From: Capnocytophaga periodontitidis
GTDB lineage: Bacteria; Bacteroidota; Bacteroidia; Flavobacteriales; Flavobacteriaceae
NCBI RefSeq assembly: GCF_016126015.1
Contig: NZ_JAEFDB010000001.1
Location: 372,001-436,000, forward strand
Direction of reading: 5' to 3'
DNA length: 64,000 nucleotides
Part shown: positions 1 to 64,000 of the stretch, piece after piece
How the letters are laid out: each line of letters opens with the position of its first letter
Numbering within the stretch: position 1 is the stretch's first letter
The notes under the pieces: model-generated
Seen by the model: only the letters and a program-made list of their open reading frames with translations
Database searches by the model: none
Told to the model about the DNA's origin: nothing
Position numbers and translations under genes: made by a program

Positions 1-822
1 ATTTTAGCTGTGTTTTTAGGATTCTTAGCCGATGTATCACGAGCAGTTCGTTGGGAATTGATGTTTAGACCAATGGGGTATAAAACCTCTTTATTACATC
101 GAATAATGGCAGTGTTTATGGGGTATTTAGTAAATGTAACCATACCGCGTTCAGGTGAAGTGTCACGAGCTTTATTAGTAAGCAATTATGATGGAGTACC
201 TTTTGAAAAATCATTTGGGACAATTATCTCTGAACGTGTGATTGATTTACTCTTGTTATTTTTGTTTACCGCTACAGCTTTTGTATTGCAATTTGAGGTG
301 ATAAGCAACTTTATACTCTCTAAAATTCCGTTTGAAAAACTCTTATGGATCTTGCTAATAGGAGGGCTATCATTTGTGATTTTCTTATACCTTATATATA
401 CTTCAGAACGTAAGTTTTTTATAAAGGTGAAGACGTTTTTAAACGGTATAAAAGAAGGCGTATTTTCAGTGTTAAAAATACGCCATCGTTGGATTTTTTT
501 GGTGCATACATTATTTATATGGGCAATGTACTTTTTGATGTTTTATATTCCTTTCTTCGCCTTACCAGAGACTACTAATATAAGTTTACCAAACGTACTT
601 ACAGCTTTTGTCATAGGTAGTTTTGCTATGACTTTCACCAATGCAGGATTTGGTGCTTACTCATTTTTTATAGCAGAAGTATTATATCTCTTTGGAGTTC
701 CAACTCCTATAGGTACTGCTTTTGGATGGCTTGTTTGGACCTCACAATTTGCTATAACACTTCTTCTTGGGGGGGGGGCGTTTGCTTTGCTTCCTTGGCT
801 AAAAGAAAATAACCACAAGTAA
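1..822 (+). CDS. YbhN/LPG-synthase-like integral membrane protein, 5' end outside window
   Basis: The reading frame is open back to base 1, so the gene begins upstream; 273 residues are visible. The protein is very hydrophobic with about six or seven membrane segments. It carries the IPRSGEVSRALL and GTIISERVIDLL segments, which resemble the R-x-GE-x-x-RA and GT-x-x-x-ER-x-x-D motifs of the UPF0104/YbhN and lysylphosphatidylglycerol-synthase flippase superfamily. That family moves or modifies lipids in the cytoplasmic membrane; the substrate here cannot be read. The end contains a run of 10 G (769-778) encoding three glycines, and the last 71 bases overlap the convergent gene on the minus strand. 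Confidence 0.85.
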   Translation: MLAVFLGFLADVSRAVRWELMFRPMGYKTSLLHRIMAVFMGYLVNVTIPRSGEVSRALLVSNYDGVPFEKSFGTIISERVIDLLLLFLFTATAFVLQFEVISNFILSKIPFEKLLWILLIGGLSFVIFLYLIYTSERKFFIKVKTFLNGIKEGVFSVLKIRHRWIFLVHTLFIWAMYFLMFYIPFFALPETTNISLPNVLTAFVIGSFAMTFTNAGFGAYSFFIAEVLYLFGVPTPIGTAFGWLVWTSQFAITLLLGGGAFALLPWLKENNHK

Positions 823-1189
823 TGAGCCACGCTATCCAAAAGAGATAAAATCCAAAATGAAAACTGAATTTCATCATCTTATGAGAAGTAGTGGTGAAAT
901 CTACATACGAGAGATAGAACCCCACTGCACCTACAACAGCAAGTAAAAGCGCTAAAGCACGAGCAAATCCTGCGCTTACTTTTGAGCGGAAAGTTTGCAG
1001 AAATAACAGTAAGATGAATTGTACTATAAATAGCAAGATAGCTGTCTTCCACCACGTTTTAAAAACTGCATATTGGCTGTAAAAAGTACTTACCCCTATC
1101 TTACCTATAAATGACATTTTAGAGATAAGGATAGCTGAAATGAGGCTCATTACAGCTTGTATGAGAGTAAGGATACTAAAATTTTTCAT
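752..1189 (-). CDS. Small four-TM membrane protein, unknown function
   Basis: A 145-residue protein with about four predicted membrane helices (residues 5-25, 47-66, 75-97, 107-130) and a short hydrophilic tail rich in Pro, Gln and Glu. I do not recognise a named family. It sits 3 bases after the preceding lipoprotein gene on the same strand, so the two are probably co-transcribed. The C-terminus overlaps the convergent YbhN-like gene and includes the C10 (minus-strand) tract, encoding PPP in the tail. A single-base slip would swap the last residues for another tail; in one frame translation would continue to about base 657. Confidence 0.75.
   Translation of the reverse strand: MKNFSILTLIQAVMSLISAILISKMSFIGKIGVSTFYSQYAVFKTWWKTAILLFIVQFILLLFLQTFRSKVSAGFARALALLLAVVGAVGFYLSYVDFTTTSHKMMKFSFHFGFYLFWIAWLITCGYFLLAKEAKQTPPPQEEVL
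769..778. repeat. G10 homopolymer tract in two convergent genes
   Basis: Ten consecutive G on the plus strand lie inside both the 3' end of the YbhN-like gene and the 3' end of the opposing membrane-protein gene. Homopolymers this long are known slippage hot spots. In an otherwise AT-rich window it stands out strongly. Confidence 0.9.
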
Positions 1190-1192
1190 AGT

Positions 1193-1753
1193 TTATTTTT
1201 TTATGATTTTCCATCCTGATTTCTCGTTATATTTTAATTTAAACTTTTGAGTAATAAAGTTGCTATTGGGATAGGGGTCTTTTCCAAAACTATAGAAAGG
1301 AGTTTTTTCCTTATCTAAAACTACTACACAAGTAGCCATTTTTTCAGTACTTTTTTCGAGAGTTATCTTTTTATTATTTAGTTTGTAGATAATGGTCTTT
1401 ACTTGAGCACTATTTTTGTTTTGTTTTACTAAATAGGGGAGAGCCTCTTCAGTTAGGGTAGGGGAGATCACATATACACTATCCTTAGAAAACCACTTTT
1501 TACGTGTTTTTTCATTGTTGATAGCTATCAATCCCTCATCAGATAATTGCTGAATGCTCTCAATGAGTTCTTTATCCTTATTGGTTACTAATTTTTGTTT
1601 ATTAGTATTGAATTTGCCGGTTTCATAGAGGGGATTTTCCTCTAAATATTCAGTGATGAGTGTAGTAGCCTCATCAGTATTGATTTTGTTGCTTGTGTTA
1701 CAAGCTACCAAAGTAATGAAAATGGTAGCTATCGCTATAAGATTTTTTCTCAT
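1193..1753 (-). CDS. Putative lipoprotein, unknown function
   Basis: A 186-residue protein with a lipoprotein signal: a basic N-terminus, a hydrophobic core and the lipobox LVAC with Cys18 as the predicted lipidated residue. The mature part is hydrophilic and Lys-rich, with no catalytic motif that I recognise. It reads directly into the small membrane protein gene (3-base gap). It may be a surface or periplasmic lipoprotein; the residues after Cys are NTSNK, which is not an obvious surface-export signal. Function unknown. Confidence 0.75.
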   Translation of the reverse strand: MRKNLIAIATIFITLVACNTSNKINTDEATTLITEYLEENPLYETGKFNTNKQKLVTNKDKELIESIQQLSDEGLIAINNEKTRKKWFSKDSVYVISPTLTEEALPYLVKQNKNSAQVKTIIYKLNNKKITLEKSTEKMATCVVVLDKEKTPFYSFGKDPYPNSNFITQKFKLKYNEKSGWKIIKK

Positions 1754-1786
1754 TGTTATAGTGTATTAACGTTAATTATTCCATTG

Positions 1787-3328
1787 TTAGTTGTTACCAA
1801 ACCATCCTTCACGATCTAAACTTCGATACTGGATGGCTTCACCTATGTGATGAGGTTGTACATTTTCAGTACCTTCTAAGTCGGCAATAGTACGAGCTAC
1901 CTTCAAAATACGATCATAAGCACGTGCGGAGAGGTTGAGTTTCATCATTGCATTTTTTAAAAGTTTTAAAGATTCCTCACTTACTTTACAGAATTTTTGT
2001 ATTTGTTTAGTATTCATTTGAGCATTGTAATGAATGTGTTCATATTCTTTAAAACGCTCTGTTTGAATGTTACGTGCGGCAATTACTCGCTTGCGTATTT
2101 CGCTGCTACTTTCCCCTTTTCGATCATCAGAAAGTTTTTCAAAAGGGACAGGATTGACTTCTATATGAATATCTATTCTATCTAATAGGGGACCTGAAAT
2201 CTTACTCATATAACGTTGCATTTCGGCAGGAGTAGAGTTTACAGGAGCTTCAGGATCATTGAAATAGCCACTGGGACTGGGGTTCATACTCGCTACTAAC
2301 ATAAATGAAGAAGGGTAGGTGATAGAGAATTTAGCACGCGAAATGGTAACCTCTCTATCCTCTAAAGGCTGACGCATCACTTCTAATACAGCACGTTTAA
2401 ATTCAGGCAATTCATCAAGGAAAAGTACACCATTATGCGCTAAGGATATTTCACCAGGTTGAGGATATGTACCGCCTCCTACAAGGGCTACATCAGAAAT
2501 TGTGTGATGTGGACTACGGAAAGGGCGATGACTCATCAAACCTGTATCTTTGATACGACCTACAACACTATGTATTTTAGTAGTTTCGAGAGCTTCATGA
2601 AGTGTCATAGGAGGGAGGATACTAGGTAATCTTTTGGCTAACATTGTTTTACCAGAACCAGGAGGACCTATGAGAATGATGTTATGACCTCCTGCAGCGG
2701 CTATTTCCATACAACGTTTTACAGTTTCTTGTCCTTTTACATCGGCAAAATCAAACTCAGGGAATTCTAAATTTTTATAAAATTCTTTACGAGTATCCAC
2801 TACTGTACGAACAAGTTCTCTTTCGCCATTGAAGAAATCAATTACTTCTTTGATATTTTCAACACCATAAACCTCTAAATTATCTACAATTGCCGCTTCT
2901 TTGGCGTTTTGAGCAGGCAAAATAAAACCTTTAAAACCTTCTTTACGTGCTTGAATAGCAATAGGGAGTGCTCCTTTAATAGGTTGTAGCCCTCCGTCTA
3001 AAGAAAGTTCTCCCATAATGATATATTTTTCTATTTCGTCACTTTGTATTTGTTCGTTCGCAGCCAATATGCCTATTGCAAGACTAAGATCATAGGCTGA
3101 ACCTTCTTTACGCATATCGGCAGGAGCCATATTGATAGTGATTTTCTTTCCTGGGATTTTATACCCTGTATTCTGTAAGGCAGCAGCAATGCGAAAGTTA
3201 CTTTCCTTAATAGCAATATCGGGTAGTCCAACAAGGTGATAGCCAATTCCTTTAACAATATTTACTTCTATAGTAATGGTAGTAGCTTCTACTCCAAACA
3301 CTGCACTTCCGTATACTTTTACTAACAT
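1787..3328 (-). CDS. comM: YifB/ComM family Mg-chelatase-like AAA+ ATPase
   Basis: 513 residues, the usual family length. The N-terminal part (about 1-170) is the Lon-protease-like S5 fold of the ComM group. The central AAA+ domain has a Walker [15 protein letters not shown] near residue 220, a Walker B-type [10 protein letters not shown] segment, and the Mg-chelatase signature regions [12 protein letters not shown] and DRIDIHIEV. The C-terminal Mg-chelatase subunit ChlI-type domain ends the protein. In naturally transformable bacteria ComM is a hexameric branch-migration helicase that promotes integration of incoming DNA; elsewhere the role is less clear. The start ATG fits a good upstream promoter at 3355-3384. 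Confidence 0.93.
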
Positions 3329-3354
3329 ATTCTTCGGTTGATTTATTTTTTTGA

Positions 3355-3384
3355 CAAAAGTAGTATATTTTTTTGAAAAGACAA
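3355..3384 (-). promoter_or_regulatory. Bacteroidota-type promoter of comM
   Basis: Reading the minus strand, a -33 TTG (bases 3382-3384) is followed after 19 bases by a TACTTTTG -7 box (3355-3362), matching TTTG-N19-21-TAnnTTTG. It lies about 27 bases upstream of the comM start. Confidence 0.55.
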
Positions 3385-3400
3385 GTTTTTAGCAGAGAAT

Positions 3401-4693
3401 TTAACTTGAAAGATTATTTTCAATGCACTTAGCCAACCGCTCGGTAAGGGCTTTACGGCTGTATTGTTCTACTTCTTTGGGGTTGGTTTTAAGTGTTTTA
3501 TGTAGGAATTGATGATAGAACTCTACTATTTTGGCTTTCATCTGAGAAGCATCGGTATATCCCACAAAAGTACCTGTTTGTGTTTCAGTGAGAATAGGTG
3601 TAACATCCCAGTTATGAGGTCCTATGGCGAGAATAGGTCGCCCTGAAATCATATATTCAAACAGTTTACCCGCAATAATACCTTGTGTTTCTTCGGAATC
3701 TATTTCGATGAGCAACAATACTTGCGATTGCTTTTGCAAACTAATAGCTTCTTGATGGCTAATATAACCTTTATTAATATAATAAGGTGTAAGTCCGTTA
3801 TGGCGAATATCTTCTTCGATTTCTTCACTTACTTTGCCTGCAAAACAAAGTGTGAAATCTTCGGCAAAATGAGGTTCTTCGCGTATTAATTCGGCTAATA
3901 TTTTCCACAGTATTTTGGGGTTTCTATCTGATAATAAAGAACCTATGTGCGAAATAAGGAATTTATTGGATAGGGGAGGGGTGATTGTTTTTTCCTCATC
4001 GTAACCATTGGTAATCACCTCAATAGGAGTATTGGTAAGCTGCTGAAAGTCTTTTTGCGTCTTGAAACTGGTTGTAATCACCAAGTCTGATTGTTGTAAC
4101 ACTTCTTTTTCCCAATAATGCTGACGTTTATCTGCCCATTTAGTAAGGCGTAAATCTTTGTAATAACCAATAGTTGTCCACGGGTCGCGGAAATCGCTAA
4201 TCCATTTGAGGTGAGGAATTTGTTTCTTTAACTCATAACCTATAAGGTGTACGCTGTGGGGAGGCGAAGTAGTGATAATAGTTTCTATCTGGTTTTCTTT
4301 TATAAACTTATTCAGATACTTTATAGAAGGTTTTATCCAGAATTTACGAGCATCGGGAATAAAGAAATTACCACGTATCCAAAGTAATACTTTATCTAAA
4401 ATAGAAACTTTTTTGCGCGGAATGATACCCGAACTAATCTTTTGGGTTTTCTTTTTAGAGAATAACGAAGCCCAAGCATAAGGTTCCCATATAGGATGTT
4501 TAATAATTTGTATATCAGTAGGCAAATCGTTTCCTATTTCATTGTCGATGATAGGATAAGTTGGGTTTTCAGGAATATATACAATAGGTTCTATATTAAA
4601 ATCTCGTAAATATTTTACGAATTTTAACCAACGTTGTACACCAGGTCCGCCAGCAGGCGCCCAATAATAAGTGATGATAAGTACCTTTCTCAT
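3401..4693 (-). CDS. GT4-like glycosyltransferase
   Basis: 430 residues with a GT-B layout. The N-terminus has YYWAPAGGPGVQRWLKF, typical of flavobacterial glycosyltransferases that begin with a GGxGVQR nucleotide/sugar-acceptor loop. The C-terminal half has the donor-binding region AGKLFEYMISGRPILAIGP, including the conserved Glu of the E-x7-E-like motif. It probably transfers a sugar from a nucleotide-sugar in surface polysaccharide, O-antigen or glycoprotein synthesis. It stands between comM and mnmA without an obvious polysaccharide cluster, so the acceptor cannot be inferred. Confidence 0.85.
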   Translation of the reverse strand: MRKVLIITYYWAPAGGPGVQRWLKFVKYLRDFNIEPIVYIPENPTYPIIDNEIGNDLPTDIQIIKHPIWEPYAWASLFSKKKTQKISSGIIPRKKVSILDKVLLWIRGNFFIPDARKFWIKPSIKYLNKFIKENQIETIITTSPPHSVHLIGYELKKQIPHLKWISDFRDPWTTIGYYKDLRLTKWADKRQHYWEKEVLQQSDLVITTSFKTQKDFQQLTNTPIEVITNGYDEEKTITPPLSNKFLISHIGSLLSDRNPKILWKILAELIREEPHFAEDFTLCFAGKVSEEIEEDIRHNGLTPYYINKGYISHQEAISLQKQSQVLLLIEIDSEETQGIIAGKLFEYMISGRPILAIGPHNWDVTPILTETQTGTFVGYTDASQMKAKIVEFYHQFLHKTLKTNPKEVEQYSRKALTERLAKCIENNLSS

Positions 4694-4759
4694 ATCTTTT
4701 TCCCTATCTGTTATTTGACATAATATACATTATAACCATTTTACAATAGGTGTTTTTTC

Positions 4760-5953
4760 CTATGAAATAACACCGCTACCCACTAATTCATCTCCGCTAT
4801 ACCAGGCAGCAAATTGTCCCTCAGTAATAGCACTTTGAGGTTCTGAAAAATGAATATACAAACCGTTTTCGACTTTATATAAAACCGCTTTCTGTAATGG
4901 CTGACGATAGCGTATACGTACCATAAACTCTTTCGATTCATATACTTTTAATGCCAAATCTTCGCGAATCCAATGTTCATCAGGGGCTGCGATAAACAAA
5001 GCACTGCGGAACAATCCGCGATGAGTGTGTCCTTGTCCCGTATAGATGATATTCTTCTCAATATCAGTTTCTATGATAAACAAAGGTTCTTTAGTTCCTC
5101 CCACATTTAAGCCTTTGCGTTGCCCTTTAGTAAAATAATGAGCCCCTTGATGGATACCTACTTTTTTACCGTCTTCGGGACGATAAACAAAACGTTGTGA
5201 CAAATACTCCAATTCGCCTTCATAAGTTTCAAAAGTGCGTGGCATATCAAAGTCAGTATATCCTTTCCAATCATTGGGGATTTCAATAATATCGCCTTGT
5301 TTGGGTTGTAGTTTTTGTTGTAGGAACTCGGGCAAACGCACTTTTCCTACAAAGCAAAGTCCCTGAGAATCTTTTTTATCAGCGGTTATCAAATCTTGAG
5401 CTTTGGCAATGGCTCTCACTTCCGATTTCTGCAATTCTCCAATAGGGAAAAGTACTTTACTGAGTTGGTCTTGTGAAAGCTGACATAGGAAATACGATTG
5501 GTCTTTATTTTTATCTTTCCCCGATAGCAATCGATAGATTTTTTCACCATTTATCTCTATTTCTTCTTTGCGACAATAGTGTCCTGTTGCTACGTAATCG
5601 GCGACTAAACTAAGGGCAAGCTTCATAAAGACATCAAACTTGATTTCGCGATTACATAACACATCGGGATTGGGCGTTCTACCGTGTTCATATTCATTGA
5701 ACATATAATCGACAATACGGGCTTTGTAGGGTTCACTCATATCCACTGTTTGGAATGGAATACCGAGCTTTTCGGCTACTAAAAGCGCATCGTTACTATC
5801 TTCTAACCAAGGACATTCGTCGGAAATAGTAACTGAATCATCGTGCCAATTCTTCATAAAAAGGCCTATTACCTCATAACCTTGTTCTTTTAACAAATAG
5901 GCAGCTACACTACTGTCTACCCCTCCGCTAAGTCCTACTACTACTCTTTTCAT
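4760..5953 (-). CDS. mnmA: tRNA 2-thiouridine(34) synthase MnmA
   Basis: 397 residues. It has the N-terminal PP-loop [13 protein letters not shown] (residues 9-21) that adenylates U34 of tRNA, the CNREIKF segment with the first catalytic Cys (near residue 102) and the SQGLCFVG segment with the second (near residue 200). Together these two Cys pass the persulfide sulfur to the base of tRNA Lys, Glu and Gln. The C-terminal beta-barrel domain follows. The start is 1 base after the gldG stop, so it is the last gene of a gldF-gldG-mnmA operon. Confidence 0.97.
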
Positions 5954-5954
5954 T

Positions 5955-7643
5955 TTATCCTCTCTTTATGTTCTTCTTCCTATAAAAATATAATACTGAT
6001 AGCATTACCAATATCAAAAGCAATAATGGATACACAAATACTTTTACTTGCCAACTGCTGGCACTTTCGGCTACTTTTTCCTTATCTAAGAAAGCCAATT
6101 GTACTTTCTTATTACGCAAACTCAAAAACTCAGTATCGTCTAAGAGGTAGTTTAAAGCATTCTGCAAGAATGCTTTATTATCATAATATTTGTTTGTCCA
6201 TTTATCAAATCCGAGTTCTAAGGGAATATTATTTTTGCTATCTATATCGTTTTTGATAATATCGCCATCAGCCACTACAAGCATTTTAGTAGGTTTGCTT
6301 CTATCAGCTTTTTCTTTAAGGTCTATGGGACGAATACGGTCTTTATAAACTGAGTTAAACTCTCCTTCCAAAAGCACTGCTAAGGGAATATTTCCGTGTT
6401 TGTAGGCTTCTTTATTCTGGTTATTGGGGTCGAAGCGCAAGTTGATTTCGCGTGGGGTGCCATCTGCTTTTGAGAAAGGTGAACTAGCGAGAAGCACTGT
6501 TTTCTTCACACCATTTTTCAGCGTATCAATGCTATTGGCAAACTGAAACCTGACGGCATCTAAATGATTGTTGATAAGGTGATTATTGCCTGAAATCACC
6601 AGTGGATTATACACCCAAGGAATAGGCATATAACGGGTTTGAGAACCATCGCCTGTGGCTACAATGATTTCAGAAAAGTACAAATCGTTTACCAAAGTGT
6701 AATTGATACGGAAACCATATTGGAAAAACATATCAGTAAGGTTTAGATTGACGGGCATTGCCATTGTCATTCCACCTGTTTTGTACATATCTTCTAAGGA
6801 AACCGCTACATTGTCAATCAGCCATAGAGCACGACCGCCATTCATTATATACTGGTCTACGACCTGTTTTTGGGCATCGGTGAAAGGCTCAGTAGGCTTA
6901 GGTACGAGTAGTAAATCGAATTTTTCGAGGTCGTGTAGAGTCTTCTCGGGGTTGGTAGCCACTGAATCGAGGGTGAAAGGTGCTATAAAGTAGTATTCGC
7001 GCGCTGTTTTGAGGAAGTCGGCCATATAGATATCTTTCAAAGCACCATTACTTCTGAGCACTGCGATTTTCTTCTTTTTATCTAAGGCAAACTTATAGAG
7101 CGCATCGGTAAAATTGTATTCCAATTTCTGTACTGAGTTCTGTACCTGCTCTTGGTCGGTAGAGCCGAGTTTGTTCACAAAGAGACGAACGCGCTCACTC
7201 TTCTTACCATCACTAATGACTGCCCACGGGAAAATATACTCAATAGAAGATTTTCCCGCTTCATTTTGAGTGATTTGCAAGGGCTGGTAGCCATTATTTA
7301 TCAGTTCTTGAATCACACTTTCGGGGTGCTCCTCCCCTTCTAATGGATTTACAAAATTGACGATAATGTTGTTATTGGCAACAGCATACTCGTCTAATAA
7401 CTGAATTGTTTCAGTCTGTAATTTCTTAAATTCGGTAGGGATATTGCCTTTGAGCAATACATCAATCACGATAGGATTCTGTATTTTAGCAAGTGTTTTC
7501 TTGCTCACCTCCGAGAGCGTATAACGTTTGTCTTGAGTGAGGTCTATCCGCGTGTGCCATTGTTTGGCTATATAATTAATTGCAAGGAGGCAAACTAAGG
7601 CTATAACTACCTTGCTAATAGAGTTTTGAAAGAGTTTTTTCAT
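5955..7643 (-). CDS. gldG: Gliding-motility ABC transporter auxiliary protein GldG
   Basis: 562 residues. One N-terminal membrane segment (about 12-26) is followed by a long periplasmic ABC-type auxiliary region beginning [15 protein letters not shown], a hallmark of GldG, and a second membrane segment near the C-terminus (about 536-555) followed by a basic tail. With GldF and the ATPase GldA (not in this window) it forms an ABC transporter required for gliding in Flavobacterium johnsoniae. The start codon overlaps the gldF stop (ATGA), showing translational coupling. Confidence 0.95.
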
Positions 7644-8359
7644 CGTTTGTAGGCTTTGAGTGATAAGGTAGTGAGATATATGAAAAATGAGATAACAGAG
7701 AGGAAATACACGATATTTCGGGTGTCAAGCACTCCCCTACTGATAGCATCGAAATGCGTTTGGAAGCCTACCCCACCAAAATCTTCGGGGGCTACAAAGG
7801 CAATAAGTTGGTCGATACCAAAGAAGAAAAAGAAGCACAGAAAGGCCGCTAACACAAAGGAAATGATTTGGTTACTACTTATAGACGACGCCCATAAGCC
7901 TACTGAGGCAAAAGTGGCTACCAGCAAAAACAAGGCAATGTAAGACCCTACAGTGCCAGCTATATCTAAGTTGCCTACGGGGTTGCCCAACACCCATACC
8001 ATATAGACGTACAGGGCTGACGGCAAAAGGATTACAAAGAGTAAGAAGAGAATACCCAAGTACTTGCCGAGCACCATTTGCAGGGTGCTGACCGGTTTGG
8101 TGAACAAAAGGGCTAACATACCGCTTTTTTTCTCTTCGGAGATGCTTCTCATCGTAATGGCGGGTACTAAAAAGACGAAAACCCAAGATGAAAGCCTAAA
8201 AAAAGGCAACATATCGGCGAAACCAGCATTGAAAATGTTGTAATCTGTTTTAAAGACCCATAGGAACAAGCCGTTGAGCACGATAAAGAGCCCAATGATA
8301 GTAAGACCAATGGGCGAAGTGAAGAAATAACGAATTTCTTTTTTGAATAGTGCGTACAT
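7640..8359 (-). CDS. gldF: Gliding-motility ABC transporter permease GldF
   Basis: 239 residues from the ATG at 8359, which begins MYALFKKEIRYFFTSPIG, the typical GldF N-terminus. An in-frame extension upstream to 8443 has no family resemblance. Six membrane helices are expected; RSISEEKKSGMLALLFTKPVS lies in the cytosolic loop shared by ABC-2 type permeases. It is the membrane partner of GldG and precedes it with an ATGA overlap. A promoter at 8441-8470 gives a leader of roughly 75 bases. Confidence 0.95.
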   Translation of the reverse strand: MYALFKKEIRYFFTSPIGLTIIGLFIVLNGLFLWVFKTDYNIFNAGFADMLPFFRLSSWVFVFLVPAITMRSISEEKKSGMLALLFTKPVSTLQMVLGKYLGILFLLFVILLPSALYVYMVWVLGNPVGNLDIAGTVGSYIALFLLVATFASVGLWASSISSNQIISFVLAAFLCFFFFFGIDQLIAFVAPEDFGGVGFQTHFDAISRGVLDTRNIVYFLSVISFFIYLTTLSLKAYKR

Positions 8360-8440
8360 TTTTATAGTTAAGAGGTAAGAGATAAAAGGTAAAGAGTTGT
8401 GAATGTAACTTACCTTTATTCTTAGCGATTTTTCAGAGGG

Positions 8441-8470
8441 CAAAAATACAAAAATAAAATAACACTACAA
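8441..8470 (-). promoter_or_regulatory. Promoter of gldF-gldG-mnmA
   Basis: Minus strand: TTG at 8468-8470, a 19-base spacer, then TATTTTTG at 8441-8448, fitting the Bacteroidota consensus. It separates the gldFG operon from the SPFH/bactofilin-like operon that ends at 8486. Confidence 0.5.
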
Positions 8471-8485
8471 CAAAAAAGAGTAAGA

Positions 8486-9451
8486 CTACTTATTTAACTG
8501 TGAAATATCAAACTTGCCATCAATATCTTGAACACTTATTTTTCCATTGAGAATATCAAAAAAGAAGTCACGGATTTTATTAAGAGTAAGAGTTGCTGCA
8601 TTACCATTTTTATCTACTCCTAAATCATAAGTTTTGAGAAGCTGATCTCCTAAACTTGCTGCAGCAAGTAAGAAATGGTTTTCAAACTTATCGGTATCTA
8701 TCAAATCTACAGCTAATACTTTGCCTACAACAGTATAACTGCGAAGAGTTTTCTGTATTTCGTTATTTACAAGAGTGCTTTTTACCTCGTCGGTTTCAAT
8801 ATCCATTGTTATTTTTCCTGAATTAGGTGTTTGCGGTAATCCTTTGTAGAGAGCACCTAAATCGGCTAAACTGAGGTTGTATAGTTGTGCATCGGCAGTA
8901 GCAAGCATTTTTTCTATAGAAAAAGCACTTGGAAGTAATAGATACACAGATCCTTCTATACGTATAGAAGGAGTGTTGAATGTGCCAACCACACTGTTTT
9001 TCAAGTCTATTTGTTGAGTAGCGAATACTCCTCCACACACGACACAATTATCTAACACAATTTCATCGGCATAGATGCTACCTGCTATAAAAGCATTGTA
9101 AAGAGTTACGCTTTTAGCATTGATGTCGGAATGAAATGTAAGTTTTAATTTATCAGCTCTTGAAACAATAGAGTTAGCAGACCCTACACTTTTTTGGAAA
9201 GCTACATTTCCTTGAGCTTCACTATTCACATAGAGTTCTAATTGAGTAAAGACGGCACCTTGAATTTCTAAGTCTCCATTTTGTATTTCGAGTTTATGGG
9301 CGTATACAGGGCCTTCTATCACTGTATCTCCTTGTACTGTAATGGTACGAGTGAGCTCTGCTACTTTTTCAGGTAATATGCTTCCTTTTACTAAATTGTC
9401 CTTTAGTTGTATATTGTTTTCGTTAAACCGAATTTCTTTTAATTCTTTCAT
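8486..9451 (-). CDS. Bactofilin-like beta-helix protein
   Basis: 321 residues. Residues about 30-170 are a run of short beta-strand repeats (for example TVIEGPVYAHKLEIQNGDLE and SIYADEIVLDNCVVCGGVFA) with regularly spaced hydrophobic residues and Gly turns. This pattern is typical of right-handed beta-helix, polymer-forming (bactofilin, DUF583-like) domains. The C-terminal 150 residues form a separate mixed domain. No signal peptide. It is the last gene of the SPFH operon, 18 bases after the preceding gene. I infer that it forms a cytosolic scaffold or polymer; the family assignment rests on pattern only. Confidence 0.6.
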   Translation of the reverse strand: MKELKEIRFNENNIQLKDNLVKGSILPEKVAELTRTITVQGDTVIEGPVYAHKLEIQNGDLEIQGAVFTQLELYVNSEAQGNVAFQKSVGSANSIVSRADKLKLTFHSDINAKSVTLYNAFIAGSIYADEIVLDNCVVCGGVFATQQIDLKNSVVGTFNTPSIRIEGSVYLLLPSAFSIEKMLATADAQLYNLSLADLGALYKGLPQTPNSGKITMDIETDEVKSTLVNNEIQKTLRSYTVVGKVLAVDLIDTDKFENHFLLAAASLGDQLLKTYDLGVDKNGNAATLTLNKIRDFFFDILNGKISVQDIDGKFDISQLNK

Positions 9452-9469
9452 TATAAGGTGATTTTATGG

Positions 9470-10492
9470 TTATATACATTCTATTTCATTGAGTTGTAGC
9501 ATTTTTAAAATATGAGCTTTCACTCGTGAACTATGCTCATCGATATTGGAATAACGATTATCTACTTCAATGTTGAAATACCTTTCAATCTGTACGGTGT
9601 TTTCTTCAGGTAATTTATACCAATTCTGCTTCAAAAAGTTATCTATAAGCTCATTTGTTGGCATCTGAGGAATAAACTCTTGTTGATATAGCTTTTTATC
9701 TATTTGTTTTTGTTCATTTTCCGTTTCTATAAAACAAATAGGAGTGTATGCTGTAGCATTTTTGCTTTCTTTTAGCATATTTAGGTTGATAAGCTCTTCT
9801 AACTGTTTTTGTTTTTGCAAAAAAGTATTAACCTTTTCAATAGTATCAAGTGCTCTTTTTTTGGCTACTGAAGCACTGACTTGCGCTACTAATTCAGCTT
9901 CCTCTTTGGCAAAAATAGTTACAGTACTCACTAAATCGTTCTCACAAGCACGATTGTTTTGTTGATTGCTTTGTTTGCTGAAAGTAAAGGCAGGTTTATT
10001 CAGTTCATATATGCGATTAGAGAGTTCATTATTCAGATCTTCAAAAGTTTTTAAATAGCGTTTAGCAATGCTATTGTAATCTCTTTCCATCTGCTTTTGC
10101 TTCTCTACACAACGTTGGGCAAGTCCGCGCAAATGTATGAGCGTTGCATCAACTTGTGATTGTAGTTCTGCTATTTGCTGAGTAATTTCTGAACGGATTG
10201 TACTGAAAAAACCTTTAATGATGGCACCACTTACTTTTTTAGCATTGGTATTTATTGAAGCTATTTGAGCAACTTCGGTAGCTACAACAGCTTCTGTAAG
10301 TCCACCTACCGATTGGTTACAATCATTGATACTTTTTTCAAAAGGATCTGTATCTACTTCTACATTTACCTCTATTTCCTCAGTTACAGTGCCACTGTAA
10401 CTTACACTACCTCCATTTTGTGAAGGGCCATACGACACACTCCCTGAATAGGGAATCCTCACGGTTTTTCTAATGGTTTTAGTATAACTCAT
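9470..10492 (-). CDS. Coiled-coil protein A of the SPFH operon, unknown
   Basis: 340 residues, soluble. Residues 1-50 are rich in Ser, Gly and Thr with alternating beta-type sequence (SVSYGPSQNGGSVSYSGTV). Residues about 50-165 are mainly helical and coiled-coil, with TQQIAELQSQVDATLIHLRG and QMERDYNSIAKRYLKTFEDL. The helical block clearly matches the next gene upstream (10495-11415): both have QIxxLQSxVDxxLxxL, MERxYNxxxxRYLKxFxxxN and ELxxPxFxF in the same order. The two are paralogues separated by 2 bases. No known family recognised. Confidence 0.7.
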   Translation of the reverse strand: MSYTKTIRKTVRIPYSGSVSYGPSQNGGSVSYSGTVTEEIEVNVEVDTDPFEKSINDCNQSVGGLTEAVVATEVAQIASINTNAKKVSGAIIKGFFSTIRSEITQQIAELQSQVDATLIHLRGLAQRCVEKQKQMERDYNSIAKRYLKTFEDLNNELSNRIYELNKPAFTFSKQSNQQNNRACENDLVSTVTIFAKEEAELVAQVSASVAKKRALDTIEKVNTFLQKQKQLEELINLNMLKESKNATAYTPICFIETENEQKQIDKKLYQQEFIPQMPTNELIDNFLKQNWYKLPEENTVQIERYFNIEVDNRYSNIDEHSSRVKAHILKMLQLNEIECI

Positions 10493-10494
10493 AG

Positions 10495-11415
10495 CTATTC
10501 GTTTTTAATGGTTTGGAAATGAGTTGCTGTAAAAAGTTTGTTAGCCATATCTTTCACTCGTTGTGAGGTATTGCTAGTTGCAAGCATCTTACTAAATTCA
10601 CTTTTTACTTCTTGGTGAGGCTCGCAGGCATCATTCCATACTAATTGTTCTAAGTGTTGATTTAGTATATTTTTCATTGCTGATTGTACAGAGGCGTTAA
10701 GTTGTTCTTTACAGACAATTACTTCAAGTTTTTTATTATCAAAGCTGTCGAAATTGGATTCACATACTAAGATAGGTATAAGTAATGTTGTATTTTGAAC
10801 TTTTTCATTTTTTAGTAATACACGTTCTGATAATTTTTTTTGCTCAGAAGTATTCGCTAAAAAGTTAGTCATTGACTCAATCACTTTTTCTGCACGATAT
10901 TTTATATTAGATATTACAATCTGCTGACTTGTAATGAGTGATTCTAACTGAGAAATAGGTACTGTGGCAGCTAAGTATTTAGTTCTATTTGATACTTTTT
11001 CTACTTCTTGAACTGCAAAATTAAACACAGGACGGTCAAGTTCTAAAATGCGTTGTTTGAGATTTTGGTTTATTTCGTTGAATAGTTTTAAATATCTGTC
11101 AGAAAGCATATTGTAATTGCGTTCCATACGATTTTTAATTGCTAAGAGTTGTTTGCGCTGTGTGTTGAGTTGCATCAGTTGTGAATCGACTTCGCTTTGT
11201 AGTTTTGCTATTTTTTGAGATATTTGGGAACACATAAGGGTATAAAATCCTCTGTTTACATTTCTGCATACCATATCAGCTGCTTGTTGTTCAGCTAAAA
11301 CTATAGCAGCTTTCATTGCTACCACGGCTGTGGTAGTGTCATTTATCTGATAGGAGACAGATTTTATTTCTTCTGCCATTGGTTGGGTGTCTACTACACA
11401 ATCAATTCGAGCCAT
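10495..11415 (-). CDS. Coiled-coil protein B of the SPFH operon, paralogue of its neighbour
   Basis: 306 residues, no signal peptide or membrane segment. It contains SQISQKIAKLQSEVDSQLMQ and RMERNYNMLSDRYLKLFNEI (residues about 65-120), colinear with the same block in the 340-residue product just downstream, so a tandem duplication is likely. The C-terminal half is divergent. It starts 12 bases after the 615-residue gene. The long helices suggest an oligomeric or filament-associated role; this is inference. Confidence 0.7.
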   Translation of the reverse strand: MARIDCVVDTQPMAEEIKSVSYQINDTTTAVVAMKAAIVLAEQQAADMVCRNVNRGFYTLMCSQISQKIAKLQSEVDSQLMQLNTQRKQLLAIKNRMERNYNMLSDRYLKLFNEINQNLKQRILELDRPVFNFAVQEVEKVSNRTKYLAATVPISQLESLITSQQIVISNIKYRAEKVIESMTNFLANTSEQKKLSERVLLKNEKVQNTTLLIPILVCESNFDSFDNKKLEVIVCKEQLNASVQSAMKNILNQHLEQLVWNDACEPHQEVKSEFSKMLATSNTSQRVKDMANKLFTATHFQTIKNE

Positions 11416-11427
11416 AATTCTATAGTT

Positions 11428-13275
11428 TTATTTGTTATTACTGAAATTATTCAAATTGTTGAGTGCATTTTTAGCTATAGCAGGTAAGTTTAATGAAATG
11501 TGTTCAAAAGTAACTTCCTCTACATTAGGCACAGGTGGTAATTCAGATGTTTTAGCAAAAAGTGGATTTACAAGAGCAAGAGGTCTTCGGCGATTGTCTA
11601 AGTCATGCACTTCATTAGTAGCTACCGCTATTTCATTAGAGTACCCGTCGCGCAATTTAGCATCGTAATACTCTATATGTCCAAACTTCATAGCTTTGAG
11701 TTCTATATCCTCTTTTAGGCGTTCCATATATTCCTCGAAGTTATCTTGTATTGTTTTAAATTCTTGAGATTGCATCTCAAAAGCAGCAAGAGTTTCAGCT
11801 GAATTGTCGGTTACATTCACTACTGCACTGTTTAAGTTATCTTCTGTTTGTATCATACTATCTTCAGTGCGTTGGTAAGAAATCAAAGTGTTGTATTCAG
11901 CTACGTATTTTCGCAAATTTTCTTGCATTAAGTTGATGATATCGGCACTTTCCAATCGGTTTGAGCGATAGAAAGCTTCGGTATCTTTATGCCACTCATT
12001 TAGATAATGTGTTTTTTGGTCGTGAATATGATTGTAGATTTTGAGGCGTTCCAATCGGTTTTCTTGCATTAAGTTTTGTACCATAGGAGCTACAATTTCT
12101 TCATAGATTTGATGTACTCCAAAAGGAAGATTGGTAGTGCTACCATCTTCTGCAGTCCACATTCCTGAAGTTAGGTTGTAATACACACGAGAACTCTGTT
12201 TTAGATGGAAAGGAATGTACTCTTGTACAGATTCGCTATAATCAAACTTCTCATTGCGAATACGTTCTATTTCTTCGTGTTCTAAAATAGGTGAATAATG
12301 ATTATAAGGAGATTTCAAGAGTTGATATAACACTTTGTTAGAAGTAGTAATCAATTTGTTAGCTGAAGCTACTTTCAGTGCTGAAATAGCTTGTACAGAA
12401 GTAGCTATAGTAAGCATCAAACTCTTTAATATATTTTCGAATTGCTCAGTTTTATTAGATAAAGAATCTCTTAGTTGATTGATTTCCTGAAATTTGTTGA
12501 TACTATCGGCATATCGTTCTTTGTTGAAAACAGGAATTATAACAGCACCCTGTGGAACATTATCGGTGGCATATTCATTCAGGTAAGCTAAATACTCGCT
12601 CTTATTAGCTACTAAAGGCAAAGATACTGAAGTAGTGTTCAAATCATCCACACAATAGGAAATGGTACGCAATGAACGTTCTAAACTTCCAAAATAATCG
12701 TGTTGATTGATTTTTTGGAATGAAGTAGAGTATTGGTCAGTTTCAATAGTTTCAGTATCGTAAGAAGTTTCTACTATAGGAGCTTGTTCTGATAGTTTTT
12801 CAAGTTTTTCAATGGTTTCAATTAGTAAATCGTTTTGACGAGGGATTTGAAGTACAACTTCAGATTCGTCTACTTGTCCTGTATAATCTACTATAAAACT
12901 TTTATCAGTGTATTTTATTTGTTCAGCAATAGGAACATAGGCTAAACCAAGTTTGGTTACTTTGTAATCTCTAAAGATTTCGCTATGTTGTTTCTTGAAC
13001 TCAGCAATACGTATTTCTTTGTCGGCAATTTCTTTTTCAAGGGTATTTTTTTTAATATAATACACAAAGAAAAATATTAAGGTGAGAAACCATACCCAAA
13101 GTCCATCCATTTGTTTTTGCAACATTGTTTTTTCTTCTTCCAAAATTGCAATTTGTTTTTCGATACGTTCCTCTTCGGCTACTATTTTTTCAGCAGCTGC
13201 ACTATAATAATCTAATAGTACTTTAGCTTGATCGTGATAGATACTATCGGATTCTGAAAAGATTTTTCCTAACAT
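11428..13275 (-). CDS. Large membrane-anchored coiled-coil protein, unknown
   Basis: 615 residues. The N-terminus has a helical coiled-coil (about 20-52, rich in Glu and Lys: KIVAEEERIEKQIAILEEEK), then a single strong membrane segment (about 58-75, LWVWFLTLIFFFVYYIKK), then a second charged helix and a long, mostly helical soluble part. There are no catalytic motifs that I recognise. The gene lies in the centre of the SPFH operon (12-base gaps on both sides). It probably anchors the operon's proteins at the cytoplasmic membrane; this is inference. Confidence 0.7.
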   Translation of the reverse strand: MLGKIFSESDSIYHDQAKVLLDYYSAAAEKIVAEEERIEKQIAILEEEKTMLQKQMDGLWVWFLTLIFFFVYYIKKNTLEKEIADKEIRIAEFKKQHSEIFRDYKVTKLGLAYVPIAEQIKYTDKSFIVDYTGQVDESEVVLQIPRQNDLLIETIEKLEKLSEQAPIVETSYDTETIETDQYSTSFQKINQHDYFGSLERSLRTISYCVDDLNTTSVSLPLVANKSEYLAYLNEYATDNVPQGAVIIPVFNKERYADSINKFQEINQLRDSLSNKTEQFENILKSLMLTIATSVQAISALKVASANKLITTSNKVLYQLLKSPYNHYSPILEHEEIERIRNEKFDYSESVQEYIPFHLKQSSRVYYNLTSGMWTAEDGSTTNLPFGVHQIYEEIVAPMVQNLMQENRLERLKIYNHIHDQKTHYLNEWHKDTEAFYRSNRLESADIINLMQENLRKYVAEYNTLISYQRTEDSMIQTEDNLNSAVVNVTDNSAETLAAFEMQSQEFKTIQDNFEEYMERLKEDIELKAMKFGHIEYYDAKLRDGYSNEIAVATNEVHDLDNRRRPLALVNPLFAKTSELPPVPNVEEVTFEHISLNLPAIAKNALNNLNNFSNNK

Positions 13276-13287
13276 ATTTTTGGTTTT

Positions 13288-13998
13288 TTAAATTGAATAG
13301 ACTGATTTTCTGTTTTGATATAACATTTCCATTTTTTTTAGATGATTTTCAATGGTTGTTGTATTGTACTTATAATTACTGATAACGATTAACATATTGT
13401 TAGCTTCTTGGCAAAAAAGATTTTCTATTTCACGAGCTTCTATTGTATTTGCAGGTGAAATGTATCGCAAGTTTTCATTTAAAGAATTAATTCGGTGTAC
13501 AAGATTTTCTGGTAAATTGGGGAGTGTACTGATTTGTATTTTTAAATTGTTCATTACTTGTTTCATTTCAGAAACACCTGACCTAATACTGTTTTCAGAG
13601 ATAGGCACCTCCCCTACTCTATCGGTTGCTGATAATACAGCAATCATACCTAAAATTAGTAAGAAAATAAGGATTGCTTGTATAACGAATTGCAGGACAA
13701 AGAACCAACTGAAGAATATATTAGCACATAACATTACTCCTATTGCAGCAAAGGCATAAATCCAAGTGAAAAACCATCTTACTCCCAATGAACCTACTTC
13801 AATAGACTGTTGTTTTCCTAAACGTATACAAGGGAAGAGTACGTCAACAAAAAATAAGGCATAGACTAATGAGGCTACTACAATATTTAGAATAAGTATA
13901 TTCGTAGCTAAATTTGTACCCAATAACAGAAAGGCTGTTATCAACAATATTTCACCTAAAACTAAGGCTATTAATGATAATTTTCGACGTGTATTCAT
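13288..13998 (-). CDS. Multi-spanning membrane protein of the SPFH operon
   Basis: 236 residues. Four membrane helices fill the first 130 residues (about 8-30, 33-55, 75-98, 100-125). The C-terminal 110 residues are soluble and helical, with SEMKQVMNNLKIQISTLPNL and a predicted cytosolic bundle. No known family recognised with certainty. It lies 29 bases after the SPFH gene and 12 before the 615-residue gene, so it is tightly co-transcribed. Association of small multi-TM proteins with SPFH/zinc-ribbon genes is known from the Bacillus ydjG-ydjH-ydjI group, which is the closest analogy I can offer. Confidence 0.7.
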   Translation of the reverse strand: MNTRRKLSLIALVLGEILLITAFLLLGTNLATNILILNIVVASLVYALFFVDVLFPCIRLGKQQSIEVGSLGVRWFFTWIYAFAAIGVMLCANIFFSWFFVLQFVIQAILIFLLILGMIAVLSATDRVGEVPISENSIRSGVSEMKQVMNNLKIQISTLPNLPENLVHRINSLNENLRYISPANTIEAREIENLFCQEANNMLIVISNYKYNTTTIENHLKKMEMLYQNRKSVYSI

Positions 13999-14027
13999 TT
14001 TGTTACCTATTATTTGTTTGATGAATA

Positions 14028-15227
14028 TTATCGTTTATTCCCACATTTTGGACAAAACTTTGCTGAAGGAGGGAATACAGTTCCACAACGATTACAAACA
14101 TCGGCTATAGTTTGCTCAGGAGTAGTATTGTTTGTTTGTTGTAATTGGGTGCCACAACTCACACAACGCTTGGCATTAGTATCGTTGTCGGCACCACAAT
14201 TAGGACAAGGATTGTAAGGATTGCCACAATGAGGGCAAAAACTACTATTACTTGGATATTTTTTCGCACAATTAGAACAGAAAACCATTTTTATAGGAGC
14301 TTGTTCTCCTTGTTGTTCTCCTTGTTGATTACCTCCAAAAGTAGGTTGGTTATACTGAGGTTGCATCATTCCTCCTGCCATTCCAGAATTATTCATACCT
14401 CCTATCATACTCATTGCCATTAATCCTCCTAATAAACCTCCATTGCCATTTCCGAATCCTTCAATCGCATTGTTGGCAGTATTGAACATTTGCTCTTGTT
14501 GCCAAGTGTGTCCTGTAATTGACATTGAGGCTTGGGTAGCAATCGCCTCAGCTACCTTTCTACCTTCTTCAGTAGATTTATCAATATCGATATTAGTGAT
14601 ATTGAATTGAAGGAGTTCTAAACCTAAGTTCGTCCAAAAAGGATTGAGTACATTTTTGAGATAGCCTGATAATTCATCTAAAAAAGCTGAAATATATTTA
14701 TACCCTACCCGATGTTTGATAACATATTGGGCTATTTGTGATTTTGTTTTAGTAGAGAATTCTCCAAAAAATTGATTTGTAAGGTCATCTTGTGTAAATT
14801 CAGATTTTGTGCCTACAACTTTAAGGAGGAATATTTCGGAGTCGTTTACTTTCAAACCATATCTACCAACGGCTACAAGGGGTAATTGGGTGTTATAATC
14901 AGGGTCGTGTATGGGCATTCCACTCACATTCCAATCAATACTAAACGATTGAACTTTGTTTACGAACCATACTTCTGCAGTAAAGGGATTTTTTCCTCCG
15001 AAAGGAATTCCGAATAAATTACGCAAAATGGGTATATTTTCAGTGTTGAGGGTGTACTTTCCAGGTCCAAATTTTCCTATGATTTGCCCTTTAGAAAACA
15101 ATACAGCTTCTTGAGATTCTTGTACAATTAGTTGGGTATAAGTAGCTAAATTAGTTTCGGGGAATTTCCAAGCATAAACGACTCTACTACCTTGAGGAGA
15201 CCAGCTCACGACATCAATTATAGCCAT
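14028..15227 (-). CDS. SPFH-domain protein with three C-terminal zinc ribbons (YdjI-like)
   Basis: 399 residues. The N-terminal 230 residues form an SPFH/band-7 type domain of the virion-core-like YdjI group, with LIVQESQEAVLFSKGQIIGK and FGPGKYTLNTENIPILRNLF. A Gly/Met/Gln-rich linker (about 255-315) follows. The C-terminus carries three double-Cys ribbons: CSNC with CPHC, CPNC with CVSC, and CNRC with CPKC, so three zinc sites are expected. SPFH proteins assemble in rings or microdomains at membranes; B. subtilis YdjI acts with PspA in envelope stress. It is the first gene of a six-gene operon. The MAIIDVV start is standard for this group. Confidence 0.85.
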   Translation of the reverse strand: MAIIDVVSWSPQGSRVVYAWKFPETNLATYTQLIVQESQEAVLFSKGQIIGKFGPGKYTLNTENIPILRNLFGIPFGGKNPFTAEVWFVNKVQSFSIDWNVSGMPIHDPDYNTQLPLVAVGRYGLKVNDSEIFLLKVVGTKSEFTQDDLTNQFFGEFSTKTKSQIAQYVIKHRVGYKYISAFLDELSGYLKNVLNPFWTNLGLELLQFNITNIDIDKSTEEGRKVAEAIATQASMSITGHTWQQEQMFNTANNAIEGFGNGNGGLLGGLMAMSMIGGMNNSGMAGGMMQPQYNQPTFGGNQQGEQQGEQAPIKMVFCSNCAKKYPSNSSFCPHCGNPYNPCPNCGADNDTNAKRCVSCGTQLQQTNNTTPEQTIADVCNRCGTVFPPSAKFCPKCGNKR

Positions 15228-15274
15228 AATCTTTAATGTTTTTTGTTATACACTACTACATTATTATTACTTTG

Positions 15275-15282
15275 CAAAGGTA
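15275..15282 (-). promoter_or_regulatory. Candidate -7 box upstream of the SPFH operon
   Basis: Minus-strand TACCTTTG lies about 48 bases upstream of the SPFH start. No good -33 TTTG is seen at the usual 19-21 base spacing, so the promoter may be weak or activator-dependent. Confidence 0.35.
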
Positions 15283-15372
15283 ATAAAAATCACAAATATT
15301 TAATATTTCTTTAATAAAAAATATAATTGTCTATTTTTTTTCTACATTAACGAATTGATGAATTATATAAGT

Positions 15373-15590
15373 GAGAACTACAAAACGGAACACAGCCGAT
15401 GACAAAAATAAAGTTTAAGACCTCTATACCCACAAAGGCAAAGTCTAAAGTGAAGTTTTTGATGAGAGGGCGATAAACTCTCTTTTTTGGGAGCAACACC
15501 ATTCCCTTTTAAAACTATTTTGGGTATAAAGCGAGAATATCCTATGAGGTGTGTTTGCTATCAAATGAAATCCGATTTGTAGTTTTCTAA
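15373..15590. mobile_element. MITE-like sequence with imperfect terminal inverted repeats
   Basis: Bases 15373-15389 and the reverse complement of 15571-15587 agree at 15 of 17 positions (core ACTACAAA[A/T]CGGA). The segment is flanked by the direct repeat ATAAGT at 15367-15372 and 15591-15596, although three bases separate the right inverted repeat from its copy. No transposase is present. It fills most of the 416-base gap between the SPFH gene and the 283-residue gene. It could be a miniature transposable element, an IS remnant or a chance repeat in AT-rich DNA. Confidence 0.35.
15464..15488 (+). terminator. Possible small intrinsic terminator inside the MITE-like gap
   Basis: GAGAG (15464-15468), a nine-base loop, CTCTC (15478-15482), then six T. 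It follows a 25-codon open frame (15399-15476) whose stop codon lies in the loop. The stem is only 5 bp. The small frame has no clear ribosome site and is not called as a gene. Confidence 0.25.
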
Positions 15591-15643
15591 ATAAGTACAA
15601 AGCAAATCTGTTATAAGTTAACTATTTTGTTTTGTTCCTAACC

Positions 15644-16495
15644 TTATTTTTTTAGTAGCCTTCCAATAGTTTCTTTGTAAACATTTGGTACTACTATTCT
15701 GTAATTAGCAATAGTTTCTTTGAGTTTAGTAAGCTCTGCAGTCTTTTCTACAACCAAAGCATTTACTTTTGCTTGACGTTCTTGTAACAAGCATTGTAAC
15801 TCTTGTTCATATTGCAATTTACAATTGTTCTGGTAAGTACGGAATTGTGTTTTATAGAAGTTTACTTCACTTTCGTACTCACGATGTTCAGCCAGAAGCT
15901 GTTCTTGTAACTGTTGTAGTTCAGAGAGTTCGTACAAAGGAGTGTTTTTAACCTTGAAGACTTGCTCGCCTACTTCTTTAAAGGTAATAAGTTCTTTTTT
16001 ATTGAGTTGGTTACGTACCTCATCAAAATTATGAATGTATTTTCCTATATGAGCAGCTTTAGCTTCTGCCTCTTTATAACAAACCATATCTTCTAAGGAA
16101 AGAGTTTTGAGATAATCGTCGATAGTCACGTTTTTAAGCAGATTGAGCGGTTCATAATCAATAGGTTTAACCTCCTCTTCAGCTTTGACAAGTATTTCGT
16201 TTAGTTTTTTGTTGACTATTTCTAAACGATTATCTTTTTCTTTGATAGCCGATCGTAAATAAGCTGAAATGGCATATAATGAGCCGATTTCATTGAGTTT
16301 ACCACCTATATCATCTACCTTTGTGAAAGTATCTAAAGGTTCTCCATCAATGCTGGAGGTATGAGTTTCAATAGAGCTAACAAGATCTTGAATGGGTTTT
16401 AGTCGTTCTTTAATACGCTCACATACATAATTAGCCTCTGAGGATGTAAGCCCAGAGACATTAAAATACGGATTTTTAGTTGCTAAATATTTCAT
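15644..16495 (-). CDS. Coiled-coil protein, unknown, possibly linked to the SPFH operon
   Basis: 283 residues, soluble and strongly helical. Residues 195-265 form a long coiled-coil (ELQQLQEQLLAEHREYESEV onward), and several shorter helices precede it. No catalytic motif. It starts 11 bases after galM and so is probably read from the galM promoter. Downstream, 416 bases separate it from the SPFH gene on the same strand. Its length and helical character resemble the coiled-coil proteins of that operon, so it may belong functionally to them; this is only inference. Confidence 0.65.
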   Translation of the reverse strand: MKYLATKNPYFNVSGLTSSEANYVCERIKERLKPIQDLVSSIETHTSSIDGEPLDTFTKVDDIGGKLNEIGSLYAISAYLRSAIKEKDNRLEIVNKKLNEILVKAEEEVKPIDYEPLNLLKNVTIDDYLKTLSLEDMVCYKEAEAKAAHIGKYIHNFDEVRNQLNKKELITFKEVGEQVFKVKNTPLYELSELQQLQEQLLAEHREYESEVNFYKTQFRTYQNNCKLQYEQELQCLLQERQAKVNALVVEKTAELTKLKETIANYRIVVPNVYKETIGRLLKK

Positions 16496-16506
16496 TTTTT
16501 CACTTG

Positions 16507-17517
16507 CTATTTTTTATCTATTACTTGGAATTTAAACTCTGTGAAAAACTCATATACCTCATTGGGTAGTAGCACTACATTGTTGAACTGAGGATGTTTA
16601 GTAGCATCGGCATAGCCTTGAGCCTCAAAGCAGATACCTTTGTTTTGCCCTAAAGTTTTGCGGTGTGCAGGATGTAACTCTGGCAAATAATAACCTGCAT
16701 AGATGTGTAACACAGGATGATTGGTACGTACTTGCATTTTTAAAGTTCCCTCTCCATTAATGAGAGTTGCCATTACCTCGTCAGCAGATATTTCACGTAT
16801 AAAGGAATTATCGGTGTGAGGATATACATTCTGTCCGTTGCGGTAATCTAAAGGTGTACCTACAACAGAAGGGCGCTCGCCAGTAGGCGTGAAAAAACCT
16901 TCCTCTAAAGGAACGTATTTTTCAGCTTTTATTTGTAGTGTGTTGTTGAGAACATTATTATCATTCTCATTGAGGTTGAAATAAGTGTGTTGAGTTAAGT
17001 TGAGTATAGTAGGGGCAGTAGTGATTCCGTGGTAATCTATTCGTAAACGATTATCAGCAGTAAGCATATAAGTAACTAATACAGTTACCTCACCAGGGTA
17101 GCCTTCTTCACCTTCTTTACTAACATATCGTAAAGTTACAGAAGAATTTTCACCTTTTACTTGATCAATCACTTCCCAAAATACACTATCAAAGCCTATA
17201 AAGCCTCCGTGTATTTGGTTTTCACCCAAATTGCAACGTAGTTGTATTTCTTTTCCTTCGATAATTACCTTTCCATACTTAATACGTCCTGCATTACGAC
17301 CGATGATTGCTCCTAAATAAGGGTATTCAGCTCGATAAGTATCACTTACATATTCTTCAAAGGTATCAAATCCTAATACACATTCTACTATTTTCCCATT
17401 TACTGGTACTTTTATGGAGTTAATGATTCCACCAAAGTTCATTATACTTACCTCCATTCCGTTAGCATTGCGCAAGTTAATGATTTGTAATTGTTCTTTA
17501 TGATATACTTTTTTCAT
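16507..17517 (-). CDS. galM: Aldose 1-epimerase (galactose mutarotase)
   Basis: 336 residues from the ATG at 17517. It shows the mutarotase landmarks YLGAIIGRNAGRIKYGK (acceptor Arg/Asn), NQIHGGFIGFDSVFWE (catalytic-region His), LTQHTYFNLN (catalytic His) and GICFEAQGYADATKHPQF (catalytic Glu). It interconverts alpha and beta anomers of galactose or glucose. No signal peptide is present, so it is cytosolic. A start seven codons upstream (17538) is possible but would overlap the TACATTTG -7 box at 17538-17545, so the inner ATG is preferred. Confidence 0.93.
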   Translation of the reverse strand: MKKVYHKEQLQIINLRNANGMEVSIMNFGGIINSIKVPVNGKIVECVLGFDTFEEYVSDTYRAEYPYLGAIIGRNAGRIKYGKVIIEGKEIQLRCNLGENQIHGGFIGFDSVFWEVIDQVKGENSSVTLRYVSKEGEEGYPGEVTVLVTYMLTADNRLRIDYHGITTAPTILNLTQHTYFNLNENDNNVLNNTLQIKAEKYVPLEEGFFTPTGERPSVVGTPLDYRNGQNVYPHTDNSFIREISADEVMATLINGEGTLKMQVRTNHPVLHIYAGYYLPELHPAHRKTLGQNKGICFEAQGYADATKHPQFNNVVLLPNEVYEFFTEFKFQVIDKK

Positions 17518-17537
17518 TATTAAGCTTATTTTGGCCA

Positions 17538-17571
17538 CAAATGTATGAAATAATTAAGAATTATAGTCAAA
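17538..17571 (-). promoter_or_regulatory. Promoter of galM
   Basis: Minus strand: TTTG at 17568-17571, a 22-base spacer, then TACATTTG at 17538-17545. The spacing is one base longer than the usual range. It supports the 17517 start of galM. Confidence 0.4.
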
Positions 17572-17624
17572 AAAAATAAAATTTAGAGAAGCTATGAATT
17601 TTTTTGATAACATATATACTCATA

Positions 17625-17650
17625 AAAAGAAGTTAGAGCTGTCTCTAACT
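17625..17650 (-). terminator. Intrinsic terminator after pepE-tex
   Basis: A perfect 8-bp stem (AGTTAGAG at 17631-17638 with CTCTAACT at 17643-17650) and a four-base loop. Read on the minus strand it is followed by TCTTTTT. It lies about 107 bases past the tex stop. Confidence 0.6.
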
Positions 17651-17756
17651 CTTAAATTCTGATTGTCTAATAGATACTTAATAAAGATTTTTATTTTTCT
17701 AACTAAATACTAGAAATCTATATTTTTCTCTTATAGAAGAATTGAAATAATTTTCA

Positions 17757-19880
17757 TTACCACACCATACTTAGTGAAATACGTTTGCGCACTTCGTCTT
17801 TCTCTATAACTTTTACTTGCACTTGTTGGTGGAGTTTAACTACTTCATTTACATCAGAGACATAACCTTCTTTCAGTTGAGAGATGTGTACCAATCCACT
17901 TTCTTTAACACCTACGTCCACAAAGCAACCAAAGGCAGTAATGTTATTTACTATACCAGGTAATATCATTCCTACACGCACATCATCAAAGGTTTTTACA
18001 TTAGGGTCGAAGGCAAAGGCTTTAGCAGTAGTACGAGGGTCCAGCCCTGGTTTTTCTAATTCCTTTAATACGTCCTTCAAATAAAGTTCACCCACCTTAT
18101 CTGTTTTGTACTTTTGAATATTAATAGAAGCAATAGTTTGCTTGTTACCTATAAGTTGTGCAACTGAGATACCTGTATCTTTCGCCATTTGTTTGATGAT
18201 AGGATAGGCTTCGGGGTGTACTGCTGAATTGTCGAGCGGGTTCTCACTATTATGTACACGTAAGAAAGCTACTGCCTGCTGGTATACTTTATCACCCAAA
18301 CGAGGTACCTTTTTTAAGTCTTCTCGCTTACTAAAAGCACCATTAGCCGAGCGGTAAGCTACTATGTTTTCAGCCATCTTCTCTCCTATTCCTGATACAT
18401 AACTGAGTAGTGATTTGCTTGCTGTGTTGAGGTTTACCCCTACTTTATTGACGCAACGCACTACGGTTGCATCAAGCTCCTCTTTCAATAACGACTGGTT
18501 TACATCGTGTTGGTATTGACCTACTCCTATGCTCTTAGGGTCTATCTTCACTAATTCAGCTAATGGGTCGGCAAGACGCCTGCCTATGGATACTGCCCCA
18601 CGTACAGTTACATCGTAATCGGGGAACTCATCGCGAGCTATTTTAGAAGCTGAATAGACCGATGCTCCTGCTTCACTCACCACAAATACTTCTACCTTTT
18701 TAGGAAAAGCAATACTTCTTACAAACGACTCTGTTTCACGAGAAGCAGTACCATTGCCTATACTAATGGCTTCAATGTTGTATTGAGAAACCATTGTGCT
18801 GAGCTTTTTGGTAGCCATAGTCATATCATTCTGGGGAGCGTGAGGGTAGATAACATCGTGATGCAAAAGGTCGCCTTTTTCATCTAAACACACTACCTTA
18901 CAACCTGTACGATATCCTGGATCAATAGCCAAAATGCGCTTTTCACCCAAAGGAGACGCTAATAACAACTGTGAGAGGTTCTCGGCAAACACACTGATAG
19001 CTTTCGCATCGGCTTTATCTTTTGCCTCTTGTAGTGTTTCGTTGGAAATAGAAGGCTCTAATAAGCGTTTGTAGCTGTCTTTTACCGTTTTCTTCAAGAA
19101 ATCGGCTACTTCTCCCCTACTCTTTATGATGTTTTCTTCCATAAAAGGTAAGGTTTCTTCACTATCTACTTGTACTTTTAGTTTTACAAATCCTTCTTTT
19201 TCGGCACGCAACATTGCTAATACACGGTGAGAGGGCGCTTTGTTAAGGGCTTCTTCCCAATCGAAATACTGAGCGTATTTCTGAGCTTCTTCCTCTTCGT
19301 TTTTACCTTTGGCTACTTCGCTACTGATGATTGCTTTGCGCTGGAATATTCGGCGAAGAGTGCGACGTATAAACGTATTCTCGTTAATCCATTCAGCTAT
19401 AATATCCGAAGCCCCTTGTAAAGCATCTTCTTCAGTAGGTACTTTATCGGAAAGATAACGCCCTGCTAATAGTTCCAAGTCGGTTACACGCTGACTCATT
19501 ATCTGTTTTGCAAGAGGTTCTAAGCCGTTTTCTTTGGCTACATCGGCTTTTGTTTTACGCCGTTTTTTGTAAGGTAAGTATAGGTCTTCTAATTCATTGA
19601 GCTCAAAAGAGTTCTCAATACGTTTACGCAAATCGTCTGTAAGCTTTCCTTGTTCTTCAATAGAAGAGAGAATTGTTTCTTTGCGCTTACAGATATTGTC
19701 GTAATCAGCTTGGGATTTGGCAATATGCTCAATGGCTACTTCATCTAAATTCTGAGTGCTATCTTTTCGATAGCGTGCAATGAAGGGGATAGTGCAGCCT
19801 TCGGTTAATAGTGAAAGTGTGTTTTCAATAGCTTTTTCAGGTAGTTGTGTTTGGACTTTTATATATTGAATGTTTGTCAT
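17757..19880 (-). CDS. tex: Tex family RNA-binding transcription accessory protein
   Basis: 707 residues, typical of Tex. Domain order: N-terminal helical Tex domain with FIARYRKDSTQNLDEVAIEH, a central YqgF-like domain beginning ILAIDPGYRTGCKV (about 318), helix-hairpin-helix repeats with VGVNLNTASKSLLSYVSGIG, and a C-terminal S1 RNA-binding domain GMILPGIVNNITAFGCFVDVG (about 637-707). Tex binds nucleic acids and RNA polymerase-associated complexes and affects transcription and fitness. The start overlaps the pepE stop (ATGA), showing translational coupling. Confidence 0.96.
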   Translation of the reverse strand: MTNIQYIKVQTQLPEKAIENTLSLLTEGCTIPFIARYRKDSTQNLDEVAIEHIAKSQADYDNICKRKETILSSIEEQGKLTDDLRKRIENSFELNELEDLYLPYKKRRKTKADVAKENGLEPLAKQIMSQRVTDLELLAGRYLSDKVPTEEDALQGASDIIAEWINENTFIRRTLRRIFQRKAIISSEVAKGKNEEEEAQKYAQYFDWEEALNKAPSHRVLAMLRAEKEGFVKLKVQVDSEETLPFMEENIIKSRGEVADFLKKTVKDSYKRLLEPSISNETLQEAKDKADAKAISVFAENLSQLLLASPLGEKRILAIDPGYRTGCKVVCLDEKGDLLHHDVIYPHAPQNDMTMATKKLSTMVSQYNIEAISIGNGTASRETESFVRSIAFPKKVEVFVVSEAGASVYSASKIARDEFPDYDVTVRGAVSIGRRLADPLAELVKIDPKSIGVGQYQHDVNQSLLKEELDATVVRCVNKVGVNLNTASKSLLSYVSGIGEKMAENIVAYRSANGAFSKREDLKKVPRLGDKVYQQAVAFLRVHNSENPLDNSAVHPEAYPIIKQMAKDTGISVAQLIGNKQTIASINIQKYKTDKVGELYLKDVLKELEKPGLDPRTTAKAFAFDPNVKTFDDVRVGMILPGIVNNITAFGCFVDVGVKESGLVHISQLKEGYVSDVNEVVKLHQQVQVKVIEKDEVRKRISLSMVW

Positions 19881-20575
19881 AGTGATTTATCAAAATTGCT
19901 AATTTCTATTGGTTCTTTATCTTTTTCAAACCAACGGGCAGTGAATTCTCCTTTTAAATTTATTTCATCTCCCATTACACGCAGCCAAGAGCCTTCACGC
20001 AACCCTATTACTGGTATATTGTTGAACACGTGAAATTCTTTAATACGTGTTTCGCGAGTTTCGCCTTTGTGTTTGCTATGAGGGTCGGGATCAAGATAAT
20101 GAGGGTTGATATTGAAAGAAATAAGCTCTAAAGTACGGAAAGAAGGAGGATAGACAATAGGCATATCATTAGTAGTTTGCATTGTTTGTCCTGCTATATT
20201 ACTTCCTGCACTCGTGCCCATATAGGGTGTACCTCCTAATACTACTTTGCGTAAAGAGTTTATAATATCTAATTGATATAGAGCATTTACTAATACAAAG
20301 GTATTACCACCTCCTGTAAAAATAGCTTCTGCCTGTTCTATAGCTTGTTTAGGATTGACAAAAGTGTGTAAACCTACTACCTTTTTGTCTAATTGTTGAA
20401 AAAAATTAGCGGCTATTTGAGTATACTCATCGTGAGAAATTCCACTAGGGCGCGCATAAGGTACAAAAAGAATTTCGTTAGTTTCTTGGAAAAAATTGGT
20501 GAGTTCATCACGCAAATAAGAGAGATAAGTACCACCATATACAGTTGAGGTACTAGCTAATAAAAGTTTTTTCAT
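19877..20575 (-). CDS. pepE: Dipeptidase E (peptidase S51)
   Basis: 232 residues from the ATG at 20575 (MKKLLLASTST). It has the S51 nucleophile motif MGTSAGSNIAG, the FTGGGNTF loop and the FNINPHYLD segment with the catalytic-region His. The enzyme cleaves dipeptides with N-terminal Asp and is cytosolic. An upstream in-frame ATG at 20599 lies against the -7 box, so the inner start is preferred. It is translated just before tex and diverges from pcrA. Confidence 0.92.
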   Translation of the reverse strand: MKKLLLASTSTVYGGTYLSYLRDELTNFFQETNEILFVPYARPSGISHDEYTQIAANFFQQLDKKVVGLHTFVNPKQAIEQAEAIFTGGGNTFVLVNALYQLDIINSLRKVVLGGTPYMGTSAGSNIAGQTMQTTNDMPIVYPPSFRTLELISFNINPHYLDPDPHSKHKGETRETRIKEFHVFNNIPVIGLREGSWLRVMGDEINLKGEFTARWFEKDKEPIEISNFDKSL

Positions 20576-20596
20576 CGATTGTTGAATGTTAGGCTG

Positions 20597-20628
20597 CAAA
20601 AGTACTAAATAATTATGAGAGAAGCAAA
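20597..20628 (-). promoter_or_regulatory. Promoter of pepE-tex
   Basis: Minus strand: TTTG at 20625-20628, a 20-base spacer and TACTTTTG at 20597-20604, a close match to the Bacteroidota consensus. It lies 22 bases upstream of the pepE ATG. Confidence 0.65.
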
Positions 20629-20648
20629 ATTACTATCAGTTCCTAAAT

Positions 20649-20678
20649 TGCCTAATTGCTAAATTATCGCTACCTTTG
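20649..20678 (+). promoter_or_regulatory. Promoter of pcrA
   Basis: TTG at 20649-20651, a 19-base spacer and TACCTTTG at 20671-20678, 22 bases before the pcrA ATG. With the pepE promoter it makes a compact divergent pair in about 80 bases. Confidence 0.6.
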
Positions 20679-20700
20679 CGCCCTTAAAAACACACTATTT

Positions 20701-23052
20701 ATGGATACATTTGAAAAGGAACTCAATAGACTTAATGCACCACAACGTGCGGCAGTACTTCAGAAAGAAGGTCCTATTATTGTAATTGCTGGAGCAGGTT
20801 CGGGCAAGACTCGTGTGCTTACTTATCGTATTGCTAACCTAATGCGACAAGGAGTAGATGCTTTTCATATACTTGCACTTACCTTTACTAATAAGGCAGC
20901 TAATGAAATGAAAAAACGTATTGCGGATATTGTAGGCAATAGCGAGGCTAAAAATCTATGGATGGGTACTTTTCACTCTGTATTTGCTAAAATATTGCGT
21001 TTTGAAGCTGATAAATTAGGTTATCCTCAGAACTTTACTATCTATGATACTCAAGACTCTCAACGACTTATTAATGGAATTATTAAAGAAAAGGAGTTGG
21101 ATAAAGATGTATACAAATACAAACAGATACAACAACGCATTTCTTCTTTAAAAAATAATCTTATTACAGTACGAGCTTATTTCAATAATCCTGAACTTGT
21201 AGAAAACGATGCTATTAGGAAGCAACCGCGTTTTGGAGAAATCTATCAGGAGTATGTAGAAAGATGTTTTAAAGCAGGAGCTATGGACTTTGATGATTTA
21301 CTGCTGAAGACAAATGAATTGCTGAATGTATACCCTGAAGTATTAGCTAAATACCAAAATCGCTTTCAGTACATACTTGTAGATGAGTATCAAGATACAA
21401 ACCACTCTCAGTATCTTATTGTAAAAGCTCTCGCTGACCGTTTTCATAATATTTGTGTGGTAGGTGATGATGCTCAAAGTATTTATGCTTTCCGTGGGGC
21501 AAATATCAATAATATATTGAATTTTAAAAGTGATTATCCTGAAGCTAAAGAATATAAATTGGAACAGAACTACCGCTCTACTAAAAATATAGTGGAAGCA
21601 GCTAACAGTGTAATTGAACACAACAAAGTACGGTTAGATAAGGTAGTATTCACTGAAAATGAGATGGGAGAGCTTATCAAAGTACATCGTAGTCCTACTG
21701 ATGCCGATGAAGGACGTTTTGTAGCGAGTTCTATCTTTGAAAATAAGATGCAGCACCAGTTAGCTAATGGGAAATTTGCTGTACTTTATCGAACTAATTC
21801 ACAATCGCGTGCTATAGAAGATGCTCTTAGAAAACGTGACATACCTTATCGCATTTATGGAGGACTTTCATTCTACCAACGCAAAGAAATTAAAGATATG
21901 CTTGCTTATTTGCGTTTGATTATCAATCCTAATGATGAAGAAGCGTTGGTACGCATTATTAATTTTCCAGCTCGTGGTATTGGAGAAACTACAATGGAAA
22001 AACTTACATTGGCAGCCAATCACTATAAGAAGTCTATCTTTGAGATAATGTACAATGTAAATAAGTTACCTGAATTACATATTAATAGTACAACCAAGCA
22101 AAAACTCACAGATTTTGTGGTAATGATACTCAACTTGCAAGCACTCAATCAGCGAGCGAATGTATTTGAAGTAGCAGAACAAGTAGCTAAAAAAACAGGA
22201 TTATTACAAGAGTTTAAAAAAGATGGTACTCCTGAGGGGATCGCTAAAATGGAAAATATAGAGGAGATGCTTAATGGTATGAAGGACTTTGTGATTGGGC
22301 AAGAAGATGTAGCGGATAGTACAGGTAGTTTAGCTGAATATTTAGAAGATGTATCTTTAGCTACCGATAGCGATAAAGAGATAGGAGATGACGATCGGGT
22401 AGCCTTAATGACGATTCACTTAGCTAAAGGCTTGGAGTTTCCGTATGTATATATAGTGGGGATGGAAGAAGATCTTTTTCCTTTGGCAAAAAGTATACAA
22501 TCACGTGATGAATTAGAAGAAGAACGTCGCTTGTTTTATGTGGCGCTAACACGTGCTGAAAAGCAGGCTTATCTCACCTATGCTGAAAGACGCTATCGTT
22601 TTGGAAATCTATCAGATACCGAACCAAGTAGGTTTATAGAGGAAATAGATGAACGTTATTTACATTATCTTACCCCCACTTTGTCTAATCCTAACTATCG
22701 TTATAAACCTTTGATAGATAGAGATATTTTTGGTGAAGTAGATAAGAGTAAATTGCGTTTACAAAAGCCTATCAGTGGTACCCCCCCCTCTAAAAATGCC
22801 CCTACGGGTGATGAACAACAGCGATTACGCAAGCTTAAACCCGTGAATAGTATACAAAATGCTTCACCTAACAGAATTATCTACAACGAATTAGAAGTAG
22901 GAACAACTGTTTATCACGAACGTTTCGGTAAAGGAATCATCAAAGCTCTTGAAGGTGTAGGCAATGATAGAAAAGCACAAGTTAATTTTGAGTCAGGAGG
23001 ACTGAAGAATATACTATTGCGTTTTGCAAAACTCACTATAATAAATGAATAG
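20701..23052 (+). CDS. pcrA: UvrD/PcrA-type DNA helicase
   Basis: 783 residues from the ATG at 20701, chosen because the -7 box lies at 20671-20678. It is a superfamily 1A 3'-5' helicase with motif I GAGSGKTRVLTYR (about residue 31), motif Ia TFTNKAANEMKKR, motif II LVDEYQDTN, motif III GDDAQSIYAFRGA, motif IV QNYRS, motif V MTIHLAKGLEFPYV and motif VI YVALTRAEKQAYLTYA. The C-terminus (about 730-783) is a Tudor-like fold with YHERFGKGIIKALEG, which in PcrA/UvrD contacts RNA polymerase. A C8 tract (22781-22788) in the linker could allow slippage that removes this end. Confidence 0.96.
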   Translation: MDTFEKELNRLNAPQRAAVLQKEGPIIVIAGAGSGKTRVLTYRIANLMRQGVDAFHILALTFTNKAANEMKKRIADIVGNSEAKNLWMGTFHSVFAKILRFEADKLGYPQNFTIYDTQDSQRLINGIIKEKELDKDVYKYKQIQQRISSLKNNLITVRAYFNNPELVENDAIRKQPRFGEIYQEYVERCFKAGAMDFDDLLLKTNELLNVYPEVLAKYQNRFQYILVDEYQDTNHSQYLIVKALADRFHNICVVGDDAQSIYAFRGANINNILNFKSDYPEAKEYKLEQNYRSTKNIVEAANSVIEHNKVRLDKVVFTENEMGELIKVHRSPTDADEGRFVASSIFENKMQHQLANGKFAVLYRTNSQSRAIEDALRKRDIPYRIYGGLSFYQRKEIKDMLAYLRLIINPNDEEALVRIINFPARGIGETTMEKLTLAANHYKKSIFEIMYNVNKLPELHINSTTKQKLTDFVVMILNLQALNQRANVFEVAEQVAKKTGLLQEFKKDGTPEGIAKMENIEEMLNGMKDFVIGQEDVADSTGSLAEYLEDVSLATDSDKEIGDDDRVALMTIHLAKGLEFPYVYIVGMEEDLFPLAKSIQSRDELEEERRLFYVALTRAEKQAYLTYAERRYRFGNLSDTEPSRFIEEIDERYLHYLTPTLSNPNYRYKPLIDRDIFGEVDKSKLRLQKPISGTPPSKNAPTGDEQQRLRKLKPVNSIQNASPNRIIYNELEVGTTVYHERFGKGIIKALEGVGNDRKAQVNFESGGLKNILLRFAKLTIINE
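22781..22788 (+). repeat. C8 tract in the pcrA linker
   Basis: Eight consecutive C encode part of TPP in the low-complexity linker before the C-terminal domain. Gain of one base gives a stop within a few codons; loss of one gives a stop about 20 codons later. Both would remove the Tudor-like domain. Confidence 0.8.
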
Positions 23053-23083
23053 AAAAAAGGTGTCGTTATTAGACACCTTTTTT
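23053..23083. terminator. Bidirectional terminator between pcrA and the ureohydrolase gene
   Basis: A perfect 12-bp stem (six A plus GGTGTC, matched by GACACC plus six T) with a seven-base loop. It begins immediately after the pcrA stop and extends into the last codons of the convergent ureohydrolase gene, whose stop lies in the loop. Confidence 0.85.
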
Positions 23084-23938
23084 CTTGTTATATTTAAAAT
23101 AATAAGCTAACATTTTGTAGTAGAGTTTTGCAGCTAAGAAAGCAGTTGGTTTTGCTTGCAGACTATCCATTAGTTCTACAATATCAAATGCCACTACATT
23201 ACATTTTTTAAACACTTTACGCAAGAGTTTGAGCGTAGGATACCATTGTAAACCACCTGGCTCAGGAGTTCCTGTTGAAGGTGCTATTGCTGGATCAAAA
23301 GCATCTAAGTCAATAGTGATATATATATTACCAGATACTTTGTCTAATACATCCTCTATCCAATTGTTATTTTTAGCAATTTCGTGAGCAAAGAACACAC
23401 GACCTTTAGGCAAATATTGTTTTTCTTCTGCATCCATTGAGCGGATACCTACTTGTACCAATTTGTGCTTTTGGTTCGCTTCAAACACAGCACAAGCGTG
23501 ATTAGAGGTAGAACCATGATACTCAGGACGTAAATCAGTATGAGCATCAAGTTGTAATACAGTGAGTTTTTCATATTTCTCACCTACAGCACGTATTGAA
23601 CCAATAGACACTGAGTGTTCCCCACCAAAAAGAGTAAAGAGCTTATCTTCGTGCTTCAATAGTTCTTGGGTCTTTTCATAAACAGCTTGTGTCATTGTTT
23701 CAGGTGAACTACTTTCAGTTACTTCACCTGCTAAATACACTCCATTGAGGTAAGGTTCAGTATCAGTTTCAATATCGTATAACTCCATATTTTCTGAGGC
23801 ATCTAAAAATAATTCAGGACCTTTGTCAGCTCCTTTGCCCCATGTAGATGTACCATCATAAGGTACTGTTACTAACATTACTTTGGCATTTTCCAGTGTT
23901 GCATTTTCCTCTGGAATTCCAGCATACGTTCTTTTCAT
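23069..23938 (-). CDS. speB: Agmatinase-type ureohydrolase
   Basis: 289 residues. All manganese-binding motifs of the arginase/agmatinase fold are visible: GGEHSVSIG (His), LQLDAHTDLRPEYHGS (Asp-x-His-x-Asp) and ITIDLDAFDPAIAPSTGTPEPGG (Asp-x-Asp and active-site Glu). Agmatinase splits agmatine into putrescine and urea in polyamine synthesis. Arginase or formimidoylglutamase activity cannot be excluded from sequence alone, but the HGSTSNHA loop resembles agmatinases. The gene is convergent with pcrA. Confidence 0.88.
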   Translation of the reverse strand: MKRTYAGIPEENATLENAKVMLVTVPYDGTSTWGKGADKGPELFLDASENMELYDIETDTEPYLNGVYLAGEVTESSSPETMTQAVYEKTQELLKHEDKLFTLFGGEHSVSIGSIRAVGEKYEKLTVLQLDAHTDLRPEYHGSTSNHACAVFEANQKHKLVQVGIRSMDAEEKQYLPKGRVFFAHEIAKNNNWIEDVLDKVSGNIYITIDLDAFDPAIAPSTGTPEPGGLQWYPTLKLLRKVFKKCNVVAFDIVELMDSLQAKPTAFLAAKLYYKMLAYYFKYNKKKGV

Positions 23939-23974
23939 TGTTTATATATTTAGCGAATAAAGTGCAAAGGTAAT

Positions 23975-24010
23975 AAAAAAATCCTAAGTATATATACTTA
24001 GGATTTTTTT
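23975..24010 (-). terminator. 36-bp perfect palindrome, terminator after the DUF4293 gene
   Basis: Seven A, then ATCCTAAGTA-type arm, centre TATA, the complementary arm and seven T make an uninterrupted palindrome. It lies 28 bases after the end of the DUF4293 gene and can terminate in either direction. It also sits just upstream of the ureohydrolase -7-like box (23965-23972). Confidence 0.8.
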
Positions 24011-24038
24011 AACGCACAACACTACTAAGATTATAGGT

Positions 24039-24407
24039 CTATCGCAATCGGTCTGCAGATTTTACGAGCTTCTCGTCCCGTCTGATAGCCTTGTTGGCCA
24101 TAAACAAAAAAACGATAGAAAGCACGGGTGCGAAAACCCCAACACCTTTCTCAGAAATAAAGCTTTCTCCAGGTGAGTTTAGCATTCGATATACAAATAT
24201 TCCTAGTAAAGTAAAATTTATAAGTATATTCAGCCAGTTGAGCCACTGCTGAACACTTCTTTTCTTATATTTAAATATGCTGTAGATAGCCAATACAGCC
24301 GAAAGGGCAAAGACTATTGTTCTGATCCAATCCAACCCAAAAAGAACAGGAAGACCTGCTACTATTGCAACTATCAGCATATAAACTGTTTGTATTCTCT
24401 GAATCAT
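24039..24407 (-). CDS. DUF4293 family membrane protein
   Basis: 122 residues that begin MIQRIQTVYMLIVAI, the characteristic start of the Bacteroidota DUF4293 family. Four membrane helices are predicted (about 7-22, 27-45, 57-75, 90-105) with a basic tail. In many Bacteroidota this gene stands beside rho or ureohydrolase genes. Molecular function unknown. A terminator palindrome follows. Confidence 0.85.
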   Translation of the reverse strand: MIQRIQTVYMLIVAIVAGLPVLFGLDWIRTIVFALSAVLAIYSIFKYKKRSVQQWLNWLNILINFTLLGIFVYRMLNSPGESFISEKGVGVFAPVLSIVFLFMANKAIRRDEKLVKSADRLR

Positions 24408-24463
24408 CTGTTATTGTTTTTTTCAGTGGGCAAATATACTACTTTTCTTGAAAATAGGAAAAA

Positions 24464-25369
24464 TTATTTCAATTTATCAAAGCCATTACCATAAACTCCC
24501 ATAACATTTGTTTTGGTTACAAACGCTGAAGGGTCTATAGTACGTACTAAGCGGAAAATAGAAGTAGCTTCTGTTCTACGAGCAATTACAATCACTATTT
24601 TCTGTGAAGATTTAGAGTACCAACCAATACCATCAATAATAGTACAACCACGTTTTAGTTCACTATTGATATGGTTTGCAATTTCATCGTAGTGTTTTGA
24701 AAATATAAATAACTGCACTGATTGTCTTGCCCCATTGATAACAATTTCAACCATTTGCCACATCAATGGAAGAAGGATGAGCCCATAAACAGTTTTTTCA
24801 ATTGAATTGTCTTGATGTTCTAAAATGAAGAAAGAGGATAATACAATACACACATCCACTACCAAGAGAATACGTGCAATACTCATATTCCAATATTTAG
24901 TGAGTATAAATCCTATAATATCGGTACCACCAGTACTTCCATTAGCCGAATATACTAAACCTAAACCTGTACCACAGAGTAAACCACCCATAATTACAGA
25001 AAGAAAATCACCACTCAAAGGAGGGTGTTCCAAAAAGTAAGGCATCAAATACTCTTTCCCTGCCCAAATCAATCCTGATAAAATAGATATGGAGATAAAA
25101 GTTCGGTAAGTGAACTGTTTGCTCACTGCCTTAAAACCTATTAATAAAAGGGTGATATTAATTGTCCAATAGGTAATAGCAAAATCTAACCCCAATTTGT
25201 AATTTAGGATAAGGCAAATACCTGCTAATCCTCCTGTTACTATCCCATTAGGCATTATAAAGCCTGTAATACCCACAGCGTAAGATACTAACCCTACAAA
25301 TATAGTAAGGTAATCTCTTAGATAAAAAGATTTTAAGTATTTAATAGTTCTACTCTCTGATATAGCCAT
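24464..25369 (-). CDS. YitT family membrane protein
   Basis: 301 residues. The first two thirds carry five or six membrane helices of the YitT/DUF161 type, with MPNGIVTGGLAGICLIL and YSANGSTGGTDIIGFIL, including the GGxxG loops. The C-terminal about 80 residues are a soluble DUF2179 domain, beginning about GARQSVQLFIFSKHYDEI. The function of YitT proteins is not settled; a transport role is suspected. The promoter at 25419-25449 fits a start at 25369. Confidence 0.9.
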   Translation of the reverse strand: MAISESRTIKYLKSFYLRDYLTIFVGLVSYAVGITGFIMPNGIVTGGLAGICLILNYKLGLDFAITYWTINITLLLIGFKAVSKQFTYRTFISISILSGLIWAGKEYLMPYFLEHPPLSGDFLSVIMGGLLCGTGLGLVYSANGSTGGTDIIGFILTKYWNMSIARILLVVDVCIVLSSFFILEHQDNSIEKTVYGLILLPLMWQMVEIVINGARQSVQLFIFSKHYDEIANHINSELKRGCTIIDGIGWYSKSSQKIVIVIARRTEATSIFRLVRTIDPSAFVTKTNVMGVYGNGFDKLK

Positions 25370-25418
25370 TGATGTAAGAATTTAAAAGAATAAATGTTCT
25401 TATTTTTAAGAAACGGCG

Positions 25419-25449
25419 CAAAAGTAATACTTTTCATTGAATTGCCAAA
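25419..25449 (-). promoter_or_regulatory. Promoter of yitT-like gene
   Basis: Minus strand: TTTG at 25446-25449, 19-base spacer, TACTTTTG at 25419-25426. Confidence 0.6.
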
Positions 25450-25454
25450 CAAAA

Positions 25455-26645
25455 TTATTGCAAACTTTCTTTGATACGACGGATAGCTTTTCGCAAATCT
25501 TTCTCAGAAGCTGCATACGAGAAACGAATGCAATTAGCATCTCCAAAAGCTTCTCCTGTAACAGTAGCTACCATTGCCTCTTCTAATAGATATAAAGAAA
25601 AATCAGTAGCATTGTTTATAACGCGACCTCTTAAGGTTTTACCAAAGAAAGACGATATATCTGGGAACACATAAAAAGCTCCTTCAGGAATGTTGAGTTT
25701 AAAGCCTTCAATCTCATTTAAAAGTTGTAATACTAAGTCTCTTCGACATTTGAACTCATCTACCATATATTGTATTTTGCTCTTAGGAGCTTTTAAAGCT
25801 ACAATAGAAGCTCGTTGTGCTATGGCGTTAGCACCACTCGTTACTTGTCCTTGTACTTTAGCACAAGCTTTAGCAATCCATTCGGGGGCTCCCATATAAC
25901 CTATACGCCAACCTGTCATTGCAAATGCTTTAGACATTCCATTTACAGTAATAGTACGTTCATAAAGGCCATCGATTTCAGCAACACTAGTTACTCTCTC
26001 ATTGGTGAAGTTGATGTATTCATAAATTTCGTCAGAAAGAATGAAAATATGAGGATGTTTCCTAAGTACTACAGCAAGGGCTTCTAATTCGGATTTGCTG
26101 TAGATAGAACCACTAGGGTTACAAGGGGTATTGAACCATACCATTTTTGTTTTAGAAGTAATAGCAGCTTCTAACTGAGCAGGAGTTATTTTGAAGTTAT
26201 TCTCAATGGTTGTGTGAACCTCTATTGGAATGCCTCCTGCCATTTTAGCTATTTCCTTATAACTCACCCAATAAGGTGCAGGAAATATCACCTCGTCACC
26301 AGTATTGAGCATCGCCAAAGCTACATTTGCCAAGCATTGTTTAGCTCCCGTAGAAACTACAATTTGTGAAGGTTTGTAATTGAGATTGTTGTCTCTTTTG
26401 AACTTTTCACAAATTGCCTCTCTCAGCTCCAAATACCCGTCAATAGGTGTGTATTTGCTGTAATTTTGCTGTATAGCCTCAATAGCGGCATCTTTTATAA
26501 AATCAGGAATATCAAAATCGGGTTCACCTAAGCTAAGACCGATGATATCCTTGCCTTCAGCTTTGAGTTCTCGTGTTTTAGCTGCCATTCCTAAGGTAGC
26601 CGAAACTTCCATAGCGTTGATACGGTCGGATAAATACTGTTTCAT
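25455..26645 (-). CDS. Class I/II pyridoxal-phosphate aminotransferase (aspartate aminotransferase type)
   Basis: 396 residues. It has the type Ib aspartate aminotransferase features YTPIDGYLELREAI, VVSTGAKQCLANV, NTPCNPSGSIY (cofactor-contacting Asn), LSDEIYEYINF (cofactor Asp and Tyr), VNGMSKAFAMTGWRIGYMG with the Schiff-base Lys, and FRF-type end with Arg (CIRFSYAAS) for the substrate carboxylate. It transfers the amino group between aspartate (or a related amino acid) and 2-oxoglutarate. It follows the exonuclease-phosphatase gene by 14 bases and probably ends the pncA run. Confidence 0.92.
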   Translation of the reverse strand: MKQYLSDRINAMEVSATLGMAAKTRELKAEGKDIIGLSLGEPDFDIPDFIKDAAIEAIQQNYSKYTPIDGYLELREAICEKFKRDNNLNYKPSQIVVSTGAKQCLANVALAMLNTGDEVIFPAPYWVSYKEIAKMAGGIPIEVHTTIENNFKITPAQLEAAITSKTKMVWFNTPCNPSGSIYSKSELEALAVVLRKHPHIFILSDEIYEYINFTNERVTSVAEIDGLYERTITVNGMSKAFAMTGWRIGYMGAPEWIAKACAKVQGQVTSGANAIAQRASIVALKAPKSKIQYMVDEFKCRRDLVLQLLNEIEGFKLNIPEGAFYVFPDISSFFGKTLRGRVINNATDFSLYLLEEAMVATVTGEAFGDANCIRFSYAASEKDLRKAIRRIKESLQ

Positions 26646-26659
26646 ATCGTTTTGTTATT

Positions 26660-27484
26660 TTATTTTAGTTGTAATTGTACCCATACAGGTAAGTGGTCAG
26701 AGGGATAGAGACTATCGATGCGGGTTTCTATAATTTTGTATTGTTTGATTTTAATAGATTTTTCTGTAAAAATGAAATCTATATGTCCTTTCAGTGGCTC
26801 ATCGGTTTTAAAGGCATTAAAAGTACCCATATTAGGTGTTTTGTTAGTGGGAGATAACTGAGTATCATACAGCTGTGTTGCTATCTTTTGTACAGCAGGA
26901 TGTTCAGTAGGGAGATTGAAGTCACCCATTAAAATAACTTTCCCATTTTTGGCAATTTCTTTGATTTTTCGTAAAACTAAGTCAGCACTTTGTATTTGAG
27001 CTACTTTACCTTCGTGGTCAAAATGAAGATTGAATACCCAAAAGGTCGTTTTTTTGTCTTTGAGTTTCACCCAAGAACAGATGCGATTACAGCAAGTAGC
27101 ATCCCAACCTAAGGAGGGAACATCAGGTGTTTGAGAGAGCCAAAAGTTACCTTTATCAAGTAAGACAAAACGATTTTTTTTGAAGAAGATAGCTGAGTGT
27201 TCACCAGCTTCTTTACCATCATCACGTCCCACACCTTCACGTTGATAGGTAGGAAAACGCTCTTCCAAGAATTTAAGCTGATGAGCTAAGGCTTCTTGTA
27301 CCCCAAAGATATCAGGATTTGCATCGTTGATAATGGTAAATACCTTTTCTTTTCTATTGCCTTCTGTCCAAGAGTTTATACCATCGTAGTTGTTGTCATA
27401 GCGAATATTGTAAGTCATTACGCTTAAATTTTGTGCTACAGTAAAAGCTGGTAAAATACATAAAATAAATAATAATTGTTTCAT
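26660..27484 (-). CDS. Secreted endonuclease/exonuclease/phosphatase family protein
   Basis: 274 residues from the ATG at 27484. A signal peptide (MKQLLFILCILPAFTVAQ) precedes the mature protein. The fold is of the DNase I-like superfamily: SVMTYNIRYDN (metal-site Asn), FGVQEALAHQ (metal Glu), GDFNLPTEHPA (catalytic Asp and Asn) and SDHLPVWVQL (terminal catalytic Asp-His). Secreted members in Bacteroidota act on nucleic acids, phospholipids or sugar phosphates; the substrate cannot be told. It lies 31 bases after a lipoprotein gene. Confidence 0.88.
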   Translation of the reverse strand: MKQLLFILCILPAFTVAQNLSVMTYNIRYDNNYDGINSWTEGNRKEKVFTIINDANPDIFGVQEALAHQLKFLEERFPTYQREGVGRDDGKEAGEHSAIFFKKNRFVLLDKGNFWLSQTPDVPSLGWDATCCNRICSWVKLKDKKTTFWVFNLHFDHEGKVAQIQSADLVLRKIKEIAKNGKVILMGDFNLPTEHPAVQKIATQLYDTQLSPTNKTPNMGTFNAFKTDEPLKGHIDFIFTEKSIKIKQYKIIETRIDSLYPSDHLPVWVQLQLK

Positions 27485-27515
27485 ATAAGTCAGATATTTT
27501 AAAGGTCGTATTTTA

Positions 27516-28298
27516 TTAATCTGGAGCATTAATTGTTAGAGTAACTCCTTTATTTCCTTCTTTATAAATCTTGTAATCAATACTTCCTGCTGATTCAATC
27601 CAGAGCATATTCACTGTTATACTATCTTTATACAATCGATATTTAATTTCTATAGATTTATTTTTAGTGAATAATGTATCTTTTTTTGGTAATTTCTTTA
27701 ATAAATTCTGATCTTTTTCAACTGCTCTAAGAGAATCATATAAGGCAGTAAAGTTTATAACCTTAGGGTATTCACATATAGTAGTAAAAGTGAAATTATG
27801 ATGGTTAGCTATATCTTTACAATTTTTGCGTTTTTCATTAACTTTCTCTTCTATTTGAGATGATACTCCACAAAATGTTTCAAAATCGTATTGGTCTAAC
27901 AAAGAAGTGTTAAACTTTAGCTCTTTAGGGTTATCGGGATCTGAAAAAATATCATAAAGTTTCTTCTCAGTAACATTCAATTGCAACCAACCTATAGGCA
28001 TTGTCTTGCTATCTCCATCAGTAGGAAGGTATACGCACATAGTAATGTTATCTAACTCTGCTTCATCTATATAGAGATAACAATCGGCAATAGATACTTC
28101 AGCTAAAGGAATAAAATTTGAAGAGCGCATCACTTTTGTAAGCCATTCTTCACAAGAAAGTTGTTCTTTTTGAGAAATGGTATCAGAAATAGAGGTAGAC
28201 AGTTCCTTTTCTGAGGTTTCTTCTTTAGATTTTTGTTTGCAAGAAGAAATCAGTAAGATACAACATAAGAAGATAAAATAATTAGTTATGTTCTTCAT
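27516..28298 (-). CDS. Putative lipoprotein, unknown function
   Basis: 260 residues from the ATG at 28298. The first 20 residues form a lipoprotein signal with lipobox ISSC (Cys20), followed by a Lys/Glu/Ser-rich linker typical of Bacteroidota lipoproteins. The mature protein has several Cys and no recognised domain. An upstream in-frame start would overlap the M14 peptidase gene by about 100 bases and is disfavoured. The true start lies 7 bases after the peptidase stop. Confidence 0.75.
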   Translation of the reverse strand: MKNITNYFIFLCCILLISSCKQKSKEETSEKELSTSISDTISQKEQLSCEEWLTKVMRSSNFIPLAEVSIADCYLYIDEAELDNITMCVYLPTDGDSKTMPIGWLQLNVTEKKLYDIFSDPDNPKELKFNTSLLDQYDFETFCGVSSQIEEKVNEKRKNCKDIANHHNFTFTTICEYPKVINFTALYDSLRAVEKDQNLLKKLPKKDTLFTKNKSIEIKYRLYKDSITVNMLWIESAGSIDYKIYKEGNKGVTLTINAPD

Positions 28299-28305
28299 AA
28301 TACTA

Positions 28306-29658
28306 TTACTCTTTTCGGTAAATTGGATAAATAATTTTATTTTCTTCTTGTACTCCTTCTCCAAAAATACTATCAAAAAAGTTCCAGTTGAAGAAAGAAT
28401 CAACAGCAGTAGGTTCCAAGGTTTCTAACAAATATCGTTTGGCAAACTGTGAAGTAGGTACCACATAATCACCTTTGTAAAGTTGCATTTTTTCTTTATG
28501 ATTACTTACTTGGGTGTCATAATGTAAATAATGCCCTTCAAATGGATGTGTTATAGTCTTAAAGTCTTCTATTTGATAATAATTTACATTCATCAAAGTA
28601 TCTTTTGTGAGCTCTTTCATTTCTATATTGTGAGCATTGAGTCGTGCAATTACTTGTTGCCACGCTTTAGGAATTATGTAGTATTCAGATGATACTTCTT
28701 TAGCATATGTCTGAGCTTGTTTTATTTTTAGTTGTTTAATATACTGATTATCAGCATCGGCAACTTCTATAATAGTTTTCATAGTTTCATAGTTAGCTTC
28801 TACCCGTTGTTTATACGATTGAAATATATGAGTATTTAAGCGAATACCTATACAATTCCAAAGTGAAGCATAGCCAATAGCATTGTTTGCTCTGCCGATA
28901 GTATCATCAACAATTAAACGTCGAAAAGGTTTGTGAAGTGTATCTTTTTTGAAAATATCACTTCTATTCAGGAGGGTATCAGCAAGGCGTGGTGTCAATA
29001 CATTTTCAATATACCCTCCTAAGAAAGCTCCTAACTTTTGTTTGTTAGAAAATGAGTAGCTAAGAGTGTATTGATACTCTTCTTTTCGGCTTACTTGGTT
29101 GTCTATAAAAATATCGGGTTGTATTTCTTGAAAGATTTTAGCGAAAGATAAAGTATTTTCTACATCAGCTTTTACAAAATCGTTGTCTAAATTATAGTGA
29201 GCAGCACTCTCTTTCCTGTTTTCTTGCATTCCTCCTATATTATAGACAGGAATGGTTACTACCATCACATTCCCAGAAAGTTTGATTTCATTTTGGGCTA
29301 AATTACGGAAAAGCAACATCGTAGCGTCCACTCCGTCAGGTTCATCGCCGTGAATTGCATTGTTGATGAAGATAATAGTTCGTTCTTTGCGGTATTTATT
29401 GAAGTTAAATTCAGCATCAGGGCTGTATATCACCAAATGCAAGGGTACACCATTATCAGTTTGTCCCATTGTTTTGAAAGATATAGAAGCAAAGTCTTGC
29501 GAAAGTTGTTTGTAATAATCAATCACTTCCTCATACGAAGAGCTTTTTAAACCATCTTTATTTTCAAAGGGAGTTTCATATTTCTCAGGAGACGAAAAAA
29601 AATGAGTTTCGCAACTTGCAAGGAGTAAGGCTGATAGTATGTAGGTGATATATTTCAT
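28306..29658 (-). CDS. M14 family zinc carboxypeptidase-like lipoprotein
   Basis: 450 residues from the ATG at 29658. Signal with lipobox LLASC (Cys16). The zinc-site motif of M14 peptidases is present as INNAIHGDEPDG (His and Glu of HxxE). The later motif region with NQVSRKEEYQYTLSYSF is less canonical, so exact ligands are not assured. Large M14 proteins with this layout in Bacteroidota are presumed periplasmic or surface peptidases. The gene is 17 bases after a small hypothetical gene. Confidence 0.8.
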   Translation of the reverse strand: MKYITYILSALLLASCETHFFSSPEKYETPFENKDGLKSSSYEEVIDYYKQLSQDFASISFKTMGQTDNGVPLHLVIYSPDAEFNFNKYRKERTIIFINNAIHGDEPDGVDATMLLFRNLAQNEIKLSGNVMVVTIPVYNIGGMQENRKESAAHYNLDNDFVKADVENTLSFAKIFQEIQPDIFIDNQVSRKEEYQYTLSYSFSNKQKLGAFLGGYIENVLTPRLADTLLNRSDIFKKDTLHKPFRRLIVDDTIGRANNAIGYASLWNCIGIRLNTHIFQSYKQRVEANYETMKTIIEVADADNQYIKQLKIKQAQTYAKEVSSEYYIIPKAWQQVIARLNAHNIEMKELTKDTLMNVNYYQIEDFKTITHPFEGHYLHYDTQVSNHKEKMQLYKGDYVVPTSQFAKRYLLETLEPTAVDSFFNWNFFDSIFGEGVQEENKIIYPIYRKE

Positions 29659-29675
29659 TTTATACAATTCATTTT

Positions 29676-30050
29676 TTACTTTTTAGTATCTGATACCCAA
29701 TAGTATTTCCCATATTTTTCATTAGGAAGTACTTTTATAAGCCATTTCGTATTGGTATATGTTCCTGTTTCATTCAAAACTACAATACCATCAGCTAATA
29801 GATTATCTGGATTATTATTTTCATCAGAGTCAAAATCAAAAACAGAAACTTGCATTCCTTCTTTCAAGCTTATTTCATTGCCATTAGAATCTGTTTTTAT
29901 ATCAGCTTGTGATAGGAAATATAAATCCTCCCAAGGGGTATTAAAGTCTATCCATATTCTTGGTTTATCCAGTAAAGAAGGATCACATTCAGCACCTTTT
30001 TGTACATATACAGTTGCACCTTCTCTCTGATATGAAATTATTTGAGCCAC
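29676..30050 (-). CDS. Hypothetical protein, 124 aa
   Basis: 124 residues, acidic, no signal peptide or membrane helix. It contains RIWIDFNTPWEDLYFLSQAD and VFDFDSDENNNPDNLLADG, an Asp/Asn-rich stretch that might bind a metal, and ends YYWVSDTKK. No known family recognised. The gene lies 3 bases after pncA and 17 before the M14 gene, so it is co-transcribed with both. Confidence 0.65.
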   Translation of the reverse strand: MAQIISYQREGATVYVQKGAECDPSLLDKPRIWIDFNTPWEDLYFLSQADIKTDSNGNEISLKEGMQVSVFDFDSDENNNPDNLLADGIVVLNETGTYTNTKWLIKVLPNEKYGKYYWVSDTKK

Positions 30051-30053
30051 TTC

Positions 30054-30590
30054 TTAATTAATAGATCTTATTCCTTTGTCAAACAAATTTACTTTGTAGC
30101 CCAAGGCTTTGGCATCATTGGCACTATAAGCTACACAAAAATCACCTGCTAAACCACAAAATACGAGTTCTGTAATACTTTTGTCCTGCAAAAAGCCGTG
30201 CAAGCCGGTATTATTAAGTTTGTTATTATCAAAAAAAGCACTGTAACTATCTATTTCGGGGTTCATTCCTTTTCTAAAAATGGCTGATATAGGTCTTATG
30301 TCGAGGTCTTTATGTAGTTGAGCACCAAAAGTCCCTTGCACACAGTGGTCTGGCCACAGTATTTGCTCTATACCATTTAACTGAACTACATCAAAAGGCT
30401 TTTTACCCTTATGCTGACTTGCAAAACTTTTATGGGTAGCAGGGTGCCAATCCTGAGTAGCAACTACAAGGTCATAACCTTTCTGCATTTCTGCATTGAT
30501 AAAAGGTATAATTTGATCTCCTTCTTTCACAGGTAAAGATCCTGTAGGCATAAAGTCATTTTGTACATCAATGATAACGAGTGCTTTCAT
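30054..30590 (-). CDS. pncA: Nicotinamidase (pyrazinamidase)
   Basis: 178 residues, an isochorismatase-fold hydrolase. It has IDVQNDFMPTGSLPV (catalytic Asp), TQDWHPATHKSF (metal His ligands), LWPDHCVQGTFGAQLH and VFCGLAGDFCVAYSANDA (catalytic Cys). The enzyme deamidates nicotinamide to nicotinate in NAD salvage. It is the first gene of a minus-strand run through to the aminotransferase and is divergent from the O-methyltransferase gene, with about 77 bases between them. A TAATTTTG -7-like box is present at 30610-30617 but no -33 is clear. Confidence 0.93.
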   Translation of the reverse strand: MKALVIIDVQNDFMPTGSLPVKEGDQIIPFINAEMQKGYDLVVATQDWHPATHKSFASQHKGKKPFDVVQLNGIEQILWPDHCVQGTFGAQLHKDLDIRPISAIFRKGMNPEIDSYSAFFDNNKLNNTGLHGFLQDKSITELVFCGLAGDFCVAYSANDAKALGYKVNLFDKGIRSIN

Positions 30591-30639
30591 ATAGTCGTGA
30601 ATTTGCGCCCAAAATTACAATATTTTCTAATATTATTAC

Positions 30640-30647
30640 TATCTTTG
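30640..30647 (+). promoter_or_regulatory. Candidate -7 box of the O-methyltransferase gene
   Basis: TATCTTTG lies 20 bases before the gene start at 30668. No -33 TTTG is seen at the normal distance. Confidence 0.4.
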
Positions 30648-30667
30648 CCCTAAAAAATATTTTGCTA

Positions 30668-31309
30668 ATGCACTTTTTATCAGAAGATTTAGAAAATTAT
30701 GCCAACGAACATACTGATAATGAGCCTCTTTTGTTGCAAGAGCTCAGTAAACGTACACACCTTAGTGTACTCCAACCACGAATGATTAGTGGGCATTTAC
30801 AAGGGCGTTTTCTCAGTTTATTATCTAAGTTAGTACAGCCTAAAGTTATTTTGGAAATAGGTACTTATACGGGCTATGCTACCCTTTGCTTGGCAGAAGG
30901 ATTATCAACGAATGGAGTACTACATACTATTGATATCAAAGAAGAACTCATCGACTTGCAACGTGATTTTTTTGACCGTAGTGGCTATGGAAGTCAAATA
31001 GTACAACATCTCGGTAAAGCTGCCGATATTATTCCTACTCTCAACACTACTTTTGATCTTGTTTTTATTGATGCTGATAAGCAAAACTACAGTCTTTATT
31101 TTGATTTGATTATCGAAAAAATGAACCGAGGAGGCATCATTCTTTCAGACAATGTGTTATGGAGTGGTAAGGTAGTAGAAGAAGTAAAACAGAACGATAA
31201 GCATACTCAAGCACTAATGATATATAATCAGAAGTTAAAAGATGATTCACGGGTGGAGACAGTGTTATTGCCTATTCGTGACGGCATTACGGTATCAAGA
31301 GTAAAATAA
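30668..31309 (+). CDS. SAM-dependent O-methyltransferase (catechol-type)
   Basis: 213 residues from the ATG at 30668. Class I fold of the methyltransf_3 (CCoAOMT-like) family: ILEIGTYTGYATLCLAEGL (SAM-binding motif I), VLHTIDIKEELI, FDLVFIDADKQNYSLYFDLI (metal and catalytic Asp) and GGIILSDNVLWSGKV (metal Asp-Asn). It methylates hydroxyl groups of small aromatic molecules; the substrate is unknown. The next gene has its own promoter. Confidence 0.9.
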   Translation: MHFLSEDLENYANEHTDNEPLLLQELSKRTHLSVLQPRMISGHLQGRFLSLLSKLVQPKVILEIGTYTGYATLCLAEGLSTNGVLHTIDIKEELIDLQRDFFDRSGYGSQIVQHLGKAADIIPTLNTTFDLVFIDADKQNYSLYFDLIIEKMNRGGIILSDNVLWSGKVVEEVKQNDKHTQALMIYNQKLKDDSRVETVLLPIRDGITVSRVK

Positions 31310-31315
31310 GGAAAA

Positions 31316-31347
31316 TTTGTATATTTCGATAAAAGTATGTATCTTTG
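31316..31347 (+). promoter_or_regulatory. Promoter of the HerA-like to recN operon
   Basis: TTTG at 31316-31319, a 20-base spacer and TATCTTTG at 31340-31347. It lies 31 bases upstream of the first gene. Confidence 0.65.
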
Positions 31348-31378
31348 TCGCTTGAAACACTTTAGATAATTAAATGAA

Positions 31379-32929
31379 ATGACTAATATAGAATCTTTCA
31401 GAGAAACTATTACCAACGGCTATACCTTTAAAGGTGATGCCATCATCTTAGGTGGTGCAGTATACGAAGGGCAACCTATTGAAAATGCTTTAGTAAAACT
31501 ACCTTTAAAAACTTTAAACCGCCACGGGCTTATTGCAGGAGCTACAGGTACAGGGAAAACTAAAACACTACAAGTAATTGCTGAAAACCTTTCTAAAAAA
31601 GGTGTTCCAGTACTTTTAATGGACTTGAAAGGTGACCTCAGTGGGATTGCAGTATCGGGTGAAGTAAAACCTTTTATTTTAGAACGATTGGGCAAAATAG
31701 GATTAGATTTTCAACCACAAGCTTTTCCTACCGAATTACTCACCATTTCAGCCCAGAAAGGAGTGCGTATGCGCGCTACTATTTCAGAATTTGGTGCTGT
31801 ATTGCTCTCACGTATCTTAGACCTAAGCGATATACAAGAGGGCGTTCTCGCAGTTGTATTCAAATACTGTGATGACCATGCATTACCTCTTTTAGACCTC
31901 AAAGATCTCAAAAAAATTCTTCAATATGCTACTGAAGAGGGCAAAACAAGTTTTGAAAAAGAATATGGTTCTATCTCTAAAACCTCTACCAGTGCAATCT
32001 TGCGTAAATTAGTAGAGTTAGAACATCAAGGTGCTGATCTTTTCTTTGGAGAGCGCAGTTTTGACCCTCAAGACTTATTGCGTACAAACAACCAAGGTGA
32101 AGGCTATGTGAATATCATTAGACTTACTGATATACAAGATCGTCCTAAGATGTTTTCTACCTTTATGTTGAGTCTGTTAGCCGAGATATACACTACTTTC
32201 CCAGAAGTAGGTGATATGGAGAAACCAAAATTGGTTATCTTTATAGATGAGGCACATCTTATTTTCAATGAAGCATCAAAAACCCTTCTCAACCAATTAG
32301 AAAATATTGTAAAACTCATACGTTCTAAGGGTGTAGGATTGATATTTTGTACTCAAAATCCAACAGATATACCTGATGCAGTGCTCTCACAGTTAGGTAT
32401 GAAAGTACAACACTCACTTCGTGCATTCACAGCTAAAGATCGTAAAGCTATTAAGCTAATCGCTGAAAATTATCCTTCATCAGAATTTTACGATACTACA
32501 GAAACTCTTACAACACTTGGTACGGGAGAGGCTTTAGTGACTGCATTAAACGAAAAAGGAATCCCTACACCTTTGGTAGCCACAATGATGCGTGCTCCTA
32601 TGAGTAGAATGGATATACTTACCGATACCGAAATAGAAAACCTTGTAAATAACTCTGAATTGGTACGCAAATACAACGAAGTTATCGATCGTGAAAGTGC
32701 TTATGAGTTACTCAATAAAAAAATTGAAGAAGTTCACGAGGAAGAACAAAAGCAAAAAGCAGCAAAAGAAGAAGCTGATAGAGCAGAGAAAGTAGAAAAA
32801 ACATCATCAAACAACAATTCTAAAGCTCCAGCAAAACGCTCAGGACAAAACCCATTAGTAAAAATGGTAACCAGTGCTACCTTTATACGAGGTGTATTAG
32901 GAATATTGAACAAAATTATCAAAAAATAA
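31379..32929 (+). CDS. HerA-like helicase/ATPase (DUF853 family)
   Basis: 516 residues. The Walker A is GATGTGKTKTLQVIAENL (about 54-71) and the Walker B LVIFIDEAHLIF (about 285-296), followed by FCTQNPTDIPDAVLSQLG, the typical sensor region. The N-terminal segment matches the DUF853/HerA-like P-loop family, often annotated as helicase HerA-like C-terminal protein; its cellular role is undefined. The C-terminal 60 residues are charged low-complexity (Glu/Lys, then Ser/Asn/Pro). The stop overlaps the next start (TAATG). Confidence 0.88.
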   Translation: MTNIESFRETITNGYTFKGDAIILGGAVYEGQPIENALVKLPLKTLNRHGLIAGATGTGKTKTLQVIAENLSKKGVPVLLMDLKGDLSGIAVSGEVKPFILERLGKIGLDFQPQAFPTELLTISAQKGVRMRATISEFGAVLLSRILDLSDIQEGVLAVVFKYCDDHALPLLDLKDLKKILQYATEEGKTSFEKEYGSISKTSTSAILRKLVELEHQGADLFFGERSFDPQDLLRTNNQGEGYVNIIRLTDIQDRPKMFSTFMLSLLAEIYTTFPEVGDMEKPKLVIFIDEAHLIFNEASKTLLNQLENIVKLIRSKGVGLIFCTQNPTDIPDAVLSQLGMKVQHSLRAFTAKDRKAIKLIAENYPSSEFYDTTETLTTLGTGEALVTALNEKGIPTPLVATMMRAPMSRMDILTDTEIENLVNNSELVRKYNEVIDRESAYELLNKKIEEVHEEEQKQKAAKEEADRAEKVEKTSSNNNSKAPAKRSGQNPLVKMVTSATFIRGVLGILNKIIKK

Positions 32930-33474
32930 TGAAAAAGCTTATCATCACCGCTATAGCCTTGATCGGGCTTACTGCTTGTAACAACAGCAAAAATAATTTT
33001 CTCATTACTAATAACAGTATAGGGGTACTTCAAAAAAATACACCTATACAAAAATTAGATTCTATTTTTGCTAAGGATTCAATTGTAAATTCTAATGTGG
33101 AAGGAGAGTTGCGTTATGCAAGTTCTGAGCGCATTACAATCCTTAGCAAGGATGGTAAAGAACTTCTTGAAATCACACCTACTACCAATGAAAAAGGCGT
33201 AGAAGTGATAGAGAGCGTACTAGTACTCTCTCCTTTGTACACTACTGAAAAAGGTATATCATTAGAGAGTACTTTCAAAGATGTGAAAGATAAATACCCT
33301 GATTTAGAAATACAACCCTCTATTAGTAGTGTGCTCGTTACTCCTAAAGGTCAAAATTTCTATTTTACATTCGATAAAACTGCAATCAAAACTGCTTTCG
33401 GTCTTGCTGATAATATCTCTAAGGGCGATATAGAAGAGAGCGCAAAAATCAAACATATCACTATCAACTTTTAA
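32929..33474 (+). CDS. Putative lipoprotein, unknown function
   Basis: 181 residues. Signal with lipobox GLTAC (Cys17), then an Asn/Ser-rich linker. The mature protein contains two similar-looking beta-type stretches around VLQKNTPIQKLDSIF and SLESTFKDVKDKYPDLEI. Its gene overlaps the preceding ATPase stop by one base, so translation is coupled. I do not recognise the family. Confidence 0.75.
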   Translation: MKKLIITAIALIGLTACNNSKNNFLITNNSIGVLQKNTPIQKLDSIFAKDSIVNSNVEGELRYASSERITILSKDGKELLEITPTTNEKGVEVIESVLVLSPLYTTEKGISLESTFKDVKDKYPDLEIQPSISSVLVTPKGQNFYFTFDKTAIKTAFGLADNISKGDIEESAKIKHITINF

Positions 33475-33499
33475 AGTTAAGTTATATATTATATAAAAA

Positions 33500-34624
33500 A
33501 TGAATAATTTTAAACTAAACAGCATAGAAGAAGCTGTAGAGGATATAAAAAAAGGAAAAGTAATCATTGTAGTAGATGATGAAAACCGTGAAAATGAAGG
33601 AGACTTCATAGCAGCAGCTGAGAAAGTAACTCCAGAAATGATTAACTTTATGATTACTCACGGTCGCGGATTAGTATGTGCGCCACTTACTGAAAAACGA
33701 TGTGCAGAGTTAGACCTACCAATGATGGTGCAGAACAATACCGTACTACACGAAACTCAATTCACTGTATCAGTGGATTTGAAAGGAAATGGTTGTACTA
33801 CAGGTATTTCAGCTTTCGATAGGGCTAAAACTATCCAAGCATTGGTAAATCCTGAAACTAAACCATTTGATTTAGGACGCCCAGGACATATATTTCCACT
33901 CCGTGCTAAACAAGGAGGTGTGTTACGCCGTTCAGGACATACTGAAGCTGCTATAGACCTCACACGTATAGCAGGACTTTATCCTGCAGGTATCTTAGTA
34001 GAAATACTCAATGAAGATGGTACGATGGCTCGCTTACCTCAATTGGTGGAAGTAGCTAAAAAGTTTGATCTTAAAATCATATCTATAGAAGACCTCATTG
34101 CCTATCGTATGCGCAAAGATACTTTAGTGGTAAAAAAAGAAGACTTTTTGTTGCAAACTCCTTATGGAGAATTTCGCTTGCGTGCTTATGAGCAAACTAC
34201 TAACAAACAAATCCATTTGGCTTTTACAAAAGGCACTTGGAAAAATGATGAAGCTGTTCTCACTCGTGTACATGCTTCGTTTATTAGTAATGACATTTTA
34301 GAAGTCTTAGCAGGTGATAAAGATAATCCATTAGAACGCATCTTTAAGAAAATAAACGAGGAAGGCAAAGGTGCTGTAATTGTAATCAATAAAGAAAGGT
34401 ATTCTCAGAACCTATTACAACATATTACTCAAATGAAGGAAAACCAAAAAGGAAATCCTCTACCTCAAATAGATAAAGACACTAAAGATATAGGTATGGG
34501 AGCTCAAATACTCAATGATTTAGGTATTCGTAAATTGCGATTGCTTAGCAATTCTAAAAATGCGTCAAATTATGTGGGTATGTCAGGCTACGGACTTGAA
34601 ATCACAGAAGAAATTCCTTATTAA
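33500..34624 (+). CDS. ribB: DHBP synthase RibB with degenerate RibA-like C-terminal domain
   Basis: 374 residues. Residues 1-205 are an intact 3,4-dihydroxy-2-butanone 4-phosphate synthase: DDENRENEGDFIAAAE (metal/substrate acidic cluster), TGISAFDRAKTI, RPGHIFPLRAKQGGVLRR and GHTEAAIDL. Residues about 208-374 have the GTP cyclohydrolase II fold (TPYGEFRLRAYEQ, IGMGAQILNDLGIRKLRLLSN), but the zinc Cys cluster (family ECLTGDVFGSLRCDCG) is replaced by a sequence without Cys, and the RQEGRGIG motif reads KERYSQNLLQ. So it probably makes only the DHBP for riboflavin; the RibA half looks catalytically dead. Such RibBX-type proteins are known in some bacteria. Confidence 0.9.
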   Translation: MNNFKLNSIEEAVEDIKKGKVIIVVDDENRENEGDFIAAAEKVTPEMINFMITHGRGLVCAPLTEKRCAELDLPMMVQNNTVLHETQFTVSVDLKGNGCTTGISAFDRAKTIQALVNPETKPFDLGRPGHIFPLRAKQGGVLRRSGHTEAAIDLTRIAGLYPAGILVEILNEDGTMARLPQLVEVAKKFDLKIISIEDLIAYRMRKDTLVVKKEDFLLQTPYGEFRLRAYEQTTNKQIHLAFTKGTWKNDEAVLTRVHASFISNDILEVLAGDKDNPLERIFKKINEEGKGAVIVINKERYSQNLLQHITQMKENQKGNPLPQIDKDTKDIGMGAQILNDLGIRKLRLLSNSKNASNYVGMSGYGLEITEEIPY

Positions 34625-34634
34625 AAACAATTTG

Positions 34635-35516
34635 ATGAAAAAAATACTATTCTTTTTTGTATTATTCAGTTGTGTTTTTACTCATTCACAAGAGCTCAAT
34701 GCTATAGTAACAGTAAATACACAGCAAGTGAATTTGAGCAATCGTTCAGTATTCAAAACTTTAGAAAAGTCATTGCAAGAGTTTATCAATCAAACGCGAT
34801 GGACAGATATAAAGGTGCGTGAAAACGAGCGATTGCGTTGTAGTTTTACATTGGTGATTACTAAGTTTGAAAATACACGTTATGAGGCTACTCTTTTGGT
34901 ACAATCGTCGCGACCTGTGTATAATAGTGCTTATCAATCACCTATTTTTAACTTGCAAGATAAAGAAGTATCTTTTGAATATCAAGAATTTGCACCACTT
35001 TCATTTAATGAAAGTACTTTTGAGTCTAATCTTACTTCAGTAGTTGCTTACTATGCTTATTTGTTATTAGGCTTTGATGCTGATACTTTTTCAGAAAAAG
35101 GAGGGTATCCTTATTTTATCAAAGCCAAACAGATTGCTAATTTAGGACAAAATAGTGGCTATGAAGGATGGACAGATAATGGCAGAAATAATCGGTTTTC
35201 ACTTATAAATGAACTTATTTCTGAGAATTATGACGATTACCACAAAACTCTATACCAATACCACCGTTTAGGCTTAGACCAAATGAATTCTAATGAAAAA
35301 CAAGCTAAAGAAACAATTCAAACTGCTATTTTATTATTAGATAAAATACCAAGTCTTCGCCTTAATTCCTATGCAATGACACTCTTTTTTAATGCAAAAA
35401 CTGACGAAATTGCAGCTATTTTTGCGGGTGGAGTAATGGTAGATACTAAAATACTAAAAGAAACCTTACAAAAATTAGCCCCTACCCAAGGTGCCAAATG
35501 GGGAGAAATTAAATAA
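34635..35516 (+). CDS. porD: PorD/DUF4835 type IX secretion-associated protein
   Basis: 293 residues from the ATG at 34635. A signal peptide (MKKILFFFVLFSCVFTHSQ) is followed by ELNAIVTVNTQQVNLSNRSV and FINQTRWTDIKVRENERLRC, the conserved start of DUF4835. PorD-type members are associated with the type IX secretion system in Bacteroidota. It is 10 bases after ribB and 5 before recN, a synteny common in Flavobacteria. No membrane helix follows, so it is periplasmic. Confidence 0.87.
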   Translation: MKKILFFFVLFSCVFTHSQELNAIVTVNTQQVNLSNRSVFKTLEKSLQEFINQTRWTDIKVRENERLRCSFTLVITKFENTRYEATLLVQSSRPVYNSAYQSPIFNLQDKEVSFEYQEFAPLSFNESTFESNLTSVVAYYAYLLLGFDADTFSEKGGYPYFIKAKQIANLGQNSGYEGWTDNGRNNRFSLINELISENYDDYHKTLYQYHRLGLDQMNSNEKQAKETIQTAILLLDKIPSLRLNSYAMTLFFNAKTDEIAAIFAGGVMVDTKILKETLQKLAPTQGAKWGEIK

Positions 35517-35521
35517 CGACT

Positions 35522-37180
35522 ATGCTCACATCTCTTTCTATAAAAAACTATGCTCTTATAGATGACTTGAAAGTAGATTTTCCTGAAGGTTTTATTATTA
35601 TCACAGGTGAAACAGGTTCAGGTAAATCAATTATGCTTGATGCTCTCTCTCTTATTTTAGGGAAACGTGCCGATATGGCTTCCCTTCGTAATAAAGATGA
35701 AAAATGTGTAATAGAAGCAGAATTTTCACTACAAAAATACAGCTTCCAATCGTTGTTTAACGAATTAGATCTTGACTATGATTCACAAACAATTATTCGT
35801 CGAGAGATACTCCCTTCAGGTAAATCAAGGGCTTTTGTAAACGATGTTCCTGCTACTTTAGAAGTACTTTCTCGTTTAGGAGAACTTTTGGTAGATATTC
35901 ACTCTCAGCATCAAACTTTGGCCTTGAGCGATATTTCTTTTCAGTTTGAAATTATTGATACTATGGCTGATGATCAAGCACTTCTTACAGCATATTCACA
36001 GCTTCATCAATTATTAAAAAAGGAACAGAAAAAATTACAAGAACTTATCGAATTTCAAAAAAATGCGACTAAGGAATATGATTATAATCTACACCAATTA
36101 AAAGAATTTAAATCAGTTACATTAGAAGAAGGCATTTTGGAGGAATTAGAAGAGAGTTATCAAGAAGCTTCAAATATAGAAGATATAAAAGAAAGTGTAG
36201 CAGAAAGTATACAGTTGCTTAATGATGAAGAGGTAGGGATACTCAATAAATTACGTGAACTCAAGCGCGCATTTTCTAATCTTGCAGAATACAAACAGCA
36301 ATACAGAGAACTCTATGAACGTATAGAATCAGCATTTTTAGAACTCGAAGATTTGAACAGTGAAATAGCCTATATAGACGAAAATATAGAAACTGATCCT
36401 GAGAGTTTGGAGGAAATATCGGCTCAACTCAACAAAATATATGCACTTCAAAAGAAACACAAAGTAACTACAGTTGCTGAACTTATTAAAATTCAGAAGG
36501 AATTAGAACAAGCTGTGTCTAAAACTGAAAGTGTGGATATAGATCTCAATCAACAGCAAAAAGTAGTAGAAGCTCAAAAGCTTGCTACCCTTGAGAAAGC
36601 CACCGAGATTCACAATGCACGTGAAAAGGTAATTCCTGCTTTAGATGAGAAACTCACGTACTTTATGCACGAACTCGGTATGCCAAATGGTAAATTTGCC
36701 ATAGAACTCAAAGCTACTGATAGTTTCTTTACTAATGGTAATGATGAGTTATCATTTCTATTTTCAGCTAATAAAGGTGGAGACTTTGGTACTTTGAAAA
36801 AAGTAGCTTCAGGAGGGGAACTTTCACGTATAATGTTAGCAGTAAAAGCTATTATGGCAGAGCATACTGCATTGCCTACTATAATGTTTGACGAAATAGA
36901 TACAGGAGTGTCTGGAGAAATTTCTCAGAAAATGGGTGATATAATGAAAGCGATGAGTAAAAACCGACAAGTATTTGCAATTACTCACTTACCGCAAATA
37001 GCTGCTAAAGGGAATTATCACTTTAAGGTATTTAAAGAAGATGAGAATGGCAAGACTACAACACATTTGAAATTGCTCACTGAAGAAGAACGTATTACTG
37101 AACTATCAGAAATGTTAGAAGGTAAAAATAGTGGAGTTTCAGCACGAAACCACGCAATAGAGTTATTAAAAAAGGGATGA
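35522..37180 (+). CDS. recN: DNA repair protein RecN
   Basis: 552 residues, SMC-like. The ATPase head has Walker A GETGSGKSIMLDALS (about 29-43) and, after a central coiled-coil (about 150-380), the signature VASGGELSRIMLAVK and Walker B TIMFDEIDTGVSGEIS, then FAITHLPQIAAKG. RecN acts in double-strand break repair. The gene ends the HerA-like-lipoprotein-ribB-porD-recN operon, with its stop inside the bidirectional terminator. Confidence 0.96.
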   Translation: MLTSLSIKNYALIDDLKVDFPEGFIIITGETGSGKSIMLDALSLILGKRADMASLRNKDEKCVIEAEFSLQKYSFQSLFNELDLDYDSQTIIRREILPSGKSRAFVNDVPATLEVLSRLGELLVDIHSQHQTLALSDISFQFEIIDTMADDQALLTAYSQLHQLLKKEQKKLQELIEFQKNATKEYDYNLHQLKEFKSVTLEEGILEELEESYQEASNIEDIKESVAESIQLLNDEEVGILNKLRELKRAFSNLAEYKQQYRELYERIESAFLELEDLNSEIAYIDENIETDPESLEEISAQLNKIYALQKKHKVTTVAELIKIQKELEQAVSKTESVDIDLNQQQKVVEAQKLATLEKATEIHNAREKVIPALDEKLTYFMHELGMPNGKFAIELKATDSFFTNGNDELSFLFSANKGGDFGTLKKVASGGELSRIMLAVKAIMAEHTALPTIMFDEIDTGVSGEISQKMGDIMKAMSKNRQVFAITHLPQIAAKGNYHFKVFKEDENGKTTTHLKLLTEEERITELSEMLEGKNSGVSARNHAIELLKKG

Positions 37181-37198
37181 TTAATTCATCCCTTTTTT
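37168..37198. terminator. Bidirectional terminator between recN and idi
   Basis: A perfect 13-bp stem (six A plus GGGATGA, matched by TCATCCC plus six T) with a five-base loop. It contains the recN stop and touches the stop of the convergent idi gene. Confidence 0.85.
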
Positions 37199-37712
37199 AT
37201 TGACTAATCTGATCGTAGAATTTATCAAAAATAATTTTAAACCATTCAGTATATTGATGAGGAAATTTTGTAATATCAGCTTTGATGTTTTTAGGAGATG
37301 TCCAACGCCAATTGGATACTTCATCAGGGTTAATAATAGGTGAATCGTTGTAATAACCTATAAGAATATGGTCGAGTTCGTGTTCAGTAAGCCCATTGTC
37401 AAAAGGAGCTTTGTAAATAAAACTTAACACTTCACTAAGCTCTGTAACAAATCCCATTTCCTCTTGTAATCGGCGTTTACCAGCTTCAATAGTAGTCTCT
37501 CCTTCACGTGGATGACTGCAACAAGTGTTTGTCCACAAATTAGGAGAATGGTACTTATTAGCAGCTCTTTGTTGCAGCATAATCTCCCCTTTATCGTTAA
37601 GTATAAATACAGAGAAAGCCCTATGCAATAGTGCTTTTTGATGTGCTTCAAGCTTCTCCATCAAGCCTATAGGGTTGTCTTGTTCGTCTACTAATATTAC
37701 TTTTTCTTCCAT
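37197..37712 (-). CDS. idi: Isopentenyl-diphosphate delta-isomerase, type 1
   Basis: 171 residues with a Nudix-like IDI fold: HRAFSVFILNDKGEIMLQQR, NTCCSHPREGE (catalytic Cys and metal His), RRLQEEMGF (Nudix-like acidic helix) and EHELDHILIG (metal and catalytic Glu). It interconverts isopentenyl and dimethylallyl diphosphate for isoprenoids. The gene lies 9 bases after the DUF192 gene, part of a lgt-DUF192-idi run. Confidence 0.95.
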   Translation of the reverse strand: MEEKVILVDEQDNPIGLMEKLEAHQKALLHRAFSVFILNDKGEIMLQQRAANKYHSPNLWTNTCCSHPREGETTIEAGKRRLQEEMGFVTELSEVLSFIYKAPFDNGLTEHELDHILIGYYNDSPIINPDEVSNWRWTSPKNIKADITKFPHQYTEWFKIIFDKFYDQISQ

Positions 37713-37721
37713 CGTAAAGGT

Positions 37722-38234
37722 TTATTTTACTTCTACCCTATCACCTTTATCAATTCCCCATTTATCGGCTAAACCTCCATTAATTTCGAGTACATACATC
37801 GCAGGTTTTTCTGAAGGTAAAGAAGTTTCATCGTATGGCCGGGCGTTTTTAGCAATACTTACTACCTTCTTATCTTTGTCTAAATAGATAATATCCAAAG
37901 AAATTTCAGTGTTTCTCATATAAAAAGAGCGTGGTGCTTCTTCAGAGAATATAAACCACATTCCTTGATGTTCATCCATTGAAGAACGATACATCAATCC
38001 TAAGGAACGTTCCATTTCATTTTTTGCAAACTCTACATCAATGGTTTGGATAAGAGAATCGTTTTTGAAAATAGAAAGCTCTCCATCTTTAGTAAACTGA
38101 ATGTCATCAGGAGTAATCTCTACGATTTGTTCAGTTTTATTACTGCCAAAAAAACGAGGCAAAATGAGAGCGATTGCAGCTAAGGCAACTAATGCTAAAG
38201 CTACTGTTACAAAGTGTTTTCTAAAAAATTGCAT
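37722..38234 (-). CDS. DUF192 domain protein, membrane-anchored
   Basis: 170 residues. A membrane segment at about 8-28 is followed by a DUF192 domain (about 65-170) with MERSLGLMYRSSMDEHQGMWFIF and SIAKNARPYDETSLPSEKPA, the hallmark order of the family. It faces the periplasm by prediction. The role of DUF192 is not established. It lies 18 bases after lgt. Confidence 0.88.
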   Translation of the reverse strand: MQFFRKHFVTVALALVALAAIALILPRFFGSNKTEQIVEITPDDIQFTKDGELSIFKNDSLIQTIDVEFAKNEMERSLGLMYRSSMDEHQGMWFIFSEEAPRSFYMRNTEISLDIIYLDKDKKVVSIAKNARPYDETSLPSEKPAMYVLEINGGLADKWGIDKGDRVEVK

Positions 38235-38252
38235 TTTTGTTTTTGAATATAA

Positions 38253-39203
38253 TTATACTTTTTGTGTTTTTCTAAATAGTAAATAAAAGCCTGCTATGAT
38301 AAATGGAATGCTCAGCCATTGACCTGTAGAAAGTAAACCTAAAGAACTTTCAAATCCTCCTTGACTTTCTTTTACAAATTCTACCGCAAAACGGATGCTC
38401 CACAAAGCTATTAAGAAAAGACCGAAAATAAAGTAGGGTTTATTTTTTTTGTTAGTTTTCCAATACACGTACCACAATACCCAAAACAGACAGAAATAAC
38501 CAAAGGCTTCATATAGTTGTGCAGGGTGTTGATAAGGAATGGAAGCTAATATTTCGGAGAAACGTGGGTCGTGAGCAATGAGTTGGTAAGCCGATTGTGG
38601 GTCAGATTGTTGAGTGATTTCCATTGCTTGGCGTGGAGAGATAGCTCCTCCTTGTACAAATTTGACCCCTAAAGGAAAAGTGTCACTTACTTCTTTACCA
38701 TTGATTTCAGAATTGAAAAAATTCCCAAAGCGTACAAACATTCCTCCAATAGTAATAGGAATTACTACACGGTCTAATATCCATGATAGACTGATATCTT
38801 TATATTTACGTACATATAGTATCATAGCGATAATAATCCCTATGGCAGCTCCGTGACTTGCTAAACCTGAAAAGCCTGTAGGTTCCCAACCGCCACCGGG
38901 TTTCTCTTTAATAGGTAAAAAGATTTCGAGCAAGTGGTCTTTGAAATAATCCCAATTGTAAAATAAGCAATCACCTAAGCGTGCACCTACTAAGGTAGCA
39001 ACTGCTGTATAGACAAATAAAGTATCAAGCTGTTGTATAGTTTTACCTTCGTTGAGGTATATTTTTTTAGTCAGATACCACCCCAAGCTAAAAGCGACGA
39101 TAAACATTAAGCTGTAATAACGAAGAGAAAATGAGCCTACAATAGGTAAGTTTATAGTAGCGAGAATCTCATTAGAATTCCATATAAAATTTAAAGCAAT
39201 CAT
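38253..39203 (-). CDS. lgt: Prolipoprotein diacylglyceryl transferase
   Basis: 316 residues with about seven membrane helices. It carries GLASHGAAIGIIIAMILY (catalytic-region His) and the Lgt signature GMFVRFGNFFNSEINGK (phosphatidylglycerol-binding Arg, Asn, Glu). It transfers diacylglycerol from phosphatidylglycerol to the lipobox Cys of lipoproteins in the inner membrane, consistent with the lipoproteins called elsewhere here. The length is slightly above the E. coli protein. First gene of the run with DUF192 and idi. Confidence 0.96.
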   Translation of the reverse strand: MIALNFIWNSNEILATINLPIVGSFSLRYYSLMFIVAFSLGWYLTKKIYLNEGKTIQQLDTLFVYTAVATLVGARLGDCLFYNWDYFKDHLLEIFLPIKEKPGGGWEPTGFSGLASHGAAIGIIIAMILYVRKYKDISLSWILDRVVIPITIGGMFVRFGNFFNSEINGKEVSDTFPLGVKFVQGGAISPRQAMEITQQSDPQSAYQLIAHDPRFSEILASIPYQHPAQLYEAFGYFCLFWVLWYVYWKTNKKNKPYFIFGLFLIALWSIRFAVEFVKESQGGFESSLGLLSTGQWLSIPFIIAGFYLLFRKTQKV

Positions 39204-39258
39204 ATAGTGATAGTTTTGAGGGCGTAAAAGTACAACTTTTTATTGAATGCACAAGCAA

Positions 39259-39290
39259 TTTGTATGTATTCGTATTTTTTAGTACTTTTG
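39259..39290 (+). promoter_or_regulatory. Promoter of rsmD
   Basis: TTTG at 39259-39262, a 20-base spacer and TACTTTTG at 39283-39290. The ATG of rsmD follows 23 bases later. Confidence 0.65.
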
Positions 39291-39313
39291 TCGCCTGATA
39301 TAATTAATAAAAA

Positions 39314-39847
39314 ATGCGCATCATTTCAGGAAAAAATAAAGGTAAACAACTGATAGCTCCAGCCAAACTCCCTGTTCGACCTACGACCGATTTTGCCAAG
39401 GAGGCTTTGTTCAATATTCTTAACAACTATTACTATTTTGATGAACTTTCAGTACTTGATCTTTTTGCGGGTACAGGAAATATCAGTTATGAATTTGCTA
39501 GCAGGGGGTGTCCTTCACTTATTGCAGTGGATAGTCATAGTGGTTGCGTGCAGTTTATTAACAAAACAGCACGTGAGCTTGACTATCCTATCACAGTGCT
39601 CAAAGCTGATGTGTATGAATACCTCAAACGCACTGTACAGCGTTTTGATGTAATTTTTGCTGACCCTCCTTATGAACTTCCTATAGAAAAATTTACTGAG
39701 ATTGCCGAACTTATTTTTGAAAGAGATTTTCTCAATGAAAATGGTACTCTCATTATAGAACATTCTTCTCGTACTGACCTTTCAAATTTACCTCACTTTG
39801 TAACCTCTAAAAAATATGGAGGTTGTGTGTTTAGTATGTTTGAATAA
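39314..39847 (+). CDS. rsmD: 16S rRNA (guanine(966)-N2)-methyltransferase RsmD
   Basis: 177 residues, starting MRIISGKNKGKQL, the standard RsmD start. Motifs: RPTTDFAKEALFNIL, VLDLFAGTGNISYEFASRG (SAM binding) and IFADPPYELP (catalytic DPPY). It methylates G966 of 16S rRNA during 30S assembly. A short 3-base gap separates the stop from the convergent AlkD-like gene. Confidence 0.96.
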   Translation: MRIISGKNKGKQLIAPAKLPVRPTTDFAKEALFNILNNYYYFDELSVLDLFAGTGNISYEFASRGCPSLIAVDSHSGCVQFINKTARELDYPITVLKADVYEYLKRTVQRFDVIFADPPYELPIEKFTEIAELIFERDFLNENGTLIIEHSSRTDLSNLPHFVTSKKYGGCVFSMFE

Positions 39848-39850
39848 TTT

Positions 39851-40537
39851 TCAATTTGGCAATTTAAATTGAAGTAAATATTCTTTTGTTTCAGCTGAAA
39901 TACGCAAACTCTCTCTCGCCTTTTGTATGGTTTTGTTTTGTACAAAAGGCGTAAGTGTTTTAGCTTCTATATAAGGGATAGTAGTCTTGTATTGTTTAGC
40001 TAAAGCTGTAGCGAAATACCACGCTATCATCATATTGATGTAATATTCTTCTGAACGTATGGCAGCTACCCAATCTAAATGAGTTGTTTTAAAATGCTCA
40101 TCTAAGTAATTAGAGAGTAATACTCCAATAGCATAACGCACCGTATAAGTTTCGTTACTTTTGAGCCATTGTTGAACATAACTCAACACCTCTTCAGGGT
40201 ATTTCAAGAAAATTTTAGGGGCAAAAATATCACAAGTAGCCCAATTGTCAATATATGGTAAAAATTGTGTAGTGTACTGCATAGTCTTTTCGAAATCCTT
40301 TATTTGTGCTATGATAAAGGCATGCAGATTGTTCTCTTCGTAGTAATAATGAGGCAGTTTTTCTAAGAAAACCATAGCCTCCTTAGGTTGTTGTTTTAGT
40401 AATTCTTTAGCTAAAGAGCGTATTGCTGGGGTTCGTACTCCAATGATACATTCTTTATCAATGGTAGGAATAAGTTTAGCTGTAAAATCGCGGTAAGGAA
40501 TATCAGCTAAAGTTAGAAGACGTTCTGTTATAAACAT
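39851..40537 (-). CDS. AlkD-like DNA alkylation repair protein
   Basis: 228 residues from the ATG at 40537. It is built of HEAT-like helical repeats as in AlkD: PTIDKECIIGVRTPAIRSLA at the N-terminus, IDNWATCDIFAPKIFLKYPEEV (the conserved DNWATCD segment) and YTVRYAIGVLLSNYLDEHF. AlkD excises alkylated purines without base flipping, but family members vary. It is divergent from the PRTase gene. Confidence 0.88.
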   Translation of the reverse strand: MFITERLLTLADIPYRDFTAKLIPTIDKECIIGVRTPAIRSLAKELLKQQPKEAMVFLEKLPHYYYEENNLHAFIIAQIKDFEKTMQYTTQFLPYIDNWATCDIFAPKIFLKYPEEVLSYVQQWLKSNETYTVRYAIGVLLSNYLDEHFKTTHLDWVAAIRSEEYYINMMIAWYFATALAKQYKTTIPYIEAKTLTPFVQNKTIQKARESLRISAETKEYLLQFKLPN

Positions 40538-40606
40538 AATAATAAATAATTGGTGAGGCAAATGTACAAAATAAATGATAAATGATAGAAGTTCAGATAA
40601 AAAATC

Positions 40607-40637
40607 TTGCTTTTTATGGAAATAGTTTGTAACTTTG
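40607..40637 (+). promoter_or_regulatory. Promoter of the PyrR-like phosphoribosyltransferase gene
   Basis: TTG at 40607-40609, a 20-base spacer and TAACTTTG at 40630-40637, about 18 bases before the gene start at 40656. Confidence 0.55.
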
Positions 40638-40655
40638 TCGCCTTTAATAAATTAT

Positions 40656-41156
40656 ATGTATATGACACAAATATTAAATCACGCCGATATTGAACACAAG
40701 ATAAGGCGCATTGCTTATCAAATTTATGAAACACATCTTAATGAAGAGGAAATCGTGTTAGCAGGTATCAATGGCAATGGATATGTATTTGCAGAGAAAC
40801 TTGCAGTAGCATTGGCAGGTATTTCACCTTTAAAAGTGGTTTTATGCCAAATTATAATGGATAAAAAAAATCCATTGATAGGTACTACGATTTCTATTCC
40901 TGCTGAACAATATACTGATAAAGCAGTGATAGTGGTAGATGATGTGCTCAATTCAGGACGTACACTTATCTATGGAGTGAAACACTTCTTAGAAGTACCT
41001 CTAAAACGACTCACAACAGCAGTGTTAGTGAATCGCAATCATAAAGATTATCCTATAAAAGCTGATTTTAAAGGTATTTCATTATCTACTTCCTTACAAG
41101 AACACGTTTCAGTAACTTTTGAGCCAAGTAATTATAGTGTAGATTTGTCGAATTAA
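40656..41156 (+). CDS. PyrR-like phosphoribosyltransferase domain protein
   Basis: 166 residues. The PRPP-binding loop VIVVDDVLNSGRTLIYG and the terminal YPIKADFKGISLSTSLQEHV resemble PyrR, the pyrimidine attenuation regulator with uracil phosphoribosyltransferase activity. Bacteroidota homologues are usually annotated only as phosphoribosyltransferase, and a regulatory RNA role is unproven. Two starts are possible (40656 and 40662); both are in phase with the promoter. The gene is followed 14 bases later by an SLC13 transporter gene. Confidence 0.83.
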   Translation: MYMTQILNHADIEHKIRRIAYQIYETHLNEEEIVLAGINGNGYVFAEKLAVALAGISPLKVVLCQIIMDKKNPLIGTTISIPAEQYTDKAVIVVDDVLNSGRTLIYGVKHFLEVPLKRLTTAVLVNRNHKDYPIKADFKGISLSTSLQEHVSVTFEPSNYSVDLSN

Positions 41157-41170
41157 TCATTTAATTTGTT

Positions 41171-43027
41171 ATGTACACAACACTCATCATTCTCTTTATA
41201 TCAGCCTTGTTTTTTATGAGCGGTAAAGTCCGTTCCGATTTGGTAGCAATGTGTGCCTTAGTGCTTTTAGTACTTTTTGGTATCCTTACACCCGAACAAG
41301 CCTTGTCAGGTTTTTCGGATAAAGTAGTGGTGATGATGATAGGGCTTTTTGTAGTAGGAGGTGCTATCTTCCAAACGGGATTGGCAAAGATGATGAGCAG
41401 TAAAATCTTGCGTTTAGCAGGTAATAGTGAGGTGAAGCTCCTTGTTCTGGTGATGCTTGTTACAGCTTTTATTGGAGCTTTTGTAAGTAATACAGGCACA
41501 GTAGCCTTGATGATGCCTATTATTGTGAGTATGGCGATGAGTGGTAATATCAATAGTAGTAGATTGCTGATGCCTATGGCTTTTGCCAGTAGTATGGGCG
41601 GTATGATGACGCTCATCGGTACACCTCCTAACTTAGTAATCGATGGAGAGTTAGTGAAAAATGGCTATGACAAACTCACTTTTTTCTCATTCACCCCTGT
41701 AGGATTGATATGTTTATTAGTTGGGATGTTAATATTGATACCTATTACTAAAATCTTTTTAACTAAGAAAGGAGAAGGAGGAAGTGACAAAGGCAAGGGA
41801 GGAAAATCTCTGAGTGACTTAGTAGGTGAATATCAATTATCTAAGAACTTATATCGCGTATTGGTAAGCGAAAACACTTTATTCAAAGGAAAGACACTTA
41901 AAGAAATAAACCTTTCACAACGTTATCATATTTCAGTATTAGAAATTAGGCGCAAGCCTACTTCTAATAACCCTTTCTTTAAAACAGGTAATCAGGAGGT
42001 TGTAAATGCTGATACTGTAATTTATGAAGGAGATATTCTTTATTTACGAGGTGATTTTGAGTCAATTGAACAAATGAATACCGAAAATCATTTGGACTTC
42101 CTTGATACACACCATCCTGAACAACGCTTACCTAATGAATTACACTTTCACGATATAGGGATAGCTGAAGTGTTGATAATGCCCGCTTCTAAATTAGTAA
42201 ATACTCGTGTTAGTGATAGCAAACTGCGTGAGCACTTTGGGCTTAATATCTTAGGTATTCAACGTAAGGATACCTATATTTTACAAAACTTGAAAGACGA
42301 AAAGATGCACGCAGGTGATATATTATTAGTACAAGGAACTTGGGATCATATAGCCAAGTTAGATGCCGAAAGAAGTCAGTTAGTAGTATTAGGTCAACCT
42401 CTTGCCGAAGCATCGAAAGTAACCCTCACTCATAAAGCTCCTATAGCAGCCTTGATAATGGTAGCAATGGTAGTAGCGATGATGTTCGATTTTATTCCTA
42501 TAGCTCCTGTAACAGCTGTGCTTATAGCCTCTCTTCTAATGGTTATTTCAGGAGCTTTACGCAATATCGAAGCAGCTTACAAAACAATTAACTGGGAGAG
42601 TATTGTGCTTATAGCAGGTATGTTGCCAATGGCATTAGCCTTAGAAAAAACAGGAGTATCTGCTTTAGTGTCTAATGCATTAGTAGGAAGTTTAGGCGAT
42701 AAAAGTCCATATATACTATTAGCAGGGGTATATTTCACCACTTCATTAATGACGATGTTTATTAGTAATACAGCCACAGCAGTTCTTTTAGCACCTATTG
42801 CTATGAAAACAGCTTTATCGTTAGGTTTACAACCTCAAGCATTTATGTTTGCAGTAGCTGTAGGAGCGAGTATGTGTTTTGCTTCACCATTTTCTACTCC
42901 ACCCAATGCTTTAGTAATGTCGGCAGGACGTTATACATTTTCCGATTATGTAAAAGTAGGCTTACCGTTACAAATTATTATGGGGATTGTAATGGTATTT
43001 GTTTTACCACTATTATTTCCATTTTGA
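41171..43027 (+). CDS. SLC13/DASS-type permease with two central RCK_C (TrkA-C) domains
   Basis: 618 residues. Two transmembrane halves (about 1-195 and 420-618) enclose a cytosolic part with two TrkA-C/RCK_C domains (about 215-300 and 325-405). The halves contain the ion-transport (IT) superfamily motifs SNTGTVALMMPII and SNTATAVLLAPIA, plus IGTPPNLVIDGEL. Substrates of this group in bacteria include sulfate, phosphate or carboxylates, often with sodium; this one cannot be assigned. The start at 41171 is the first ATG after the PRTase stop. Confidence 0.9.
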   Translation: MYTTLIILFISALFFMSGKVRSDLVAMCALVLLVLFGILTPEQALSGFSDKVVVMMIGLFVVGGAIFQTGLAKMMSSKILRLAGNSEVKLLVLVMLVTAFIGAFVSNTGTVALMMPIIVSMAMSGNINSSRLLMPMAFASSMGGMMTLIGTPPNLVIDGELVKNGYDKLTFFSFTPVGLICLLVGMLILIPITKIFLTKKGEGGSDKGKGGKSLSDLVGEYQLSKNLYRVLVSENTLFKGKTLKEINLSQRYHISVLEIRRKPTSNNPFFKTGNQEVVNADTVIYEGDILYLRGDFESIEQMNTENHLDFLDTHHPEQRLPNELHFHDIGIAEVLIMPASKLVNTRVSDSKLREHFGLNILGIQRKDTYILQNLKDEKMHAGDILLVQGTWDHIAKLDAERSQLVVLGQPLAEASKVTLTHKAPIAALIMVAMVVAMMFDFIPIAPVTAVLIASLLMVISGALRNIEAAYKTINWESIVLIAGMLPMALALEKTGVSALVSNALVGSLGDKSPYILLAGVYFTTSLMTMFISNTATAVLLAPIAMKTALSLGLQPQAFMFAVAVGASMCFASPFSTPPNALVMSAGRYTFSDYVKVGLPLQIIMGIVMVFVLPLLFPF

Positions 43028-43067
43028 TAAAAAGTTGTATCTTTGCCGAAAATTTTAAAAATAAAGA

Positions 43068-43334
43068 ATGAAAAAAAGAATTTCAGATTTTTTGTTAGAT
43101 GTTTCTAAATACGTATTTGCAGGCTTGTTAATAGCTCCATTATTTAACTCTTCTTTTATGTGTAATGAAGCTTGCTGGTGTGCTTTTACAGTCGCTATAT
43201 TAGCTTTTATAGTAGGACTTTTCCTTTCTAAACAGAAAAAAGGATTAGGAAATAAAAATAACAACAACCGCAATAAAAATTATCGCAAAAATAATAATAA
43301 CAACAGGAATAATACTACTTCCAACAAAGCATAA
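43068..43334 (+). CDS. DUF6722-like small membrane protein with Asn-rich tail
   Basis: 88 residues. Two membrane helices (about 14-28 and 38-55) flank CNEACWC, a Cys-rich loop. The tail is very rich in Asn and Lys/Arg (KKGLGNKNNNNRNKNYRKNN). The two-TM part resembles Bacteroidota DUF6722. A -7-like TATCTTTG is at 43038-43045 but the -33 is weak. The polar tail is encoded by AT-rich AAT/AAC repeats. Confidence 0.7.
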   Translation: MKKRISDFLLDVSKYVFAGLLIAPLFNSSFMCNEACWCAFTVAILAFIVGLFLSKQKKGLGNKNNNNRNKNYRKNNNNNRNNTTSNKA

Positions 43335-43354
43335 CAATTTCTCCTTCAAAAACT

Positions 43355-44509
43355 ATGAAAGTCTATTTTGATAATGCGGCTACTACTTCCCTTTATCCTG
43401 AGGTTGTAGAAAAGATAACAGAAGTATTGAATACTACTTATGGTAATCCATCATCTACTCACGCCTTAGGGCGTGGTGCAAAATCACTTATTGAATATAG
43501 TCGCAAGCAAATAGCGAAAGAACTAAAAGCTTTACCCTCTGAAATTATTTTTACTTCAGGGGGTACTGAAGCTGATAATTTTATTCTTCACAGTTGCATA
43601 CGTGATTTACACGTACAAGTAGTTATTTCTTCACTTATAGAACATCACGCTGTACTACATACTTTAGAGGTATTAGCTAAGGAATACCCTATACAAATAG
43701 TTTATGTGAATCTTACGGAAAGAGGAGAGATAGATCTTCAACATTTAGAAAACTTACTCGAACAATATATTGGAAAAAAAGTATTAGTAAGTTTGATGCA
43801 TCTAAACAATGAAATAGGGAATATTTTACCTTTAAAAAAGGTTGCTACACTTTGCAAAGAAAAAGGGGCCTATTTTCATTCTGATACAGTACAATCTGTA
43901 GGACATTATCCTATTAACTTACAAGAGATTCCTGTAGATTTTATCACAGCTTCAGCTCATAAGTTTCACGGACCTAAAGGAGTGGGATTTGCTTTTATCA
44001 GAAAAGGTATAGCTTTACACGGCAGTATTATTGGAGGAGAACAAGAAAAAGGTTTGCGCGCAGGTACAGAAGCTGTACATAATATAGCAGGTATGGAAGT
44101 AGCTTTTAGCTTGTGTTATAAGAAATTAGAAGAGAATACTGAAAAACTCAAAAACTTGAAACAATATTTTATACATCAACTCAAACATCATTTTCCTGAG
44201 ATAGTATTCAACGGGACATCAGAGAGTTTAGAGGAAAGTAGTTATGCTATAGTGAATGTAGGCTTTCCTACATTACAACAGCAAGATAACACTTTGCTTT
44301 TTCAGTTAGATCTAAAAGGTATTGCCTGCTCAAAAGGAAGTGCTTGTCAAAGTGGTAGCGTACAAGTTTCACACGTATTATCGGCTTTTATGCCAAAAGA
44401 AGCACTACAATATCCTTCGTTGCGCTTCTCATTTTCAGCATTTAATACAATAGAAGAAGTAGATTTTTTTATAGAGAATCTTAAAGAAATCTCCCTTAAT
44501 AAATACTGA
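43355..44509 (+). CDS. Cysteine desulfurase (NifS/IscS family)
   Basis: 384 residues, pyridoxal-phosphate enzyme of the aminotransferase class V fold. VYFDNAATTSLYPEV at the start, IFTSGGTEADNFIL (cofactor region), SLMHLNNEIGNI, ITASAHKFHGPKGVGFAF (Schiff-base Lys) and IACSKGSACQSGS (persulfide Cys) are all present. It removes sulfur from cysteine for iron-sulfur clusters and thio-modifications such as the tRNA product of MnmA. It probably forms its own unit. Confidence 0.94.
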   Translation: MKVYFDNAATTSLYPEVVEKITEVLNTTYGNPSSTHALGRGAKSLIEYSRKQIAKELKALPSEIIFTSGGTEADNFILHSCIRDLHVQVVISSLIEHHAVLHTLEVLAKEYPIQIVYVNLTERGEIDLQHLENLLEQYIGKKVLVSLMHLNNEIGNILPLKKVATLCKEKGAYFHSDTVQSVGHYPINLQEIPVDFITASAHKFHGPKGVGFAFIRKGIALHGSIIGGEQEKGLRAGTEAVHNIAGMEVAFSLCYKKLEENTEKLKNLKQYFIHQLKHHFPEIVFNGTSESLEESSYAIVNVGFPTLQQQDNTLLFQLDLKGIACSKGSACQSGSVQVSHVLSAFMPKEALQYPSLRFSFSAFNTIEEVDFFIENLKEISLNKY

Positions 44510-44635
44510 TAATAAACTACTTATGTTTATTATAGAGAATAAAAGTGAAAATATTTTCAAAAAAAAGTAGGTATTTCAAAATATTGTTGTAATTTAGTAG
44601 CGTTTTTAAACAATAGTTGTATTTAAATCTTAGAT

Positions 44636-46456
44636 ATGTCAGAGGAAAAAAACACATTAGCCATAGAGGACAATCGTTTAGAAGAAGCTTCATTTGTAAA
44701 TTATGAAGCAATGTCTCTTAGTGAATTGACTAAAGAGTTGAAAGAACTGCTCCTTACCGAGAAAACTCAAGCTATCAAAAAACAAGTGGATGCTATCCGC
44801 TATGAATTTGATAAAAAGTACGATGCGCTGGTAGAAGAGAAAAGAGAAGAGTTTATTGCCGATGGAGGTGAACCTCATAACTTTTCTTATGAAATTCCTA
44901 TCTATAAGGAGTTCTATACAGCTTTCAATAACTATCGTGAAAAGCGCAATCAGTACTACAAGGAAATGGAAAAAACTCATAAGGAAAACCTTGTTAAGCG
45001 CCGAGAAATTATAGAAGAGCTAAAGAACCTTATCAATACAGAGGAACACATAGGCACAACTTTTAAACAATTCCAGCAATTGCAAGAACGCTGGCGCAAA
45101 GCAGGAGCTGTTTCTAACGCCGATTATGAAGACTTGTGGAATACCTACCATCACCACGTAGAAAATTTCTATGACTATATCCACCTAAGTAAAGATTTAC
45201 GTGATATTGACTTCAAACGCAATTTGGAAGAAAAATTAAAAATCATTCAACGAGCTGAAGCTCTCGCTCAAGATGATGTAGATGCACTACTTGCCTCACG
45301 TGAGCTACAAGTGCTACATCGTATTTGGAAGGAAGAAATAGGCCCCGTGGATAAAGAACACCGCGAGAGTTTATGGCAACGTTTCAGCGAACTGACAAAA
45401 AAAATACACGACAAACGCCAATATTACCTCAAAAATTTAGATAAAATATATGAGGAAAATGCTGTGAAAAAACAAAGCATTATTGAACGTATTAAAAAAT
45501 TAGGAGAAAAAGAACCTACTACACATAATGCTTGGAAGCAACTCTCTAAACAAGTAGAAGAATTGCGCCAAAACTTCCTAAATGTAGGAAAAGTACCTTT
45601 GCAACAAGCTGATGAAGTGTGGAAAAGCTTCAATGTAGCTTTGCGAAGCTTCAACAAAAAGAAAAACCAGTTCTACAAAGTTCTTAAAAAAGAACAACAA
45701 GAAAATTTGACAAAAAAACTAGCCTTAGTAGAAATAGCTAAAGCAAACCAAAATAGCACTGACTGGGAAACTACTACTGAATTGATGAAAAATATTCAGA
45801 AAGAGTGGAAAGAAATAGGAAGTGTACCTCTTAGAAATACCGAAAAAATTTGGAAAGAGTTCAAAAAGGCTTGTGACACCTATTTTACTCATTTGGCAGA
45901 AGCAATCCAACATTCTAAGAATAAAGAAAATAATGCTCTTGAGCAAAAGAAAGCTTTCTTGGACAAACTGAAAGAATACCAATTAAGCACTGATAGAGAT
46001 AGGGAAATAGAAACCTTACAAAATTTTGTGAATGAATGGAATGCTTTAGGAACTACTCATCATTCTAAGAGAACTATCGATATCAAATTCCATAAAATAA
46101 TCGATGCATTGTACAAAAAACTCAATTTTGATAAACAAGAAATTGAGATTATTAAGTACAACAATAAATTGGAACGACTTATCAATGATGATAATGAGAA
46201 TTCTCTCAACAATGAGGTGATTTTTGTAAAACGTCGTATTGAGGAACTCAAATCGGAAGTATTACAATTGGAAAATAATTTAGCTTTCTTTGGTAATATT
46301 GATGAGAAGAATCCATTGGTACGTGATGTGATTAAGAACATCAATAATCAAAAAGAGGCTCTTAAAACGTGGGAAAATAAACTTCGAGAACTGAAACATT
46401 TACAAAAAACACAATTAGCTGAAACGGCTGAAGAAAATACAGAAGAAAAGGAATAG
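44636..46456 (+). CDS. DUF349 domain protein
   Basis: 606 residues, almost entirely helical and highly charged. It contains repeated units of about 75 residues in which a Trp follows a short spacer (RWRKAGAVSNADYEDLW, IWKEEIGPVDKEHRESLW, EWKEIGSVPLRNTEKIW), the DUF349 pattern. The family is common in Bacteroidota and Actinobacteria and has no settled function. It starts a run with rdgB eight bases downstream. Confidence 0.85.
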   Translation: MSEEKNTLAIEDNRLEEASFVNYEAMSLSELTKELKELLLTEKTQAIKKQVDAIRYEFDKKYDALVEEKREEFIADGGEPHNFSYEIPIYKEFYTAFNNYREKRNQYYKEMEKTHKENLVKRREIIEELKNLINTEEHIGTTFKQFQQLQERWRKAGAVSNADYEDLWNTYHHHVENFYDYIHLSKDLRDIDFKRNLEEKLKIIQRAEALAQDDVDALLASRELQVLHRIWKEEIGPVDKEHRESLWQRFSELTKKIHDKRQYYLKNLDKIYEENAVKKQSIIERIKKLGEKEPTTHNAWKQLSKQVEELRQNFLNVGKVPLQQADEVWKSFNVALRSFNKKKNQFYKVLKKEQQENLTKKLALVEIAKANQNSTDWETTTELMKNIQKEWKEIGSVPLRNTEKIWKEFKKACDTYFTHLAEAIQHSKNKENNALEQKKAFLDKLKEYQLSTDRDREIETLQNFVNEWNALGTTHHSKRTIDIKFHKIIDALYKKLNFDKQEIEIIKYNNKLERLINDDNENSLNNEVIFVKRRIEELKSEVLQLENNLAFFGNIDEKNPLVRDVIKNINNQKEALKTWENKLRELKHLQKTQLAETAEENTEEKE

Positions 46457-46464
46457 TTTTAGTT

Positions 46465-47046
46465 GTGAAATTAGTATTTGCTACCCATAACCAGCATAAA
46501 TTAAGGGAAATACAAGCCCTTTTACCTCCAAACATTCAATTGTTGAGTTTGGATGATATTAGCTGTAATGAGGATATTCCTGAAACAGCTACTACCATTG
46601 AGGACAATGCCTTACTAAAAGCACAATACGTTCAAAAACAGTATCACTGTAATGTTTTTGCTGATGATACAGGGTTAGAAGTTCAAGCATTAAATAATGC
46701 TCCAGGGGTATATTCAGCACGTTATGCAGGTGAACACAAAAGCGATGTGGATAATGTGCAATTGCTTTTGAAAAATATGGAGGGAATCTCTCGTCGAGAA
46801 GCTCAATTTAAAACTGTTATAGCCTTGTGCTTAGAAGGTGTTGTATATACTTTTGAGGGTATTGCAAAAGGAAATATAAGCACAACTCCTATAGGAACTA
46901 ATGGTTTTGGATATGACCCTATATTTATTCCTGAAAACTCTGATAAAACTTTTGCTGAACTCACTCAAGACGAAAAAAATCGTATCAGTCACCGTGGAAA
47001 AGCTTTTGGAAAGTTGTTAGATTTTTTAAATCAAAAAATTCAGTAA
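46465..47046 (+). CDS. rdgB: Non-canonical purine NTP pyrophosphatase (RdgB/HAM1)
   Basis: 193 residues. Typical motifs: [17 protein letters not shown] (substrate-binding), [36 protein letters not shown] and [10 protein letters not shown]. It hydrolyses ITP, dITP and XTP to the monophosphates, keeping them out of DNA and RNA. It starts 8 bases after the DUF349 gene; the alternative start GTG is used as the first codon of MKLVFATHN. Confidence 0.95.
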
Positions 47047-47053
47047 GGAAAAG

Positions 47054-47734
47054 ATGAGTTTATTAGAAATTAAAAATATCAAACGCGATTTTAGATTAGG
47101 TTCTGAAATTCTACACGTACTAAAAGGTATCAACCTTTCCATAGAAAAAGGAGAGTATGTTGCTCTAATGGGACCATCAGGATCAGGAAAATCTACCTTA
47201 ATGAATATCTTAGGCTGCTTAGATACTCCCACTTCTGGTGAATATATCTTAAATGGAAAGGATGTAAGCAAGATGAGTGATTCAGAGTTAGCTGATATAC
47301 GCAATAAAGAAATAGGTTTCGTATTTCAAACTTTTAATTTGATGCCACGCACTACAGCTTTAGATAATGTGGCTCTCCCAATGGTATACGCTGGTGTTAA
47401 GAAAGAAAAACGACACGAGCGAGCTAAAGAAGTATTGAAATTAGTAGGCTTAGATAATCGTATGCTTCACAAACCTAATGAGTTATCAGGAGGACAACGC
47501 CAAAGAGTGGCTGTCGCACGTGCTTTGGTGAATCACCCTTCTATTATTTTAGCAGATGAACCTACAGGAAATCTCGACTCTAAAACTTCTTATGAAATAA
47601 TGAACCTTTTTGACGAAATCTACCAAAAAGGAAATACCGTTATCTTGGTTACTCACGAGGAAGATATTGCACGGTATGCTAAGCGTATTATCCGATTAAA
47701 AGACGGACTTATAGAAACCGATAGTGCTAAGTAA
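47054..47734 (+). CDS. ABC transporter ATP-binding protein (MacB/LolD type)
   Basis: 226 residues. Walker [20 protein letters not shown]-loop [17 protein letters not shown], signature [16 protein letters not shown], Walker [14 protein letters not shown] and H-loop VTHEEDI are intact. The GNLDSKTS sequence is typical of the MacB/LolD/FtsE group. No permease gene is adjacent, so the transported substrate and partner are unknown. Seven bases after rdgB. Confidence 0.93.
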
Positions 47735-47735
47735 A

Positions 47736-48590
47736 ATGAATATCGGAATTGTTATCCCTGCTTATAATGAGGCAGAAAGCATTGGTAGTACTCTACATTC
47801 TCTGCTCAATCAAACTTATCCTCCTTTTCAAATTATAGTAGTAGATGATGGTTCTACTGATAACACTGCTGAGGTAGTAAATTACATTGCTTCTGAGTAT
47901 CCTATAGTACAATTAGTACAACGTGGTGAAAAAGGAGAACACTTACCTGGAGCTAAAGTTGTACAAACTTTTAACTATGGACTTTCTTATCTAAAAGAAG
48001 ACATAGAAGTGATTTGTAAATTTGATGCTGACCTTATTTTTCCCAATAATTATCTTGAAGTAATGAACCAAGAATATAGCAAAAATCCTCAGTTAGGAAT
48101 GTTTGGAGGCTTTTGTTATATTGAGAAAAATAACTTGTGGGTACTTGAAAATCTCACAAATAAAGACCATTTGAGAGGTGCTGTAAAATCATATCGGAAA
48201 GCGTGTTTTGAAGCCATAGGAGGATTAAAAATGGCAATGGGGTGGGATACAGCTGATGAGTTGTTAGCACGTTATCACGGATGGATAGTACAAACTGACG
48301 ATACTCTTCACGTAAAACATCTTCGTCCTACAGGGGCAGGTTATAAAAGCAATGCCCGTTATTTACAAGGAAGCGTATTTTATCGTATGCGATATGGTGT
48401 ACTTCTCACATTATTTGCTGCAATAAAATTAGCTGTAAAGAAACGTAGTGGCAAACTTTTCTTAGATTATTGCAAAGGTTTTTACAAAGCAAAACAAGAA
48501 AAACAACCTTACTTACTCTCTGCAGAAGAAGGTAAATGGATAAGGCAATATCGTTGGAAAGGAATTTTTAGCAAATTTTATAACAGATAA
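47736..48590 (+). CDS. Family 2 glycosyltransferase
   Basis: 284 residues from the ATG at 47736, 1 base after the ABC gene stop. GT-A fold: IGIVIPAYNEAESIGSTLHSL, VVDDGSTDNTAEVV (nucleotide-binding Asp) and CKFDADLIFPNNYLE (metal-binding D-x-D). It probably extends a surface or envelope glycan; the acceptor is unknown. The last part is basic, as in membrane-peripheral enzymes. Confidence 0.9.
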   Translation: MNIGIVIPAYNEAESIGSTLHSLLNQTYPPFQIIVVDDGSTDNTAEVVNYIASEYPIVQLVQRGEKGEHLPGAKVVQTFNYGLSYLKEDIEVICKFDADLIFPNNYLEVMNQEYSKNPQLGMFGGFCYIEKNNLWVLENLTNKDHLRGAVKSYRKACFEAIGGLKMAMGWDTADELLARYHGWIVQTDDTLHVKHLRPTGAGYKSNARYLQGSVFYRMRYGVLLTLFAAIKLAVKKRSGKLFLDYCKGFYKAKQEKQPYLLSAEEGKWIRQYRWKGIFSKFYNR

Positions 48591-49298
48591 ATGGAACAAA
48601 CAAAAGGAAATATATACTTAATCCCGAATTTGTTGGGAGATAGCGCTCTTGATGTATTACCAGCACAAGTGAGCAATATACTCAGTTCACTTACTTATTT
48701 TGTAGTGGAAAATGAAAAATCAGCAAGAAAGTTTATCAAACTGATGGTACCAGATAAAAAACAAGCTGATTTACAAATTGCTGTAATTGATAAGCACCAG
48801 CGTAATAGTGATTTTAGTAACTTTCTCGCTCCTTGTATGGAAGGAAATTCTATAGGTATTATCTCGGAAGCTGGTTGTCCTGGTATTGCCGATCCCGGTG
48901 CTGATATAGTACGTATAGCTCATCAAAAAGGATTAAAGGTTATCCCGTTAGTAGGTCCTTCTTCACTTTTATTAGCAATGATGGCAAGCGGACTCAATGG
49001 ACAAAATTTTACTTTCAATGGCTATTTACCTATTGATAAACAAGAACGCAAGAAAATACTGAAAGCCCTAGAACGCAAAGCAAGTGAAGGACAGTCTCAA
49101 CTATTTATAGAAACTCCTTATCGTAACCAACAAATGTTTAATGACCTTATGGATAACTTACAAGCTGATACTCTTTTATGTATAGCTTGTGATCTTACAC
49201 TTCCTACTGAAGAAATCAAAACACACCCTATACATCTTTGGAGAAAAGTAAATATTGATATACAAAAACGACCTACAATCTTTATAATAGGGGCTTAA
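48591..49298 (+). CDS. RsmI-like tetrapyrrole-methylase-fold SAM methyltransferase
   Basis: 235 residues. Tetrapyrrole-methylase fold with IGIISEAGCPGIADPGADIV and PLVGPSSLLLAMMASGLNGQNFTFNGYLP. This is the short RsmI-like group common in Bacteroidota; RsmI modifies 2'-OH of C1402 in 16S rRNA, but these shorter proteins need not have the same target. It begins directly after the GT2 stop. Its end overlaps the rsmG stop on the other strand by four bases. Confidence 0.87.
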   Translation: MEQTKGNIYLIPNLLGDSALDVLPAQVSNILSSLTYFVVENEKSARKFIKLMVPDKKQADLQIAVIDKHQRNSDFSNFLAPCMEGNSIGIISEAGCPGIADPGADIVRIAHQKGLKVIPLVGPSSLLLAMMASGLNGQNFTFNGYLPIDKQERKKILKALERKASEGQSQLFIETPYRNQQMFNDLMDNLQADTLLCIACDLTLPTEEIKTHPIHLWRKVNIDIQKRPTIFIIGA

Positions 49299-49912
49299 AA
49301 AGGTAAATACACTATTTTCTTAGTCTCGAAGAAAGGTTCATCGTAATAACTACTGATATCAGTCAGTTCTGCCTTAGGGGAAGGTGCTAACTCCTCAGTA
49401 AGGTCACCGCCTTTTAAGTAAAGGATACCATTAGGGAGGTCGTTTTTAGAAGTCTTCTTGAACTTTCCTTTTACCCAAGGTACAAAGTCCTTCATTTGAG
49501 TAACGGCACGACTTACTACAAAGTCGTAAGTATCTTTTAGTTCTTCGGCTCTTATCTGCATAGCCGTTACATTGGTGAGCCTTAAAGCTTTTACTACTTC
49601 TTGTACTACTTTTATTTTCTTTCCGATAGAATCGACCAATGTAAACTGACAGTTAGGGAACATTATAGCCAAAGGTATGCCAGGGAAACCTCCACCAGTG
49701 CCGACATCTAATAGTACTGTGCCATCAACGAACTGAATGTGCTTAGCAATAGCCAAGCTATGCAACACGTGTCGCTCGTAGAAATCGTCTATATCTTTGC
49801 GCGAGATGACGTTTATTTGAGCATTCCACTTTTCGTACAGCGGTTTGAGCTTTGCAAATTGTTGTTGTTGCAACTCACTAAGTGAGGGAAAGTATTTGAG
49901 TATGATTTTCAT
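49295..49912 (-). CDS. rsmG: 16S rRNA (guanine(527)-N7)-methyltransferase RsmG
   Basis: 205 residues. RsmG signatures: FERHVLHSLAIAKHI, LLDVGTGGGFPGIPLAIMFP (SAM binding) and VVSRAVTQMKDFVPWV. It methylates N7 of G527; loss in other bacteria gives low-level streptomycin resistance. Its 3' end meets the RsmI-like gene tail to tail. Confidence 0.96.
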   Translation of the reverse strand: MKIILKYFPSLSELQQQQFAKLKPLYEKWNAQINVISRKDIDDFYERHVLHSLAIAKHIQFVDGTVLLDVGTGGGFPGIPLAIMFPNCQFTLVDSIGKKIKVVQEVVKALRLTNVTAMQIRAEELKDTYDFVVSRAVTQMKDFVPWVKGKFKKTSKNDLPNGILYLKGGDLTEELAPSPKAELTDISSYYDEPFFETKKIVYLPF

Positions 49913-49958
49913 AGTTGCTAAAAATGTATTACTTTTGCACTCGTTTTTATATATTATA

Positions 49959-50924
49959 ATGAATTTACGAGCCTTATTATTGATATTTTTGTGGGGAGGT
50001 TGCCTTTCGTTCTTTGCACAAGAGCGCGATACTACCTACATTCAACCTTATCCGCAAGAAATATGGCTCAGAGCATATACTCCTACCAAAATGCTCATAC
50101 TTACGCAAGGGAAAGAGGTTTATTCACCCAACTCCCCATTTAGTTTAGGAGTTGGAATAGGTTTGCGCAAGATATTAGGACTTAACGTACTTTATGCACA
50201 GAACTTATTCCGACTAAAAAATGAAACAAATCTAAAAACTCGCAGTATTGATATACAAGCACATAAATACGGTAAACGCATTCTTATAGATGCTTATTAT
50301 CAAGACTATACAGGATTTTATATCGATAGAGGTAAAGGGAATTACACCCTCTTCCCTACCCTTTCTACCCAACAAATAGGTGTAGAAAGCACTTACGTAT
50401 GGCGTGCTGACAAGTTTTCGGCACGAGCTGCCTTTGAGCAAAGCGAACTCCAAGTGAAATCAGCAGGAAGTTTGCTTTTTGGCAGTGGTTTCTATTGGCA
50501 TCGCATAGAGCCTGATGCTAAAACAGAGAATGTGAGTAGCGAGGCTTTTGAGAATTTCCAAATAGGTTTTCACGTGGGCTATGGCTATTCGTGGGTAGCT
50601 GGCAAACACTGGTTACTTACAGGGGCGTTTATCGGTGGGCTGAATTTTGGTAACCAAATGGACATACTGCAACAGCTGAACATTAAGGTTTATCCTACTT
50701 CTGTGACGCGCTTTTCGTTTGTATATCTGAAAGATGATTGGACTGTAGCCTTATCGGGAATTTTTAATAACAAGTCAGTTTATCCTACGGATAGCAAACC
50801 TATTCGCTTGATTACTCACAGTGTACAACTATCGTTTACTAAGCATTTCTACCTCAAAAGAAAAAACTTTCTCACTCGATTACCTTCCCTAAAAGTACGA
50901 CCAACCCCTCAACGGAACGGGTAA
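49959..50924 (+). CDS. DUF4421 family outer-membrane-type protein
   Basis: 321 residues from the ATG at 49959. A signal peptide (LLLIFLWGGCLSFFAQ) precedes SVYSP-like FSLGVGIGLRKILGLNVLYA and RSIDIQAHKYGKRILIDAYY, the order seen in DUF4421 proteins. Alternating amphipathic strands and a terminal Phe-rich strand suggest a beta-barrel in the outer membrane. Its last 53 bases overlap the convergent THUMP-like methyltransferase gene. A TACTTTTG box (49930-49937) is present but lacks a -33. Confidence 0.82.
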   Translation: MNLRALLLIFLWGGCLSFFAQERDTTYIQPYPQEIWLRAYTPTKMLILTQGKEVYSPNSPFSLGVGIGLRKILGLNVLYAQNLFRLKNETNLKTRSIDIQAHKYGKRILIDAYYQDYTGFYIDRGKGNYTLFPTLSTQQIGVESTYVWRADKFSARAAFEQSELQVKSAGSLLFGSGFYWHRIEPDAKTENVSSEAFENFQIGFHVGYGYSWVAGKHWLLTGAFIGGLNFGNQMDILQQLNIKVYPTSVTRFSFVYLKDDWTVALSGIFNNKSVYPTDSKPIRLITHSVQLSFTKHFYLKRKNFLTRLPSLKVRPTPQRNG

Positions 50925-52023
50925 AGATAAGATATTCATTACCACCTTCCACGATACGGTATTTCCTTTTAATTTCTGCTACCGATAACGGATAGTTTTT
51001 AGAGAGAATACAATATTTACTACCTTTTTTTAACTCTTTAAGATTGATAGGAGTTACCTGCAAAACACGTCCGGCAAAGGGCTTTTTTAGCTGCTCGGAA
51101 GTGTATAGATGGGTATTTACGTCCAACTTCTCTACCTCAAAATACTGCGTTATATAATTAAAAGCTCCTGATTTCAACAAAGCATTATTAGGAATATACA
51201 AGTATTGTTTAGGCGCACTATACACCACTTGAGAACTATGCAACGCTTCTTCTGTAAATTGCAAAATAGGCTCTTCAGTCTCCAAATTCACACAATGTAT
51301 TTGTACTTGTGTTTCTTTTTTAGGTTCTTGTACTACCAATACCTCCTTTACTTCATTGCGCAAGGCTACCAAATGAATATGTGTTACCTTGGATAGCGTA
51401 TGCAACAGATAACTAATGTCTATCATAGGTGATAGTTTGGTAAGCACTTTATCTGCCTTTTGCAATAGTACAGACTGTAACTCTAAGATATTAGGTGAGA
51501 GGTCTTCTAAGAGAAACTTCTTTTGTTTGAGTGCGTCTCTACGAGCAGGATCAAGATAAATAAGGTTGTAATGTGCTGTTGTTGCTTTCAAAAAAGCTTC
51601 TGCGCTTCCATTTATAAATGTAGCCTTTCGCCCTAATACCTGCCAATTATGTTTTACTTTGCTCAGAAGTTCCTTATTTTGTTCTACCAACGTAACTTCT
51701 TTAAACTTCTCTGAAAGAAAAAATGCATCAATACCGAACCCACAAGTAAGGTCTAAAAAACATTCTCCGTGTAAGCCTTGTGCCTTATATTGAGCGGTTG
51801 CCTCGGAGGAGGTTTGCTCTAAATTAAGTGTTGGGGGAAACAATATACCTCCCGCAGTAAGCAAAAAAGGGAGTTTTTTAGCTGCTGTACGTCTGCCTTC
51901 AATCTGTTGTACTAATTCTTTGTTAGAAATGCCATTAAACACAGTTTTTTTGAGGAGCAATGTTGTAGTTGTCCCCTCGTATTCCCTGATAAAGCGTTGT
52001 ACATTCTCGTCTAACAAATTCAT
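50872..52023 (-). CDS. THUMP-like domain class I SAM methyltransferase
   Basis: 383 residues from the ATG at 52023. FLDLTCGFGIDAFFLSEKFK (SAM binding), VTLVEQNKELL and NLIYLDPARRD (catalytic DPPY-like DPAR) define the class I methyltransferase core at about 95-195. The C-terminal part (about 270-383) matches the THUMP-like end of Bacteroidota annotation. RNA or protein substrate unknown. The 3' end overlaps the DUF4421 gene by 53 bases in opposite orientation. Confidence 0.85.
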   Translation of the reverse strand: MNLLDENVQRFIREYEGTTTTLLLKKTVFNGISNKELVQQIEGRRTAAKKLPFLLTAGGILFPPTLNLEQTSSEATAQYKAQGLHGECFLDLTCGFGIDAFFLSEKFKEVTLVEQNKELLSKVKHNWQVLGRKATFINGSAEAFLKATTAHYNLIYLDPARRDALKQKKFLLEDLSPNILELQSVLLQKADKVLTKLSPMIDISYLLHTLSKVTHIHLVALRNEVKEVLVVQEPKKETQVQIHCVNLETEEPILQFTEEALHSSQVVYSAPKQYLYIPNNALLKSGAFNYITQYFEVEKLDVNTHLYTSEQLKKPFAGRVLQVTPINLKELKKGSKYCILSKNYPLSVAEIKRKYRIVEGGNEYLIFTRSVEGLVVLLGKVIE

Positions 52024-52054
52024 AGCGCGCAAAGATAGTGCATTTTTACAAAAA

Positions 52055-53143
52055 TCAAAGCCATTTTTTGCGTTTGAAGTAGAAAATCATTGTTACTGAA
52101 ATACCTATCATCACCAACCATACTAACGGATATGCCCACCATACTTCTAATTCAGGCATATACTTGAAATTCATACCGTATACCCCCACAATAAAAGTGA
52201 GCGGAATAAAAATAGTAGAAATAAGGGTGAGCAAGCGCATAATGTTGTTCATCTTGTTACTCATTGCCCCCATATAGGTGTCAGTAAGTCCCCATAAAAT
52301 ATCGCGGTAGGTACTGAGTGTTTCGACAATTTGCACCGTGTGGTCGTGGAGGTCACGAAAATAATGCTTAGTATCGATGTCGATAAGATGATGAGGGGTT
52401 TTCTCTATCTTGTTTACTACCTCACGCGAGGGCGTAATTGATTTCTGCAAAAAGATAGCACTCTTTCTCAGCAACTGGATTTCGGAAATCATATCTTCAC
52501 GAGGGTGAATAATAATATCATCTTCAATGGTCTCAATCTTATCGCTTACTTTATCCAAAATCACAAAATAGTTGTCTACAATAGCATCTAAGAGTCCGAA
52601 TAGCAAATAGTCAGCGGGGCGTTTGCGTAGACTGCTATCGGCGTTTTGCAAACGTTTGCGTACGGGGTCAAACACGTCTTCGTCTTCACTTTCTTGAAAA
52701 GTGATGAGGTAATTTTTGCCTAATAATAATGCTAAGTGCTCTGAAATAAGTTGCTTATCTTTGCCGTAGTACAGCATTTTAATGATCACGAGAATATGTT
52801 CATCAAGGATTTCTACTTTCGGACGGTGTTCGGTATCGAGTACGTCTTCCAAAAATAGGTTATCTAAATGAGTATAAGCACCTAACTTTTTTACTTCCTC
52901 GATATTGTTTAAGCCGTTTACATTCACCCACGTGATACGGCTATCGATTATAAATTTAAGGGCTTCCTCAGCCGAAGAAACTTTCTTTACCTCACAAGAA
53001 TGCTCGTTATAGGCAAAGACTTCTATATTGAGAGGCTTCTCTTTATTACCGAAATACACCAGACTACCGGCAGGCAAACCTACCTTTTTGGAGCGATTTG
53101 TCTTGCGTTTCCTTCTGGTAGTAGAGACTATATTTTTACTCAT
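52055..53143 (-). CDS. corA: CorA-type magnesium/cobalt transporter
   Basis: 362 residues. A large cytosolic domain with helical funnel is followed by two C-terminal membrane helices and the ion-selectivity motif YGMNFKYMPELE between them. It imports Mg2+ (and Co2+) through a pentameric channel. The N-terminus is very basic (RRKRKTNRSKK). The upstream 236-base gap is AT-rich and holds no gene. Confidence 0.95.
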   Translation of the reverse strand: MSKNIVSTTRRKRKTNRSKKVGLPAGSLVYFGNKEKPLNIEVFAYNEHSCEVKKVSSAEEALKFIIDSRITWVNVNGLNNIEEVKKLGAYTHLDNLFLEDVLDTEHRPKVEILDEHILVIIKMLYYGKDKQLISEHLALLLGKNYLITFQESEDEDVFDPVRKRLQNADSSLRKRPADYLLFGLLDAIVDNYFVILDKVSDKIETIEDDIIIHPREDMISEIQLLRKSAIFLQKSITPSREVVNKIEKTPHHLIDIDTKHYFRDLHDHTVQIVETLSTYRDILWGLTDTYMGAMSNKMNNIMRLLTLISTIFIPLTFIVGVYGMNFKYMPELEVWWAYPLVWLVMIGISVTMIFYFKRKKWL

Positions 53144-53379
53144 ATATAATTATTATATTAAAATATTGGTTATTAATATTTTATTAAAACATTTTAAAGC
53201 TAAAGTATAAGTATCATAACAAAAACGAAAGCGTTAGTAAGCGTAATAAATACTTGTTGCTTTTGTTTAAATTAGTGGTTAATATACTGATTATTAGATT
53301 ATTTTCACATTTATATACATAGTAAGTAGATACTTTATAAAATACATATTAAATAAAAAGTTTATATTTTTATTATAAG

Positions 53380-54009
53380 TTACTTATATTCAGTAGCTAT
53401 TAATTCATAAAGCACCCAACCTTGCATTCTTTCTTCTTGTATTAAGGATAGTCCTACTGAGTTTAAAAATTGACTAAAATCTTCTGTCCTTTTTAGCTTA
53501 GGAAGGTAATAACTAATCTTTGCATATTCACAAGCAATGAGAAAAATACCTTTGTCTGAGAGTATGCGTTTGACTTCCAAAAAAGCCTCTTTGAGTTCTT
53601 GCCAATGGAAGTGTGTTTGAAAAGCAGTTATCAAATCAAAAGTTTTATCGCCAAATGAGCTATGCTGAATGTCCTCTAACTGAAAGATAGCCCTTGTATG
53701 AAGCTTCTTTGCTTCCTTAATAGCGATTTCGGATATTTCAATTCCCCAAACTTCACTATGAGGGAAATATTCAGTGAGCAGGACAGTTGATTTGCCATTT
53801 CCTACTCCTATATCTAATATTTTTCGTGGAGCTTCTGACGGTTTATAAAATCCTAATGCCCATTGTACCATTGGTATATAAACGCGATTAAAAAGTCTCA
53901 TCATTATTACACCTACAAAACCCGAAGGCTTTTTAGACTGCTGAATTAGGTAATAAAGCAGGAGTATTAAGATTGAGAAAGTAAGGGCTGTTAGAAAAAT
54001 AATTTTCAC
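53380..54009 (-). CDS. Class I SAM-dependent methyltransferase with membrane anchor
   Basis: 209 residues. A membrane-spanning N-terminus (about 3-22) precedes a class I methyltransferase: ILDIGVGNGKSTVLLTEYFP (SAM binding), VWGIEISEIAIKEA and FDLITAFQTHFHW. The substrate is unknown. It is 15 bases after the YciI gene and probably shares its transcript. Confidence 0.85.
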   Translation of the reverse strand: MKIIFLTALTFSILILLLYYLIQQSKKPSGFVGVIMMRLFNRVYIPMVQWALGFYKPSEAPRKILDIGVGNGKSTVLLTEYFPHSEVWGIEISEIAIKEAKKLHTRAIFQLEDIQHSSFGDKTFDLITAFQTHFHWQELKEAFLEVKRILSDKGIFLIACEYAKISYYLPKLKRTEDFSQFLNSVGLSLIQEERMQGWVLYELIATEYK

Positions 54010-54024
54010 TTGTTAATTGTGGTT

Positions 54025-54312
54025 TTAAGAGAGTACCTTACCGAACTCTTCAGAGAATTTGGTAGGAGTAAACTCAATGACCTGGTAGGTTGCTATTTGG
54101 TGCTGATAAAAAGGGTCTTGGGCAATGATAGCTTCTACCTCTCCCCTACTACCGCCCTTGCACAAAATTATACCACCTACACGAGGCACTTGTGCTCCTG
54201 AAGCAACAAAATGTCCTGAAGCATAATGCTTATCTAAATAAGCGCGATGTGCTTCTAAATGTTTTTCAACCTCTGAAAGGTCTTTTTGATACGTTAAAAT
54301 AATGATGTACAT
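54025..54312 (-). CDS. YciI family protein
   Basis: 95 residues of a ferredoxin-like YciI fold, with IIILTYQKDLSEVEKHLEAH and HRAYLDKHYASGHFVASGAQ (conserved His, Leu and SGP-like loop). The family is thought to contain small enzymes; its natural substrate is unknown. It lies 33 bases after the SDR gene. Confidence 0.88.
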   Translation of the reverse strand: MYIIILTYQKDLSEVEKHLEAHRAYLDKHYASGHFVASGAQVPRVGGIILCKGGSRGEVEAIIAQDPFYQHQIATYQVIEFTPTKFSEEFGKVLS

Positions 54313-54345
54313 ATTTTAGTTATTAGTCGTTAGTTTTTAATTGTT

Positions 54346-55026
54346 TTATGGAGTTGTATTGGCTACTTGTACTACTTTTCCATTGAATACCTTACTACCA
54401 TTAACGGCAAAATCGGCAATGTAGCGTGCCATTTGCTGTGGGGTGATATTAGCTTTATAATCAGGGAAGGCTTCAGTGAGCATTTCGGTCTGTACCGCAC
54501 CTAAGGCTAAAGTATTGAAAACGATACCGCGCTCTTTGTATTCTTCGGCTAAGAGCTCCGATAAGGTAATAAGAGCACCTTTAGAGGAACTATACGCTGC
54601 CAAACCGCCAAACTTCAAACTCCCTTGTATGCCTCCCATACTGCTGATACTTACCACGTGCGAGCCATTCCTCATAAAAGGCAATACTTTCTGAGTGAGT
54701 TGTGCCACTCCGAACACATTCACCTTATACACTTCTAAAAAGTCAGTTTCAGTAAGTTGTTCAAAGGGTTTGTTAATAAGTTTCCCTGCGTTATGAATCA
54801 AGATATCTACCTTTTGCCATTGCTCTTTTACAAACTGCGCTACGGCTTCTCTATCTGTAGCTAAGGTAATGTCAAAAGGAAAACAATGTACTTTGGGTAA
54901 TTTTAGTGCTTCTATGGGAGCTGTGTGCCGTGAAAGAGCTAAGATATTGTGTCCTTGCGATGCCAACTGTTGTACCAGTTCAAAGCCTATCCCTCGGCTG
55001 GTACCTGTGATGATAATGTTCTTCAT
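54346..55026 (-). CDS. Short-chain dehydrogenase/reductase
   Basis: 226 residues of the classical SDR fold: TGTSRGIGFELVQQLAS (cofactor binding), LIHNAGKLINKPF, VVSISSMGGIQ (catalytic Ser), YSSSKGALITLSELLA (catalytic Tyr and Lys). The substrate and cofactor (NAD or NADP) are not readable. The gene precedes YciI and the methyltransferase and is itself preceded by an unknown gene. Confidence 0.9.
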   Translation of the reverse strand: MKNIIITGTSRGIGFELVQQLASQGHNILALSRHTAPIEALKLPKVHCFPFDITLATDREAVAQFVKEQWQKVDILIHNAGKLINKPFEQLTETDFLEVYKVNVFGVAQLTQKVLPFMRNGSHVVSISSMGGIQGSLKFGGLAAYSSSKGALITLSELLAEEYKERGIVFNTLALGAVQTEMLTEAFPDYKANITPQQMARYIADFAVNGSKVFNGKVVQVANTTP

Positions 55027-55039
55027 TTTTTAATTTTTC

Positions 55040-55486
55040 TTACTTCTTATTTGTAAGGTATGCTAATTCATTATATTTTTTGTATTGAGCAGATTGCTTT
55101 ATAATTACTTCCAAACTTTCATTATTTATTGTTTTTATTGGTTGTAAGTTCTCATCCAATAAAGTATAATCTTTTGCTTTGAAAAAAGATAATAACTGAT
55201 AAAGTATTTTATTGTAATCACTTCTGAAATCTATTCTCAAAGAAACTGAAGTAACTCTATCTTCTCTATCAAAAAATACTTCCAAACAGTTAGAATCAGT
55301 ATTGCCATATATATCTAAATTCTTACTCCAAGATTTAGTCTTTGGCAGAAAAGAGTTCACCTGCATAAAATCTTCTTTATGAATATTAGCGTGTTCCCAT
55401 AATTCATATTCAAACTCCTCATTAGATATATCTTTCAATATATATTGATTAGGTATGATCGTAAATTGATATTGCCAAAGTGCCAT
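55040..55486 (-). CDS. Hypothetical protein, immunity-like
   Basis: 148 residues, soluble and rich in Asn and Asp. It begins MALWQYQFTIIPNQYI, an N-terminus I associate with small hypothetical Bacteroidota and Firmicutes proteins, and contains LEVFFDREDRVTSVSLRIDF. It has the size and composition of polymorphic-toxin immunity proteins, but no toxin gene is beside it and no family is certain. Confidence 0.6.
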   Translation of the reverse strand: MALWQYQFTIIPNQYILKDISNEEFEYELWEHANIHKEDFMQVNSFLPKTKSWSKNLDIYGNTDSNCLEVFFDREDRVTSVSLRIDFRSDYNKILYQLLSFFKAKDYTLLDENLQPIKTINNESLEVIIKQSAQYKKYNELAYLTNKK

Positions 55487-55509
55487 AATTTATTACTTCT
55501 AGAGAGATT

Positions 55510-55863
55510 TTATTTTTCTGCTTTGTAATCCGTAAAACCTAATACATTTCCTGATGGGTCTAAAAACTCAATCGCCCAACCCGTTCTGATAGGAAACGGC
55601 GGACTTAAAAATGATATACCCTTTCCTTGCAACTCATCATATATTTGTTTTACGTCGTCCACTTCCAACCAAATTGTTGGTTTGGTATTGGGAAATTTCG
55701 TCTTATCTTTCAAAATAATGGCAGGTTCTTCATCTCCCATATTGAAAGCTATCATTCCTATCTCTGAAAAATCAAACTTGATTTTCAGATTTAAAACTTC
55801 TGCAAAAAATTGTTTACTTTCTTCAAAATTTTCTGCAGGAAGAAAAAAGTTGTCGTAATTCAT
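55510..55863 (-). CDS. VOC (glyoxalase-like) family protein
   Basis: 117 residues in a beta-alpha-beta VOC fold: NYDNFFLPAENFEESKQFF, AFNMGDEEPAIIL, TIWLEVDDVKQIYDELQ and GWAIEFLDPSGNVLGFTDY (metal Glu). VOC proteins include glyoxalases, dioxygenases and drug-binding proteins; no exact assignment. It lies 23 bases before the unknown 148-aa gene. Confidence 0.87.
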   Translation of the reverse strand: MNYDNFFLPAENFEESKQFFAEVLNLKIKFDFSEIGMIAFNMGDEEPAIILKDKTKFPNTKPTIWLEVDDVKQIYDELQGKGISFLSPPFPIRTGWAIEFLDPSGNVLGFTDYKAEK

Positions 55864-55916
55864 AATTCATTTTTTTATCTAACATATATACAAGTAAGAT
55901 AATGATGTTTTTCATA

Positions 55917-57392
55917 TTATCCTAAGAGATGTGTTTCTCCTACAACATACAAAACAAGGTACCCTATCACCATACTGATAAGCCCTACGATAAGCCCCAT
56001 TTTTAGCATATCGTTTTGTTTTACTAAGCCTGTAGAGTACGCAATGGCATTTGGAGGAGTAGAAATAGGCAAACACATTGCTGATGATGCTGCCAAAGCT
56101 ATCCCAATAAGCACTGTAGAGGTACCCCCTATTGCGCTTAGGTTTTCTCCCATTCCTTGACAAATAGTTACCAAAATAGGAATTAACAAGGCTGCCGCAG
56201 CAGTATTGGAAATAAAGTTGCTGAGAAGATAACAAATAAGTCCTGAGGCAATCAATACTATTATAGGCGACCACGACCCAAATGGAATAGTATCAATAGC
56301 AAGTTCGGCTAAGCCCGATTCATTGATACCTAAACCTAAAGCGAAACCTCCTGCTACCATCCAAATAACACTCCAATTGATGGACTGTAGGTCTTTGGCG
56401 GTAATCACGCCTGTTGCTGCAAAAATACCCATAGGCACTAAGGCAACGGTATTGGCATCAATACCCGTTAGTTCACTGGGGAGTAGCCATAAAAGAATGG
56501 TAACGATAAAAGTGCCACTTACTACCCACATACGCCAACCTTGGTGTACTTTTCCTAGAATATGTAAGTTAATTGTTTTTTGAGTAAAAGGGAAGAATTT
56601 TAATATAAGTCGCCACGAGATGAAGAGTAACAAAAGTACCAATGGGAACATAAACGACATCCATTCGCCAAAATCAACGCCCATATTCAGTCCTTTTGGG
56701 TCATTAAGAGCTTGTAGAGCAATAGCGTTAGGGGGTGTACCAATAGGGGTAGCCATACCGCCCAAGTTAGCAGCAATCGGGATACTCATCGTGAGTGCGG
56801 TACGTCCTTTGCCACTTGCAGGCAATGCTGCAAAAACAGGTGTAAGGAAAGTGAGCATCATAGCTGCCGTAGCAGTATTGCTCACAAACATTGAGAAAAT
56901 ACCCGTAATGAGCAGGAAACCCAATAACACATTCTCGCTTTTATTCCCAAACGGACGTATCAAATTCTTGGCAAGCAAGACGTCTAACCCCGATTTGGTG
57001 GCGGCAATAGCCAAGAAAAAACCACCTAAAAAGAGTATAATTACAGGGTTGGCAAAGGTAGCCATAATCTCTTTACTGCTGAGTAGTTTTCCGAAAATCT
57101 CGTTCTCTTCTCCTTTAAAGAAGAACAGACTGTGGTTAGAAACCGTTAAACACATTAGGGTGATGATACCCAGCGAAGTAGCCCACGAAGGGATAGCCTC
57201 ACTAATCCACATAAGAGTGGCAAACACAAAAATAGCGATAATTCGCTGATGTACCACCGTTAGTCCGCTAATATGAAACACCTCAGTAGGTAAATTCCAC
57301 ACTACAGCGGTTACAATCACTATACATATCAAAGCGATAAGGTGTTTTTTTTCAAAGTGATTGGTCATTACATTTTCTAATTCTTTAGACAT
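55917..57392 (-). CDS. SLC13/DASS-type transporter
   Basis: 491 residues with about 11-12 membrane helices. Both SNT motifs are present: VSNTATAAMMLTFLTPV and ISNTAAAALLIPILV, and TPIGTPPNAIALQALND and PISTPPNAIAYSTGLV, typical of divalent anion:Na+ symporters (dicarboxylates, citrate or sulfate). It has no RCK_C domains, unlike the SLC13 protein at 41 kb. A promoter is found at 57442-57472. Confidence 0.93.
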   Translation of the reverse strand: MSKELENVMTNHFEKKHLIALICIVIVTAVVWNLPTEVFHISGLTVVHQRIIAIFVFATLMWISEAIPSWATSLGIITLMCLTVSNHSLFFFKGEENEIFGKLLSSKEIMATFANPVIILFLGGFFLAIAATKSGLDVLLAKNLIRPFGNKSENVLLGFLLITGIFSMFVSNTATAAMMLTFLTPVFAALPASGKGRTALTMSIPIAANLGGMATPIGTPPNAIALQALNDPKGLNMGVDFGEWMSFMFPLVLLLLFISWRLILKFFPFTQKTINLHILGKVHQGWRMWVVSGTFIVTILLWLLPSELTGIDANTVALVPMGIFAATGVITAKDLQSINWSVIWMVAGGFALGLGINESGLAELAIDTIPFGSWSPIIVLIASGLICYLLSNFISNTAAAALLIPILVTICQGMGENLSAIGGTSTVLIGIALAASSAMCLPISTPPNAIAYSTGLVKQNDMLKMGLIVGLISMVIGYLVLYVVGETHLLG

Positions 57393-57441
57393 AATATTTT
57401 GGTAAGTTTAAAAAGTTATTTGCTATTTAACAAACGAATGA

Positions 57442-57472
57442 CAAAGGTATAAAAAAAGAATAATCCACCAAA
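57442..57472 (-). promoter_or_regulatory. Promoter of the SLC13 gene
   Basis: Minus strand: TTTG at 57469-57472, a 19-base spacer, TACCTTTG at 57442-57449. Confidence 0.6.
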
Positions 57473-57557
57473 GAAAAACGATAGTTTTTTATTGATGGAT
57501 TTATTTATATTTTACTTTCTTTGTTTTAATTGAAATATATCCTATAACTCAATGTAT

Positions 57558-57836
57558 TTAAAGAGAAGTAATAAAAGTTAAAAATCCTAAAACCACTCCT
57601 ACAAAATTGGGAATAATGAGAATATAATCTGGCTTAGGTTCTTTTGTCCAGCCATACACCACCCAGATAAGACAAGACCCTGCTGCAAACAATGGTTGCC
57701 AAGGTTGCGCTTTATGCCCCTCTAAGTTTGCTATAATTTGAGGAATATAGGCTATAAATACCATTACTCCTATAAAGGCTCCAATAGAACCTATGAATAA
57801 GTTAATTTTTTGCTTAATATTTCTTTTTTTGTTCAT
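57558..57836 (-). CDS. SemiSWEET sugar transporter
   Basis: 92 residues with three membrane helices (about 12-32, 45-62, 70-90) and the PQ-loop motif FIAYIPQIIANLEG in the first. This is the bacterial half-SWEET; the protein works as a homodimer to move sugars. The promoter at 57854-57885 is close to consensus. The N-terminus is Lys-rich. Confidence 0.87.
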   Translation of the reverse strand: MNKKRNIKQKINLFIGSIGAFIGVMVFIAYIPQIIANLEGHKAQPWQPLFAAGSCLIWVVYGWTKEPKPDYILIIPNFVGVVLGFLTFITSL

Positions 57837-57853
57837 AATAATATGGTTTTCTG

Positions 57854-57885
57854 CAAAGATATAGATAATTTATGCATTTTACAAA
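57854..57885 (-). promoter_or_regulatory. Promoter of SemiSWEET gene
   Basis: Minus strand: TTTG at 57882-57885, a 20-base spacer, TATCTTTG at 57854-57861. Confidence 0.65.
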
Positions 57886-57917
57886 AAACATCAAAAATAA
57901 TTAGAAAAATTTTCGTT

Positions 57918-58439
57918 TTACACTCCCCATAATGCTTGTTGTAATCGCTGAATTTGAGTATCTTCTATGTTATCCAAAATAGCTAAAGTATCTCTTGGAA
58001 TAAAAATACATTTTTCCAAAAGGCTTTTCAGTAAGTTTTCCAATGCCAAAGTATATTCTTGATAAGTAATAAGCTCTTTTATCTGTTCAATAAATGATAA
58101 AACTAGTGAATCGGTTAAGAAATCATTGGTAAGTTGCTTTATAAACAAGTTAGTTGTGTAAGAAAGTATACTGATAGGTTCGCAAATACTAATTCCTAAT
58201 TTCTCTTGAATGAGAGCTTCTACTTCTTCTTTGGTTTTTTCCCATTCTTCTCCTTCTCCCATAAGCCGTAACTCATTGATAACCTCCCACAGCTCATTTG
58301 TGGTATTATAGTCTCTGAAGTCTTTGCATATAAAATTGGAAGTATAATCTCCTACTTTTTTAGCATTATAGCCTTCTTTCCAAAGGGCTTGTAAGCCTTG
58401 AATGTAATAGACAATTGCTTTTATCTCTTCTAAAGTCAT
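57918..58439 (-). CDS. Hypothetical helical protein, immunity-like
   Basis: 173 residues, largely helical and acidic; LEEIKAIVYYIQGLQALWKE at the start and LLEKCIFIPRDTLAILDNIE at the end. Its start overlaps the stop of the 147-residue gene (ATGA), so the two are translationally coupled. I do not recognise the family; the size and pairing recall immunity proteins of polymorphic toxin systems. Confidence 0.6.
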   Translation of the reverse strand: MTLEEIKAIVYYIQGLQALWKEGYNAKKVGDYTSNFICKDFRDYNTTNELWEVINELRLMGEGEEWEKTKEEVEALIQEKLGISICEPISILSYTTNLFIKQLTNDFLTDSLVLSFIEQIKELITYQEYTLALENLLKSLLEKCIFIPRDTLAILDNIEDTQIQRLQQALWGV

Positions 58440-58879
58440 TTTATTACACTTAGTTTTTCAGGTTCATTAATAGGAATTCTTAGTCGTAAGCCAAGTTCAG
58501 AACGAGCGATTATATGGTTTGTATCCTCAAAATAGGCTTCCTTAAAATACTCGCTATTATCCAAAAACAAAAACCATAAAAGTTCCCCATTTTCTTTATT
58601 GATAATGTAAATAAAACCATCTCCTTCCCAACTACATTCACCTCCATAAATTTTATATTGGGCATTCTCTACCATAATTTTCGGATAGAGATTAGAGACA
58701 TAATCCTCTTCGTTATAAGAAAAATAACTATCTAAGGACGATTTACACAAAATTCTTAGGTGATACTTCTCTTTAATCCATTGTCCCTCCAAAACAAGCA
58801 TATCACCATTAGGGTAAGTAATAGATTTGATAATAGGATAAGTGTAATTTTCAAGAATGTTTTTGATACGTGGATGCAT
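58436..58879 (-). CDS. Hypothetical protein, immunity-like
   Basis: 147 residues with alternating beta strands and aromatic residues (IYGGECSWEGDGFIYIINKE) and no signal peptide. It precedes the 173-residue gene with an ATGA overlap and is the first gene from the promoter at 58928-58958. Its fold and partner are unknown. Confidence 0.6.
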   Translation of the reverse strand: MHPRIKNILENYTYPIIKSITYPNGDMLVLEGQWIKEKYHLRILCKSSLDSYFSYNEEDYVSNLYPKIMVENAQYKIYGGECSWEGDGFIYIINKENGELLWFLFLDNSEYFKEAYFEDTNHIIARSELGLRLRIPINEPEKLSVIK

Positions 58880-58927
58880 ATTACATTTATTTTTTTAGTA
58901 CATTTTATGGTTACTAAAATCCAATGA

Positions 58928-58958
58928 CAAAGATACAGAAAAAAGTATCATATACAAA
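58928..58958 (-). promoter_or_regulatory. Promoter of the 147/173-aa gene pair
   Basis: Minus strand: TTTG at 58955-58958, a 19-base spacer, TATCTTTG at 58928-58935. A second TATCTTTG (58955-58962) overlaps the -33. Confidence 0.55.
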
Positions 58959-59058
58959 GATATTTTGGGATATCTTTTATGATGAACAAATTCATAACAA
59001 TTATACAAACATACTTAGCATAGAGTTTCACCGAATAATAAATGAAAGAAGAACGAAC

Positions 59059-59117
59059 CTACAGTGGGTCTACAGTGGGTCTATAGTGGCTCTACAGTGG
59101 CTCTACAGTGGCTCTAC
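59059..59117. repeat. 11-bp minisatellite, five and a third units
   Basis: Units begin CTACAGTGGGT and pass to CTACAGTGGCT; the third has CTATAGTGGCT. The array lies in the 271-base space between the hypothetical pair and the flippase gene. No function is apparent; an open frame through it has no supporting start signals. Confidence 0.85.
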
Positions 59118-59150
59118 TCTATACGAAAAGTGAATACAAGGACTAATTTA

Positions 59151-60605
59151 CTAATTACTAAATCGGCGAATAAGCCTTATTAACTCCTCCGAAATTCCCA
59201 ATTTAAGAAGAAAAAATACACTGAATCCCCCTACGAGTAATGATTTTAAGCTGATATTTACAAGAGGGTGAAACGGAAAGTCCCAAAAGAAGAAACCTCC
59301 TATGGCTACGATACCAAAGAGGGTGGTCTGTAACGTTTCTTTATAAAAAGGCTGTAAGTTGTATTTGCGATACACAAAAACCGACTTGAGTAGGTTATAC
59401 GAACTAAAAGCGATTAGGGTCGCTAATCCCGCCCCATTGATGCCGTAAAGCGGTATGAGCCACATATTCATTAAAACAGTGCCTATGACCAAAAAAACAC
59501 CCAAAAACAGTACGGTACGATAGTAAGGTGAATTGAGCAATACCGCATTGTTGAAGCCCACTAAGGCGTCCGATAGCTTTACTACTGATATTATGACAAG
59601 CACCGTGAGTCCTGTGCTGTAATCCTTATCGGGCAGAAGAGCGTAACACTGCTGGGCGTTCACGATGATAAGCACACAAATCACCATACTCACAAAATAA
59701 GTGTTCACAGTGCTGCGCTTATACAGGTCGGATAGCTCTTTTGGCTTGTTTTGATTCATAAATTGTGCCGTCAGCGGACTCACAATCTGGTATATACTCC
59801 TATACGGAATGGCAATTACCGTAGCTGTAAAAATGGCTACATTGTAAACCGCTATTTCGCCAATGGGCAAGTATTGGTTGAGCATAAACTTATCAATATC
59901 CATCAATACAGAAGCTACCGACCCCGATAAAATCACAAAAAGGCTGTACAAAAAGACTTCTTTCTTGTTCTTAGGCAATCCCCAAGCAAATTGGGGTCGG
60001 CGTACATAAAAAGCGAAAACGAACATCAAGAGCATACGCAAGGCATAGACCCAAAATACGCCCCATATCAGTTGGTGAAAGTCGATGAGCTGGAAATAAA
60101 TGGCTAATAGCAGGAGCATCACCCCTACCCTATGGAATACCTCTTTTAGGAAATTGCCAAAGACAGTTTTTAGCTGTACACGCGTCCACGCATAAGCAAT
60201 TTCAAAGTAAGCCATCGCTACGGAAGTGAGGAAGATGAGAAAAACGTAATCGCGCACTTCTTCGTTTTTAGCCGAAAGCCATTGCGCAATCTGTTCGTAC
60301 CCAATTACCCCGACAAAGGTGGCAGGCATAATGATGAGCAAAGGCAAAAAGCAAAGCATCAGGTTGAATTGCGCTTGCTCTTTCTTATCTCGATAAGCAG
60401 TATAATAACGTACCAAGGTATTGTTCACCCCGAAGGCGATAAGAGGGGATAGAATGGTGGCGGTGGAAGTTACATAACTCACTAATCCGTACTGAGCTTT
60501 GGAAAGGAAGTAAGTAAACAAGAAAAGGGTGTTCAGTGCCCCTATGGCAAACCCTAAATAGGTAGCCACCACATTCTTAAACGATTGACGGAGCACTATC
60601 CCCAT
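59151..60605 (-). CDS. Wzx-type oligosaccharide flippase
   Basis: 484 residues with about 12 membrane helices of the MATE/Wzx fold (polysaccharide biosynthesis protein family). It begins VLRQSFKNVVATYLGFAIGA, a standard flippase N-terminus. It moves lipid-linked glycans across the inner membrane. No other glycan genes are adjacent here; the next gene upstream encodes a TPR protein 3 bases away, so both may be in one transcript. Confidence 0.87.
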   Translation of the reverse strand: MGIVLRQSFKNVVATYLGFAIGALNTLFLFTYFLSKAQYGLVSYVTSTATILSPLIAFGVNNTLVRYYTAYRDKKEQAQFNLMLCFLPLLIIMPATFVGVIGYEQIAQWLSAKNEEVRDYVFLIFLTSVAMAYFEIAYAWTRVQLKTVFGNFLKEVFHRVGVMLLLLAIYFQLIDFHQLIWGVFWVYALRMLLMFVFAFYVRRPQFAWGLPKNKKEVFLYSLFVILSGSVASVLMDIDKFMLNQYLPIGEIAVYNVAIFTATVIAIPYRSIYQIVSPLTAQFMNQNKPKELSDLYKRSTVNTYFVSMVICVLIIVNAQQCYALLPDKDYSTGLTVLVIISVVKLSDALVGFNNAVLLNSPYYRTVLFLGVFLVIGTVLMNMWLIPLYGINGAGLATLIAFSSYNLLKSVFVYRKYNLQPFYKETLQTTLFGIVAIGGFFFWDFPFHPLVNISLKSLLVGGFSVFFLLKLGISEELIRLIRRFSN

Positions 60606-60608
60606 AAA

Positions 60609-61955
60609 CTATTGTATTTTAAAGTTGAATTTGTGTTCAAAAAACGACTGCCATTCGGGAGCTTTAGTAACGCCCATTTGGTAATATTGTAATGCTGTAT
60701 GCTCATCACCTACACCATAATAAGCTAAGGAAAGACGAAAATAATTGTTGAGTTCGTGTGGATAAATATGTACTATATCCGCTACAATAGGTAATGCATC
60801 TCCATATTTTTGAGTGAGGAACATCAAATCTACCCATTCAATAAGCGTATTATAAGAATAATCGCCATTTTGTACTGCCTTGCGATAGCCATATTCAGCT
60901 TCTTCAAGATTTTGGAATTCAAAATAATTTAATTCGGCATAGCGACGCCAATAATAAGGCTCATTAGGTTCAAAAGTGAGTACTTTCTGAATATATTTCA
61001 AAGCTTTGCTGTGATTATGGCGCAAGTAATAAAAGTCGGCTAAGGTAATCCACGCTTTGTCTAATTGAGGATCTTCATGAGTAGCTCTAAAATAATACTC
61101 TTCTGCCTTAGTATCATTATGCATTTTTTCATAGCAACGACCTATATGTAAATAAGCTAAAGCTGAAGGATCGTCTAAGGTAAGAGTAATCTTATAGTTT
61201 TCGATAGCTTTTTCGTAATCTTCCATCATTTCGAGCACACGAGCTTTCTCGAAATAAGCCCCCGTGAAAGTATCGTCGCTGATAATAGCGAAATCGAGGC
61301 AACGCAAAGCATTTTTGTAATCACCAATAGCCAAGTAGAGTCTGCCAAGATAATACCAAGCAACTTCACAATAAGGATTTTGGTCTAAGTAATGATTTAA
61401 GAAAGAAGTAGCTTCTTGTACATCACCTAAAACTTCATAACAGAATACTAACTGTTGTAGTGCTGTATAGTCCTGAGGGTCTTGTTCCAAACATTTGATA
61501 AAATAGTTTTTAGCATTGGTATAATCCTCTATATAGAGGTATTCCATTGCTATTAAGGCATAAATATTGGAAACATCATCAGTAAGAGTGAGGGCGTATT
61601 GCAACAACTCAATAGCACGGTGATGTTTGTTCATTTTAGAATACAGATTAGCCTGCTGTGCGTGTACTTCGGCATTCATAGGTTCAAGCACAAGCAATTC
61701 ATTGAGAATTTCTGAAGCTTCCTCCAAGCGGTCTTCAAACACCAATTGCTCAGCATTTAGCAATTTCAGTGAAGACGCATCGGGGTGTTGCGATAATCCA
61801 ATCTCTAAGGCACGTTTGGCTTTACTAATACGCCCATATTCTACGTAATATTCTACAATCTCCTCAAATTCATCAACGTCGAAAAAGAGAATGTTATTCT
61901 CTTTGAGCATTGATTCAAATTTGCTAACGACGTAGTTTTCTTCTTCTGGTAACAT
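60609..61955 (-). CDS. Tetratricopeptide repeat protein
   Basis: 448 residues in about 12 TPR units, for example HHRAIELLQYALTLTDDVSN, DYKNALRCLDFAIISDDTF and HNDTKAEEYYFRATHEDPQL. No signal peptide. TPR proteins mediate protein contacts; in Bacteroidota this gene is often near envelope genes. It is 3 bases upstream of the flippase gene on the transcript. Confidence 0.9.
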   Translation of the reverse strand: MLPEEENYVVSKFESMLKENNILFFDVDEFEEIVEYYVEYGRISKAKRALEIGLSQHPDASSLKLLNAEQLVFEDRLEEASEILNELLVLEPMNAEVHAQQANLYSKMNKHHRAIELLQYALTLTDDVSNIYALIAMEYLYIEDYTNAKNYFIKCLEQDPQDYTALQQLVFCYEVLGDVQEATSFLNHYLDQNPYCEVAWYYLGRLYLAIGDYKNALRCLDFAIISDDTFTGAYFEKARVLEMMEDYEKAIENYKITLTLDDPSALAYLHIGRCYEKMHNDTKAEEYYFRATHEDPQLDKAWITLADFYYLRHNHSKALKYIQKVLTFEPNEPYYWRRYAELNYFEFQNLEEAEYGYRKAVQNGDYSYNTLIEWVDLMFLTQKYGDALPIVADIVHIYPHELNNYFRLSLAYYGVGDEHTALQYYQMGVTKAPEWQSFFEHKFNFKIQ

Positions 61956-61992
61956 TTAATTTAGTTAAGATCTATGAGTTATGAGTTAAGAG

Positions 61993-62694
61993 TTACGAGT
62001 TGTTGTTGTTTCTTAATTCCTCAGGTATTATCCCCAATACCTTATACCACGCTTGGGCGTTCTCACAAGTGGGGTCTAAGCCTTTGCCTTTGGTATAAAA
62101 AGGCTCCCATTGCCAATCCTCACCCCCTGTACAACCGATAGCAGCGTAGTTCATCAGGAATTCCTTAAAGTTATCGGCTATATAAAGCCCGTGGTTCTCA
62201 CTACCATCATGACTGAGATACACAACCTTACCATAGTTCTCTGGCTCTAACTCAATAGCGATGTAATCGCCGTTGCCTACTTGGTGAAAGGACATTTTAT
62301 TATGCCAAACGCAATCATATTCGTTATTGTAATCGGGATATACCTCTTTTACCCAACCTTTGCGATCGTCCTCATAGTCCAAAAGCAAATCCAATCCAAA
62401 AAGCAACTGTCCGCGAAAGATTTCAACTAATTTATCAGGTAGAGAAATGTCTCCCTCATCCGTAATATCATTAATATCCCAATAAAAATCCAAATGAGCA
62501 GTGTTTTCTAAGAGTACTTCGCGGAAATGTGAAGGCAATGTATAGCCTAATTTTGCCTCTACGGCTTTGATTTTGTCCTCTGTAGCAGGTTTTTCTATCG
62601 TAAGAGGTTCTATCTCGCCACCAAGGTCTTCTATCTTTTCTAAAAATAGATTTAAGCGCTTTTTAAAAAGCTCAAAATTGAAAGTTGTTTTCAT
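61993..62694 (-). CDS. SMI1/KNR4 family protein
   Basis: 233 residues. SMI1/KNR4 hallmarks: EDKIKAVEAKLGYTLPSHFR and EFLMNYAAIGCTGGED, with many acidic residues. Bacterial SMI1/KNR4 proteins are often immunity proteins for polymorphic toxins. No toxin gene is next to it. It is 19 bases after the Fic gene. Confidence 0.87.
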   Translation of the reverse strand: MKTTFNFELFKKRLNLFLEKIEDLGGEIEPLTIEKPATEDKIKAVEAKLGYTLPSHFREVLLENTAHLDFYWDINDITDEGDISLPDKLVEIFRGQLLFGLDLLLDYEDDRKGWVKEVYPDYNNEYDCVWHNKMSFHQVGNGDYIAIELEPENYGKVVYLSHDGSENHGLYIADNFKEFLMNYAAIGCTGGEDWQWEPFYTKGKGLDPTCENAQAWYKVLGIIPEELRNNNNS

Positions 62695-62713
62695 AATAAT
62701 ACTTATTTTAAGA

Positions 62714-63775
62714 TTAATTGTTTGTTTTTACTTCCCAAAAGCCATTTCGCTTACCATTTTTGCGTTCGATAAGTCCTTTTTCTACCAGATTTGCTGTAAT
62801 AGTCTTTACGGTACGTTCCGATTTTCCTATATGCTCAGCAATAATCTTTTGAGTAGCGGTAGGATTTTGTTGTAAGTATTGTAATACTGCCATTTCCTCC
62901 AAAGTGCAATTCAAAGTGCAAAATTTGCCCTTTGGAATTTGCTCTTTTGCACTTTGAAGTTCATCCCCTACTAATAAATACCTATTTTTAAGCTCGTTTC
63001 CCTCGCCTAAAATTAGGTTTCTAAAGAAACGTTCTATGTATTCAGTAGTTGCTGTTATCCCTTTAGTAAGGTTGTTGTAATTGGCACGGACTAAAGCGTT
63101 ACGAAAATACCAAGAATGATAGGCAAAGGCTTCATTGCTCATCGCAAAGCCAAAGGTACGCAAATATTGAATCGTGAAAACCGCCGTTGTACGGGTGTTG
63201 CCCTCACCAAAAGGGTGTATTTGCCAGAGTCCTGATACAAATTTAGCTATGTGTTTGATAGCTTCCTCCACAAGCAAGCCTTGATAAGAAAAACGCTTTT
63301 CTTGCTCGAAATCATAATCCAAAGTCTCACGCAAATTGTGTGTACTGGCGTAGAGAACCGTGTCTCCACCGAGTACCCACTCCTTTTTGGTGATATTGTA
63401 GTCGCGCAATTTGCCTGCAAACTTGTAAATACCAGTGAATAACTTGCGATGAATGCCTATATATGCCACTGGGGAAAAGCTAAAAGCTGACTCGGTAAGC
63501 AGTTCAGTGATGTGCGCCGAAACTTTGTCGGCTTCCTCAGTGCGCTCTTCTCCCTGCTCGTGGCGTACTGTCTTGGACTGATAATAACTATCAATGAGGT
63601 GCTTAGCCTCCTCCATAGTAATATCCCCCTCGATGTGTTGCTTAGCTGTTTGCACGAGATAATCCGAAGGTTTCAATCCGTCTACCGCCTGCAAGCCAAT
63701 AGCTGTCTGCCACGCCTCACCTTTTTCACGACGATGGGGTTCAGTTTCCCTTATATATTGCTCGAAGTCATTCAT
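62714..63775 (-). CDS. Fic family protein with VbhA-like antitoxin segment and C-terminal wHTH
   Basis: 353 residues. An N-terminal segment (about 20-70) resembles the VbhA-type antitoxin domain (AIGLQAVDGLKPSDYL with GDITMEEAKHLIDSYY), fused in cis. The Fic core has HPFGEGNTRTTAVF (catalytic HxFx[D/E]GNxxR at about 200). A winged-helix region (about 290-350, TATQKIIAEHIGKSERTVKT) closes the protein. Fic enzymes transfer AMP or other groups to proteins. The inhibitory motif S/T-x-x-x-E-G is not fully kept (AVDG). It starts 22 bases after the GyrI-like gene, so they may be co-transcribed. Confidence 0.9.
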   Translation of the reverse strand: MNDFEQYIRETEPHRREKGEAWQTAIGLQAVDGLKPSDYLVQTAKQHIEGDITMEEAKHLIDSYYQSKTVRHEQGEERTEEADKVSAHITELLTESAFSFSPVAYIGIHRKLFTGIYKFAGKLRDYNITKKEWVLGGDTVLYASTHNLRETLDYDFEQEKRFSYQGLLVEEAIKHIAKFVSGLWQIHPFGEGNTRTTAVFTIQYLRTFGFAMSNEAFAYHSWYFRNALVRANYNNLTKGITATTEYIERFFRNLILGEGNELKNRYLLVGDELQSAKEQIPKGKFCTLNCTLEEMAVLQYLQQNPTATQKIIAEHIGKSERTVKTITANLVEKGLIERKNGKRNGFWEVKTNN

Positions 63776-63797
63776 TTTGCGACATTTCTACTTCTTA

Positions 63798-64000
63798 TTA
63801 ATCCTTTACACCTATAAAAATATCTACTTCGGAGGCATCCCCTTGCTGAGACTTCTCGGTGTAGCGCTCATAGTCATATATATAAGTGCGATTGAGCGTA
63901 GCGTCGTTGTCCCAGATATGTTGCCACATTGCACCTACTGCCTGAGGCATTGTGCCTTTGGCTACAAACTTTTCAAAAGTTTGTTCAGGAAATTCCCTAC
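63798..64000 (-). CDS. GyrI-like/AraC effector-binding domain protein, 5' end outside window
   Basis: Only the last 66 codons and the TAA stop are visible; the gene begins beyond the window. The residues include FVAKGTMPQAVGAMWQHIWD, LNRTYIYDYERYTEKS and VDIFIGVKD, typical of the end of the effector-binding (GyrI-like, SOUL-like) domain found alone or at the end of AraC-type regulators. The ligand is unknown. It precedes the Fic gene by 22 bases. Confidence 0.8.
   Translation of the reverse strand, partial: REFPEQTFEKFVAKGTMPQAVGAMWQHIWDNDATLNRTYIYDYERYTEKSQQGDASEVDIFIGVKD

Follow-up and report, generated by a model that had tools for sequence, protein, structure and literature searches.

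A Patchily Distributed Six-Gene Module of Bacteroidota with a YdjI-Like SPFH Protein: A Possible Membrane-Bound Scaffold

Bactofilins are proteins that polymerize without nucleotides, and the partners of the Psp proteins have reportedly been surveyed by Ravi et al. Among the SPFH-domain proteins of Bacillus subtilis, YdjI has no membrane anchor and carries a C-terminal zinc finger, and together with the membrane proteins YdjG and YdjH, encoded in the same operon, it brings PspA to the membrane; the flotillins FloA and FloT possess an N-terminal membrane anchor (PMC8581546). A pairing of FtsZ-like and vWA genes has been ascribed to a membrane-remodelling system (PMC2875224). In this article we discuss a six-gene set from Capnocytophaga that combines an SPFH protein with a different group of partners. 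The initial annotation of this DNA knew of no name for the set, and our literature search, which had most subscription papers outside its scope, likewise found neither a name nor a description, and the set looks undescribed. Only its SPFH hub belongs to a kind already known; the other components do not.

Organization and conservation of the six-gene module

The window, that is, the whole 64-kb stretch of Capnocytophaga (Flavobacteriales) DNA that was analysed, at G000:C1:372001-436000, contains in its ORF list six successive ORFs between positions 8486 and 15227 on the minus strand, which in order of transcription are A-B-C-D-E-F (Table 1), with intergenic gaps from A to F of 29, 12, 12, 2, and 18 bases. 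A six-gene operon with gaps of 2 to 29 bases had been claimed for this interval, and all of its ORFs are indeed present on the same strand. In 12 of 25 loci (with the window and its near-identical relative L005 both counted), the 150 bases preceding A contain the motif TAnnTTTG, which we take to be the consensus of the Bacteroidota −7 promoter element, against 1.8 expected from mononucleotide shuffling.

Table 1. Coordinates of the module genes and neighboring features in the window
Feature	Position	Strand	Description
A	14028-15227	-	399 aa; Band_7_1 SPFH domain plus three C-terminal zinc ribbons; first gene of the module
B	13288-13998	-	236 aa; multi-TM (~4), tail of ~100 residues; most divergent member
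C	11428-13275	-	615 aa; single hydrophobic stretch at ~55-75 within a long N-terminal helical region
D	10495-11415	-	306 aa; paralogue of E, probably coiled coil
E	9470-10492	-	340 aa; paralogue of D, N-terminus longer by ~40 residues rich in Ser, Tyr, and Gly
F	8486-9451	-	321 aa; predicted beta-helix, residues ~7-193; distant bactofilin resemblance
Putative -7 promoter element TACCTTTGC	15274-15282	-	55 bases before the start of A
Edge of DNA common with module-less sister genome G523	8457/8458		From sequence identity

Homologous loci were sought by scanning one genome per species, 84,980 species in all, with short patterns from C, which gave 35 matches and 9 confirmed loci; whole-genome searches added more, which were retrieved with their flanks. 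The 30 distinct loci considered here are the window, L005-L013, L039-L050, L052, L053, and L067-L072. L051, which duplicates the C. sputigena locus, was left out, as was G668, in which C is split over two contigs. A to F are contiguous and in the same order in 22 of the 30 (window and L005 included), as the operon-like unit proposed in the initial annotation would have it, with one of the 22, L045, bearing an in-frame stop in C. Contig ends cut another six loci (L006, L008, L013, L046, L048, and L053); L013 also has a frame break in C, its B being present, and an apparent D-E fusion in L053 was rejected because the two genes occupy two frames. The remaining two, L049 and L050, carry C-D-E-F with neither A nor B alongside. 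The profile of A has no match anywhere in the L049 genome (G744), so at least some of the function does not require A, and loci that hold C-D-E-F but neither A nor B argue against A being the indispensable core. The L050 genome (G638) has a more distant SPFH gene 16 kb from the CDEF cluster, which was considered and discarded as part of another gene set. With F as bait, 344 genomes of the order to which G536 belongs yielded eight matches, seven of them full-length; A to E lie adjacent in all six that were newly retrieved (6/6), the seventh being L011. The eighth is a 38-residue F-like fragment at a contig end (G803, L073) with no A-E ORF alongside and was not counted. The six genes are a real module, with an order kept beyond chance.

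Between the window and L005, a near-identical C. sputigena relative, dN/dS ranges from 0.044 to 0.191 across all six genes, each of which is under purifying selection in this comparison. With L005 set apart, the homologues that were aligned share with their window counterparts 53-79% identity for A, 57-75% for C, 39-60% for D, 34-53% for E, and 54-78% for F, with B lowest at 22-43%; B and E are the fastest-changing members. The annotation's claim that the set lacks enzymatic motifs agrees with our searches: no catalytic or NTPase domain was recognized in any of A-F. No mobile-element gene was recognized within the six-gene unit, and no Pfam or NCBIfam family reaches its cut-off in B, C, D, or E, which leaves the annotation's proposal unrefuted on this point. 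The best sub-threshold Pfam match among B-E is Tad8 in E (0.0012, 19 bits against a cut-off of 27), and matches of these four proteins to PADLOC and PHROGs are weak, the best being ZorA3 over the coiled coil of E (8.2e-6), with no PADLOC match for B.

Component proteins and their affinities

The proteins had been described as an SPFH protein with three zinc ribbons (A), a four-TM protein (B), a 615-residue single-TM coiled-coil protein (C), and a pair of coiled-coil paralogues (D and E), and these descriptions are sustained, with a coiled coil probable in D. For A, Pfam reports a Band_7_1 SPFH domain (E 2.7e-35, 122.3 bits against a cut-off of 24) and three C-terminal zinc ribbons, and hydropathy reveals no hydrophobic (membrane) segment; in B, hydropathy gives three merged hydrophobic regions, or about four helices, and in C one hydrophobic stretch; D and E align profile to profile (hhalign) with an E of 2.6e-47 across 292 columns. 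There are six CxxC motifs in the A proteins of the window and L005 and eight in the other 23 of the 25 proteins counted. In its sequence features A resembles a YdjI-type SPFH protein, with a Band_7_1 domain (a family to which YdjI itself presumably belongs), zinc ribbons at the C-terminus, and a lack of any membrane segment, and to this extent the analogy with YdjG-YdjH-YdjI drawn in the initial annotation holds. Its companion statement, that the PspA partner is not shared, stands as well: Pfam PspA_IM30 has no match in the module, in the window genome (G000), or in 18 genomes of the same genus, the same search being positive in three other genomes of the order and in 9 of 14 controls, and the profiles of B, C, D, and E, hence also the D/E pair, show no similarity to three PspA proteins.

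C consists of a conserved body and a C-terminal tail that varies among relatives, and its AF2 model is usable for little outside residues ~30-100. The tail is almost missing in the window, L005, L049, L050, and L052; elsewhere it is rich in D and E residues, up to 60% in L067. In L070, C carries zinc ribbons (Pfam, 5.4e-15), and in L071 the whole protein exceeds the Pfam LEM cut-off (26.6 bits against 24), with no single repeat passing alone. LEM-like tails in L041, L068, and L069 and an L12-like tail in L039 were perceived by eye only and set aside, Pfam having reported none.

The proposal that F is a bactofilin-like protein can be retained as to its fold, though not as to family membership by the Pfam cut-off. 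The AF2 model of F is a beta-helix (pLDDT 74, pTM 0.78) in which 19 strands fall within residues 7-216, with a block-mean pLDDT of 87-97 over residues 41-170, followed by a C-terminal region that is conserved and poorly modelled. Against the Pfam bactofilin family PF04519, the window protein scores E 2e-4 and 22 bits, below the gathering cut-off of 27.9; 9 of 20 F members have a bactofilin match at E <= 0.01, the F profile has a weak PDB match to Bactofilin A (E 0.013), and profile-profile comparison with six bactofilins returns a probability of 2-3%. The low-rmsd matches among the structural matches listed for the model are beta-helix proteins, with no solved bactofilin in that list. A separate bactofilin gene above the cut-off is present in the window genome (G000:C53).

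Distribution and movement of the module

The hosts of the module are scattered mouth and gut bacteria. Searches with C as the query matched 3 of 20 genomes of the same genus, 2 of 148 in a sample of the order (the window's own genome and G079, where the match lies within an ORF resembling alpha-amylase and was dismissed as a chance hit), and 1 of 395 in a sample of the phylum (again the window's own genome). In the family that includes G536, a genome titled Muribaculaceae (Bacteroidales), 18 of 247 genomes matched, 4 of them already known from the pattern scan, while in the order of G538 the one match among 201 genomes was G538 itself. A copy 97% identical in gene C is on a C. sputigena contig. 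Viral contigs yielded no confirmed relative of C or E, and plasmids no C, E, or F. The distribution is thus patchy, and the genes occur together outside close relatives, in Capnocytophaga and in Muribaculaceae, which answers the question of co-occurrence raised in the initial annotation.

A tree was built from A, C, D, E, and F and rooted on L013, a single incomplete outgroup without C, F, and part of E. It groups the Capnocytophaga copies with L069, whose genome belongs to the same order as G536, with supports of 99 and 100. These together sit inside a clade of support 100, the remaining members of which either share a family or order with G536 or are MAGs titled Porphyromonadaceae. From this placement a transfer of the module between orders appears likely, but the conclusion depends on the L013 rooting, as a root on the Capnocytophaga branch would need no transfer. 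Patchiness and the sites occupied speak for movement of the module despite the rooting. In the window and in both L005 and L051 the module adjoins gldF; in L052 it lies elsewhere. The module-less sister genome G523 is 94% identical to the window over positions 4001-8457, the identity stopping just before gldF with none beyond in the stretch compared; upstream of gldF it carries genes for a PLD/SNF2-helicase and a type-IIG-like methyltransferase instead of the module, and across 20 genomes of the genus several different gene contents are found upstream of gldF. No transfer vehicle is seen, since there is no tRNA gene in the 64-kb window and no long repeat at the module edges.

Possible mechanism, rival explanations, and relation to known systems

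By analogy with YdjGHI-PspA, we tentatively suggest, at a confidence somewhat short of even, that the six genes encode a PspA-less membrane-bound SPFH scaffold, probably for envelope protection. A would oligomerize through its SPFH domain into a ring or patch lying against the cytoplasmic side of the inner membrane, where the integral protein B, together with C, would hold it as YdjG and YdjH do YdjI; the D/E pair would fill the place of PspA and supply the polymer, F may contribute a beta-helix filament or platform, a lineage-specific client would be bound by A through its zinc ribbons and, in loci that have one, by the C tail, and the membrane would be stabilized or partitioned under envelope stress. 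As no catalytic or NTPase domain is recognized, such an action would be structural. Complex formation, localization, polymerization, and a stress role are what we infer for the A-F products from the analogy. Next to the module in L011 lie a Tubulin_2 gene (6.2e-49) and a vWA-like gene that, at 23.4 bits, stays just below its cut-off of 23.8; the tubulin-like protein has no tblastn match in L039-L050, L052, and L053, and PF13809 is above its cut-off in one of six module genomes, those of L007, L009, L010, L012, and L013 being the others. In favor of the scaffold we count the conservation of gene order, the adjacency of A-E to the retrieved F genes, the YdjI-like A, the absence of PspA_IM30 matches, the beta-helix model of F, the tubulin/vWA pairing of L011, and the dN/dS values, and against it the A-less loci L049 and L050, the dissimilarity of D/E to PspA, the sighting of Tubulin_2 beside a single locus, and the patchiness. 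It is possible, if somewhat doubtful, that we are dealing with a novel, mobile and enzyme-free membrane machine of Bacteroidota, made up of an SPFH ring fixed by two membrane proteins, a D/E polymer, a bactofilin-like F filament, and an exchangeable C tail that binds a client, and passed between orders as a six-gene unit.

The main rival to the scaffold reading is defense, namely an anti-phage module whose SPFH scaffold would sense infection, perhaps through the C tail or the zinc ribbons, and act through the fast-changing B. The patchy occurrence (3/20 in the genus) is equally well accommodated by an accessory or defense function, B and E are the members that change fastest, and the surroundings offer further points in its favor: the PLD/SNF2-helicase and type-IIG-like methyltransferase genes occupying the same gldF site in G523, in L052, a type II restriction-modification pair upstream of the module and separated from it by a single ORF; in L011, a CARF-HEPN gene some 1 kb upstream; and downstream, each at a distance of at least one ORF, a DNA cytosine methylase gene in L049 and a PDC-S01-like gene in L010. 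However, the matches to PADLOC 2.0.0, which has no curated cut-offs, are weak (ZorA3 at 8.2e-6 and 0.0062 in E, ZorG3 at 0.013 in D), no effector enzyme is recognizable, and dN/dS gives no sign of diversifying selection. The 123 flank ORFs, taken from up to three ORFs of 120-1000 aa per side with five loci left out, are mixed, housekeeping families figuring among the best 25 of 113 Pfam families in a tally that covers module flanks alone and speaks for neither reading. The patchiness of the set and its variable site leave a defense role with some probability, though a minor one.

Less probable again is a cytoplasmic organizer or tether, in which the scaffold would fix a nucleic acid or protein client to the membrane via the C tail; the LEM-level score of the L071 protein (26.6 against 24 bits over its whole length), the zinc ribbons of L070, and the D/E-rich residues of other tails agree with it, whereas the resemblance of the L041, L068, and L069 tails to LEM is by eye only, and the tail cannot be the core function, given that C is nearly tail-less in five loci (the window, L005, L049, L050, and L052). 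That the genes are a mere accessory cluster, neutral or selfish, whose members share no function we hold to be very improbable: the absence of the module from most genomes searched would suit such a cluster, but its gene order is conserved, all six genes are under purifying selection, and the unit contains no recognized mobile-element gene.

Four of the six families, B to E, fall short of every curated cut-off in the libraries screened, and the order of the set is kept in distant Bacteroidota lineages. If it is a defense system, it is an unlisted one without a recognizable enzyme. If, as we prefer, it is a PspA-less SPFH scaffold, an SPFH/zinc-ribbon hub can join quite different polymer partners, and the module offers a compact system for asking what bacterial SPFH assemblies do.

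Set beside the systems described so far, the module shares with the FtsZ-like/vWA system (PMC2875224) the presence of Tubulin_2 and vWA-like genes next to it in L011, whereas this adjacency was seen in L011 only, the ORFs beside the window module being of other kinds. With the bactofilins (PF04519), F has in common a predicted beta-helix and a weak Pfam match; it differs in its 321 aa with an extra C-terminal region and in that the window protein is under the PF04519 cut-off. The archaeal Meth_adaptin loci, whose SPFH proteins with coiled coil and zinc ribbon are set beside A from the paper's description alone, resemble the module as multi-gene membrane-related loci (PMC10936438). The flotillins FloA and FloT share the SPFH domain, but have their own N-terminal anchor (PMC8581546), whereas A has no hydrophobic segment. 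The pspA-ydjGHI operon of B. subtilis differs from the module in its PspA partner, which has no counterpart in the Capnocytophaga module or genome, and the module differs from it in the extra beta-helix protein F; B and C are membrane proteins in the place equivalent to YdjG/YdjH, a likeness of position only, and what the two systems have in common is an anchor-less SPFH protein with one or more C-terminal zinc fingers, encoded in an operon with membrane proteins.

Limits of the module and the site upstream of gldF

The site just upstream of gldF differs in content among Capnocytophaga, being occupied by the module in the window and in C. sputigena, by a pair formed of a PLD/SNF2-helicase gene and a type-IIG-like methyltransferase gene in the sister genome that lacks the module (G523), and by different genes again in other members of the genus. 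An inverted repeat places one arm just outside each end of the module; it is one of 26 such pairs, and its position is therefore probably due to chance.

At the A end of the module, a 283-aa ORF, for which no family was found above the cut-off, keeps its position relative to A in both copies of the C. sputigena locus (L005 and L051). We nevertheless regard this ORF as not part of the module, because tblastn at loci L006–L013 and L039–L054 gave no match to it except at L051.

Features at the module and at related loci (L numbers)
Feature	Location	Strand	Remark
Variable site	window ~8443-8486; L098 8900-15470		just upstream of gldF
Inverted repeat, imperfect, A/T-rich	window 8466-8483 and 15233-15250		18 nt, 83%
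283-aa ORF	window 15644-16495	-	same strand as A, 416 bases upstream of A
CARF-HEPN (Csx1/Csm6-like) gene	L011 5558-6952	-	~1 kb upstream of module
vWA-like and Tubulin_2 genes, then papain-family protease gene	L011 15083-21821		directly downstream of module
P22-portal-like gene	L010 6022-7266		just upstream of A; Pfam 2.7e-9
Other SPFH gene cluster	L102 4967-8979 (G638)		16 kb from CDEF cluster
C, three zinc ribbons in tail	L070 9320-11728
C, LEM-like repeats in tail	L071 9231-11615

Neighbouring genes at related loci

The genes beside the module at L011 and L010 are listed in the table; on the reverse strand of L044, a P22-portal look-alike, recognized by eye only, lies some kilobases upstream of A. 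In G638, where the CDEF cluster stands without A and B beside it, the other SPFH cluster was read by eye: after the gene for the SPFH protein come those for a small membrane protein and for two proteins whose N-termini resemble zinc ribbons.

The C-terminal tail of C

The tail of C, which carries zinc ribbons in one relative (L070) and LEM-like repeats in another (L071), looks as if it were an exchangeable adaptor.
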